Origin: a virus
Direction: 5' to 3' (one strand)
Length of the DNA stretch: 40,132 nucleotides
IMG/VR virus record: IMGVR_UViG_3300045997_000044
Coordinates: 1 to 40,132 of that record
Positions 1 to 40,132 of this stretch are shown here, one piece after another. Within the stretch, counting starts at the first letter, position 1; each line of letters starts with the position of its first letter. A program made the position numbers and the translations under genes. The notes beneath the pieces were generated by a model. It was not told the DNA's origin. It did no database searches and was given only the letters and a program-made list of their open reading frames with translations.

Positions 1-1
1 T

Positions 2-514
2 GCGGTTGGCGGGCTGGTGAGCTTCGCGGTTCACGGCACCGTTTTGGGCATCCTGTCCAACGGGCTCAACCAGTTGTTCAAGGGGCAAGACCCGTTTTCG
101 CAATGGGATAACGATTGGACGGGTGCTGTCGTCAAAGGGTACGCACGCGCGGGCACCGCGTCTATGATGGGTGACTTCCTCGTGGGCGAGTTCTCCCGCA
201 ATGGGCAGTCGGTTGCGAGCTACCTTGCCGGCCCGACAATCGGCAGCGTGGAGCCGATCTTCCGTATGTGGACGAAGGCCCGCTCGGGTGAGAACATCGC
301 GGGCGATGCGGTCCAATTCGCAAAGTCGATTACGCCGCTCACGAATTCGCTGTATACCAAGATGGCTGTGGATTACCTGATCTGGAATGGGCTTTCTGAG
401 TGGGCGAACCCTGGATACCTTCGCCGCGTGGAACAGCAGCTTAAGAAAAATCAGGGCATTCAATACCTTCACCGTCCCGTTAACGCTTCGCCCGCAGACT
501 TCCGGGCTTTCTAA
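2..514 (+). CDS. Internal virion protein, C-terminal part (continues the gene at the right end)
   Basis: The reading frame is open from base 2 with no credible start, so this is the 3' end of a gene. It encodes about 170 residues with hydrophobic and glycine-rich stretches near its beginning and ends at a TAA just before the tail fibre gene. The truncated gene at 38080-40132 lacks its 3' end; merging the shared 'tg' at the window ends joins the two in one frame, giving roughly 855 aa. By position (after two other large virion proteins, before the tail fibre) it corresponds to the gp16-type ejected internal core protein of T7-like phages, which helps form the DNA conduit through the envelope. 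The join is inferred from frame and synteny only. Confidence 0.75.
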   Translation, partial: AVGGLVSFAVHGTVLGILSNGLNQLFKGQDPFSQWDNDWTGAVVKGYARAGTASMMGDFLVGEFSRNGQSVASYLAGPTIGSVEPIFRMWTKARSGENIAGDAVQFAKSITPLTNSLYTKMAVDYLIWNGLSEWANPGYLRRVEQQLKKNQGIQYLHRPVNASPADFRAF

Positions 515-526
515 AAGGTCGCACGA

Positions 527-2875
527 ATGACAGTTCCGGCAGGTTTGGCGCGCGAGCAATATGCAGGGTCGGGCACGACAGGCCCGTTTGCTTTCAATCA
601 TAAGGTGTTCGTCAACACGCATTTGACCGTAACGAAGACGGTAAGTGGCGTTGACACTACGCTGACTTTGACCACGGATTACAGCGTCAGCATCGCAACC
701 GATTTCGCGAGTGCGACAGTCACGCTTGTTTCCGCGCTGGCAACGGGACAGTCTCTTACGGTTGCTCTTGATCCTCCGATTGAGCAGCAGATTGCCTATT
801 CAGATAACGACCCCTTTCCCGCTGCAACGCATGAACGCGCGCTTGATCTCGCATGCATGGTCTCGCAAGCGCTCGCGGAACAGATTAGCCGTGCACCGCT
901 ATTGCGCGAAGGTTCGCCAGTTACAGGTCTCACGTTTCCGGACCCATCGGCAAACAAGCTTATTGGGTGGAATAGCGCAGGAACCGATTTGGAGAATAAG
1001 AACGCCGTGGATGTAGGAACTGTTGCTTTCCCGCCGTCTTCCACAGATAACGCCATTGTGCGGTTTGATGGCACGGCAGGTGACGCTGTACAGAACAGTG
1101 TTGTTCTCGTGGATGATAGTGGCAACGTAAGTGGAATACGCTACCTCGATATTAATGAAATCGCAGTTCCGTCAAATCCCGCCGTAGACGTAGCGCGCCT
1201 TTACGCTTTCGATGATGAGGGAACGACGCGACTTGCCTTTAAGAACAGTGCGGGGGCTATTAGCCTTCTAGGGTTGCTAGCAAGCACGGCCGGAATAGAT
1301 AACGAAGTGGTGCGTTTCGACGGCACAACGGGGTTGCTCCAGGCTAGTGGAATTACTGTAGGCGATAGTAAAACCGTGTATCCCACATCGGATGGAACCG
1401 CGTCGCTGGGTTCTGGTACAAACGGCTGGAAAGACATTTATCAAAGGCGGCGTAAAGGACTTTGGACGAACTCCCCGTCGTTCAAGGCGACTACAATAAC
1501 GATGACAATTGCGTCACCCGCTGTTGTCACTTGGGCAGCTCACGGTTTTATTGCGGGAGACACCATACAGTTTACGACAACGGGCGCGTTTCCAACCGGG
1601 GTATCTGCGTCTACTACTTATTTCGTGAGCGCGACAGGGTTAACAACGAATACATTCCAGATTTCCGCGACCCTTGGCGGGACATCAATTAACACTTCTG
1701 GATCACAATCAGGGACGCATAGTGGTTTCATTCAAGGCGTTAACATCACACGGCTTGAACGACTGTTCGTAGGCGCAGCTGTGGTAAACGATGGAACTAT
1801 TGTTCCCACAGGTTCGGGCGCAGATTGGCTAGAAACGATAGCTCAATTCACAGTATCGAATAGCGAAGCGGCTATTGTTGCGCAAAATGGGCGCGCCGCG
1901 CTTACCCTGGGGATAAGGGCGAGCGACAACAACCAAGTGTCAACAAACAGTATTGGGCTTTCAGTCTATAACTACAACGATAACGCCTCTTTTGTGCAAA
2001 ACAGTTGGGGTATGTACACTGAGTCAACACGAAGTCCTGGCGCAGGCTTCACAACGTGTTGGGAAGTCGCAATTGTCGAAAAAGGGTCAACGGTTGATAT
2101 TGATCCTTATGCAAGTTCTTTCGCTAATGTGACTTCTGCTATATGGAATGCGTGCGGGGGTGAAGAATCCGCACCGAATAACGCATCAGTAGGCATTGCG
2201 TTTTTAGCGAATCCCGCCAAATTCAATAAAGGGCTCTACTTTTCTAAAGATAGTATCAACGGAACCGACGGGTCAACAGGAACGGGAACTGCAATTGCGT
2301 TCGCCCTTGGGCACAAAATCGATTGGTATAGCGCGGCAAGCACGCTTGGCGTGTCAGTTTATGCGAGTGCAAAAGGTAAGTTAAACATTGGGAGCACAAG
2401 TGTATCTACGGAAGACTTTACGGTTGAAATAGGAGTCGGCCGAACAGGCAACGGCAATTGCTTTATTGACCTGCATGCTGCATCGGGCACCGATTTTGAA
2501 GCGCGCATTACCCGGCAAGCTGGCGCGAATGGAGTTCTTGTTTTATCAAATACTGGAACTGGGGGTATTCAGGTAGACGCGGCCACAGGTAGTATTGTCC
2601 AATTGCTAATCAATTCCGTAGACGTATTCCGCGCTACAACAACAGGACCTATTGCCGTGAACGGTACTGCTATCCCTGCGGGTGGAACTGCGGGAACAGG
2701 TTACCGCTTTTCTTCAACAGCGAACTTCGGTATCTTCTTTGGCTCCGGTGCCCCTACCTTATCCGCAGCTCAAGGGTCGCTATACCTTAGGTCTGATGGG
2801 AGTAGCACAAGTACGCGTTTATATGTTAACACGAACGGGTCAACTACCTGGACTAACGTAACAACCGCTGCATAG
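527..2875 (+). CDS. Tail fibre / tail spike protein
   Basis: A 782-aa protein starting 12 bases after the preceding stop. The first ~150 residues resemble the virion-attachment domain of T7-like fibres (conserved beginning MTVPAGLAREQY). Next come two related units containing the motif VRFDGT (about residues 177 and 262), a repeat seen in many phage fibres. The long middle is rich in Ser, Thr, Gly and Asn, as in beta-structured fibre shafts or spikes, and the C-terminus (residues ~720-782) looks like a small trimerised tip domain. I see no clear depolymerase or chaperone motif. Codons are AT-richer than in neighbouring structural genes, which suggests recent horizontal acquisition of the receptor-binding part. 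Role: host recognition. Confidence 0.88.
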   Translation: MTVPAGLAREQYAGSGTTGPFAFNHKVFVNTHLTVTKTVSGVDTTLTLTTDYSVSIATDFASATVTLVSALATGQSLTVALDPPIEQQIAYSDNDPFPAATHERALDLACMVSQALAEQISRAPLLREGSPVTGLTFPDPSANKLIGWNSAGTDLENKNAVDVGTVAFPPSSTDNAIVRFDGTAGDAVQNSVVLVDDSGNVSGIRYLDINEIAVPSNPAVDVARLYAFDDEGTTRLAFKNSAGAISLLGLLASTAGIDNEVVRFDGTTGLLQASGITVGDSKTVYPTSDGTASLGSGTNGWKDIYQRRRKGLWTNSPSFKATTITMTIASPAVVTWAAHGFIAGDTIQFTTTGAFPTGVSASTTYFVSATGLTTNTFQISATLGGTSINTSGSQSGTHSGFIQGVNITRLERLFVGAAVVNDGTIVPTGSGADWLETIAQFTVSNSEAAIVAQNGRAALTLGIRASDNNQVSTNSIGLSVYNYNDNASFVQNSWGMYTESTRSPGAGFTTCWEVAIVEKGSTVDIDPYASSFANVTSAIWNACGGEESAPNNASVGIAFLANPAKFNKGLYFSKDSINGTDGSTGTGTAIAFALGHKIDWYSAASTLGVSVYASAKGKLNIGSTSVSTEDFTVEIGVGRTGNGNCFIDLHAASGTDFEARITRQAGANGVLVLSNTGTGGIQVDAATGSIVQLLINSVDVFRATTTGPIAVNGTAIPAGGTAGTGYRFSSTANFGIFFGSGAPTLSAAQGSLYLRSDGSSTSTRLYVNTNGSTTWTNVTTAA

Positions 2876-2884
2876 GGCTTAAGT

Positions 2885-3049
2885 ATGAATGAACAACTAC
2901 AGTTCGCGCAAGATTTGATCAACGCACTTACACAACAGCGCAACGACGCGTTTAACGCAATGGTGCAATTGCAGGCGCAAAATGCGGCGCTTTCCCGTAA
3001 GCTTGCGGAACTGCAAAACGTCGGCAAAACGGAAGAGACAGCCGAGTGA
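2885..3049 (+). CDS. Small coiled-coil protein of the lysis region
   Basis: A 54-aa protein starting at ATG 2885, nine bases after the tail fibre stop, and overlapping the GTG start of the endolysin by four bases (GTGA). It is rich in Gln, Asn, Ala and Leu with heptad-like spacing, predicting one amphipathic helix or coiled coil, and has no membrane segment or signal peptide. I do not recognise a family. The start-stop overlap suggests it is translated to couple the endolysin to the fibre message; it could also be a small tail or lysis accessory protein. An antisense frame of similar extent covers the same bases but lacks operon context. Confidence 0.6.
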   Translation: MNEQLQFAQDLINALTQQRNDAFNAMVQLQAQNAALSRKLAELQNVGKTEETAE

Positions 3050-4101
3050 ACTACGAGCAAAGCAAACGAGGCTATGCAAATCTCTGGGCGAAAACGACCA
3101 TTCGCCCAGAGAAACTTGCAACGGTGCGTGCCATCGCGAAGAAGTTGACTGCAAATAAGCCACGCTACGAGAAGGTTGCAAAGCAGATCGGTTGCCCTTG
3201 GTGGATGGTCGCATGCGTTCATCAGATGGAAAGCAATACCAATTGGGCGACGCACCTACACAATGGCGATCCGCTTACCCACCGCACCACACACGTTCCA
3301 GCCGGCCGCCCGCTTGGCAACCCACCTTTCACCTGGGAAGCCAGCGCGCTTGACGCCTTACGGCTGAAAGCCTGGGACAAGGTGGCTTCGTGGGAAATCC
3401 CGCGATGCCTCTATGAGTTGGAGCGCTACAACGGCTTTGGCTATGTGTCGAAAGGCATTAACTCCCCCTACCTATGGAGCTATACGACGCTCTATGCTAA
3501 GGGAAAGTATGTGGCCGATGGCCGCTATGACGCAAACGCGGTATCGTCTCAGTGCGGGGCAGCCGCCATCATGAAGGAATTGCTCGTGTCAAATCTTGCT
3601 GACCTACTTGCCCCGTTTGAGGCCATCGCACCGACGGTCCTTCGCATCGTTGCCGGCCCGGTGCCAGCCATCGCGATCAAGGCGCTTGCCGAAGCGTTCA
3701 AGATCCCGGAGACGACCGAGCCGGCCGTAGCCGAAAAGGTCAACGCTACACCGCTCTCGGGCATCGTCCAGGCCGTCCAGGCGGCCGAAGAGTTGTTGGG
3801 TCAGCTTGGCCAAGTCACAGGCCCAACCCCGCCTCCCGAGCCCGCTGCGCAGCCTTCCTCGTCGGGCCTCCCGGCCGGCTCTACTTCGGGCTCCCCGATT
3901 GACAAAATCGTCCCGGCTCTGACAGGGTGGAAGACGTACATCGGCATCGCGATCTATGGCGGCGCATGGGTAGCCGGCGCACTTGGTTACCTGACCCCGG
4001 AACTTGTCAGCGCTATCCAGGGTTTCGGTATGACGGTGGGTGGCGTTGGCCTCATTTCGAAGCTGGACCGCTGGCTGTCATTTTTCGGCAAGAAAGCCTA
4101 G
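3046..4101 (+). CDS. Endolysin (muramidase-like) with C-terminal membrane segments
   Basis: A 351-aa protein starting at GTG 3046, overlapping the previous stop. Residues ~1-185 resemble phage peptidoglycan hydrolases of the type carrying the block VHQMESNTNWATHLHNGDP (about residues 58-76); the Glu in this block is the likely catalytic acid, followed by THVPAGRP and a conserved aromatic stretch FTWEASALDAL. Residues ~225-285 are a Pro/Ala/Ser-rich linker. Residues ~290-345 hold two hydrophobic segments (starting near WKTYIGIAIYGG and VSAIQGFGM) and a charged tail. There is no N-terminal signal peptide. The protein probably degrades the cell wall at lysis; its C-terminus may tether it to the inner membrane or act like a holin. 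The enzymatic class is assigned by family resemblance only. Confidence 0.8.
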   Translation: MNYEQSKRGYANLWAKTTIRPEKLATVRAIAKKLTANKPRYEKVAKQIGCPWWMVACVHQMESNTNWATHLHNGDPLTHRTTHVPAGRPLGNPPFTWEASALDALRLKAWDKVASWEIPRCLYELERYNGFGYVSKGINSPYLWSYTTLYAKGKYVADGRYDANAVSSQCGAAAIMKELLVSNLADLLAPFEAIAPTVLRIVAGPVPAIAIKALAEAFKIPETTEPAVAEKVNATPLSGIVQAVQAAEELLGQLGQVTGPTPPPEPAAQPSSSGLPAGSTSGSPIDKIVPALTGWKTYIGIAIYGGAWVAGALGYLTPELVSAIQGFGMTVGGVGLISKLDRWLSFFGKKA

Positions 4102-4168
4102 TCGTTTCTTTTGAAGGAGCGCGGGTCGAAACCCTCACAAGGATCGCGGATCGAAACGGCAAGAAAGC

Positions 4169-4174
4169 TTGACA
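4169..4174 (+). promoter_or_regulatory. TTGACA box upstream of the lysis membrane-protein gene
   Basis: TTGACAGTT occurs in the endolysin-4238 gene gap and again at 25379 upstream of the major capsid gene. It matches a sigma70 -35 box, but I see no good -10 hexamer 16-18 bases downstream here, so promoter activity is doubtful. Confidence 0.25.
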
Positions 4175-4192
4175 GTTATGAGTTGAAACCAA

Positions 4193-4230
4193 CCCCTTAG
4201 TGTGACAAAAGCTCTAGTCACATTAAGGGG
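4193..4230 (+). promoter_or_regulatory. Stem-loop overlapping the ribosome binding site of the next gene
   Basis: CCCCTTAGTGTGAC (4193-4206) and GTCACATTAAGGGG (4217-4230) are 14-base inverted repeats with one mismatch and a 10-base loop. The 3' arm ends in AAGGGG, the Shine-Dalgarno sequence seven bases before ATG 4238. Folded, the RNA would hide this ribosome binding site. No T-run follows, so an intrinsic terminator is unlikely. Inference: a translational or timing switch for the lysis gene. Confidence 0.65.
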
Positions 4231-4237
4231 TAAGAGT

Positions 4238-4621
4238 ATGCGGGCTAAGGGTATGAATGGTTCCGGGCACATTGCGGACACCGTAAATTTCGAACACGAC
4301 ACGGGTCCAAACGTCATCAGTGTTAATGCGGGGTTGACAAAGCGCGATCTGGTCGCGGCGGGTGGAATGCTTTTCGCTGCGGTGTCGTCGCTCATAGCGG
4401 GCGGCTATCTGTTTTTGCCGGCCCGTCAAAGCGACATGTCGCAAGTGCAATCGACAGTCACGGAACTGCGGCGCGACGTTGGCGAGCTGAAAACAGCAAC
4501 GGGGCAGTTGACGACAGCGCTAGGCGAGCTGCACACGGCAATCAGCGCACTTGAAGTTTCGGTGGATCGAAGCCGCCGTGCATCAGCCGTGCGGCCCCGC
4601 GCCAAGGTCAGTTCGCGGTAG
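4238..4621 (+). CDS. Membrane-anchored coiled-coil protein, holin/spanin candidate
   Basis: A 127-aa protein with one transmembrane segment (about residues 37-58, AAGGMLFAAVSSLIAGGYLF) preceded by a short polar N-terminus and followed by a ~45-residue amphipathic helix (QSTVTELRRDVGELKTATG and on) with coiled-coil spacing, ending in a basic tail. The start at 4238 is chosen because AAGGGG lies seven bases upstream; a GTG at 4202 in the same frame has no such site and lies inside the hairpin. Its position after the endolysin suggests a holin or inner-membrane spanin, but there is no recognisable partner outer spanin. The 3' end overlaps the convergent gene at 4608-4910 by 14 bases. Confidence 0.65.
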   Translation: MRAKGMNGSGHIADTVNFEHDTGPNVISVNAGLTKRDLVAAGGMLFAAVSSLIAGGYLFLPARQSDMSQVQSTVTELRRDVGELKTATGQLTTALGELHTAISALEVSVDRSRRASAVRPRAKVSSR

Positions 4622-4910
4622 CAGCACCCATAATCGAACCGACGGGGTAAAGCTCTGTTTGCTGGCTCGGCTTCTCTTCGGGCAAATCCACCACTTCCAC
4701 GCCATGCGCGATTGCTGCATTGAGCATCGCGGTTAGCATCCTTGTGTGGCGCTCCATTATATCGCATTGCGCCATATAATTGGCGATGGCGTTGCCCAGG
4801 TCTTCATGCTTCGCCCGCATGTCGGCCGGCAAGTTCAACGTCGCGATATGCTGCATCCACGCTTCATCAAACGCGGTTAAGGCCCGCCACAGTTCGTCAC
4901 GAAAGGACAT
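4608..4910 (-). CDS. Hypothetical helical phage protein
   Basis: A 100-aa protein starting at ATG 4910 with AGGAG nine bases upstream. It appears mostly alpha-helical: an acidic N-terminal half, then a helix with MAQCDIMERHTRMLTAMLNAA and a flexible C-terminus. I recognise no family. It is the last gene of the leftward block and its 3' end overlaps the convergent lysis gene by 14 bases, so there is no room for a conventional terminator between the two transcription units. A GTTTAAAC palindrome lies 21 bases before the start codon. Confidence 0.6.
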   Translation of the reverse strand: MSFRDELWRALTAFDEAWMQHIATLNLPADMRAKHEDLGNAIANYMAQCDIMERHTRMLTAMLNAAIAHGVEVVDLPEEKPSQQTELYPVGSIMGAATAN

Positions 4911-4931
4911 GTCTTAATCTCCTGATTGAGT

Positions 4932-4939
4932 GTTTAAAC
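4932..4939. repeat. GTTTAAAC palindrome, site 1
   Basis: Exact 8-base palindrome, 21 bases upstream of the leftward start codon at 4910 and just before its AGGAG. Confidence 0.8.
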
Positions 4940-4977
4940 GCTATCGTTTCAATCCACGCTTCCATATGAGAGCGACG

Positions 4978-5550
4978 CTATCGAACACAGATGAAGGTGT
5001 ATCGCTCCGGCGAAGCGTCTTCGTCAAGCCACACACGTTGCACGTCACCCCAACACTTGCGCAACTTATCTTCCCACCAGATCGAAGGTTTGTTGCAGAC
5101 GTGGAGCTGTTGACCGACCATGCCCGGCCCGTGGTTCTCCAGGAAGTTCGCAACCCGGATGATGGAAATATGCCGCGTGCATCCGCTTATCGTAGCTAAA
5201 GCGCTATCGATATCGTATTCCTCGATATGCTCCAGCACGTCAACGCACACGCTGTTGGCCGCTTCGATCCACATCGGGAAACCGTTCAATCCGCAGACGA
5301 GCAGCGGCACAGTGCGTGCCACGTCAGGGTCAAGGCAGTTTGCCGCAACGTCAACCCCGAGAACGTCAAAGCCTTGCTGTTGCGCTTTCTTGAGGAACCG
5401 GCCGGTTCCGCAGCCGAAATCAATCAACGATTGATCACTACGCGGATGAGACAGCGTCAGTAGCAAAAAGCTAGTGATCTGCTCTGCGGGGGATATCTCG
5501 CGGTATCCGGCTTCCGCCCACATCTGTTCGTAGAGTTTCTTATAATTCAT
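4978..5550 (-). CDS. Class I SAM-dependent methyltransferase
   Basis: A 190-aa protein with the SAM-binding motif [10 protein letters not shown] at residues 43-51, a second acidic strand (LGVDVA) and a post-motif block [13 protein letters not shown] typical of small class I methyltransferases. No DNA-specific (N/D)PP(Y/F/W) motif is visible, so a small molecule, tail glycan or protein is as likely a substrate as DNA. The start at 5550 follows AGGAAA by five bases. The frame stays open upstream through the hexamer array, where it would encode a Glu-Pro/Glu-Arg-rich tail from GTG 5754, but that start has no clear ribosome site. Leftward early block. Confidence 0.75.
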
Positions 5551-5750
5551 CGTGTTTCCTGTTTTGTAAAATCGCTTCGGCTCCGGCTCCGGCTCCCGCT
5601 CCCGCTTCGGCTCCGGCTCCCGCTCCAGCTCCGGCTCCGGCTCCAGCTCCCGCTCCAGCTCCAGCTCCAGCTCCCGCTCCAGCTCCAGCTCCCGCTCCCG
5701 CTCCGGCTCCGGCTCCCGCTCCGGCTCCGGCTCCCGCTCCGGCTCCGGCC

Positions 5751-5787
5751 CCACCCACTTCGTAAAATCGCTGCGTTCATTGGCTCC
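5751..5787. repeat. Spacer repeat, copy 1
   Basis: A 37-base sequence (begins CCACCCACTTCGTAAAATCG) identical at all but one position to 5888-5924, 137 bases away. A truncated relative, GTAAAATCGCTTCGGCTCC, starts near 5566. Confidence 0.85.
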
Positions 5788-5887
5788 GGCTCCGGCTCCG
5801 GCTCCAGCTCCAGCTCAGGCTCAGGCTCCAGCTCCAGCTCCGGCTCAGGCTCAGGCTCAGGCTCCGGCTCCAGCTCCGGCTCAGGCT

Positions 5888-5924
5888 CCACCCACTTCGT
5901 AAAATCGCTGCGTTCATTAGCTCC
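5888..5924. repeat. Spacer repeat, copy 2
   Basis: Second copy of the 37-base spacer, differing by one base (TTAGCTCC instead of TTGGCTCC). On the leftward strand it carries GGAGCTAATGAACG, that is GGAG three bases before an ATG. Confidence 0.85.
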
Positions 5925-5975
5925 AGCTCCCAAATAAGGCAAGGCGCGGTACCTACCGCGCCAAGCCCCGTTACC

Positions 5976-6236
5976 TTATTTCTGAGTGCGGGGGAGTTCC
6001 CACGTAACAGCGCAAGAGTCCACGATAGCGCCGCGATTAACGTTCACGAGAACGCCATCGGGGTAGGGTTCCACTTCGGAAAATATGCCGGTTGCAATCG
6101 CTTGCGCAAAGCGGCCGGTGTCTGCGATCCACGCAGCGTCAGCAATGATCAGATCGCTGCCCGTAACTTCCACGAGCTTGCCCGTGTAGATCATGGTAAC
6201 GGTGCGGATGAAGTAGTTCTTGCCAATTGTGTACAT
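5976..6236 (-). CDS. Conserved hypothetical phage protein
   Basis: An 86-aa protein starting at ATG 6236 with GAGG eight bases upstream. The block MIYTGKLVEVTGSDLIIADA and the segment IVNRGAIVD-like (VNVNRGAIVDSCAV) resemble a small family of phage proteins without known function that I recall from other phages; it looks beta-rich and acidic, without membrane segments. An internal ATG at residue 15 lacks a ribosome site. Its start overlaps the 3' end of the zinc-ribbon gene by 46 bases, consistent with coupled translation in the leftward operon. Confidence 0.65.
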   Translation of the reverse strand: MYTIGKNYFIRTVTMIYTGKLVEVTGSDLIIADAAWIADTGRFAQAIATGIFSEVEPYPDGVLVNVNRGAIVDSCAVTWELPRTQK

Positions 6237-6352
6237 TTCAATTCCTCGTTGGTTGATGCGTTAGCTTCGTCACGGCATTCTTGACTGCAATGTATTTGCT
6301 TCCTACCCCAGTACAGGAAACTCGATTCGCATATGGGGCAGAATGCTTTCAT
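6191..6352 (-). CDS. Small zinc-ribbon-like protein
   Basis: A 53-aa protein whose ATG (6352) overlaps the DNA polymerase stop codon as ATGA. Near the N-terminus it has CPIC (residues 5-8) and then CSQEC (about residues 22-26), a pattern expected for a four-Cys zinc ribbon of the type found in many tiny phage proteins. The C-terminal half is polar and overlaps the start of the next gene. The role could be nucleic-acid or protein binding; nothing more can be read from it. The start is supported by the stop-start overlap rather than a strong ribosome site. Confidence 0.55.
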   Translation of the reverse strand: MKAFCPICESSFLYWGRKQIHCSQECRDEANASTNEELKCTQLARTTSSAPLP

Positions 6353-8304
6353 TTCGTATACCTGTCCATGACTTTCGTTTCGACCTTGATCGGAATTCCA
6401 CTCCACCACGCTTCGCCTTCATATGCAAGCGGTAATTCCATGATTGATGTAAACCATTCCGCATCTATCAACGATTCATCCACATGCGCGCCAAGTTCAT
6501 CATGGCTTCTGATGCATATATCGAACCCCGCATCGTCTAGCTGTAGCGCAGCTTCGCGTTGCAGGTCGTGAGCGATGGCTTGAACCACGTTTTCGGTCAG
6601 CTTCCCGCCGTAAGTGTGGACAGTACCCCAACCCTTATACTCGTCGCTATCACCCTTCGCACCCGTAAAACTGATATCGTTGTCTTTACTCACTCGCGGG
6701 TTGCGATACCGGAGCTTACGCCCAGAGGGTAAACGGATCGTTAACAAATCTTCATTGGCTGCAATCTGTAAACAGCCGTAGCGCTTCGCTGTTTTGCCGA
6801 CAATGCATTCACGCACTGCGCCTTCGAGGCCCCACCAGAAACGCGGAACGGCGCGATAGGTCTCGCGGTATACCGTCTTCGTGCGCAAGGCATCGGCAGG
6901 CGTCACGTACATGCCATGCTGTTTGAGGCAAGTGGCCGCGAACTTGTCTTCGCCTCCGCCATACCCCAGCAGCAAGATGCCCTGCTTACCGAGCTGGCGT
7001 TCTTCATGCATATCCTTGGTGACTTCGTAGCCTTTGATTTTGCTGGCCAGATCGCAATAGATATCTTGCCCCGAGCGCAGCAGCTCCAGGCCGCGCGTCT
7101 CGCCCGCAACCCAGAACAGCACGCATGTCTCGATTTTCGAGAAATCGCCCACAACGAGCTTGTGCCCAGGCATGGCCTGGATCATCGGCCGCACGCACTT
7201 GCCGGCTAGCTCCAATGGTTCGATGCCGATATCGATCATGAAGTCGAGCTTGTCATCCGCGTCCGCGGCCAGCAGCATGGCCAGCTCATGCGGTCCGGCT
7301 GTTACACGTTTCAAGTTCTGCATCTGGGCACCCTTGGCGCTGTCGCGGCCGGTGTGAGCGCCGTTGCAAACATAGGCGTCTCTAATCCAGCCGCGGCCGG
7401 GGTTCTTCGGGTCCGCTTGGGCGCGCGCCGCAAAAGCCGCAAACTTCTTCGGTGCCGCGCCTCCGATTGCTGATTTGATCTCTAGGGCGCGGCGCGCGCG
7501 TGGGCTCATGCCCTGATCGGTCACGAGAACCTGTTCCACCACGTCCTTAGCCAAGCTGTCCAGGCGCAGCCCTTCGCTTTCCAGCAGCCATTGCTTGAGC
7601 CGGGCGGTCTGTGTCGGGCTGCCGATCATGAAGTCCGTAGCGGCCAGCAAGCGCCGTCTGGCGTGCTCGTAGACCCCGGAAACGCCAACCTCGCCCAAGA
7701 TGACCAGCATGCGCTTAATGTCGTCCAGGGCCACGGGAATGCCCCGTGCGTTACATCTCTGATCGAAGCGCCACCACGTCATTTGTTCGGGGGTCGGGTC
7801 GAGCGTTTTCTCGATAAGCTGCATCATGATATCCACGTCAGTCATGCAGCGGCTTTCGACAAGCGCGCGGAGTTCCGGCGTGTCCACGACCTTGCCGGCC
7901 TTGACGCGCATCATCGCAGTGAGCGCTTTCGCTTCGGCCGGGTCCTTGGCATAGCTGCCGAGCACGGCGTAGCTGGCATCGTCAAGGTTGCGCGGGTAGC
8001 CGTTGATGGCCATGCGCACGGCGCTGCACTCCCAGTTTTCCAGGGGAGGCAACGGGGCGTCAAAATGGTGGTGCCAGACCAGCCGGTCAAACCCGGCATT
8101 GTGCGCGACGTAGCGGCGCTCTGGCGTGGCAAAGCTTGGGGCCGGTAAGCCTGGACGCCAGAGCGCTTTCGCACCCGTAGCGCCATCTACGAAGGCTGCG
8201 CATATGGGGTGCGTGCTGGGGTGCGTGGCGTAGACGTAAGCACCCACGTCGGGAAGTTCAAGCGCGCTCCGCGTCTCGAAGTCTACGCCGATCTGGTCAG
8301 TCAT
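6349..8304 (-). CDS. Family A DNA polymerase with 3'-5' exonuclease domain
   Basis: A 651-aa replicative polymerase. The exonuclease domain shows Exo I DFE (D8, E10), Exo II NAGFD (N69 to D73) and an Exo III Asp (D156); the usual Exo III Tyr four residues before that Asp is Arg here. The polymerase domain shows motif A DFSKIE (387-392), motif B with R436, K440 and Y448-G449, and motif C HDE (601-603). The start at 8304 is preferred (AGG about eight bases upstream, N-terminus MTDQIGVDFETR matches family beginnings); a longer frame from 8394 overlaps the upstream gene and lacks a ribosome site. It copies phage DNA with the primase-helicase at 13466-15823. Confidence 0.95.
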   Translation of the reverse strand: MTDQIGVDFETRSALELPDVGAYVYATHPSTHPICAAFVDGATGAKALWRPGLPAPSFATPERRYVAHNAGFDRLVWHHHFDAPLPPLENWECSAVRMAINGYPRNLDDASYAVLGSYAKDPAEAKALTAMMRVKAGKVVDTPELRALVESRCMTDVDIMMQLIEKTLDPTPEQMTWWRFDQRCNARGIPVALDDIKRMLVILGEVGVSGVYEHARRRLLAATDFMIGSPTQTARLKQWLLESEGLRLDSLAKDVVEQVLVTDQGMSPRARRALEIKSAIGGAAPKKFAAFAARAQADPKNPGRGWIRDAYVCNGAHTGRDSAKGAQMQNLKRVTAGPHELAMLLAADADDKLDFMIDIGIEPLELAGKCVRPMIQAMPGHKLVVGDFSKIETCVLFWVAGETRGLELLRSGQDIYCDLASKIKGYEVTKDMHEERQLGKQGILLLGYGGGEDKFAATCLKQHGMYVTPADALRTKTVYRETYRAVPRFWWGLEGAVRECIVGKTAKRYGCLQIAANEDLLTIRLPSGRKLRYRNPRVSKDNDISFTGAKGDSDEYKGWGTVHTYGGKLTENVVQAIAHDLQREAALQLDDAGFDICIRSHDELGAHVDESLIDAEWFTSIMELPLAYEGEAWWSGIPIKVETKVMDRYTK

Positions 8305-8368
8305 GGGTTTACCTGGGAAAAGGCGGGGAATGGGTGGAGCTACAACGCGCTCCACCCGATACGCGAGA

Positions 8369-8944
8369 CTATCCGAGAAGGTCGGCGAATTCATCTTGCG
8401 TCAAGGGCGCTTCGTCAAGCATCGCGTCCGCAGCGGCAGCGCTGATAGACCGGCTAAACGGGTCGCCATCGCGGGTCTTTTGCACCGTGGAGATGTTGAA
8501 CGACGCACCACGATTGATCACCGCGCCTTGCTTGTTCTTCGTCTGCCAAGAGAAGGTCGTCAGGATTGCGCGGCAGTAACAGCCGGCGTAGAGATCGGCT
8601 TCGCTTGCCTGTGTCTTATTGGGGTTGAGCAAGCGCGGCGGGTATTTCGGACCCGAGTTTGCACGAAGAATAAAGTGGTTCTTGCGTTCTTCCTGCTTTT
8701 TCTGATTGCCGTCAATCAGCGCTTGTTCGAAAGTCCGCCATGCGCACCCGCCATCGGTTGCCCAGCTTTGCGGGATTGTCGCATTATAGAGGGCCTTCAT
8801 GGGCTGAAGAAGCAACAGATATTCGCGAGTCTTGGGGAACAGCATTTCCATGCGGAACCGCAACACGCCGTTGTCGTCAGGCGTTGGGACAAACAGCGCG
8901 GGGAAAGAAAGGCGGAATTCGGGAGTAAGGACAGCCTCTTGCAT
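8369..8944 (-). CDS. DUF2815 family protein, probable single-stranded DNA-binding protein
   Basis: A 191-aa protein whose N-terminal block (EFRLSFPALFVP) and block LYAGCYCRAILTTFSW match the DUF2815 family, which occurs in phage replication modules next to DUF2800 and family A polymerases and is thought to act as an ssDNA-binding protein. The C-terminus is acidic and hydrophobic (DEFADLLG), like SSB tails that recruit partners. The start at 8944 is fixed by AAGGAT eight bases upstream; the frame is open further back but that part is non-coding in character. It lies immediately before the polymerase in the leftward operon. Confidence 0.85.
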   Translation of the reverse strand: MQEAVLTPEFRLSFPALFVPTPDDNGVLRFRMEMLFPKTREYLLLLQPMKALYNATIPQSWATDGGCAWRTFEQALIDGNQKKQEERKNHFILRANSGPKYPPRLLNPNKTQASEADLYAGCYCRAILTTFSWQTKNKQGAVINRGASFNISTVQKTRDGDPFSRSISAAAADAMLDEAPLTQDEFADLLG

Positions 8945-8956
8945 TGTGTAATCCTT

Positions 8957-8964
8957 GTTTAAAC
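8957..8964. repeat. GTTTAAAC palindrome, site 2
   Basis: Exact palindrome 12 bases upstream of ATG 8944, abutting that gene's AAGGAT ribosome site. Confidence 0.8.
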
Positions 8965-8976
8965 GGTTGATTTGGG

Positions 8977-9025
8977 AAGCCATGCTGACACATGGCTTGC
9001 TACCCTGCTTTCGTATGCTTGTCAG
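8977..9025 (-). promoter_or_regulatory. Hairpin with possible pseudoknot in the DUF2815 leader
   Basis: AAGCCATG (8977-8984) and CATGGCTT (8991-8998) form a perfect 8-bp stem with a six-base loop. The whole loop (CTGACA, 8985-8990) is complementary to TGTCAG at 9020-9025, so the leftward RNA could form a pseudoknot. It sits in the 116-base gap upstream of the DUF2815 gene. A weaker 6-bp pair joins 9001-9006 and 9048-9053. Inference: RNA-level control or a protein-binding site. Confidence 0.5.
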
Positions 9026-9060
9026 AGCGTTACGACACCTTCTTATGAGGGTAGGGTCAG

Positions 9061-9339
9061 TTAGGCGAGCAAATCCTTGCTGCCGTTCTTGGTCGCCTTG
9101 CCGGTCTTCGCTACCGACGGCTTGCGGGACACGGCGCGCGTGAGCGTGAAGGACTTCTTTTTGAAAGCCTCGTACCACTCTTCGACGTCGGCGCGCTGAT
9201 AGAGAACCCGATTAGAGAAGGTGCCGAACTTCGGGCCTTTGCCTTCGCGCCGCAGCGTGATTAGCGCCGATTTCGTCAGCAGCGGCATCAGTACAAGCGC
9301 TTCGTCGGTAGTCAGAGGTGTGTCTTCGCTCATGCTCAT
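9061..9339 (-). CDS. Helix-turn-helix DNA-binding protein (excisionase/AlpA-like)
   Basis: A 92-aa protein. Residues ~9-65 read like the winged-helix DNA-binding fold of MerR/excisionase/AlpA-type proteins: PLLTKSALITLRREGKGPKF followed by NRVLYQRADVEEWY, which is the standard recognition helix-wing-helix signature. The C-terminus is basic (KKKSFTLTRAVSRK). The start at 9339 overlaps the DUF2800 stop as ATGA; a second ATG at 9333 has better spacing from AAGGA. With no integrase in the window, a transcription or replication regulator is more likely than an excisionase. Confidence 0.7.
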   Translation of the reverse strand: MSMSEDTPLTTDEALVLMPLLTKSALITLRREGKGPKFGTFSNRVLYQRADVEEWYEAFKKKSFTLTRAVSRKPSVAKTGKATKNGSKDLLA

Positions 9340-10424
9340 TTGTCCTTTTTCAAAGCCTTGCCCCCAGGTGGGCGTTTGGTGTGTTTAGCGACGAGCCCGG
9401 CTGCGCCTTTGATTTCTTCCATCTGGGCAGGGCTTCGCATTACTCGCTCTTGGTATATGACATCACCAAAGCGCGCATGCAACTCTTTTTCTGCCGTTTT
9501 CTCGTCGGTCCATACCCTGTTTTTGCGTGTGTCTTTGATGGTGTAGCCGGGTATCTTCTCGCCCAGCATTGCCATGTCGTAGGCAAGCCGGTAGACTGCC
9601 GCGAACCAATGCTTAAAATCGTCTTGCCGATCCAGGATTTCGGCTATCTGCCCGGGAGTGCGCGACGCGGCTAGGTTCGCGTAGTCCTCTACGCCATCAT
9701 GCGGAATTACCGCACCAACGTAAGCGTCTTGGGTAGCGCACTTGCCCGACTTCGGGCATAGCCGACACCACTTGCCGGCCTTGAGCGTTTTGCCGTCCTC
9801 GATAGCGGCTTTGAAGCGCTTTGCACGGCGCTTTAGCTCGTCGGCGCTGACCTCCCACAGGTCAAACACATTGCCGTTGTGGGCGCGGTGTCGTGGCTGG
9901 CTGATGACAATGCTGACGCGGGTCACCTCGTAGCCGAGCAATTCCAGCTCCAGCGCCTTGCCGTTGCCGTAAATGATGACTTGCTCGTTTTCTTCCGCGA
10001 ATACCTCGATACCCGCACCGTGCTTGTAATCGATGACGAACAGATGCCGCTTGCGCTCGCTGTAGAGCGCCATATCCAGCGTTCCCCAGCAGTCATCATG
10101 AATGTTGGACGCGTGCACCCGCTCGTCAAGGCTCAACTCGTATGGCTCGTTAGCGAGTAGCGTGCGAACCCCAGAGGCGACTTTTGCGACCGTTTCGGCC
10201 ATGTCGAGCGAAACGGGCACGTCGTTATAGGCCACGCCGTCAAGGTACAGGTCTAGCGGGTCAAGGTTCTCGCGAAGACATTGCGTCAACAGGCTATGCG
10301 CTGCTGTGCCTTCGCTGGCGAATTCATCGCTTTCGTCCTCGTAGTCGCCTAGCCCAATGGTCGAGCCGGGGCAGTTCACCCACCGACTTGCAGCCGATGG
10401 GGCGAAGCGGGCATGGTTAGCCAT
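9336..10424 (-). CDS. DUF2800 family RecB-like nuclease
   Basis: A 362-aa protein of the DUF2800 family, PD-(D/E)XK exonucleases related to RecB/Cas4. Visible features are the N-terminal ARFAPSAASRWVNCPGS block, SEGTAAH (residues ~37-43), the catalytic core GTLDMALY...FVIDYKHG (Asp, then Asp-x-Lys) at about residues 114-135, and a C-terminal Cys cluster WCRLCPKSGKC (residues ~219-229) which, with the N-terminal Cys, could hold an iron-sulphur cluster as in AddB/Cas4. It probably processes DNA ends in recombination or replication. Neighbours (DUF2815, polymerase, helicase) form the same module known from other phages. Stop overlaps the next ATG. Confidence 0.88.
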   Translation of the reverse strand: MANHARFAPSAASRWVNCPGSTIGLGDYEDESDEFASEGTAAHSLLTQCLRENLDPLDLYLDGVAYNDVPVSLDMAETVAKVASGVRTLLANEPYELSLDERVHASNIHDDCWGTLDMALYSERKRHLFVIDYKHGAGIEVFAEENEQVIIYGNGKALELELLGYEVTRVSIVISQPRHRAHNGNVFDLWEVSADELKRRAKRFKAAIEDGKTLKAGKWCRLCPKSGKCATQDAYVGAVIPHDGVEDYANLAASRTPGQIAEILDRQDDFKHWFAAVYRLAYDMAMLGEKIPGYTIKDTRKNRVWTDEKTAEKELHARFGDVIYQERVMRSPAQMEEIKGAAGLVAKHTKRPPGGKALKKDK

Positions 10425-10425
10425 G

Positions 10426-10620
10426 TCAGAATACCCAAATCAGAATTGATGTCGCGATGACTAGCGACATGATAAGGACAGGCACCCACATACGCCACGG
10501 CGGGGCGGGACGGTAGGCGAATGGGCAATTGATATCATCGCCCGTGTCCCACTTTCTCCCGCAGACAATGCAGCGTGTTTTGTAGGTCTCGACAAAAAGA
10601 AGACACGGGCGCTCGTTCAT
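10426..10620 (-). CDS. Small zinc-binding membrane protein
   Basis: A 64-aa protein starting at ATG 10620, two bases after the preceding stop. The N-terminal half carries CIVC (residues ~17-20) and a further Cys in DDINC, suggesting a short zinc ribbon; the C-terminal ~22 residues (MWVPVLIMSLVIATSILIW) form one transmembrane helix. Topology is probably N-terminus in the cytoplasm. I recognise no family. In an early block such a protein could interfere with the host membrane or modulate superinfection, but this is speculation. Confidence 0.6.
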   Translation of the reverse strand: MNERPCLLFVETYKTRCIVCGRKWDTGDDINCPFAYRPAPPWRMWVPVLIMSLVIATSILIWVF

Positions 10621-10622
10621 GA

Positions 10623-11246
10623 TTACGCAGTTCCCACCATCGCTTTAGCCTTGGCGTGGAATGCACCGTACTGTTCTTCCGGCAGCTCGGAGAAGTTCTT
10701 GGCCTTGTAGTCACCGAGTAGCTTCACCAGCGCCGGCCCGCCAAGCGCCTTGATCACAGCGCCGGCCATCGCCTTGGCTTCGGCAGCGGTGACCTTGGGG
10801 TGGTCGGGGATGCTGTCACCCAGCAACGCGGCCATGTCGTCGTCCTCGTCGGGCACGTCGGTCTTGAGCTGCTCAGCCGCCAGCTTGGCGCGCTGCTCGG
10901 CTTCGGCCTTGGCGTTGTCGGCCGCGATCTGTTCCTTGGTGCGGCGGGTGCGCTTGGCCTTCTCTTCGACGGTATCCCCGTTGGTGGAAGGCTCCGGCTT
11001 GCTGCTTTCGAGCAGGGGCGTCGCGCCAGAGGACAGAAAGCCGCGATGGTTGTTGGGGTGATTGTCCCGCAGCAATTCGAGCACGCACACCGTGGCTTTC
11101 TTGCGCAGCGCGTTAAACGCTTCGCTGTCATCTTCGCGTGGCTCCAGATCGGCACCGATCAGGATTTCCGCTTTCACGGATTGGTAGTCGCCAAGGTTGA
11201 TTGTCGTACCAACGCGAACTTCAAGTTTATTGATCTGCACGTTCAT
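10623..11246 (-). CDS. Conserved phage replication/recombination-module protein
   Basis: A 207-aa protein. Residues ~1-60 (KLEVRVGTTINLGDYQSVKA then an acidic segment) form a compact domain that I recall from phage recombination clusters without assigned function. Residues ~75-125 are a charged, disordered linker rich in Lys, Glu and Ala with KRTRRTKEQIAAD. The C-terminal ~50 residues (KALGGPALVKLLGDYKAKN to the end) resemble a small helical tail also found on other phage ssDNA-related proteins. It could be a DNA-binding accessory factor for the neighbouring helicase and nuclease. The start has AGGAGA eight bases upstream. Confidence 0.6.
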   Translation of the reverse strand: MNVQINKLEVRVGTTINLGDYQSVKAEILIGADLEPREDDSEAFNALRKKATVCVLELLRDNHPNNHRGFLSSGATPLLESSKPEPSTNGDTVEEKAKRTRRTKEQIAADNAKAEAEQRAKLAAEQLKTDVPDEDDDMAALLGDSIPDHPKVTAAEAKAMAGAVIKALGGPALVKLLGDYKAKNFSELPEEQYGAFHAKAKAMVGTA

Positions 11247-11265
11247 TCTCCTGATAAGGTTTCAA

Positions 11266-11285
11266 CCCACACCCCTGCGTAGGGG
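11266..11285. other. Small GC hairpin between leftward genes
   Basis: CCCCT (11272-11276) and AGGGG (11281-11285) pair over GCGT in the 46-base gap downstream of the helicase gene. No T-run follows on the leftward strand, so it is not a typical terminator. Confidence 0.35.
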
Positions 11286-11292
11286 CGACATT

Positions 11293-13035
11293 CTAATAAG
11301 GAAGGTTGTCGAGTAACTTAGCTTCTAACGCTTGCTGGGCTTGCTGCACAGATGGTTGACTTCCGCCGTTGTAAGAATGCGAGGTTTGCTTATAATTCGT
11401 CCCGTTCCCCCGCCTGTTGTCGAAAGTTCTTCCGAGGAAGACATAGAATTTTCCGCTTCGTATGACTCGCACTCGGTCGGGCATATCGAGCTGTTGTCTT
11501 TGCCCATAGGCGGCTTGCGCTGTCTTGGGTAACGGCGTGTCTTTGCCATGAAGTCTCCACCATTTTGCAAAGCTGTCTTTCGTCGCGGGATGCTCGGGAA
11601 AAACATACTCTTGCATCATTCCATGATCAACGGTTTTATAACTCACGCATAGGCTTTTATAAGGGCTTCCGGCTTTTTCGTGAATGCGGAAGTTCCACGA
11701 CTCGACATTAACCCATGTGGACGTATTCGGAAGGATTGTGCTGCCTTCCTCGTCAAGCTTCGCCTCGTTTACGGGCCAACCATACGAGCATTTCGGGCAA
11801 GTCTGCGTCATGATATCCACTTGCGTATCGCACTTGGGGCAATCCTTGAACATCTCTTGGAATTGCGTCTTGCATACGCGGCAATACCGGGCATTGATTG
11901 AGTTTTTTTCGCCGCATTCCGGGCTAGAGCATTGCTTCATTGCTCCCTTGCCGTTGCCTTTCTCTTTAACTTCGGGTTTGCTGAAATGCCCGTGACGAGA
12001 GACGTTCCCGCCATAGTCCAGCAACAGGCCGTCGGTCTTACCTTCCGCTGTCCGGGTCAAGCGGCCGGCAACTTGGATAAAGAAGCCCACGGATGCGATA
12101 GGACGTAACAGCCATATGCAATCGAGCGCGGGGAAATTGTAGCCGGTTCCCCATATGTTGCAGTTTATCGCAACATCGATCAACCCAAGTTCGAAAAGGT
12201 AGCGCGCGTCTTTGCGGTCTTGGCTGTCCATATCGCCGCGGAGAATGACGCTCGTTAAGCCCAGCTCGTTAAGCACCTGTTGGACGATATCGCAATGCCG
12301 CAAGTTGATAGCAAAGCACAGCTTGTGCTTGCGGTCTTTGGAGCGGGCGAGCGCTTGTTCCACAATGCGTTTGGTCTTCGGATAGTCAACGAGGGTATCA
12401 AGTTCCTTCTGAACGAATTCTCCCGCCTGGATACGCGTCTTGCCTGGATCGTAGGCGATATCGCTGCCGCGCTCCGCGAATGGGGATAGCCAGCCGTCGG
12501 CTACGAGCTGGTCATATGCGACTTCATAGCTCAGTTCTTTGAAGATCGCGCCTTCGCCCTTATGCAGGTAGCCCGAACCCATGCGGTACGGAGTCGCTGT
12601 AAGCCCAACCACGGGCACATTCGGAAACGCCTTGAGCAATGCCCGGTACATCTTTCCGCCAGCCGGCGAGATGCGGTGAGCCTCGTCAACGATGATCAGC
12701 GCTAAGTCATCCCACAAATCGAGTTTGCGGAAAATCGATTGGATAGACGCGACAGTGACCGGCTTACCGCTTTCGTAGGCTTTGAGCTTTGAGCAATAGA
12801 CGCCTACGTCAAGCTCAGATGCAAGCTTGCGCAGATCGGCCGTGTTCTGGTCAACCAGCTCGCTGACATGCGTCACGATAAGAACGCGGCCGAACAGAAC
12901 CGCGTCACATGCGAGCTGCCCCGCAATCAGTGACTTACCGCCACCTGTCGGAATGACAATAAGTTTACGGTCACCGTCTTCGAGCGGGTAGACGCTGGCA
13001 ACTGCCGCGAGCTGGTGGGGCCTTAGCGTGATCAC
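11293..13035 (-). CDS. SF2 DEAD/DEAH-box helicase with zinc ribbons
   Basis: A 580-aa helicase of the UvrB/DEAH-like SF2 group. Motif I is PTGGGKS (29-35), motif II DEAH (117-120), motif III TAT (146-148), and the second RecA domain has LRGDMDSQDR, a motif V-like INCNIWGTGYNFPALD and motif VI QVAGRLTR. Residues ~365-420 hold two Cys-rich zinc ribbons (CSSPECG...YCRVC and CPKC...CPKC). The C-terminal ~150 residues are a less conserved domain ending in a Gln-rich tail. The start is GTG 13035 with GAGGAC eight bases upstream. It likely unwinds or remodels DNA for replication or recombination. Confidence 0.92.
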   Translation of the reverse strand: MITLRPHQLAAVASVYPLEDGDRKLIVIPTGGGKSLIAGQLACDAVLFGRVLIVTHVSELVDQNTADLRKLASELDVGVYCSKLKAYESGKPVTVASIQSIFRKLDLWDDLALIIVDEAHRISPAGGKMYRALLKAFPNVPVVGLTATPYRMGSGYLHKGEGAIFKELSYEVAYDQLVADGWLSPFAERGSDIAYDPGKTRIQAGEFVQKELDTLVDYPKTKRIVEQALARSKDRKHKLCFAINLRHCDIVQQVLNELGLTSVILRGDMDSQDRKDARYLFELGLIDVAINCNIWGTGYNFPALDCIWLLRPIASVGFFIQVAGRLTRTAEGKTDGLLLDYGGNVSRHGHFSKPEVKEKGNGKGAMKQCSSPECGEKNSINARYCRVCKTQFQEMFKDCPKCDTQVDIMTQTCPKCSYGWPVNEAKLDEEGSTILPNTSTWVNVESWNFRIHEKAGSPYKSLCVSYKTVDHGMMQEYVFPEHPATKDSFAKWWRLHGKDTPLPKTAQAAYGQRQQLDMPDRVRVIRSGKFYVFLGRTFDNRRGNGTNYKQTSHSYNGGSQPSVQQAQQALEAKLLDNLPY

Positions 13036-13038
13036 GTC

Positions 13039-13101
13039 TTAGTCCTCGCAGAATGCGTCATCCAGAGCGCAGAGAATAAACTCAATCAGGTTTTTTAGCA
13101 T
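13039..13101 (-). CDS. Possible 20-aa leader peptide before the helicase
   Basis: An ATG at 13101 (GGAG ten bases upstream) opens a 20-codon frame, MLKNLIEFILCALDDAFCED, whose stop lies four bases before the helicase GTG. It overlaps the end of the 55-aa gene in another frame. It may serve translational coupling rather than encode a functional peptide. Support is only position and ribosome site. Confidence 0.3.
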   Translation of the reverse strand: MLKNLIEFILCALDDAFCED

Positions 13102-13249
13102 CGCTGACCGTCTCCGTTATGATTTCGCGAACCACTTCTGACGCTTCGTTCATACAAGCGTCTGTGGTCTTGATGTCACCCGCTGCCGCAGATCGCAGAG
13201 CTTCCACGAGGTTGTCGGCTAACAGGTCTTGAAGCGTGTTATCGCCCAT
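13082..13249 (-). CDS. Small acidic hypothetical protein
   Basis: A 55-aa protein from ATG 13249 to TGA 13082. Its first part, NTLQDLLADNLVEALRSAAA, forms an amphipathic helix; the rest (TTDACMNEASEVVREIITETV) is a second helix. It is acidic, with no membrane segment. It overlaps the end of the upstream membrane-protein gene by 11 bases and the putative leader peptide downstream, in keeping with the packed leftward operon. I do not recognise a family. Confidence 0.5.
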   Translation of the reverse strand: MGDNTLQDLLADNLVEALRSAAAGDIKTTDACMNEASEVVREIITETVSDAKKPD

Positions 13250-13469
13250 CGTTTCTGCTTTCTAAAAACCCAATAACGCCCATGATGAAGACGCTTAGGC
13301 TAAGGTACACTCCAAAAGTTATCACCTGTTTTGCGCCGTACCCTGAATTACCCCCGTTAAGTGTGTGGAGAATAAGCGGGATTTTGGTCATGAGGTGGAT
13401 CGCGGAAACGGTCCAAATAGAAAGAAAGGCCGCTTTAGCGCAAATGCGTTTTTCTTTGTCGGTCATCAT
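13239..13469 (-). CDS. Small membrane protein with two transmembrane segments
   Basis: A 76-aa protein starting at ATG 13469 (ATGA overlap with the primase-helicase stop; AAGGA about nine bases upstream; a second ATG follows directly). Two hydrophobic segments lie at about residues 12-32 (AAFLSIWTVSAIHLMTKIPL) and 48-68 (VITFGVYLSLSVFIMGVIGF), joined by a polar Gly/Asn loop, with charged ends. The function is unknown; membrane proteins in early phage operons often inhibit host functions or exclude other phages, but nothing in the sequence proves this. Confidence 0.6.
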   Translation of the reverse strand: MMTDKEKRICAKAAFLSIWTVSAIHLMTKIPLILHTLNGGNSGYGAKQVITFGVYLSLSVFIMGVIGFLESRNDGR

Positions 13470-15823
13470 GTGTCTATTCCTTGTGGTGAGTGGTGTAAGC
13501 CGTCGGTCTCGCTGAAAACGATTTCTATTATTTGGTCTGCTTCGTTGCGTTTGTAAAGCCCTCTTTTTACTTTTCCATTAATTCTCATAGTAGACGGGGG
13601 CAATATCCAGCCTAAAGTCGTCATACGCGCTTTAACTTGGCTAATTGCGAACTTGGCTTTATTTGCTTCTGCGATTCGGCCGCGATGCCCAACGCCAAAG
13701 TACTCTCTAATCGTGTGTGAACTTACAAAGCCGTGCTTGAGTTCCGCTAATTCGTCCAAGAATTCTTGCACGCCTTCTTCGTACTCCAAGGCTTCGGCTT
13801 GCCGCGCGTCCATTTTGACCGCGCTCTCGTGTGATAGCTGCAATCCGCCCCAAATTTCTTCAAGGAATACGGCTTCAGCCCATATCTGGTCTTTCTCGGC
13901 TAGCAGATTGGCAAAGTTGAGTTCCTTGGTTACCTTGATAAGCGGGAAACGCCGATTGCCCTTCATGTCCCGCAACGGGGTGTCTTCGTTGGTCGTGCCG
14001 ATGAATACAGCTACGCGCGGTTCCCGTGTCATGCGTCTGCCGTACATGCGGATGTATTCGTCGGTCGTTTGCGTGATGATTTTCTTGATTTTCTGGATAT
14101 CGCCTTTCGACTTGCCGGCAAGCTCGGCAAACTCCACGCACATCTTACCTTGTATCGATGGATAGAAGCGCTTGGCGTCTTCGTCCAAGCTGGGCGCATC
14201 CGTGAACCATTGCGGGTTTGGGCATAGTAGCCGGAAGATGGCTGATTTACCCAAGCCGCCCGCGCCTTGCAAGATCGGCATATAGTCGAATTTGCAGCCC
14301 GGTTGCAAGATGCGCCGCACCATGGCTACGAAAATGAGTTGTGTCAGCTCGCGAATAGAGTGGTCGTCAGCAGCGCCGAGGTGGTCAACGAATAGCGTGT
14401 TTAAACGCTCTTTTCCATCCCATTGGCCGCGCCGCGCCGCGATGTAGTCAAGCGCGGGGTTGCGTTTGTTCTCTTGGGCGACCACATCGACTGTCTTGCT
14501 GCACAGCGTTTGCGTCCAGCGGTTGCCCGCGTCGTAGGCGTTCATGAACAGCGCGTTTTCGTCGCGGTCCTGGAATAGACCCCGGTCGGTCGTGATCTCG
14601 CGCGTAAACTCGTCAAAGTGCAAGCTGGGTTCCCAGTGCTCGATAGCTTGCCGGGCATTGGCAGAACTGCCAGGGTCGGCAATCATCTTGGTGGTGCCAA
14701 CAAGCATGGTCTCGCGCCACTCGAAGGCGGTAACCTGGATCGATAGCCTTTCCGGCAGGTTGAGCAGCGCGTGTTCTTCAAGGGCGGTGTGCCGCGCCTT
14801 AGAGGCTGCTGTAGAGGGCAAGCGCGCCGCCATGGCTCGGAGGGTTCCCCAATGCGCGGGGTTCTCCCTTTCGGCCTTGTAGCCGCGCCAGAGCGCTGCG
14901 CAGGCCCCATGCTCGTACTTCTCGGGTGCGAGCTGCGACCAGGCGTCAAACAGCTCCAGGCCGTCCTCTGAGCCGTCGAACATGAAATGCAGAGCGGCAC
15001 CCACGCGGAACCAGTCTCCGCGCTCCAGCGGGTCAATCAGCGCCAGCACGGGAACCACAAGCCGGGTCTCGAACTTCTGGTTATGCCCAGTCACGCGTGC
15101 GTGCAGGCGTTCGGCTTCGAGTTCTGGCGTCGTCGCGCCTCGCGCGGGCTTGTGCTCTACCGTTTGGTAGGCCATTGCCGATTGCGCGCCACCCGACCCG
15201 GATTGGGCGCGGTGCATCATGCGGCTGATGTTGGGGTCGGGCTTAGCCTCCAGGCCGAAGTAGCGCAGCACGACAGCCGCTTGAATTGGCGGGGCGTCGT
15301 TCATGCGGACCGCGGAGACGAGCGGTCGGCTGGCGTATTTGGTGTTGGCAAACCCCGGCAGCCTGAGAAGCCGCGCCGCGCCGCTGGTGGATTTGTCGTG
15401 GTCGTGGAAGGTGGCCATCTTGCCGTGGATAGCCGCTTGATGCGCGGCCGGTATCGGTTCGATGAGCCATAGGCTTTGGGATTTACCGGGCGAAGTGATG
15501 ATGTGGAAATGCGGCGGTAGTTCCTCGCCACCTGCAAGACGCCAGAAAGCTGCGTTTTCGTCTGTGTCGTGGTCGCGGTAGATAACGCTAAGCTTTTCGA
15601 CCTTGATTTCTTTAAGGTCCGCGCTTCCGGGGTCGTTCGCGCTGTAGAAAATACTGTAACCGAGAGTGTTAAGACTTGCGATAGCGTCGAATGGATATTG
15701 CTGCCCATAAAACGTATACGCGTCTTTTTGGCCAGCCGGGCATTCGCCCAGTTGCTTCTTTGGCCAGATCGCGCGGATAACCCTTGGCCCGCCCAGCGCG
15801 CTTAAAAACTCGGAAGGTGACAT
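13466..15823 (-). CDS. Primase-helicase (RepB-like/PriCT-2/VapE-type)
   Basis: A 785-aa multidomain replication protein. Residues ~70-170 contain IYRDHD and HFHIITSPGKSQSLWLI, matching the RepB/prim-pol catalytic fold (paired acids, then His). Residues ~255-320 match PriCT-2. Residues ~430-700 are a VapE-type superfamily 3-like ATPase: Walker A GAGGLGKS (520-527), Walker B around VEFAEL, and the sensor/arginine region GTTNEDTPLRDMKGNRRFP. The C-terminus has a winged-helix-like end. It would prime and unwind the fork for the family A polymerase. The ATG at 15823 has only a weak ribosome site. A GTTTAAAC site falls inside the gene at 14399. Confidence 0.92.
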   Translation of the reverse strand: MSPSEFLSALGGPRVIRAIWPKKQLGECPAGQKDAYTFYGQQYPFDAIASLNTLGYSIFYSANDPGSADLKEIKVEKLSVIYRDHDTDENAAFWRLAGGEELPPHFHIITSPGKSQSLWLIEPIPAAHQAAIHGKMATFHDHDKSTSGAARLLRLPGFANTKYASRPLVSAVRMNDAPPIQAAVVLRYFGLEAKPDPNISRMMHRAQSGSGGAQSAMAYQTVEHKPARGATTPELEAERLHARVTGHNQKFETRLVVPVLALIDPLERGDWFRVGAALHFMFDGSEDGLELFDAWSQLAPEKYEHGACAALWRGYKAERENPAHWGTLRAMAARLPSTAASKARHTALEEHALLNLPERLSIQVTAFEWRETMLVGTTKMIADPGSSANARQAIEHWEPSLHFDEFTREITTDRGLFQDRDENALFMNAYDAGNRWTQTLCSKTVDVVAQENKRNPALDYIAARRGQWDGKERLNTLFVDHLGAADDHSIRELTQLIFVAMVRRILQPGCKFDYMPILQGAGGLGKSAIFRLLCPNPQWFTDAPSLDEDAKRFYPSIQGKMCVEFAELAGKSKGDIQKIKKIITQTTDEYIRMYGRRMTREPRVAVFIGTTNEDTPLRDMKGNRRFPLIKVTKELNFANLLAEKDQIWAEAVFLEEIWGGLQLSHESAVKMDARQAEALEYEEGVQEFLDELAELKHGFVSSHTIREYFGVGHRGRIAEANKAKFAISQVKARMTTLGWILPPSTMRINGKVKRGLYKRNEADQIIEIVFSETDGLHHSPQGIDT
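14399..14406. repeat. GTTTAAAC palindrome, site 3
   Basis: Exact palindrome inside the primase-helicase gene, read there as Leu-Asn codons (RLNT). Confidence 0.8.
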
Positions 15824-15847
15824 GAAACCCGCTTTTCAGTTTGGGGG

Positions 15848-16111
15848 TCAATCGAGGCGCTTAATCGCTTCCACCAAAGCGACCCGCGCGGAAACCGCGA
15901 AACCGGCAGCCATGACTTTGGAGCCGTCCGGGTAGACCAGATGCGCGATGAATTTGCAACGGGTGTCTTGATCGGTGCGGGACAGCTCGCGGATAATCAG
16001 CACTTTTTGTCGGGGGAGCACAAACGACCATTCGACGCGCGGTGCTTGGGCAGAACGGCGGCTGCCCAGGACGGTGTTAATGACTTTGATTTCGTCTTGA
16101 GGGTGGAGCAC
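15848..16111 (-). CDS. Small hypothetical early protein
   Basis: An 87-aa protein starting at GTG 16111 with GAAGG eight bases upstream. It appears as a mixed alpha/beta fold: VEWSFVLPRQKVLIIREL, then CKFIAHLVYPDGSKVMAAGFA and a C-terminal helix VALVEAIKRLD. No Cys pairs, membrane segment or known motif is visible. It lies between the metalloprotease and the primase-helicase genes with short gaps on both sides, so it belongs to the same operon. Confidence 0.6.
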   Translation of the reverse strand: MLHPQDEIKVINTVLGSRRSAQAPRVEWSFVLPRQKVLIIRELSRTDQDTRCKFIAHLVYPDGSKVMAAGFAVSARVALVEAIKRLD

Positions 16112-16131
16112 GGTAGAGCCTTCGTTAGAGG

Positions 16132-16986
16132 TTACTCTTCGTCGGTATCCTCATTTCCGTCTTCTTTGTCAACGGTAATCGTTTCGCGGCATGCATCGTC
16201 AGGGCAGGTTAGATAGCTCTTGCCTTCAAGCCATTTGGCCGTTGTGCGGAAGGTAAACCCACAAACCGGGCATTCGCATTTGACCATGCGCGTTGTTTGC
16301 TTTTTCTTTTCGAGGGGTGCCGACAGCAAAGCGCCATAGTTGCATGGCCCAAGGGCTTCAAGGATCGGCTGCGCCCAGACTTTCCACGCATTCCCACCAG
16401 CCATAGACGCGGCTTTACCTTCGAGGTTCATCGCTTCGCCGCATCGTTTGAAATCCTTGCGATGTCCGAGCTTCCGGCCTTCACCGGCTTGCCATGCGTG
16501 GACCAGTTCATGCGTAAGGACGTTCAACAGGTCCAGAGGCGTGGCGTTCTTGATCGGGTCCAGGAAGATTTCAACATGGGCGTCTTTGCTCATTGTGCTT
16601 GACCAGCATTCACCAATACGCTTACCGCGAGCGCCTTTGCTGGTGAAGCCAACAGATACGCGGATTTTATCAGGCAATGGGAAGCCGCGCGAGTTGAACA
16701 CGGGGCGCATGGCGTCAACGGTTGCGTTAAGCCAATGTTCACGCGTGGCGAAGTTGTAGACCGTGGTTTTGTTGTCGGCAAGGTAAGCTTCAATGGCGGG
16801 TACAAGCTCATCTGCCGGGTTGTTCACGCGAAAGGCATTGATTTGCTTTTGCGTTGTGGTGCCGTTCTGCTTTGTCGTTTTGGCGAACGCTGCCCAAACT
16901 GACGGCTTGATGCGGATGGTTGTCTTCAAGCCATTGGCCCGCACATCGCGCCGCTCTGTCCGTTCGCCTTGGAATGCTGCTTTCAT
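16132..16986 (-). CDS. SprT-like zinc metalloprotease
   Basis: A 284-aa protein. Residues ~85-180 form a SprT-like gluzincin domain with HELVH (H159, E160, H163) and a third His in LGHRKDF (H175). Residues ~233-272 are a zinc ribbon (CECPVC...CPDDAC), the same order as in SprT/Spartan proteins. The N-terminal ~80 residues are polar and basic, with no membrane segment. Eukaryotic Spartan removes protein crosslinked to DNA; phage members are poorly studied. In this replication operon it may clear proteins from phage DNA or degrade a host DNA-bound factor. Start ATG 16986; a purine-rich GGGGGAACTGAG lies just upstream. Confidence 0.85.
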   Translation of the reverse strand: MKAAFQGERTERRDVRANGLKTTIRIKPSVWAAFAKTTKQNGTTTQKQINAFRVNNPADELVPAIEAYLADNKTTVYNFATREHWLNATVDAMRPVFNSRGFPLPDKIRVSVGFTSKGARGKRIGECWSSTMSKDAHVEIFLDPIKNATPLDLLNVLTHELVHAWQAGEGRKLGHRKDFKRCGEAMNLEGKAASMAGGNAWKVWAQPILEALGPCNYGALLSAPLEKKKQTTRMVKCECPVCGFTFRTTAKWLEGKSYLTCPDDACRETITVDKEDGNEDTDEE

Positions 16987-17026
16987 CTCAGTTCCCCCGT
17001 GTTGATGCCTCTTTGTACAGAAGAGC

Positions 17027-17034
17027 GTTTAAAC
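17027..17034. repeat. GTTTAAAC palindrome, site 4
   Basis: Exact palindrome in the 50-base gap between the genes at 17037-17591 and 16132-16986, 40 bases upstream of the latter's start. Confidence 0.8.
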
Positions 17035-17036
17035 AG

Positions 17037-17591
17037 TCAAGCTACATAGCTGCCCGCCTCTTGTTTTTCAGCTAGGTACCTGTCATACGCTTTTTGGTTT
17101 TCATAAATCTCTTTTTGTACATCTAGAATGTTGTGCTTGTTCGCAGCCCACATCATCATCAAGCCTGTGGTGTTGGATACCCCAGCAAACCATATTTGGC
17201 TGTGAAAATCACCACGCGCAAATCCTCTAGTACTGCGCCCGAGTACGCTTCGATTCGTACTAACCCAGCCTAAGTTTCGCATTACTTTTGCGACCTGTGT
17301 TTGAAAACGCGTGTCGCAATCGAGGTTTTTCAAAAACTTGTACAATTCTCGCGAAGGAATAAAGCCTTCTTCGATTTGCGGTATGAGCGTGTTAAGGGCG
17401 TCATGTTCTGGAAAAGCGTCAATACTCTCGGCTTTCAATACTAGGGCTTTCGTTATTTTCTCTGCTTTTTGTATTGTTGCGATCAGGTTGACAAAAGCCC
17501 ATTCAACTTTTGAGGATGAAGCGGGCGAAGGTTTGTCGTGTAGTGCGCAAAAATGCTCTACCGTCTCACGAAAATCAGTTTCAAATGACAT
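17037..17591 (-). CDS. First gene of the leftward operon, unknown function
   Basis: A 184-aa protein starting at ATG 17591 with AAGGAA about eight bases upstream. It is moderately AT-rich relative to neighbours. It looks helical in its N-terminal 110 residues (acidic HFCALHDKPS and a Lys-rich segment KAEKITKALVLKAES) and has a second domain with NRSVLGRSTRGFARGDF and aromatic residues. I see no helix-turn-helix of a known type and recognise no family. As the first leftward gene next to the operator-like repeats it may be an early regulator or a host-takeover protein. That is inferred from position only. Confidence 0.6.
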   Translation of the reverse strand: MSFETDFRETVEHFCALHDKPSPASSSKVEWAFVNLIATIQKAEKITKALVLKAESIDAFPEHDALNTLIPQIEEGFIPSRELYKFLKNLDCDTRFQTQVAKVMRNLGWVSTNRSVLGRSTRGFARGDFHSQIWFAGVSNTTGLMMMWAANKHNILDVQKEIYENQKAYDRYLAEKQEAGSYVA

Positions 17592-17695
17592 GTGTCGTTC
17601 CTTTTTTAGGTTGATACGCCTTAGGGGTACTCTAGGCTGTGGGGTGCGTCAAGGGTTAGGTGTTGTAACAATTCAGCCGAGATGTGTTTCAAATA

Positions 17696-17743
17696 TGTTT
17701 CAGAAAAAAGCCTTATTTTTCAACGATTTTGGCCCCTGAAACA
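17696..17743. repeat. TGTTTCA-bounded element, copy 1
   Basis: Bounded by TGTTTCAG and its exact inverse CTGAAACA. The interior (A-run, GCCTTATTTTTCAACGATTT) is similar to copy 2. A second CTGAAACA follows at 17745-17752, and a TGTTTCA precedes at 17685-17691. Confidence 0.7.
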
Positions 17744-17744
17744 T

Positions 17745-17774
17745 CTGAAACAATTAAACAATTAATTATATAAA
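17745..17774 (+). promoter_or_regulatory. Possible rightward promoter overlapping an operator repeat
   Basis: CTGAAA (17745-17750, four matches to TTGACA), an 18-base spacer and TATAAA (17769-17774, five matches to TATAAT). The -35 lies inside a CTGAAACA repeat, so a protein bound to the repeat would block or aid polymerase. The transcript would start near 17781, placing the nested dyad in its leader. Predicted from sequence only. Confidence 0.4.
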
Positions 17775-17785
17775 ATATCTGGGGA

Positions 17786-17852
17786 GGGACCGTACACCAT
17801 CTACCTAGTAGTAGGCTCACAGTACTAGGTAGTGCTGAGAGGGGCCGGTCCC
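17786..17852. other. Nested inverted repeat
   Basis: CTACCTAGTA (17801-17810) and TACTAGGTAG (17823-17832) are perfect 10-base inverted repeats with a 12-base loop; outside them GGGACCG (17786-17792) pairs with CGGTCCC (17846-17852). It could be a cruciform, a protein dyad site or an RNA hairpin in the rightward leader. No T-run follows. Confidence 0.7.
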
Positions 17853-17892
17853 GGAGAGCAGAATAGGAATTTTAATGATTGTTTCGTTTCAA

Positions 17893-17944
17893 TGTTTCAG
17901 GGCGTCAAAAAACGCTTGTTTTTCAATGACTTAGCGTTGAAACA
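17893..17944. repeat. TGTTTCA-bounded element, copy 2
   Basis: Begins TGTTTCAG and ends TTGAAACA, with the interior AAAAAACGCTTGTTTTTCAA aligning to copy 1 after a few small indels. The two copies are in the same orientation and flank the AT-rich run and dyad. Confidence 0.7.
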
Positions 17945-18005
17945 CAAAAAAGCACCTTTTGTCGTTTCGTTTCCACGGGAGGGATGTTTCGGGGTTTTAC
18001 GGCTG

Positions 18006-18030
18006 AATTTAGCTAAACGCGCGCTAAATT
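18006..18030. other. AT-rich inverted repeat before the first rightward gene
   Basis: AATTTAGC (18006-18013) and GCTAAATT (18023-18030) are exact inverted repeats nine bases apart, about 55 bases before ATG 18086. Possible operator or leader hairpin. Confidence 0.45.
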
Positions 18031-18085
18031 TAGAGGTGTCGGGCGTAAATTTTAATCGTGGGCATGCAAGGAGAAAGTTAAATTT

Positions 18086-18439
18086 ATGGCTAAAATTAAT
18101 AGCTGCGCCAAGGGAAAGCACGGGGAACGCGAGTTCGCAGCGCTCTTACGCTCGTATGGGTTGCAGGCTCGAAGGGGTCAGCAATTCAGCGGCGTGAATG
18201 GGGATGCCGATGTGGTGCATTCGATACCCGGCGTTCACCTGGAGGTGAAGCGGGTTGAGAAGTTGAATGTTGTCGCGGCGTTCACTCAGGCCGCGCGGGA
18301 CGCTGGACCGAAAGGGGATATGCCGATAGTGTGTCATCGCAGGAACCGGGGCGAATGGCTCATGACCATGAAGGCCGATGACTTTCTCAAGCTGATACGA
18401 TTGTTGGATGAATTCGAAGCTGGTGGTACACTCGATTGA
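18086..18439 (+). CDS. Holliday-junction-resolvase-like PD-(D/E)XK nuclease
   Basis: A 117-aa protein. The N-terminal GKHGEREFAALLRSYG, then GDADVV (Asp) and LEVKR (Glu-x-Lys), followed by the AFTQAARDAG helix, reproduce the order of catalytic blocks in small Hjc/VRR-type nucleases. These resolve or trim branched DNA; in phages this helps maturation of replicated DNA before packaging. AAGGAG lies 12 bases before the ATG, which is longer than usual. It is the first gene of the rightward unit and overlaps the small terminase gene by 32 bases. Confidence 0.8.
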   Translation: MAKINSCAKGKHGEREFAALLRSYGLQARRGQQFSGVNGDADVVHSIPGVHLEVKRVEKLNVVAAFTQAARDAGPKGDMPIVCHRRNRGEWLMTMKADDFLKLIRLLDEFEAGGTLD

Positions 18440-18941
18440 CGAAGCCTACGCGCATCGTAGACGCGCCACGAAGGCGCACGAGTTCGATTGGGCCAAGGCT
18501 GGCGCGACACCGTTTGAGGTCGCGCAACACCTGTCCGCGGTAGCCACAGCCTCGCCCAGTGACCTTATGGAACCGGGTGCCGAGGGGGAGCCGCAAGCAC
18601 GCTCGTGGCTTGAAGTTGATCCGCTCAAGCTGTCGGCCTTGAAGGCTGTTGAGGTTGTCGAGAAGGTCATCGATGAGGACGAAGGCCGTAGGGTAATCGA
18701 GCGGCGCATCAAGTACACATGGCATGACAAGCTTAAAGCTATCCAGATGTATCGCGAAATCATCGGCATGGATGACATTATCGAATTCAAGAAAGGTAGT
18801 GTATCGGGTGAGGTCGCGCCGCGCTCGCGTGGAATTCATATAGGCATGGCGTCAAATGATCGTGCGTTCGCGTTGACAGATAAGCAATCGGACTTCATGC
18901 CGAAGACGAACGAGGACTGGGAAGCGGAGCTATTGAAGTGA
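18408..18941 (+). CDS. Terminase small subunit (probable)
   Basis: A 177-aa protein placed directly before the large terminase, with its stop overlapping the next start. The segment RRIKYTWHDKLKAIQMYREII (residues ~104-124) reads like the central helices of small terminases of T7-like and related phages; the C-terminus is acidic (TNEDWEAELLK), as expected for contact with the ATPase. A classical helix-turn-helix is not obvious. The start at 18408 lies within the nuclease gene and lacks a strong ribosome site, so a later start is possible. The role would be recognition of phage DNA for packaging. Confidence 0.65.
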   Translation: MNSKLVVHSIDEAYAHRRRATKAHEFDWAKAGATPFEVAQHLSAVATASPSDLMEPGAEGEPQARSWLEVDPLKLSALKAVEVVEKVIDEDEGRRVIERRIKYTWHDKLKAIQMYREIIGMDDIIEFKKGSVSGEVAPRSRGIHIGMASNDRAFALTDKQSDFMPKTNEDWEAELLK

Positions 18942-19669
18942 ATAAGGAATTGAGCGTTGATTTCAGCTATTCCGCGACGCTGCGCCGTTTCCTCGCATGC
19001 CAAGACCCATACGCGGTCGTGCTCGGGCCTGTCGGCAGCGGCAAGACCGTGGCGAACATCGTCAAGCCCTACATGTGGGCACTTGAGCAAGAGCCCGGAC
19101 CAGACAATATTCGGTACTTCAAAGCGGCTATCGTCCGCAACACGCTGCCGGAGCTGTGGCGCACCACGATTGAGACCTACACAAGTCTGTTCACGCAACA
19201 GCTTTTTGGTGATGTACGGCGCAGCTCGCCTGTTTCGCATAGCATTCACTGGGAAGCCGACGGGCTCAAGGGTGGACGCTTCGAGCAAGAGCCGACTGAG
19301 ACCGGCTTGGGCATGCGCTGGACGCCTAATGATGACAACTCGCCCGGCTTGGACTACCATGTTGACTTCTTCGCGTTGGATCGTCCACAACAGGTCAAGA
19401 GCCTGCTTTCTTATGAGGCTACATACATCTTCTTCAACGAGATACGTGAGATACCCAAGGCTATCGTAGACGCAGCCGGTGACCGCGTGGGGCGTTACCC
19501 GTCTATGACCAAGGGTGGCGTGATGCCTACCAAGTCAGGCGTCGCGGGTGACAGCAATCCGCCCGATGAGACGCATTGGCTCTATAAATTTCGCATGGAC
19601 CCGCCTAAAGGTTGGTCCATATTCGTGCAACCTCCTGCCCTTGTCGAAGTGGTGCCTTACCATGAGTGA
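18938..19669 (+). CDS. Terminase large subunit, ATPase part
   Basis: A 243-aa protein equal to the N-terminal motor domain of a large terminase: Walker A GPVGSGKT (30-37), Walker B-type TYIFFNEIREI (E168 as the likely catalytic carboxylate) and the conserved HWLYKFRMDPPKGWSIFVQPPAL near its end. It stops at TGA 19667-19669 where full-length relatives continue into the nuclease domain. The nuclease half follows in the same frame at 19742, so the intact gene would be about 593 codons, close to the usual T7-type length. Either the protein works as two chains, the TGA is read through, or the base is an error. Confidence 0.88.
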   Translation: MNKELSVDFSYSATLRRFLACQDPYAVVLGPVGSGKTVANIVKPYMWALEQEPGPDNIRYFKAAIVRNTLPELWRTTIETYTSLFTQQLFGDVRRSSPVSHSIHWEADGLKGGRFEQEPTETGLGMRWTPNDDNSPGLDYHVDFFALDRPQQVKSLLSYEATYIFFNEIREIPKAIVDAAGDRVGRYPSMTKGGVMPTKSGVAGDSNPPDETHWLYKFRMDPPKGWSIFVQPPALVEVVPYHE

Positions 19670-19745
19670 TCTCGCGTTCTTCCCTATCGCAGTTGTCAGC
19701 GCTGTCGCGGTTACGCTGCTCATTTGCTGGATATTCAAGCTGTGA
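19662..19745 (+). CDS. 27-aa membrane peptide between the terminase halves
   Basis: ATG 19662 opens a 27-codon frame, MSDLAFFPIAVVSAVAVTLL and seven more residues, dominated by one transmembrane helix with a C-terminal Lys. The start overlaps the ATPase stop by eight bases and its TGA overlaps a GTG (19742) that begins the nuclease half (GTGA). No Shine-Dalgarno sequence is visible, so expression would rely on coupling. The corresponding terminase-frame translation here is atypical (many Arg and Cys), which supports this frame being used. It may be a genuine inserted small gene or a chance frame. Confidence 0.4.
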   Translation: MSDLAFFPIAVVSAVAVTLLICWIFKL

Positions 19746-20719
19746 GACGCTTTAAAGCCGCGCCAAACGAACCGGATTGCGGGATTGTGCCCGAAGAATT
19801 TACGGTCGAATGGAACGGTAAGCGCTACGCTGTGAACCCGAACGCGGAGAACCTGCCTAACCTGCCCTATGATAGGCGCATGGATGTAGAGATGCGCATC
19901 CTTGGCCCTGGCAACTACTATCTTCGCCGCGTGCCTGGGAAGGATCGCGATTGGATCAACAGCTATTATCGCGCCCAGTTCGTTTATGTGCGCGAAGGTA
20001 AGCCGGTTATCCCAGAGTTCAACATCGAAACGATGGTCGTGGACGACTTGCCCGTGCTTGACGGCGTGCCGATTGGTGGCGGGTTCGACGTAGGCGGGGG
20101 GACGCTCATGCCGGCCGGCATCGTGGGGCAGCGTCACCCGCAGCGTGGCACCTATCTCATTCACGCGGAGCTGTCCGAAAGCTCTATGGGTATTAACGCA
20201 TTCGGCAAGGCGTTCCGCCGTATGCTCAATGAGGACTTTGCCACGGCCACCAATCAGCGCGGTAACCCGGTGCCGTTGCAGGAAGAAGCGTTCTATGGCG
20301 ATCCGGCCGGCCGGCAGCGTGACCAGATATTCGAGCAAGTTGTGTTCGACCATCTCAAAGGCTGCGGCATCATGGTCAAGAGCGCGCCGACGAATGACCC
20401 GCAATCGCGCATTGACGCCATCAAGGCACCGATGATGCGGCTGGACTTCGATAGGCCCGGCATTCTGATCAACAGGCGGCGCTGTCCGCTGCTGGTCAAA
20501 GGGCTAGCGGGCGAGTGGCGCTATCGGCGTATCCAGGCGGGAGGCACGGAGCGCTATAGCGAGAAGCCGGACAAGTCAGTCGCGAGCTCGCATGTCTGCG
20601 ATGCACTCGGCTATTACCTGTCAGGCAAGGGTGAGTTGCGGACCTTGCGCGGTCGTGATAAACGGGACGATCAACCGGAAATCCCACCAAACGACGACTA
20701 CCAATATTTCGGGGACTGA
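19742..20719 (+). CDS. Terminase large subunit, nuclease part
   Basis: A 325-aa protein holding the RNase H-like nuclease of a large terminase: GFDVGGG (D116), EAFYGDPAGRQRD (D187) and SSHVCDALGYYL (D287) supply the three metal-binding acids. The block NPNAENLPNLP near the N-terminus normally lies inside a continuous terminase, downstream of the ATPase. GTG 19742 is chosen because it overlaps the stop of the membrane peptide; a TTG at 19724 is an alternative. The frame matches that of the ATPase half. It cuts concatemeric DNA during packaging, working with the ATPase chain. Confidence 0.88.
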   Translation: MRRFKAAPNEPDCGIVPEEFTVEWNGKRYAVNPNAENLPNLPYDRRMDVEMRILGPGNYYLRRVPGKDRDWINSYYRAQFVYVREGKPVIPEFNIETMVVDDLPVLDGVPIGGGFDVGGGTLMPAGIVGQRHPQRGTYLIHAELSESSMGINAFGKAFRRMLNEDFATATNQRGNPVPLQEEAFYGDPAGRQRDQIFEQVVFDHLKGCGIMVKSAPTNDPQSRIDAIKAPMMRLDFDRPGILINRRRCPLLVKGLAGEWRYRRIQAGGTERYSEKPDKSVASSHVCDALGYYLSGKGELRTLRGRDKRDDQPEIPPNDDYQYFGD

Positions 20720-20725
20720 GCAGCC

Positions 20726-21001
20726 GTGACAGCCTGGACCGACAGCATAGACGCCCAGATCACGGCCCTTGATGCCCAAGTGACCGCGGAGACGGCCAAG
20801 CGCGCCGCGCTGGTGGTGCAACAGGGCTTTGCCGTCGGGCAAGCGCTTGACCAGCTCACGGACGCGATAGAGGCTCTGGACGCGATCTTGGCCGCGCGGG
20901 CGGAGTGGCGTGCTGTGTTGGAGGATGCGCGGTCATTGGGCTATTTGCCCGATCCTCGCTCGAAATTCTACAATGAGGATCTTGGAGGCTTTTTGCAATG
21001 A
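20726..21001 (+). CDS. Coiled-coil hypothetical protein
   Basis: A 91-aa protein starting at GTG 20726, six bases after the terminase stop. Residues ~5-65 have regular Ala/Leu/Ile heptads (SIDAQITALDAQVTAETAKR), predicting a long coiled coil; the C-terminus (LPDPRSKFYNEDLGGFLQ) is polar. I recognise no family. Its place between terminase and portal suggests a packaging or head assembly accessory. Its stop overlaps the next ATG as ATGA. Confidence 0.6.
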   Translation: MTAWTDSIDAQITALDAQVTAETAKRAALVVQQGFAVGQALDQLTDAIEALDAILAARAEWRAVLEDARSLGYLPDPRSKFYNEDLGGFLQ

Positions 21002-21219
21002 GCAGCAACTTCGTGGATGATGCCCTTGGCATCGAAACGCCAAAGGCACCGAAGCCGGTCAAGGACCCGACAGCGGCACCGACCACGGACGAAGCCAGCG
21101 CGGACCAGATCGCAACGGACCGGCTGAAATTCCGCAAGGGTCGGGCGTCGACGCGTTTCGGGTCCGGCCTGGGTACGGGCAAGACGGCGGGCTATAAACT
21201 CTTGGGAGGGGCGCAGTAA
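20998..21219 (+). CDS. Small conserved phage protein before the portal
   Basis: A 73-aa protein, low-complexity and Pro/Ala-rich in its first half, then FRKGRASTRFGSGLGTGKT and a C-terminal KLLGG. A tail of this RKGRAST-Gly-rich type recurs in small proteins near the portal of many podoviruses and siphoviruses, without a known function. Start ATG 20998 overlaps the previous stop; its TAA overlaps the next ATG (TAATG). Confidence 0.6.
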   Translation: MSSNFVDDALGIETPKAPKPVKDPTAAPTTDEASADQIATDRLKFRKGRASTRFGSGLGTGKTAGYKLLGGAQ

Positions 21220-21530
21220 TGACGAATGCGATCAGCACGGGCGATAGGCTTGCGCTCATGACGGCCGGTGTCGCCGCGGCAGTCCCGCCGCGCTGGCGGG
21301 GTGGCAAGGGCGTGCTGGTGTCGTATGGCGGAACAGCGGCCGGCACCGAAACATTCCAGTTCTCGCCCGACGAGGGGACGACCTGGATTAACATTCGCGA
21401 AATCGGTGGGGGCGGTTCGCCCGCGATTGCGGCGGGTGGCATGATGGTCAATTTCGAACTTCCGCCCGGCGCGGCTCTCCGCGTCTCGGCAGTCTGGACC
21501 AGCGGCAACGCTATCGCAGTTGGCGTTTAA
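21219..21530 (+). CDS. Small beta-rich structural protein candidate
   Basis: A 103-aa protein rich in Gly, Ala and Val, with KGVLVSYGGTAAGTETFQFS, TWINIREIGGGG and a final beta-like segment NAIAVGV. This looks like a small jelly-roll or decoration domain. No enzymatic motif is present. It lies directly before the portal; its final codons GTT TAA are part of a GTTTAAAC palindrome. The function is unassigned. Confidence 0.55.
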   Translation: MTNAISTGDRLALMTAGVAAAVPPRWRGGKGVLVSYGGTAAGTETFQFSPDEGTTWINIREIGGGGSPAIAAGGMMVNFELPPGAALRVSAVWTSGNAIAVGV

Positions 21531-21532
21531 AC
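21525..21532. repeat. GTTTAAAC palindrome, site 5
   Basis: Exact palindrome spanning the stop codon of the preceding gene, 19 bases before the portal ATG and just before its GAGG. Confidence 0.8.
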
Positions 21533-21551
21533 GCATCTACGAGGCAAATCG

Positions 21552-23183
21552 ATGGAAGACGAAGGTAAACAGGTTTGCCGCGAAGTCGAGATGGAGCAAG
21601 CCGACCGGGGCACTTGGGATGAGCAGTATACCCAGATTGCGCGGCGTATTCTGCCGCGCTTTGACAATTTCCAGGGTCGCAATACGCATGGTGGCGAGCG
21701 CCGCACGGAATGGCAGTTTGATAGCCTGGGGATGGTCGCGCTTGACCGCTTTTGCGCTGCTTATAACAGCATGGCTACGCCAGCCAATGAGAAATGGCAC
21801 GGCCTACAGAGCGACGTTAAGGCGATAAGGAAGAACATCAACGTTAAAAAGTGGTGCGAAGCCGCTGTTGATGAGCTGTTCGCCATGCGTTACAGCCATA
21901 AAGCCAACTTTGCCAGCCAAGTACACGAGATTTACGGCCAATTAGGCGCATTTGGTACGGCTCCAATGTTGATCGAAGACCGTCCAGGCAAGCCCGTTAG
22001 CTATATCTCTTGCCCGCTTGGCAAAACCTGGGTGAGGGAAGGCGAAGGCAAGGAAATTAATTGGATGTATCGCGAGCTGTCTTACCGGCCGCATCGCGCT
22101 ATCGAGGAATTCGGCAAGGATAACTTGCCCGAGAAGATACTAAAGGCAGCCGAGAATGCGCCAACGCAGAAGTTCATTTTCTATCAGCGCATTATGCCCA
22201 ACATGTTCCGCGACATTGGTAAACGTGGACCCGAGGGCATGGCCTACAGCTCTACCTATGTGAGCCAAGAAGGCAAGATGGTTGTGGGCAAGGGTGGATA
22301 CCGCACCCGGCCGTTTACGGTTGCCCGCCATGTGACCGACAGCAACGAAACTTATGGCCGATCCGTGGCCATGACCGCGCTGCCGGATATCAAGATGCGA
22401 AACGAGATGCGCCGCACGATCTTGCGTAGCTCACATCGCATGGCCGACCCTATCATGTTGATTTCCGATGACGCCAGCCTGTCCGTGTTCCAGATGCGGC
22501 CGGGCATGCGCAACAAGGGCTATCTGTCGGACAACGGTACGCCGCTTGCGCAACAGCTTGAATGGCGCGGCGATCTCACGCCAGCGCTTACGATCCTCGA
22601 AGAGACGGGGAAGGTGGTCAATGACATATTCTTCGTGACGCTGTTTCAAATCCTCGTGGAAAGCCCGCAGATGACGGCTACCGAGGTGTTGGAGCGCATG
22701 AAAGAAAAGGGCGTGCTGTTGACGCCAACCGTCGGGCGCTTTCAGACTGAGTTCCTTGGCGGGCTCGTGGAGCGCGAGCTTGATATTGCCGAAGCGCGCG
22801 GCCGGCTGCCGGACATGCCAGAAGAGATGATACAGAACGGTGGACGCGTTGAAGTGGCATATAAAGGCCCGCTTGCGCGTGCGCAACAGGCCGAAGCCGC
22901 GCTTGGTCTCGTACGCACCGTGGAGGCAGTTGCCCCATTTGCGCAGGTCAAGCCTGATATCCTGGATCGTTTTGACCTTGACACAGCGTTACCAGAGCTG
23001 GCAGAGATTAACGGTATGCCGCTTGCGTGGCTGTTCTCGGATGAGGACTATAAGAAGATCGTGGCGCAGCGGCAGAAACAGAAGCAAGTTGAGATGGCTA
23101 TGGGAGCCGCACCCGGACTTGCTGCTGCAACCAAGGATACAGCGCAAGCGAGGCTGTTCGCTGCGCAATCAGGGGCTGTTTAA
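21552..23183 (+). CDS. Portal (head-tail connector) protein
   Basis: A 543-aa protein matching the T7-type head-to-tail connector family: an N-terminal helical part with RRTEWQFDSLGMVALDRF and FCAAYNSMATPANEKWHGL, a central segment GRSVAMTALPDIKMRNEMRR, and the conserved block QMTATEVLERMKEKG (residues ~375-389) followed by the crown region. Length is typical. It forms the dodecameric ring through which the terminase pumps DNA and to which tail tubular protein A attaches. ATG 21552 has GAGG eight to ten bases upstream. Its last codons again form a GTTTAAAC palindrome. Confidence 0.95.
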   Translation: MEDEGKQVCREVEMEQADRGTWDEQYTQIARRILPRFDNFQGRNTHGGERRTEWQFDSLGMVALDRFCAAYNSMATPANEKWHGLQSDVKAIRKNINVKKWCEAAVDELFAMRYSHKANFASQVHEIYGQLGAFGTAPMLIEDRPGKPVSYISCPLGKTWVREGEGKEINWMYRELSYRPHRAIEEFGKDNLPEKILKAAENAPTQKFIFYQRIMPNMFRDIGKRGPEGMAYSSTYVSQEGKMVVGKGGYRTRPFTVARHVTDSNETYGRSVAMTALPDIKMRNEMRRTILRSSHRMADPIMLISDDASLSVFQMRPGMRNKGYLSDNGTPLAQQLEWRGDLTPALTILEETGKVVNDIFFVTLFQILVESPQMTATEVLERMKEKGVLLTPTVGRFQTEFLGGLVERELDIAEARGRLPDMPEEMIQNGGRVEVAYKGPLARAQQAEAALGLVRTVEAVAPFAQVKPDILDRFDLDTALPELAEINGMPLAWLFSDEDYKKIVAQRQKQKQVEMAMGAAPGLAAATKDTAQARLFAAQSGAV

Positions 23184-23185
23184 AC
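23178..23185. repeat. GTTTAAAC palindrome, site 6
   Basis: Exact palindrome overlapping the portal stop codon and ending directly before the GTG start at 23186; AGGGG lies just before it. Confidence 0.8.
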
Positions 23186-23329
23186 GTGCAGAAAGATCAG
23201 CCGCCATCGAAGGAAGACATCTTGCGTGAGGAAGTCAAGAGCGACCCCGACGCTTTCAAGGATCGGTGGGGCGTGCCTGACGACCCGGATACGCCCCCAC
23301 CCCCGTCGGAAGGGCCAACCAAGCAATGA
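23186..23329 (+). CDS. Small acidic hypothetical protein
   Basis: A 47-aa protein from GTG 23186, two bases after the portal stop, with AGGGG ten bases upstream. It has KEDILREEVKSDPDAFKDRW, a short acidic helix, then a Pro-rich disordered tail (TPPPPSEGP). Its stop overlaps the next ATG as ATGA, a strong sign that it is translated. I recognise no family. Confidence 0.55.
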   Translation: MQKDQPPSKEDILREEVKSDPDAFKDRWGVPDDPDTPPPPSEGPTKQ

Positions 23330-23643
23330 CCGTATGGGATAAGACTTGGTGGCGGCTGTCTCGCAAGGTTCAAGCGTATCGCTCGCTTGAAGGCGCGCAT
23401 GGTTTCGCTATTGTCATGGCGGACTTGGCCGATTTCTGTCACTACAACAGGCCCACCACGAAGATATCGCCCGTAACGCAGTCGGTTGACCCCATTGCGA
23501 TGGCGCAAGCCGAAGGTAGGCGCGAAGTATTCTTGCGTATCAAGGCCATGATGGACGTAAACGACATCAAAATTCGGTCATGGATGCATGACGAAATGAT
23601 GCAGCTAGAAAGAGTGGGGAATGAGAACGATTTTGGGCAATAG
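23326..23643 (+). CDS. Bbp19-like phage protein
   Basis: A 105-aa protein. The C-terminal half with MAQAEGRREVFLRIKAMMDV resembles the small helical Bbp19-type domain found in podovirus structural operons near portal and scaffold. Its biochemical role is unknown; a head-assembly accessory is plausible. The N-terminal half (DKTWWRLSRKVQAYRSLEGAHG) is specific to this protein. The ATG overlaps the preceding stop, and its end overlaps the scaffold start by 23 bases. Confidence 0.65.
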   Translation: MTVWDKTWWRLSRKVQAYRSLEGAHGFAIVMADLADFCHYNRPTTKISPVTQSVDPIAMAQAEGRREVFLRIKAMMDVNDIKIRSWMHDEMMQLERVGNENDFGQ

Positions 23644-24541
23644 CTGGTGGGCTTATGTGCTGTGGGCTCCCGAGGACGGCACGGGCGGGGGCCGCGATAC
23701 GCCTCCCCCAGCAGATGGCAATGCGCCTCCCCCAGCAGATGGCAATGCGCCTTGGTATCAAGCGGCCGGTGTTGCGCCCGAACACCAAGACTGGGTTCGC
23801 AATAAGGAATTCGCGGATATCAACACGGCGCTTGCCAGCTATCGCAGCCTCGAAGGCACCATCGGCCGGCAACGTCTCGCGGTGCCCAAAGACGCCAACG
23901 ATCAGGCGGCTTATGACGCGATTTATGGTGTCATCGGCCGGCCGAACGACCCCAAGGGCTATAAGCAGCCCGAAGGCTTGAAGATCGATGAAAAGGTGTG
24001 GGACCGCTTTACGGGCGTCTTCCACAAGCACGGCGTAGGGCAAGCCCAAGCCGAAGCGATCCTCAAGGAATATCACGCTTTCGGCTCGGAAGGGCAGGCG
24101 GCCAAGGATACGGAGCGGGTACAGCAGGAAGCCCGCGAAGAAGCCGAGTTGAAGAAGGCTTGGGGCAAGGATTACGACGCAAACACGGATATTGCCGGCC
24201 GCGCTTGGCGTGCTCTTGGCATGACCGAGGAACTGTCGAACAAGCTGGAAAGCGCGCTTGGTCTCAAGGCGTTTACCGAGTTCTTTCACAAGGTCGGGTC
24301 GGGCATGTCCGAAGCGGCCATGAAACAGGACGGCGGTAACGGCCAAGGCGGAAACAGCGGCGGGGTCGAAGCGGCGAAGGTCGCGCGTGACCGGCTGTTG
24401 GCTGATAAGGATTTCCTGGCGCGTTACCAGCATAGCAATCAGGCGATCCGCAATCGGGCCATAGAAGAAATTCAGCCCTATATGAAGATCATTGCCGAAG
24501 CCAAAGACGAAGCCCGCAAGGCCGGTAGGGAGTTCGCATAA
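23621..24541 (+). CDS. Capsid scaffolding protein
   Basis: A 306-aa protein lying between portal and major capsid, the scaffold position in T7-like phages. After a short hydrophobic and Gly-rich start it has two exact PPPADGNA repeats, a block EHQDWVRNKEFADINTALASY and long charged helices rich in Ala, Glu and Lys (QEAREEAELKKAWGKDYDAN), which is the usual scaffold composition. The C-terminal helix (PYMKIIAEAKDEARKAGREF) would bind the coat protein. It guides procapsid assembly and then leaves. Purine-rich AGAGTGGGG precedes the ATG. Confidence 0.8.
   Translation: MRTILGNSWWAYVLWAPEDGTGGGRDTPPPADGNAPPPADGNAPWYQAAGVAPEHQDWVRNKEFADINTALASYRSLEGTIGRQRLAVPKDANDQAAYDAIYGVIGRPNDPKGYKQPEGLKIDEKVWDRFTGVFHKHGVGQAQAEAILKEYHAFGSEGQAAKDTERVQQEAREEAELKKAWGKDYDANTDIAGRAWRALGMTEELSNKLESALGLKAFTEFFHKVGSGMSEAAMKQDGGNGQGGNSGGVEAAKVARDRLLADKDFLARYQHSNQAIRNRAIEEIQPYMKIIAEAKDEARKAGREFA
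23701..23748 (+). repeat. 24-base perfect tandem duplication in the scaffold gene
   Basis: Bases 23701-23724 and 23725-23748 are identical (begin GCCTCCCCCAGCAGATGGCA). It encodes PPPADGNA twice in the disordered N-terminus. In-frame, so likely a recent slippage event. Confidence 0.85.
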
Positions 24542-24705
24542 TGACCAAGGCCGAAGCGCGATTAGAAGCGCTCAAGCTCGCGGTTCGGCCGGGGATTGAC
24601 GGCGTAACGATCCTTGAGACAGCCGACAGCTATTTCAGATTCATCACGATGGACGAAAACCCGCCTGTCTCAGAGCCGGAGCGCACGAAGAAGGCTGCGA
24701 AATGA
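24541..24705 (+). CDS. Small hypothetical protein
   Basis: A 54-aa protein whose ATG overlaps the scaffold stop (TAATG) and whose stop overlaps the next start (ATGA). Sequence includes ARLEALKLAVRPGIDGVTIL and a C-terminal Pro/Lys-rich tail (PPVSEPERTKKAAK). No family recognised; translation is supported by both junctions. Confidence 0.55.
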   Translation: MTKAEARLEALKLAVRPGIDGVTILETADSYFRFITMDENPPVSEPERTKKAAK

Positions 24706-25037
24706 AAGAAGCCCATTTCGGAACCGACGCGGTAGCGCACCATGCGGATAGGGACGCCTTGCCGGTTGTGGGCACCTTGTCTATCATGGCGCGAGCGGCA
24801 GCCGCTACCATCGGTCAAGAGCGCTGGTTACAAGGCATCAATAAGGCCCGTGGCTACTTCGCGAGCAAGGGCGTTATCGGTTGGGTGCCCGATGACGCGA
24901 CAACACTTCTCGATATCTGCCCACTACCGGAGCCTTACACGGGGCAATGGGGGTATCGCTTGACCTTTGCCTGTCAGAAGGGCAAAGAAATGATGGTAAT
25001 CAAGCAATTCACACCATCGGCGGAGTTAGGGAAATGA
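24702..25037 (+). CDS. Hypothetical protein between scaffold and capsid genes
   Basis: A 111-aa protein starting with an ATGA overlap. It shows ATIGQERWLQGINKARGYFA (amphipathic helix), then a beta-rich half with GVIGWVPDDATTLLDICPLP and YRLTFACQKGKEMMVIKQF. No catalytic motif or membrane segment is visible. The stop overlaps the following ATG. It belongs to the head-assembly operon. Confidence 0.55.
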   Translation: MKEAHFGTDAVAHHADRDALPVVGTLSIMARAAAATIGQERWLQGINKARGYFASKGVIGWVPDDATTLLDICPLPEPYTGQWGYRLTFACQKGKEMMVIKQFTPSAELGK

Positions 25038-25375
25038 GGCAGAAGACGATTAGCGGCGCGGTGCCCGCTGATACGGATAAGGGTGGCGTAGATATCCGCG
25101 TCATTCGCGATCAGAAGGAAGTGCGCGGGCTGCTTGGCGAAATAGCTTGGCATAGCCTGCTTACTTTCGCGCCAGCGGCAGGAATGGCGTTCGTGTTCCT
25201 CGTCTTCACGGATGAGGGTAAAGGCACCGTGTGGATATCCGACCGCGATACGCAGGATGCCAACTCGGATGAAGACGCGATCACGGTCCGTAAGAAGATG
25301 CGCGGGCTGTGGGGCGAAGATCGCGAGCGCCAGTTGTGGCTTGCGGCGAAAAAACTTAAGGGCTGGACCGACTAG
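25034..25375 (+). CDS. Hypothetical protein upstream of the major capsid gene
   Basis: A 113-aa protein from ATG 25034 (ATGA overlap); an upstream extension to 24947 in the same frame overlaps the previous gene and is not needed. It has a basic N-terminus (RQKTISGAVPADTDKGG), a hydrophobic strand region FAPAAGMAFVFLVFTDEGKG and a charged C-terminus KKMRGLWGEDRERQLWLAAKK. No family recognised. Confidence 0.55.
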   Translation: MRQKTISGAVPADTDKGGVDIRVIRDQKEVRGLLGEIAWHSLLTFAPAAGMAFVFLVFTDEGKGTVWISDRDTQDANSDEDAITVRKKMRGLWGEDRERQLWLAAKKLKGWTD

Positions 25376-25421
25376 CCGTTGACAGTTTAGCAGCGACTTG
25401 CGTAGATAGTTCGAGCGAGTA

Positions 25422-25464
25422 ACCGCGCTAGTGTCCTGGGGTCACCTCCCAAACCTAGCGCGGT
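25422..25464 (+). other. 10-bp perfect hairpin upstream of the capsid gene
   Basis: ACCGCGCTAG (25422-25431) pairs with CTAGCGCGGT (25455-25464) around a 23-base interior that itself has TGGG/CCCA. No T-run, so more likely an RNA stabiliser, processing site or attenuator than a terminator. Confidence 0.65.
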
Positions 25465-25582
25465 GAAAGCTAAGGCAGATAAGCTCCCGCCCTGCCTTGC
25501 TCATGGGCAAAGCCATGCGCAACCCGGCGTCACGGTAGACACGGCCCCGCAAGGATAAGCCAGTCGCGGACTGTAATTTGCG

Positions 25583-25590
25583 ATTTAAAC
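25583..25590. repeat. ATTTAAAC, near match to the palindrome
   Basis: One base different from GTTTAAAC, 24 bases before the major capsid ATG. Confidence 0.4.
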
Positions 25591-25614
25591 GGCTTTCTTG
25601 CTTAGGGGCATCTC

Positions 25615-26538
25615 ATGTCTTTCTACGTGCCTACTCACTTTGTGGAGACCTACTCCACGAACGTCGCCATGCTGTTGCAGGCCCAGGGCGGCAAGCTCGC
25701 GGGCTGCGTCATGAACGGAACCTATGTCGGCCAAGCCGCATCGCCCACGGACCAGATCGGTTTCGTGAAGGCGGAGAAGAAGGTCTCCCGTCACGACGAC
25801 ACCCCGCTGATTTCCACCCCGTCTGACCGGCGCTGGGTTGAGCCTGTCGATTATCGGTGGGCCGATCTGATTGACACCCAGGACCGTTTACGCCTCCTGA
25901 TCGATCCGACGAGCGCTTACACCATGAACGGTGTCAACGCGCTGCGTCGCTCGCAGGATGACGAAATCCTGTATGCCTTCTATGCGACGGCCAAGACGGG
26001 CCAGAAGACGACTACGGCCACGGCGGCTTACGCAACCGCGAACACGGTCGGGCCAACCGTCGGCTCTACCGGCAATACCGGGCTCAATGTCGCCAAGCTC
26101 AAGCGCGCCCGCAAAGGCTTCCGCGCCCGGCATGTGGATCTTGAGAGCGAGGATATGTACATCCTTCTCACGGCCGACGAGGAAGAGGATTTGCTGGCGG
26201 AAACCCAGGTCATCAACCTGGATTACGCGAGCGCTCCCGTGCTCATGGATGGGCGCATTACTCGGTTCTTGGGCTTCAACATCAAGTTCATGGAGTTCAC
26301 GGCTGCGCAGTTCTACGACAGCGCGGTGCAGATGTCCGATCAGTTAGCCACGCCGACCAACTATGTTCCGACTTGGGCCAAGTCCGGCATGCATCTGGGC
26401 ACATGGAACGACGTGGTTGTTCGTGTGGGCGAGCGCCCCGACAAGGACTATTCGACGCAGGTCTACGTGCGTGGCACCTACGGCGCAACCCGCCTCGAAG
26501 AAGGCAAGGTCGCCCGCGTGGACTGCTACACCGGCTAA
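25615..26538 (+). CDS. Major capsid protein
   Basis: A 307-aa protein starting at ATG 25615 with AGGGG seven bases upstream. It shows the conserved pattern of a podovirus coat family: N-terminal FYVPTHFVETYSTNVAMLLQ, a K-A-SP-T-DQIG region, the block RRWVEPVDYRWADLIDTQD followed by RLRLLIDPTSAY, and the C-terminal domain with LVGF-like RFLGFNIKFMEFT and DVVVRVGERPDKDYSTQVYV. Presumably the HK97 fold. Placement after scaffold and before the tail genes agrees. A strong hairpin follows the stop at 26555-26584. Confidence 0.93.
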   Translation: MSFYVPTHFVETYSTNVAMLLQAQGGKLAGCVMNGTYVGQAASPTDQIGFVKAEKKVSRHDDTPLISTPSDRRWVEPVDYRWADLIDTQDRLRLLIDPTSAYTMNGVNALRRSQDDEILYAFYATAKTGQKTTTATAAYATANTVGPTVGSTGNTGLNVAKLKRARKGFRARHVDLESEDMYILLTADEEEDLLAETQVINLDYASAPVLMDGRITRFLGFNIKFMEFTAAQFYDSAVQMSDQLATPTNYVPTWAKSGMHLGTWNDVVVRVGERPDKDYSTQVYVRGTYGATRLEEGKVARVDCYTG

Positions 26539-26554
26539 GCGAGTTGAAGGGTTT

Positions 26555-26584
26555 GGAGGCATAGCCCTTATGGGCTGTGTCTCT
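26555..26584 (+). other. Strong hairpin after the major capsid gene
   Basis: A 13-bp stem with three G-U pairs (GGAGGCATAGCCC, 26555-26567; GGGCTGTGTCTCT, 26572-26584) and loop TTAT. No T-run follows and the next gene lies 29 bases on, so partial termination, RNA processing or 3'-end protection of capsid mRNA is more likely than full termination. Confidence 0.6.
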
Positions 26585-26613
26585 AGATAGCATCGCAACA
26601 TTAAGGACACACT

Positions 26614-27087
26614 ATGACCACTCAGAATAGCACCGAATATGCTAACCAAGTCGCGCATCCGCCTGTCGAGATGGAAGCCAACTACTTCTACGGCAAGCTC
26701 CGCGTCTACCGTTTCACCTTTACCCAGTCGGGTGTAGGTTCTGCGGGTTCGATTGCGCGACTTGTGCGTCTTCCGGCCGGCAAGATCAACGTCATTGGCG
26801 GGCTATCGCGCGTCAAATACTCGGCGCTTGGCACATCCCGCACCCTCGCTATCGGTTGGGCGCAGTACCGTGACAAGACCGGCGCAATCATCACCACGTC
26901 TTCGGGCGGTATCGACGCCGCTTTTGCGGCAGCCACGGCGGGCAACGCCACGCTTGGCTCGGCGCTGTCCGACTTCACCAAGACGTTCGAAAGCTCCAGC
27001 GGTGTGACCTTGATTGGCACCATCGCGGGTGGTACTATCCCAGCCGCGGCAACGCTTGCCGGGTACTTCGTTGTAGCTGTCGAGTAA
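26614..27087 (+). CDS. Putative minor capsid/decoration protein
   Basis: A 157-aa protein directly after the major capsid gene, with AAGGAC nine bases before its ATG. It is Gly/Ala/Thr-rich and beta-looking (YGKLRVYRFTFTQSGVGSAG, LARLVRLPAGKINVIGG-like, and a hydrophobic end ATLAGYFVVAVE). No enzyme motif or membrane anchor is seen. Similar small proteins next to coat genes decorate or cement the head; that role is assigned by position. Confidence 0.6.
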   Translation: MTTQNSTEYANQVAHPPVEMEANYFYGKLRVYRFTFTQSGVGSAGSIARLVRLPAGKINVIGGLSRVKYSALGTSRTLAIGWAQYRDKTGAIITTSSGGIDAAFAAATAGNATLGSALSDFTKTFESSSGVTLIGTIAGGTIPAAATLAGYFVVAVE

Positions 27088-27120
27088 GGTTCTTATTTCC
27101 CCTAAGGGCCTAATACCCTC

Positions 27121-27714
27121 ATGACCGTTTCCCGCTGCCTACTAGTGTGCGGTTCCGGCCGCACACTTTTTTCTGACATGCAAGCGCTTGGCATCCAATG
27201 CGATGCCGATCTCGATAGCTTTGACATCATGTGCATCAATGATGCCGTGCTCGCCTTCCGCGATAGGGTCAACCACTTCGCCAGCTATCACGATGAGCTT
27301 ATCGGCAACTGGATGATGGTTCGCAAGCCCGAGACCATTGACGGTGTGCTTAAGCCGGTCTTGCGAGGCGTCGTCACCCACGGCCAGCGCGCGGGCGAAT
27401 TCACGAAGCGGGTGCATGTGTTTCAGCACGGCGGCGGAACATCGGCCATGTTTGGCGCGCTCGTAGCGGAACGCCTAGGCTACGAACGCATCATCCTATG
27501 CGGCTGCGGCTTGACCAAGGAAGGGCGGTTCTGTGAGCCGCCATGGGCCACCACACACGACTATTGGGAAACGGATGACGGGCCAGCCTGGATTCGGGCG
27601 CGCGACGCGGGCGAGCTGTCGCATTGCCGGTCTATGTCCGGCCGCACGCGAGAAGTTCTTGGCGCTCCGCCTCCCGAATGGTACTTTCAGCCGAAGCATT
27701 CACCAGAGGGTTAA
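27121..27714 (+). CDS. DUF115-like Rossmann protein of unknown function
   Basis: A 197-aa protein whose first half has the order of DUF115-type proteins (bacterial motility-associated and archaeal MptE-like): LLVCGSGRTLFSDMQALGI, FDIMCINDAVL, HFASYHDEL, then GGGTSAMFGALVAERLGYER and IILCGCGLTKE. This resembles a nucleotide- or sugar-phosphate-binding Rossmann fold. In a structural operon it may modify a virion or host surface component, or be a non-structural passenger. AAGGG lies about 12 bases before the ATG and could pair with CCCT next to it. Confidence 0.6.
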   Translation: MTVSRCLLVCGSGRTLFSDMQALGIQCDADLDSFDIMCINDAVLAFRDRVNHFASYHDELIGNWMMVRKPETIDGVLKPVLRGVVTHGQRAGEFTKRVHVFQHGGGTSAMFGALVAERLGYERIILCGCGLTKEGRFCEPPWATTHDYWETDDGPAWIRARDAGELSHCRSMSGRTREVLGAPPPEWYFQPKHSPEG

Positions 27715-27717
27715 AGC

Positions 27718-27906
27718 ATGGCCACACAGTTTGCGGGCTGCAATCTCGGGCAGCCGATTGAAAGCGTGACGTTCGGCACGTCCACGACATCCAAGACCGT
27801 CGAAATCACATATAACGATGCGGTGATTAAGACGACTTCCGAGCTTCGCGACACCATCAGCAAGATCATCGACGCGATGGACCAAGCCCGGCTGCCGGCT
27901 GCGTAA
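27718..27906 (+). CDS. Small hypothetical structural-operon protein
   Basis: A 62-aa protein starting three bases after the previous stop, with GAGGG about seven bases upstream. It has a beta-like N-terminus (SVTFGTSTTSKTVEITYNDA) and a C-terminal helix (TSELRDTISKIIDAMDQA). The fold could be a tiny virion or assembly factor. No family recognised. Confidence 0.55.
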   Translation: MATQFAGCNLGQPIESVTFGTSTTSKTVEITYNDAVIKTTSELRDTISKIIDAMDQARLPAA

Positions 27907-27909
27907 GCC

Positions 27910-28530
27910 ATGGCCCAAGATCGCGTTGAAATCGTCAATCGTGCGCTGACCGAACTTGCTAAGTCGCGGGTCATGAGCCTGGCTGATCAGGCGGAAGGCG
28001 CGCGGACCATGAACGCGGTCTATGCGGGCGAGCGCGACACGGCGCTTGCGTCGGCAAATTGGCTGTTCGCCAAGCAGAAATTCCGGCCGCAACAGGACCT
28101 TGCCGCGCCTCTGTTCGGCTTCCGGTACAGCTACACCATCCCCGAGGCGTGTTTGCGGCTGCTCGAAATCCGTGACATTTTCGTAGGCGCTCCATCGCTT
28201 GGGCCTGTCTACAACGCGGAGCCGACCCGGCGTTGGTATGAGCGCGAAGGCGATCAAATCCATACTGATTTTGGCGCGCCGCTGAATTGCTCGGGCGTGT
28301 TCCGCATTGAGAATGAAGGGCTTTGGGACCCGCTATTCGTCCAATACTTCGTGCTCACGCTGGCTATCGCGGGCTATAACTCGCTCACTCGCAAGGGCGC
28401 GCAATCGCTGGAACAGCTTATCCAGAGGCAAGCGAAAGCGAAGGCGCTCGCGGTGCGCGGTAACGCTATTCAGGAACCGCCTGATGAAATCCCAGATGAT
28501 AGCTGGATCATGTCACGGGTTGGCCCATAA
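27910..28530 (+). CDS. Tail tubular protein A (gp11-like)
   Basis: A 206-aa protein matching the T7 gp11 gatekeeper family: EIVNRALTELAKSRVMSLAD at the N-terminus, the signature FRYSYTIPEACLRLLEI, and a final helical region with PLFVQYFVLTLAIAGY. Size is typical. It forms the dodecameric ring joining the portal to the nozzle and closes the DNA channel. It is followed after nine bases by another short gene and then the nozzle gene. Confidence 0.9.
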   Translation: MAQDRVEIVNRALTELAKSRVMSLADQAEGARTMNAVYAGERDTALASANWLFAKQKFRPQQDLAAPLFGFRYSYTIPEACLRLLEIRDIFVGAPSLGPVYNAEPTRRWYEREGDQIHTDFGAPLNCSGVFRIENEGLWDPLFVQYFVLTLAIAGYNSLTRKGAQSLEQLIQRQAKAKALAVRGNAIQEPPDEIPDDSWIMSRVGP

Positions 28531-28539
28531 GGAGGCATC

Positions 28540-28857
28540 ATGACACTTGCAACTCTTCGCTTCGCATCCGGTGACGTGGCTTTTGACCGCTATTTGAGCG
28601 GCCAAGGTGAAAATCTCGGGCTTACCAATGCTTCGGGGGTGCCAATCATCGGCAGTGGCAACGGCGCGGTTCTGGACGCCTCAAGCGGTACGCTTCAAGT
28701 GAGCGATGATAACGTGACGTGGCGCGCTATGCTGCGGGGCGACACGGGCGCGGCAGTGACGGCGCTGTCAGCCACCAACGTCCCCGTGGCGCTCAATGCC
28801 CGCTACATCCGATGCACGGCCGGCAGCGCGTCTATTCGGCCGATGATCGGCAGCTAA
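28540..28857 (+). CDS. Small beta-rich tail-region protein
   Basis: A 105-aa protein with a strong AAGGAGG five bases before ATG 28540. It is Gly/Ser/Ala-rich with repeated short strands (SGTLQVSDDNVTWRAMLRGD, ARYIRCTAGSASIRPM), like small immunoglobulin-type or sandwich domains on tails. No known motif. It lies between tail tubular A and B, so a tail accessory or decoration protein is likely. Confidence 0.6.
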   Translation: MTLATLRFASGDVAFDRYLSGQGENLGLTNASGVPIIGSGNGAVLDASSGTLQVSDDNVTWRAMLRGDTGAAVTALSATNVPVALNARYIRCTAGSASIRPMIGS

Positions 28858-28861
28858 GCTC

Positions 28862-31453
28862 ATGGCCGACATTGACCTTTGGCAAGCTGCGTTCAACGGC
28901 GGGGAACTGACCCCGCTTGTGGAAGGTCGGGAGGATATCTCCCGATACCCAACCGGCTGTCGTCGGCTGCGCAATGCCCATGGAATGATCCAGGGGCCGG
29001 CGCGGCGTCGCACGGGCGGCCGGTATGTCGCGGCTGTCAAGTCCAACGGTCAAGCCTGGCTCGTGCCTTTTATCCGCTCGCGCCAACTCGCCTATGTGCT
29101 TGAATATGGCGAAGAGTATATGCGGTTCTACCGCAATCGCGGGCAGGTCCTCAACAGCGCTAGCCCTTTCGCGCCTTACGAAATCGTCACGCCCTGGACC
29201 TATGCCGAGCTGACCGCACCAGATGGCACGATGGCCGTGCACTTCACGCAGTCTATTGACGTGCTCTACAACGCAGATGGCACACAGCCCGTGCAACAGC
29301 TCATTCGCACGGCTGATGACAACTGGGCGCTGTCGGCTTTCGAGACCGTTGGCGGGCCTTTCGAGGGTCCGAACACGGGCACGACCACGATATACGCCAG
29401 CGCCCAAACGGGCACGGTGACATTGACGGCATCCACGGCGATTTTCACGTCTGATCGCATCGGGTCGCTGTTGCGGTTGCAGCCGCAAGACCTATCGGAC
29501 GTAGCGCCTTGGGAGGCCCGCCAGCACCTTGCGACGAACGACCTACGGCGCAATGCAGGCAAGACATACAAAGCCACCACGGCCGGCGTAACGGACGCTG
29601 CGGGGCAAAGGATCACGGGCACCTTTGCGCCGATCCATGAGGAAGGCACCGAGAAAGACGGGGACGGGGACGCGCAAGACCCGAAGAACCTGTCAGGTAC
29701 TGTTGGCGCGGGTATCGATTTTGAGTTTCAGGACCCTGGCTACGGCATCGTTAAGATAACGGCCGTAGCTTCGGGCGGGTTGACGGCTACGGCCACGGTG
29801 GAAAAGTGGCGTGTCGGCTCCAACGCGCAACTGCCGCTCTATGTGACGACTTCGAGCAACCCGACAACGCGTTGGGCATGGGGTTTGTTCTCGGCAGCTA
29901 ACGGGTATGCAACCGACGTGTCATTCTTCCGTGAACGCTTTGTCATGGCGAATGATAGGCAATATGCCTTTTCGGTGCCCGCTGCGTTTACCGAGTTCGC
30001 ACAAGAGACGGCGGGCTCCGTGCTCGCGGACAATGCGTTCGTGGTTGACCTGACATCGGATCGCGACGAGACAACACAATGGATCAAGCCCGCGCATGAT
30101 AAGATGCTGATCGGCACAACAGGCGGGGAGCACATGTTGGGGGAGATGACAACCCAACAAGTCTTCGGCCCGTTGAACCGGAAAAGCGAACCGAAGACGG
30201 GGTATGGCTCCAACGGCGTCGCGCCAGTTCGCGCGGGTGAACAGTTGTTATTCGTAGAGGCTAATAATCTGCGGGTTCGGGCAACGGAAAGCGATGGAGA
30301 CCGCTTAACAGCAGGAAGTCAGAACGATCTCGCGGAACACATCACTTTTGGAGGCATCGTTGCCCAGGCATTTCAAGAGAAACCCGACAACTATGTCTGG
30401 TATGTTACGGCGGAAGGCGCATTGCCTTGCCTTACATACTCAAAAGAACAGGATGTCTTTGGTTGGTCTGGCCATTTTATTGGGGGCTATCGAGACGCGG
30501 CGCGCATGCGAGCAGCAAAGGTCACATCCGCAGCCGCTATACCAAGCCCGGATGGCACCGTTGACGATTTATGGTACATCGCAGAAAGGTACATCAACGG
30601 TTCATTGAAGCGGTATATTGAGTACATCACGCCAGCCGCGCCGAAGCCGCAGCGCTGGGAGAATGAGCCAGAAGAGGCGTTTAAACGCCGCATTCTCGAT
30701 TGGCAAGCCGATCTCGTTTACCTCGACAGCGCGGCCACCTATGACAACCCGCTGACGATCACGGCGATTACCAAGGTCGGCACCGTGCTGCGGGTGACCA
30801 GCGCTTCACACGGCCTATCGAATGGCGATTATGTGCGGCTCGATGCCGTGGTAGGCATGTGGGAAGTGAACGCGCGCGGTTTCCAGATTGCGAACGTCAC
30901 CACAAACACCTTCGATCTGGATGACGTGGACGGGACGGATTACACCGCATACGCCAGCGGGGGCGTCGCGCGCGAGATGGTGACCACGATCAGCAATCTA
31001 GGCCCATGGGAAGGCGAGACGCTCCAGGTGGTGACCGACGGGGTAACGCACCCAGACCGCACTGTGAGCGGTGGCGCGATCACGCTGCAGTACCGCGCCG
31101 CGCGGGTGCACACTGGCTACAACGCGCGCATGACGGTTGAGACAATGCGGCCGATTGGCGGTAACCCCAGCGGTAGCGCCCAAGGCAAGCACGGGTCCAT
31201 AGACCGGATTATCTTGCGGGTTGAAGGCACCTTGGGCGGTAAGTTCGGGCCTAATGATGACAGCCTCGACACGGTCAACTATCGCGTGCCGCAAGACCCC
31301 ATGGGCATCGCGGTCCCTGTCTACACGGGTGACCTGGAGCTTGATTTTCCGGGTGACGTAGACACGGTGCGCACCGTGGTCGTTGTTCAGGACCAGCCCT
31401 TGCCCATGACCGTGGTCGGCATCGGGTCTTCTATGTCAGTTGAAAACTCGTGA
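28862..31453 (+). CDS. Tail tubular protein B (nozzle, gp12-like)
   Basis: An 863-aa protein of the T7 gp12 nozzle family: the N-terminal INLWQAAFNGGELTP-like start (DIDLWQAAFNGGELTPLVEGR), RCRRLRNAHGMIQGPARRRTG, then FYRNRGQVL and FFRERFVMANDRQYAFS, and NLRVRATESDGDRLT in the central propeller. A later insertion (about residues 630-700) with GDYVRLDAVVGMWEVNARGF is a beta domain seen in other phage tail proteins. It builds the lower tail and binds fibres. A GTTTAAAC site lies inside at 30679. Confidence 0.92.
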   Translation: MADIDLWQAAFNGGELTPLVEGREDISRYPTGCRRLRNAHGMIQGPARRRTGGRYVAAVKSNGQAWLVPFIRSRQLAYVLEYGEEYMRFYRNRGQVLNSASPFAPYEIVTPWTYAELTAPDGTMAVHFTQSIDVLYNADGTQPVQQLIRTADDNWALSAFETVGGPFEGPNTGTTTIYASAQTGTVTLTASTAIFTSDRIGSLLRLQPQDLSDVAPWEARQHLATNDLRRNAGKTYKATTAGVTDAAGQRITGTFAPIHEEGTEKDGDGDAQDPKNLSGTVGAGIDFEFQDPGYGIVKITAVASGGLTATATVEKWRVGSNAQLPLYVTTSSNPTTRWAWGLFSAANGYATDVSFFRERFVMANDRQYAFSVPAAFTEFAQETAGSVLADNAFVVDLTSDRDETTQWIKPAHDKMLIGTTGGEHMLGEMTTQQVFGPLNRKSEPKTGYGSNGVAPVRAGEQLLFVEANNLRVRATESDGDRLTAGSQNDLAEHITFGGIVAQAFQEKPDNYVWYVTAEGALPCLTYSKEQDVFGWSGHFIGGYRDAARMRAAKVTSAAAIPSPDGTVDDLWYIAERYINGSLKRYIEYITPAAPKPQRWENEPEEAFKRRILDWQADLVYLDSAATYDNPLTITAITKVGTVLRVTSASHGLSNGDYVRLDAVVGMWEVNARGFQIANVTTNTFDLDDVDGTDYTAYASGGVAREMVTTISNLGPWEGETLQVVTDGVTHPDRTVSGGAITLQYRAARVHTGYNARMTVETMRPIGGNPSGSAQGKHGSIDRIILRVEGTLGGKFGPNDDSLDTVNYRVPQDPMGIAVPVYTGDLELDFPGDVDTVRTVVVVQDQPLPMTVVGIGSSMSVENS
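30679..30686. repeat. GTTTAAAC palindrome, site 7
   Basis: Exact palindrome within the nozzle gene, in the codon context GCG TTT AAA CGC. Confidence 0.8.
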
Positions 31454-31971
31454 TTGTCGCCTACGAGCCGGCGCATGCTTTGATCCTGGCCGGCAAGCTC
31501 CAGGACGGGCAATTCGATGCGGAAGTAGACGAGGCGGTTGCCCAACTCTTCGGGCGTGGGGTATGCGCCTGGACCTGCCTAAATGGGGCTGGTGAGCCGG
31601 TTGCCGCAGCGGGCATCATGTCAATTTGGCATAATCGGGCGCTTGCGTGGGCCTTAATCGGTCGCGACGCGGGTCCACACATGCGCGAGGTCACCTTGGC
31701 CACGCTTGAGGCCCTAGACGCATGCCCGCGCACTCGTGTAGAGATGTATGTGCGGCCGGGCTTCCATGAGGCGTTTCGCTGGGCGAAGGTTCTCGGCTTC
31801 GAATTTGAGGCGATCCTTGAAGGCGCGGACCCGCTGGGCGGGGATATGGCGATTTTCAAGCGCATAAAGGGGAAGTCAAATGGCCTTCGTGCCTATCGCA
31901 ATGGCCGCATTCCAGGCAGCCGGAGCCGTAGTTGGCGGATTGTCGGACCTGCAAGAGTCCCGCGGGCGTGA
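31450..31971 (+). CDS. gp13-like internal virion/acyltransferase-fold protein
   Basis: A 173-aa protein from GTG 31450 (GTGA overlap with the nozzle stop). Residues ~1-138 resemble the T7 gp13-type/GNAT-like family: AWTCLNGAGEPVAAAGI, then ALAWALIGRDAG and TRVEMYVRPGFHEAFRWAKV followed by LGFEFEA. The tail from residue ~140 (GKSNGLRAYRNGRIPGSRSR) is Arg-rich and overlaps the start of the next gene by 92 bases, unusual in this compact genome; it looks like a read-through extension after loss of an earlier stop. Likely needed for internal core assembly. Confidence 0.7.
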   Translation: MIVAYEPAHALILAGKLQDGQFDAEVDEAVAQLFGRGVCAWTCLNGAGEPVAAAGIMSIWHNRALAWALIGRDAGPHMREVTLATLEALDACPRTRVEMYVRPGFHEAFRWAKVLGFEFEAILEGADPLGGDMAIFKRIKGKSNGLRAYRNGRIPGSRSRSWRIVGPARVPRA

Positions 31972-32362
31972 AAGCGTCGCGCGCCAGAACGCGAATTATG
32001 CAGCAATCAACAGCGTCCAGGAATTGCGCACGGCATCGCGGGAAGAAGCGCGCGTACGGCGCGAAGGGGATAAGCAGTTTGCCGAGCAATTCGCAGCGTT
32101 CGCGCAATCAGGCGGGGGCGTAACAGATTTCAGCACGACCAAAGCCCTTGAGGAAAGCGCCACGCTTGCCGAGTTGGATGCTTTGAATGTGCGGTATAAG
32201 GGGCAACTCGCCTCCCGTGATCAGGATATCGCTTACTCACAATACGACTATGAGGCGCGAGCGGAGAAGGCAAGCCGTCCGCTGATTGGCGTCAAGACGG
32301 CGCTTGGCGTGGGAACAGCCGCACTGTCCGGGTATAAAAAGACTATCGGTCAAAAGATATAG
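31880..32362 (+). CDS. Internal virion protein (gp14-like)
   Basis: A 160-aa protein with AAGGGGAAG upstream of ATG 31880. The N-terminus (AMAAFQAAGAVVGGLSDLQE) is a hydrophobic/Gly-rich helix, followed by a long charged coiled coil (SREEARVRREGDKQFAEQFA) and the Gly/Ser-rich segment FAQSGGGV. This arrangement and its place before the transglycosylase match T7 gp14-type internal core proteins, which insert into the outer membrane on infection. Assignment is by synteny and composition. Confidence 0.75.
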   Translation: MAFVPIAMAAFQAAGAVVGGLSDLQESRGRESVARQNANYAAINSVQELRTASREEARVRREGDKQFAEQFAAFAQSGGGVTDFSTTKALEESATLAELDALNVRYKGQLASRDQDIAYSQYDYEARAEKASRPLIGVKTALGVGTAALSGYKKTIGQKI

Positions 32363-32365
32363 GTT

Positions 32366-34930
32366 ATGGCAATCCAAATTCAGAGCTATCAGCAGCGGGT
32401 TGCAACCCCGTCTCCAGGCGGTTCGCCAGCGCTTCGCGCGGTCAAAGGCGCGGATACGAATATATCGGGTGAGATAAACCAGCTTGTTCGCGTCTATGAC
32501 CAGATCGAAGACGATCAGGCTGAAACCGAAGCGATGAAGGCGGTTGCCGCAACGCGAATGAGCGTTGAAGAAGACTATCGCACGGGGCAGGAAACAGCAA
32601 AGCCTGGCGCGGACGGCTTTACGCCTGGGTTCATGGAGAAGTATAACGGCAAGGTAACGCAAACGTCTGACGGGCTATCGAGCGAGCTTGCGCGGAAGAA
32701 GTTCAACGAGAAGATGCTTGGCTTCGGAGTCTCGTTGCAAGATCGCGCGCTTACCTGGGAAGCGGGGCAGCGGCAGAGCGAACGTAAACGCAGCTTCGAG
32801 GAAGCGGCCGACAACCACGCGTCAACGCTTTTCAGCACGGATGCCGGTAACCGTGAAAGCACCTTCGATATGGCGCATGCCGAGCTTGAAAAGAGCTTGG
32901 AAAGCGTCATGCTGCCCCCTGATCAGAAGGCGGAGTTACGCGAAAAGGTTAAGCTCAAGATGGCGTATGGCGCTGTCCAAGGCGATCTTCGCGACAGGCC
33001 CGAGAAGGTGCAAGACTGGGCGGTACATGGCGGGGGAGGCAGCTATTACGGCACGCTGCGACAGGTCGAAAGCGGCGGGCGAAACACAGGTTCCGATACT
33101 TCAAGCGCCTTTGGGCCTTACCAGTTTACGGCGGGGACCTGGGATAGTGTTATCGCAAAGCATCCCGAGCTTGGGCTGACGAAGAAAGATCGGTTTGACC
33201 CTACGTCGCAAGAGGTTGCTATCCGGGCTTTTACGGAAGACAACACCAAGACGCTGAAAGCAGCGGGATTGCCCGCGACAAACGTCAATCTCTATATGAC
33301 GCACTTCCTAGGCGAAGCCGGTGGACCCCGCTTCATCAAAGCTGTTATCGATAACCCGAACGATGAAGCGCGTATGCATGCCACGCCTGGACAGGTCGCA
33401 GCAAACCCCGGCGTGTTCAAGCAAGGGCGAACCGTGGCAGAAGTTTACGCGCTATTCGGAAAGAAGTTTGGCGCGAATGAAGGCGTAAAGGAAGGCCCGT
33501 CAACCCCGGCGTATTACAGCAGCCTGTCGTTTACACAGCGCAATTCGATCTACGATCAAGCGGACGCGGAGATGCGCAAGCGCCGCACGGAAGGTGCTGC
33601 CGCGTTTAAACAGCAAGTTGACAACAATGTTGCCCAGTACGCGGCGCAAGGCTTCGCGGATACCAGCTTGGGCGAACAACAGTTCATTGCAGCTTACGGG
33701 GTCCAGCGCGGGACCATTGCTTATGGCGAGTTCCAGGCCGCAACCGTCGGCGCGAAGGCACAGCACGACCTAAAGACGCTCGACTTGTCGCAGCATGCCC
33801 AATACATCGAAGGCATGCGGCCGGAAACAAGCGATGAGTTTTACGCGGAAAAGCTGAAAGGCTTCGAGCAAGCCAAGGCTGTAAGCCAGCAAATCCGATC
33901 TGCAATTAAGGAAGACGCGGCGGCTTACGTAATCGGCTACAATCCGAAAGCGCAAGAGGCGCTTGTCGCCGTAACTGATCTGCAAAACTCAGATGACCAG
34001 AAGCGCGGCGAAGGGGCTCAAGCCTACGCAGCATTGATGAAGATGGAGTATGATAGGCTTGGCGTGCCGCAGGGCATGCGCCGTATCGTGCCGAAAAGCT
34101 ACGCGGAGAACATCAGCACATCGTTGCAAGCGAAGCTGTCGTCAGATGCGGGAGCAACCCAGGTCGTGAGCGATGTCAACAAGATCGCAGCGGCTTGGGG
34201 TTCGGATTGGCCAAAGGTCTATGGCGACATTGCAGAGAAGCTGTCAGCTCCGTTGCGCGTGATTACGGCGGGTATCGATCCGGGCGCAGCAAGCATCTTA
34301 GCGAGCGTGGCAACCAAGAGCTTTGACGATCTCGCATCTGTGTTTCCGAAAAGCACGAAGACAGATATCCGCACCTATCTGCAATCTGAGTTCGATCCTT
34401 ACGTGAAATCGACAGGGTTCCAGGCTTCGGCATTGCCAAACGTCAATACGTTTTACGAGCAAGGCGCTAAACTTGCCGCTGTCTATGTCGGGCAGGGTGA
34501 GACGGGCGCGGACGCTGCGGCGAAAGCGTATAAAGCCCTGATCGGTGATAAGTATCGCATGGTCAACGAAAGCGCTATGAACGTGCGCATTCCGAAGCCT
34601 GTTGATGTTCCCGGCATGGAAGAAGCGTTGCGGTACAGTCGCGCAAAACTGCTCGAAGCCGGTGACGTGATGCTTGCGGTTGCGCCTCCAGGCGTCGCCT
34701 TGACTGATGAGGACCGCGACAGTCGAACCCGGTCTTGGCTTGATCGCAATGCTAAATGGGTGACGAAGCCGGATGACAGCGGCGTTGCGCTCATGGTTGG
34801 CGATAAAGTGTGGCGGGACAGCAAGGGGAAGCTCATTGAGCGGACTTGGACTGACATTGCTCGCGAGCGCGAAGACATGGCTATCGATGCGGAAAACGCA
34901 AAGGGCCCGTTTGGTTGGAGCTTTAATTGA
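32366..34930 (+). CDS. Internal virion protein with lytic transglycosylase domain
   Basis: An 854-aa internal core protein. Residues ~225-330 are a Slt-type lytic transglycosylase: RQVESGG with the catalytic E235, SSAFGPYQFTAGTWDSV, and NVNLYMTHFLGEAGGPRF. The rest is long helical regions typical of ejected core proteins; the last ~150 residues end in DKVWRDSKGKLIERTW. The enzyme locally opens peptidoglycan during DNA entry. In T7 this activity sits on gp16; here it is on a protein at the gp15 position. A GTTTAAAC site is inside. Stop overlaps the next ATG (TGATG). Confidence 0.9.
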   Translation: MAIQIQSYQQRVATPSPGGSPALRAVKGADTNISGEINQLVRVYDQIEDDQAETEAMKAVAATRMSVEEDYRTGQETAKPGADGFTPGFMEKYNGKVTQTSDGLSSELARKKFNEKMLGFGVSLQDRALTWEAGQRQSERKRSFEEAADNHASTLFSTDAGNRESTFDMAHAELEKSLESVMLPPDQKAELREKVKLKMAYGAVQGDLRDRPEKVQDWAVHGGGGSYYGTLRQVESGGRNTGSDTSSAFGPYQFTAGTWDSVIAKHPELGLTKKDRFDPTSQEVAIRAFTEDNTKTLKAAGLPATNVNLYMTHFLGEAGGPRFIKAVIDNPNDEARMHATPGQVAANPGVFKQGRTVAEVYALFGKKFGANEGVKEGPSTPAYYSSLSFTQRNSIYDQADAEMRKRRTEGAAAFKQQVDNNVAQYAAQGFADTSLGEQQFIAAYGVQRGTIAYGEFQAATVGAKAQHDLKTLDLSQHAQYIEGMRPETSDEFYAEKLKGFEQAKAVSQQIRSAIKEDAAAYVIGYNPKAQEALVAVTDLQNSDDQKRGEGAQAYAALMKMEYDRLGVPQGMRRIVPKSYAENISTSLQAKLSSDAGATQVVSDVNKIAAAWGSDWPKVYGDIAEKLSAPLRVITAGIDPGAASILASVATKSFDDLASVFPKSTKTDIRTYLQSEFDPYVKSTGFQASALPNVNTFYEQGAKLAAVYVGQGETGADAAAKAYKALIGDKYRMVNESAMNVRIPKPVDVPGMEEALRYSRAKLLEAGDVMLAVAPPGVALTDEDRDSRTRSWLDRNAKWVTKPDDSGVALMVGDKVWRDSKGKLIERTWTDIAREREDMAIDAENAKGPFGWSFN
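33604..33611. repeat. GTTTAAAC palindrome, site 8
   Basis: Exact palindrome within the transglycosylase gene, in the codon context GCG TTT AAA CAG. Confidence 0.8.
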
Positions 34931-37900
34931 TGGATAGCTACACACCTATCGGACCCGAGCTTGAAGGCGTACCCGAGAACTTTTCGCTTGCCAATATGAC
35001 GCCCAGTTTCAGCGAGTATTTCCCAGCGCAAGCGGGCAATGCCTTGCGAGATAGCGGGTTGTCTTCGATCTACCGGGCTGCGGAACTGGGGTTCGCCAAC
35101 TCGCGCGAGATGGGCACCTATGACGAGCTGGGCGTGTTCCAGCCGGCCGGCCCTACGCCCGCGCGCCGCGTCTCGGCAGACTACGCCAAGTCCAAGGCCG
35201 AAGCGGCGGGCGTCAAGGTGGAGTTCGGCACGTCCGACTATACCGAGGACGCGGTTGACATCATGATTGACCGGGCGCGGCGTCGCGCGGTGCGTGACGA
35301 AATCGTGAGCGCCTACGATCCAAGCGCGGTAACCCAGCTCGGCATTTCGCTCGCGGCCGGTCTCGTTGACCCCGTGAACGTCGCGAGCGCCTTCATTCCC
35401 GTGGTGGGTGAGGCGCGGTACGCCGGCCTGCTGGCGGGTGCGACTAGCTTTGGCGGCCGGTCGGCTGTCCGCGCCATAGCTGGCGCGGCGGAAGGCGTTG
35501 TAGGCGCGGCGCTATTGGAGCCCGCCATAGCTGGCGCGGCTACGCAGGAAGGGCGGGATTATTCGTTTGCCGACACAATGCGCAACCTGCTTTTCGGCGC
35601 AGGCTTCGGCGCTGGTTTGCATGTCACGGGCGGAGCGTTCGCGGAGAAGGTTCTTGGGCGCACCTATGCGAATGCGCCCGCAGTCGTGCCCGAAGACATC
35701 GTAGACCGGCTGCCGCAAGACGCCAAGGACGCGGCGATGCGCGCGGCGATTGCGGACGTGACAGAAGGCCGGCCGGTCCAGGCGGCTGACGTGATTGACC
35801 AGCTTACCCAGGAAGACCCGGAGTTGGCAAACGCGGTGCTCTATGCGCAAACGCTCAAGCGCGATGGCCCGGAGATTGACGACACAGAAGCACGCATTGC
35901 GTTTTGGGAAGGCAAGTTATCAGGGAAGCGCACCAAGCCGGCCGGCAAGGTGGAGGACTTCGCCGCTTGGGTGCGCAGCGTGGGCGGGCTGCGGGACACC
36001 GACGGCGCGCTTGAAGGCTACCTTGGCAAAGGCCACGGCTTACCCTCCAGCCTCTACATCACCGGCCGGGGTGCCAAGCGGACGGCGCGCGGCGTCGAAT
36101 TCGAAGACCTATACTTGCGCGCGGTGAATGAAGGGGTCGTTACCAACAAGCGAGAATTCATTGACGCATTCCGCGCCCAAGCGGGCGGGGTGATCGCACC
36201 GATTGTGCGGCGCGCGGACAGCGAGCTGGCCGACCGGGTGAAAGAAGAAGCCGACTATATCGCCCAAGCGATTGCACAATCTGGCGTAAACCCTAAGGCA
36301 AGCGCCGCGGTGCGGGCTCGTGCCATCGTTGGGCGCGAACAACATGTTATCGCGGCAGAGCGGGCGCGCGTGGCGGGTGCGCTCAATCGGTTGGAGCAAC
36401 GGCGCGCGGAAATTCTCGCGGGTGCCCAGACCAAGCCAATGCCCAAGGAAGCCGACAAGCCAGCCGCTGAAAAGCTGCCAACTTCCGAGGCGGACACTAT
36501 CGAAGTAGGCGATACGGTTGAAACCGCAGCGGGTGAGGAATTCACCTTTGGGGGTGAGAAAGGCGCGCGGGTCACTGCGGTTTATGACGATCCGGTTTAC
36601 GGCAAGTACGTGTCTGTGGAAGGATCGAATAGCGCAATCGAAGCCAGCCGAGTTAAGGTCAAAGCTAAAGGCGAGAAGCCCGCTGAAACGTTAAGCGCTG
36701 CCGTGGAAGCGGATAAAGCAACCGTGAAAGCAGAAGCAACACCGCTAAGCGTCGGCCGTCAAAAGCGAAAGATGACGAAGGGTGAGCGGGTTAAAGCCAA
36801 GCAGTCGGCAGACTCGTATAACTACGACACGAAGTTCGATGCAGGGCGCAGGATATTTGACGAGCAGTTCCCGGGGCTTGCTGCAAAAGGGGAATATTAC
36901 TATTCCGCTTTCATGGAAATGCGGGAAATTCTGGAAATCGGGCTTGAAGGCGGGGCGAAGTGGCTTCGGAAAGCCATTAAAGAGGGATTAATCGAGGTAA
37001 GAGACGCGGATACAGGCAAGATCGTTACGACGATCAGCAGCCGGTACGCTGACATTGACAGCATTCGCGACGTGCCCGACTTGATTATCAAGTTCAATAA
37101 GCCGTCTTCTAAGCCTGCTGACCAAGCGAACAACAAGACCCCGCCACGCGCGCCGCACCAAGTGCAGGGCAAAAAGAAGGTTATGCCCGCGAACTTGGGG
37201 CCACTATCCCCCGAGGAAAGCGCCAAGGTTACGGCCGAAGCTGCGAAAGTTGGCAGCGCTCGCTTTGTTGCCGAGACGACAGAGAAGGCGGCGCGGTCTA
37301 ACAAGATGACTTTGACCGAGACGGCGCGCGATGCAGACGGGGTTATCGATCTCGATTTGATGAAAGGTGACACGGTAGTTGCTAAGTTAAATGTGACCCC
37401 GCTTGAAGCCGAGAAGACAATTCAGTTGGACTTGATCAGAAGCGCAACCGGCAAGGGCAAGAATACACTCGGCACCGCTGCAATGCGCGAGCTTGTTGAC
37501 GCACTTGCCGAGATGTTCCCAGGCTACGAGAAGGTTACTGGGTTCCACATGTCGGGTGCCCGCGGCAAAGCGCGGGAAGCCGGGGGCAAACCAAACACTA
37601 CGGTTGAAGTCCCGTTGAAGAAGCGGAGCGCAACCGAGAAGGCAGTAGCAAAGGCAGACGAGGACGCGGCGGCTATGGCAGCGGCGGGACCGGCCGCACC
37701 TATGCCTGACAGCCCGCCAGCAGTTCGCGACGCCTTGACGACTAAGGAATTGAAAGACCTTGCGGCGCAGAACAAAGCGCTTGAGCAGAAGACGCTTAAG
37801 CGGCTGGATAGCCTAATTAAAACCATGTCGCCAGAAACAGCGGCCACGATCCGCGCCCAGCTCGCGAAGATCGAAGGCGATAGTCTGGAATTGGCCAAGG

Positions 37901-37938
37901 TCTACGAAAGCGCCGTGCAATGCCTATTGAAACCCTAA
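34930..37938 (+). CDS. Very large internal virion protein
   Basis: A 1002-aa protein starting at ATG 34930 within the previous stop (TGATG). The N-terminal ~300 residues contain hydrophobic Ala/Gly-rich segments (AAGLVDPVNVASAFIPVVGE and LLFGAGFGAGLHVTGGAF), common in ejected core proteins. The centre (residues ~480-640) is charged, with a small beta domain (EVGDTVETAAGEEFTFGG) and Lys/Glu/Pro-rich linkers. Near residues 800-890 a region (TLGTAAMRELVDALAEMFPG and EKVTGFHMSGARGKAR) weakly resembles an acetyltransferase-like fold. The C-terminus is a coiled coil. It is an internal virion protein by position; the specific role is unknown. Confidence 0.72.
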   Translation: MDSYTPIGPELEGVPENFSLANMTPSFSEYFPAQAGNALRDSGLSSIYRAAELGFANSREMGTYDELGVFQPAGPTPARRVSADYAKSKAEAAGVKVEFGTSDYTEDAVDIMIDRARRRAVRDEIVSAYDPSAVTQLGISLAAGLVDPVNVASAFIPVVGEARYAGLLAGATSFGGRSAVRAIAGAAEGVVGAALLEPAIAGAATQEGRDYSFADTMRNLLFGAGFGAGLHVTGGAFAEKVLGRTYANAPAVVPEDIVDRLPQDAKDAAMRAAIADVTEGRPVQAADVIDQLTQEDPELANAVLYAQTLKRDGPEIDDTEARIAFWEGKLSGKRTKPAGKVEDFAAWVRSVGGLRDTDGALEGYLGKGHGLPSSLYITGRGAKRTARGVEFEDLYLRAVNEGVVTNKREFIDAFRAQAGGVIAPIVRRADSELADRVKEEADYIAQAIAQSGVNPKASAAVRARAIVGREQHVIAAERARVAGALNRLEQRRAEILAGAQTKPMPKEADKPAAEKLPTSEADTIEVGDTVETAAGEEFTFGGEKGARVTAVYDDPVYGKYVSVEGSNSAIEASRVKVKAKGEKPAETLSAAVEADKATVKAEATPLSVGRQKRKMTKGERVKAKQSADSYNYDTKFDAGRRIFDEQFPGLAAKGEYYYSAFMEMREILEIGLEGGAKWLRKAIKEGLIEVRDADTGKIVTTISSRYADIDSIRDVPDLIIKFNKPSSKPADQANNKTPPRAPHQVQGKKKVMPANLGPLSPEESAKVTAEAAKVGSARFVAETTEKAARSNKMTLTETARDADGVIDLDLMKGDTVVAKLNVTPLEAEKTIQLDLIRSATGKGKNTLGTAAMRELVDALAEMFPGYEKVTGFHMSGARGKAREAGGKPNTTVEVPLKKRSATEKAVAKADEDAAAMAAAGPAAPMPDSPPAVRDALTTKELKDLAAQNKALEQKTLKRLDSLIKTMSPETAATIRAQLAKIEGDSLELAKVYESAVQCLLKP

Positions 37939-38090
37939 TGGCTGCCGCGCTTGAGCGGCTTCCGTCCGACATCCGAGACTTTACCCGTACGCATATGCTA
38001 TGCCCCGTAAGTGCCTGGGCGCTCGTTAACCGTTACGGCCAGCAGATCGCAAAGCAGAAATTAGAAGAGATGGCTTTCAATGAGCGCTGA
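37938..38090 (+). CDS. Small hypothetical protein between core genes
   Basis: A 50-aa protein whose ATG overlaps the preceding stop (TAATG). Sequence LERLPSDIRDFTRTHMLCPV then WALVNRYGQQIAKQKLEEMA suggests a compact helical peptide. Its end overlaps the next start by 11 bases. It could be a short assembly factor or a piece split from the adjacent large proteins. No family recognised. Confidence 0.5.
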   Translation: MAAALERLPSDIRDFTRTHMLCPVSAWALVNRYGQQIAKQKLEEMAFNER

Positions 38091-40132
38091 CCGCTGCCTA
38101 CGCACGATTATCGAAGAGACGGGCACCACGCTTCCTAAAGAAGACGTGGCCGACATTGTGGAAATGTTGATTCAATACCAAACGCATCCGCGCAATCGGC
38201 AAACCTTTGGCCCCTTCTCGCCAGAGCAAGGCCGCATTCAAGATGCGCTTGAACAAGCCGGACCTGGGCGGCTCATGGAAGCGCGCGATATCTTGCTTGC
38301 TCGTGCGCAGCTCGTAGCGAACCAGCAGCGTGCCAACGTTGTTATGGATGCGGCGAAGCGGGCGGAGCGGGAGGCAGTTTACCGCGCCGCCCCGTCGGCC
38401 GATCTGGGCGTTCAAGCGAAGCTGGTGGGCACCAACACGCCTTTCCTAGGCAATCGCGATAGCGCGGCGGCTGCCATCGAAGGCAACACTATGAACCTCT
38501 TGGGCGCATTCGATCAGAGGCTTAAGGCGGAAGGGCTTGAAAACGTCTTCGCCTCACGGGCGCTAGAACGCGAGTGGGCGCGCGAGCTGCACGAGTTGAA
38601 CCGCACCCAAGGCGGTAACCCCGGCGTCACGAACAACCCGCAAGCGCTCGCCATCGCCGAGGCGATCCATGAATTGCAGCGCAACAGCGTCGAACTGGTC
38701 AACGCGCAAGGTGCTTTCATCGGCCGTTACGACGGGTATATCACCCGCACAAGCCACTCGTCGCACCTGGCTATCCAGATGGGTGAAGACGCTTGGGTTG
38801 GGCTGGCCAACCAGCATTTTGACTTGGCCACGATCTACCCCAATCGGCCGGCCGCGTTTATAGACGAGGCACTTCGGGCGCAATATAAGCGCATTGCTTC
38901 CGGGCTGCATGACAGTTACGACCCCGCTGAGCTGGACCTTGTCACCCACGCACCTGGGCAGAACCTTGCGAAGAAAGTCAGCGAAAGCCGCGTGATCCAC
39001 TTCAAGAGCGCGGATGACTGGCTTGATTACATGGCAGCCGCGAGCGATTTGACGCCCACGCAAGCCGTGTTCCAGGCCGGCATGTCGGCCGCACGCGACG
39101 CGGGGTTGATGCGCGTTTGGGGTACGAACCCGAAGCGGGCCATGGAAACAGATTTGACCATGGCCATGCAGCGGGCGCGCGAGCGCAGCGACTTCGCGAC
39201 AATTCAGCGTTTAAACGATCAAAAGAAGCACTTTGATTTATGGATGTCCTACCTGACCGGCGAAGCGAACCGGGTGACAAACCAGACTTGGGCAGCGATC
39301 ACGTCCAACGTGCTGACATTCCAGCGCATTGCCAAGCTCGGCTTCCTGCCCTTCGCCCAGCTCACTGACCTTGCGAACATCCGCGGCGAACTGCGCTACC
39401 AAGGAACCGGGATTCTCGACAGCCTCACGGCCAGCACGATGGCCTATTTTCGCGGGGGCATGAATAGCGAGAAGCGGCAGGTTGCTGACATCCTTCATGC
39501 CTATCTCGAGGGCGAGTTGGGGCAGTACGGCCAACTCATGGAAACCAGCGACCCGCGCATATCAGGCACCTTCACGGGCACCTTGAACCGGGTGCAAGAG
39601 CTGTTCTTCCGATATACCGGCGCAACGGCCATGACGAACCGTGCACGCGGCAGCTTCATGGTCGCCATGGCGCGGAACATGGGCAGGCACCAAGGGGACG
39701 CGTGGGGCGCTCTGGCGGCTCCAGAGCGGCGCATCATGCGCGCCTTTGGCATTGACGAGCACGAATGGGCTGCCTTGTCTGCGGCACCCTGGACGGTCGG
39801 ACAAGAGGGTCGCACTTTCCTGACCCCGCGTGACGCCCTGGCTATCCCAGATGCGGCAATTGACGCTTACAACAATGCGCGGCAGGCGACGCACGAGGTT
39901 GTCGAATACGGCGAATTCCGGCAAGACATGGCACGCCGGCTCTACGCCTACTATGCCGACCGGATGAATTACGGCGTGCTCAATCCCGGCGTTGGCGAAA
40001 AGGCGATCCTCTATCAAGGCAAAGCGGCCGACACTCCGCTTGGCATCGCCTTGCGGCTGATCGGCCAGTTCAAAAGCTTCACCGTTGCCCAGCTCCGCAA
40101 GACCTGGGGTCGTGAGGTTTACGGGGGCAATG
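38080..40132 (+). CDS. Internal virion protein, gp16-like, 3' end beyond the window
   Basis: An open frame of 684 codons from ATG 38080 to the end of the window, without a stop; the rest appears to be at 2-514. The N-terminal ~250 residues are helical and charged (ELHELNRTQGGNPGV; a segment GRYDGYITRTSHSSHLAI). The middle (residues ~330-560) has LWMSYLTGEANRVTNQTWAA, GFLPFAQLTDLANIRGELRY and NRVQELFFRYTGATAMTNR, a pattern known from large internal virion proteins of podoviruses. It is likely ejected with the DNA to bridge the periplasm. No transglycosylase motif is seen in this protein. A GTTTAAAC site lies inside. Confidence 0.8.
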   Translation, partial: MSADRCLRTIIEETGTTLPKEDVADIVEMLIQYQTHPRNRQTFGPFSPEQGRIQDALEQAGPGRLMEARDILLARAQLVANQQRANVVMDAAKRAEREAVYRAAPSADLGVQAKLVGTNTPFLGNRDSAAAAIEGNTMNLLGAFDQRLKAEGLENVFASRALEREWARELHELNRTQGGNPGVTNNPQALAIAEAIHELQRNSVELVNAQGAFIGRYDGYITRTSHSSHLAIQMGEDAWVGLANQHFDLATIYPNRPAAFIDEALRAQYKRIASGLHDSYDPAELDLVTHAPGQNLAKKVSESRVIHFKSADDWLDYMAAASDLTPTQAVFQAGMSAARDAGLMRVWGTNPKRAMETDLTMAMQRARERSDFATIQRLNDQKKHFDLWMSYLTGEANRVTNQTWAAITSNVLTFQRIAKLGFLPFAQLTDLANIRGELRYQGTGILDSLTASTMAYFRGGMNSEKRQVADILHAYLEGELGQYGQLMETSDPRISGTFTGTLNRVQELFFRYTGATAMTNRARGSFMVAMARNMGRHQGDAWGALAAPERRIMRAFGIDEHEWAALSAAPWTVGQEGRTFLTPRDALAIPDAAIDAYNNARQATHEVVEYGEFRQDMARRLYAYYADRMNYGVLNPGVGEKAILYQGKAADTPLGIALRLIGQFKSFTVAQLRKTWGREVYGGN
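39209..39216. repeat. GTTTAAAC palindrome, site 9
   Basis: Exact palindrome within the gp16-like gene, in the codon context CGT TTA AAC GAT, a different reading phase from sites 7 and 8. Confidence 0.8.

Follow-up and report, generated by a model that had tools for sequence, protein, structure and literature searches.

Organization of the terL locus

In the genome of an uncultured, podovirus-like metagenomic virus of bacteria (record IMGVR_UViG_3300045997_000044; its 40,132 bases, analysed at full length, are referred to as the window) the coding sequence of the large terminase subunit TerL is interrupted by a very small ORF, and all genes of the locus are encoded on the plus strand. The first part of terL (18938-19669), which matches the terminase family PHROG 2, starts with GTG at position 18938, comprises 243 codons and ends with the stop codon TGA 19667-19669. 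The encoded chain 1 of 243 amino acids represents the ASCE ATPase core. Behind this stop codon the terL frame stays open until TGA 20717-20719, which amounts to 594 codons overall, and within it a second ORF (19742-20719) encodes chain 2 with 325 amino acids, to which the ATPase lid and an RNase-H-like nuclease were assigned by structure alignment. Chain 2 is taken to start with GTG 19742; TTG 19724 and ATG 19880 are alternative starts. Between both parts lies the mini-ORF (19662-19745) with ATG 19662 as start, 27 codons and TGA 19743-19745 as stop, encoding a single-span membrane peptide of 27 amino acids, MSDLAFFPIAVVSAVAVTLLICWIFKL.

The start of the mini-ORF overlaps with the stop of chain 1 by eight bases (ATGAGTGA, 19662-19669), and its own stop shares the four bases GTGA (19742-19745) with the start of chain 2. 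The initial annotation of this DNA had already reported the tiny membrane ORF with both overlaps, and the sequence agrees. The ORF upstream of chain 1 (18408-18941) is a candidate for TerS, the small terminase, on the basis of its position and of a weak match to Pfam Terminase_2 that does not reach the curated cut-off, and it is joined to chain 1 at 18938 by a same-strand 4-base GTGA overlap. Stop-start overlaps are found at all three joins (TerS/chain 1, chain 1/peptide, peptide/chain 2) and, further on in the window, at 20998, 31450 (GTGA) and 34927 (TTGA). Shine-Dalgarno sequences are not clear at 19662 and 19742 (-3.7 and -3.1 kcal/mol compared with a random mean of -2.9), and other overlapped genes of the window are likewise without a clear one. 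Since both internal starts overlap with stop codons, as at other junctions of this genome, coupled re-initiation is the natural reading.

The catalytic elements of a terminase are distributed over both chains. Chain 1 contains the Walker A motif GPVGSGKT (residues 30-37) and the Walker B/catalytic motif FNE with E168, which are conserved in the alignment; the acidic nuclease residues D384 and D455 of chain 2 are conserved as well, and D555 is aligned with the third acidic position. The locus hence encodes an ASCE ATPase with Walker A, Walker B and catalytic Glu as well as an RNase-H-like nuclease, as expected of a TerL. Core, lid and nuclease would reside in one polypeptide only in the case of read-through, which the codon data given below disfavour.

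At the right end of the window a phrog_684 gene covering family positions 66-659 runs off, and the ORF at the left end covers positions 667-830 (window 40131 to 1). As both ends meet within one phrog_684 gene, the record represents a permuted, nearly complete genome. It encodes a portal, capsid, tail and internal virion proteins, a family A DNA polymerase and a VapE-type primase/helicase; no tRNA was found in the 40,132 bases, and the genes other than terL are intact. No relatives at the DNA level were found among annotated phages. Two probable internal virion protein genes (31450-31971 and 31880-32362) share 92 bases, which they read in different frames. Downstream of a 351-aa ORF (3046-4101, plus strand), endolysin-like by eye, lies an ORF of 139 aa (4202-4621, plus strand) whose product has a single membrane span and probably a coil; neither has a convincing PHROG or Pfam match, and together they may form a lysis cassette. 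Two small ORFs of the replication module on the minus strand are strongly hydrophobic, one in its C-terminal span (10426-10620, 64 aa) and one in several stretches (13239-13469, 76 aa).

The insertion and the encoded membrane peptide

For the comparison 98 other records of the TerL family were compiled, consisting of 14 annotated phages, IMG/VR contigs and three prophage-bearing genomes. The closest visible relative, IMGVR_UViG_3300038551_000109 (L003), encodes a single TerL of 570 residues, with which chain 1 has 76% and chain 2 has 66% amino acid identity. The DNA alignment with L003 contains one clean gap of 78 nt and both flanks are alignable to the residue; chain 2 is conserved up to its GTG, as FKAAPNEPDCGIVP... 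matches L003 beginning two codons past the start. TerL is uninterrupted in L003 and in L030, the two nearest relatives, and the segment from QPP..EV to NP.AEN comprises 35 residues in both of them and 61 (35 + 26) in the window. DNA and protein alignments place the in-frame insertion at 19667-19744, with borders accurate to a base or two. In the initial annotation, alignment to the closest full-length terminases was proposed as a check for an insertion of about 50 residues; an insertion is indeed present, but it amounts to 26 codons (78 nt).

In 96 of the 98 records the coding sequence runs uninterrupted from the ATPase core to the nuclease (for Mx8 by the deposited annotation), and none of the 98 contains the 78-nt insertion. 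Only three prophage relatives were found, all of them distant, and a scan for exact matches detected no near-identical genome among the visible records. With uninterrupted relatives and an additional segment in this genome, the locus in this respect resembles a gene in pieces, and the alignments identify the insertion in terL as derived and confined to this lineage. Among the intact relatives the length of the QPP..EV to NP.AEN segment ranges from 0 to 54 residues; this natural variability indicates that insertions are evidently tolerated there.

Two records with irregular terL genes were noticed in the course of the comparison. In L024, a distantly related phage, a single-base C-to-A change creates a TAA (5989-5991; position 4631 of L040, the same contig) in the same core-lid segment. 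Four otherwise identical contigs do not have this change, which stems either from an error in sequencing or from natural nonsense variation. In L016 (Vibrio phage PVA7) TerL and the portal are broken into many short ORFs; as a split TerL this phage was dismissed, being interrupted many times, probably because of poor sequence quality.

The insert itself has the properties of a gene. Among 47,372 stop-free six-frame windows of the 40,132-base sequence, the most hydrophobic 19-mer lies within the mini-ORF peptide (Kyte-Doolittle value of 2.60 over 19 residues), which has the single hydrophobic span typical of holins. Codon statistics were trained on the clear genes of the window and applied to test windows of 26 codons. 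In the peptide frame the codon use of the insert corresponds to the 26th percentile of real windows and exceeds 98.9% of shifted-frame windows. In the TerL frame it falls to the 1st percentile, below 99% of real in-frame windows, so that the previous impression of an atypical translation in this frame is well founded. In a chance test 200,000 random 78-mers of the same genome were placed at the insertion site. Half of them gave a stop at the site, 1,432 gave a coupled ORF with restart, and 18 combined stop, coupled ORF, restart and a membrane segment; a single one was as hydrophobic as the real peptide within the coupled arrangement. Such an arrangement thus has a chance probability of about 1e-4 or less. 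Based on codon use, hydrophobicity and random placement, the insert looks like a gene rather than a terminase linker or noise, and a hydrophobic peptide with coding-like codons in its own frame and not in the TerL frame argues against read-through, sequencing error and chance alike.

Programmed read-through of TGA 19667, proposed at first inspection, would result in one TerL of 593 residues with an additional loop of 26 residues. The open frame across the insert is in line with this, and a loop at the site appears structurally tolerable in the model described below. Read-through is nevertheless very unlikely, as the insert is non-coding in the TerL frame (1st percentile) and coding-like in that of the peptide, the RNA structure at the site is unremarkable (z 0.03) and TGA is a common gene end in this genome. 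An alternative code with TGA as a sense codon was set aside, since many genes of the window terminate with a TGA that overlaps with the next start.

A stop codon created by a sequencing or assembly error in an actually continuous gene, likewise raised at that stage, would be conceivable in a metagenomic record, and yet it seems highly improbable. A base-calling error cannot yield an in-frame 78-nt insertion with a membrane ORF, and if just a base of the stop were miscalled, the insert would still be there, with a sequence that is atypical in the TerL frame. Two compensating frameshifts, by which TerL would gain a membrane helix in its interior, were discarded by reasoning, because two errors would be needed for an implausible protein.

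Least of all do we expect a ribosomal bypass of the insert in the manner of T4 gene 60, leading to one near-normal TerL. As in gene 60, the coding sequence is interrupted, and the stop codon at the start of the insert immediately follows a sense codon; the insert length is a multiple of three. However, a matching landing codon at a suitable distance and a take-off hairpin, both characteristic of gene 60, are missing: GAG precedes the stop, and downstream the frame has no Glu codon until GAA 19769, so that landing there would skip 102 nt and lose the conserved FKAAPN. The processivity of bypassing drops past 56 nt (PMC11194080), and there is no signal of a take-off hairpin.

The origin of the insert was searched for in several ways. 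No convincing homologues of the peptide were found by tblastn, by a degenerate DNA pattern over IMG/VR or in all fetched loci. The insertion site has no Rfam match up to E=1, no excess RNA structure (z 0.03) and no flanking repeats beyond chance; neither a target-site duplication nor a source copy was detected. A group I or II intron or another RNA element was rejected due to the missing Rfam match, the lack of excess structure and the length of only 78 nt, and a homing endonuclease because the insert encodes nothing but the 27-aa membrane peptide. In the relatives Pmp11 and Y3 lysis genes adjoin terS/terL, and by analogy the peptide might be a small holin-like, lysis-timing or membrane accessory peptide.

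Position of the cut in the terminase fold

In the terminase of D6E an ASCE core is followed by the lid, a 12-residue linker and the nuclease (PMC5727402). In order to locate the cut, an AlphaFold2 model of the read-through translation was compared with solved structures. A sequence-based profile search of solved structures gave no match; the fold comparison did. The model is well defined on both sides of the insert, and residues 247-267, which correspond to the insert, form the only internal stretch with a pLDDT below 50. Crystal structures of isolated ATPase domains align across the cut: that of P74-26 covers residues 3-350 of the model (Z 17.8, rmsd 3.5, 219 aligned) and that of T4 residues 5-349 (Z 14.7, rmsd 4.0, 206 aligned). 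The nuclease domains of P22, SPP1, RB49 and G20c start at 351/355 and end at 565/570, with Z 18.3, an rmsd of 2.7 and 177 aligned residues for P22. On this basis the predicted lid subdomain extends over read-through residues of about 269-350 (19742-19987) and includes the invariant (A)EN motif with E304 and N305, and the nuclease domain extends over residues of about 351-570 (19988-20647).

The intact TerL of L003 was modelled as well (mean pLDDT 84) and gave the same picture, with the ATPase domain reaching to residue 327 and the nuclease beginning at 328-331. The ASCE domain of phi29 aligns with residues 11-239 (Z 12.6, rmsd 3.7, 170 aligned) and has no counterpart of the lid in this alignment. 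On the L003 protein the insertion falls between residues 245 and 246, which together separate the strands 237-244 and 247-250; judging by their spacing, these strands may pair as a hairpin. According to the models, the cut lies in a predicted tight turn of two residues leading from the ASCE core to the lid; the hinge between ATPase and nuclease follows about 85 residues later.

Since crystal structures of separate ATPase domains match the model past the cut, up to residue 350 or so, the cut lies inside the ATPase domain and not, as had been assumed initially, between ATPase and nuclease. The split at TGA 19667 and the resumption of the same frame were described correctly, but chain 1 does not contain the whole ATPase domain and the lid is carried by chain 2.

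A putative two-chain packaging motor

Selective constraint on both TerL parts was estimated relative to L030. For chain 2 pN is 0.292 compared with 0.289 for the intact L003 protein, and for chain 1 the respective values are 0.278 and 0.322. In both parts pN is well below pS, although a very recent split would look alike. With synonymous sites near saturation, this constraint makes it unlikely that function was lost long ago and is compatible with a recent loss; it supports the view that both parts may still be in use. A split but functional terminase with a small gene inserted, one of the options named in the initial annotation, is the best supported one in view of relatives without the insert, a coding-like mini-ORF frame and a chain 2 which evolves no faster than its intact relative, albeit with the domain boundary at a different place.

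We consider it probable that the locus is a coupled three-cistron operon in which terL is split by a membrane mini-gene and the two TerL chains reassemble. In this lineage terL of a podovirus-like phage acquired a 78-nt segment, and with it the 27-codon gene of the membrane peptide. Ribosomes finishing the ASCE core at TGA 19667 would restart at the overlapping ATG 19662 to produce the peptide, and those finishing the peptide would restart at the overlapping GTG 19742 to produce the lid and nuclease chain. Chains 1 and 2 would then associate in the normal TerL fold to form a two-chain packaging motor. As the insertion lies in a predicted two-residue turn joining core and lid, the chains should still be capable of associating with each other. 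ATP hydrolysis shifts the lid relative to the core in other terminases (PMC5727402; PMC7617512); with the nucleotide site on chain 1 and the lid on chain 2, the motor would depend on this association. That a natural two-chain motor with an embedded, translated peptide ties a membrane event, e.g., the timing of lysis, to motor synthesis is a more tentative idea, which we regard as possible but not as the likelier case.

Against a functional split it can be argued that neither internal start has a clear Shine-Dalgarno sequence, that no recognisable relatives of the peptide were found, that the insertion occurs in one genome only and that a recent insertion would not yet have decayed. The insertion may be real and the assembled variant nevertheless defective, minor or chimeric, i.e., with a broken TerL dependent on intact siblings or with joined variants. 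The single carrier genome, the lack of a near-identical record among those visible and the TAA of L024, by which such contigs are seen to carry isolated nonsense changes, are in favor of this. However, the insert is exactly in frame between flanks alignable to the residue, its coding-like ORF overlaps with its neighbors at start and stop, the remaining genes are intact, and a lethal allele would not be expected as the consensus of an assembled virus population. We therefore regard such a variant as unlikely.

The single-chain TerLs of D6E, Sf6 (gp2), P74-26, HK97 and T4 (gp17) share fold, domain order and conserved residues with the protein described here (PMC5727402). In all of them TerL is one polypeptide, whereas the window encodes the core and the lid with nuclease on two ORFs. 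Split enzymes are known from other phages, namely nrdA of Aeh1 (mobE), the topoisomerase genes of T4 (mobA) and gene 43A/43B of 44RR, and the split NrdA of Aeh1 is fully functional (PMC2988022). There, too, an inserted element separates an essential phage enzyme into two chains; the element consists of a homing endonuclease gene or of an untranslated spacer, whereas in the window it is an 84-nt membrane-peptide gene without endonuclease, intron or repeats, and the enzyme is a terminase instead of a ribonucleotide reductase, a topoisomerase or a polymerase. The halves of the MEP401/MEP402 DNA polymerase are separated by a small ORF of unknown family (PMC10580990). This resembles the window in that a small ORF lies between the halves of an essential phage enzyme; the enzyme is a different one, and the passages considered describe neither a membrane peptide nor overlaps. 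In the cyanophage Mic1 an inserted element interrupts TerL as well (PMC7156551). It is an intein, which is translated in frame and spliced out, in contrast to the stop codon and 26 codons of the insert in the window.

When the ATPase and nuclease domains of T4 gp17 are separated at the hinge, their activities are kept and translocation is completely lost (PMC9958956). A split TerL need not work, and a natural one is surprising in this light; the cut in the window, however, is located at a different joint, between core and lid. We found no report of a two-gene or split TerL in the open-access literature, to which the search was directed.

In packaging models the ATP-hydrolysing core is assumed to move a lid and a nuclease that belong to its own chain. 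If the proposed organization holds true, covalent continuity between core and lid would not be needed in a packaging motor, and an essential motor would be divided by a minimal membrane-peptide gene instead of a homing endonuclease. The phage would then offer a ready-made two-part motor for tests of force transmission.
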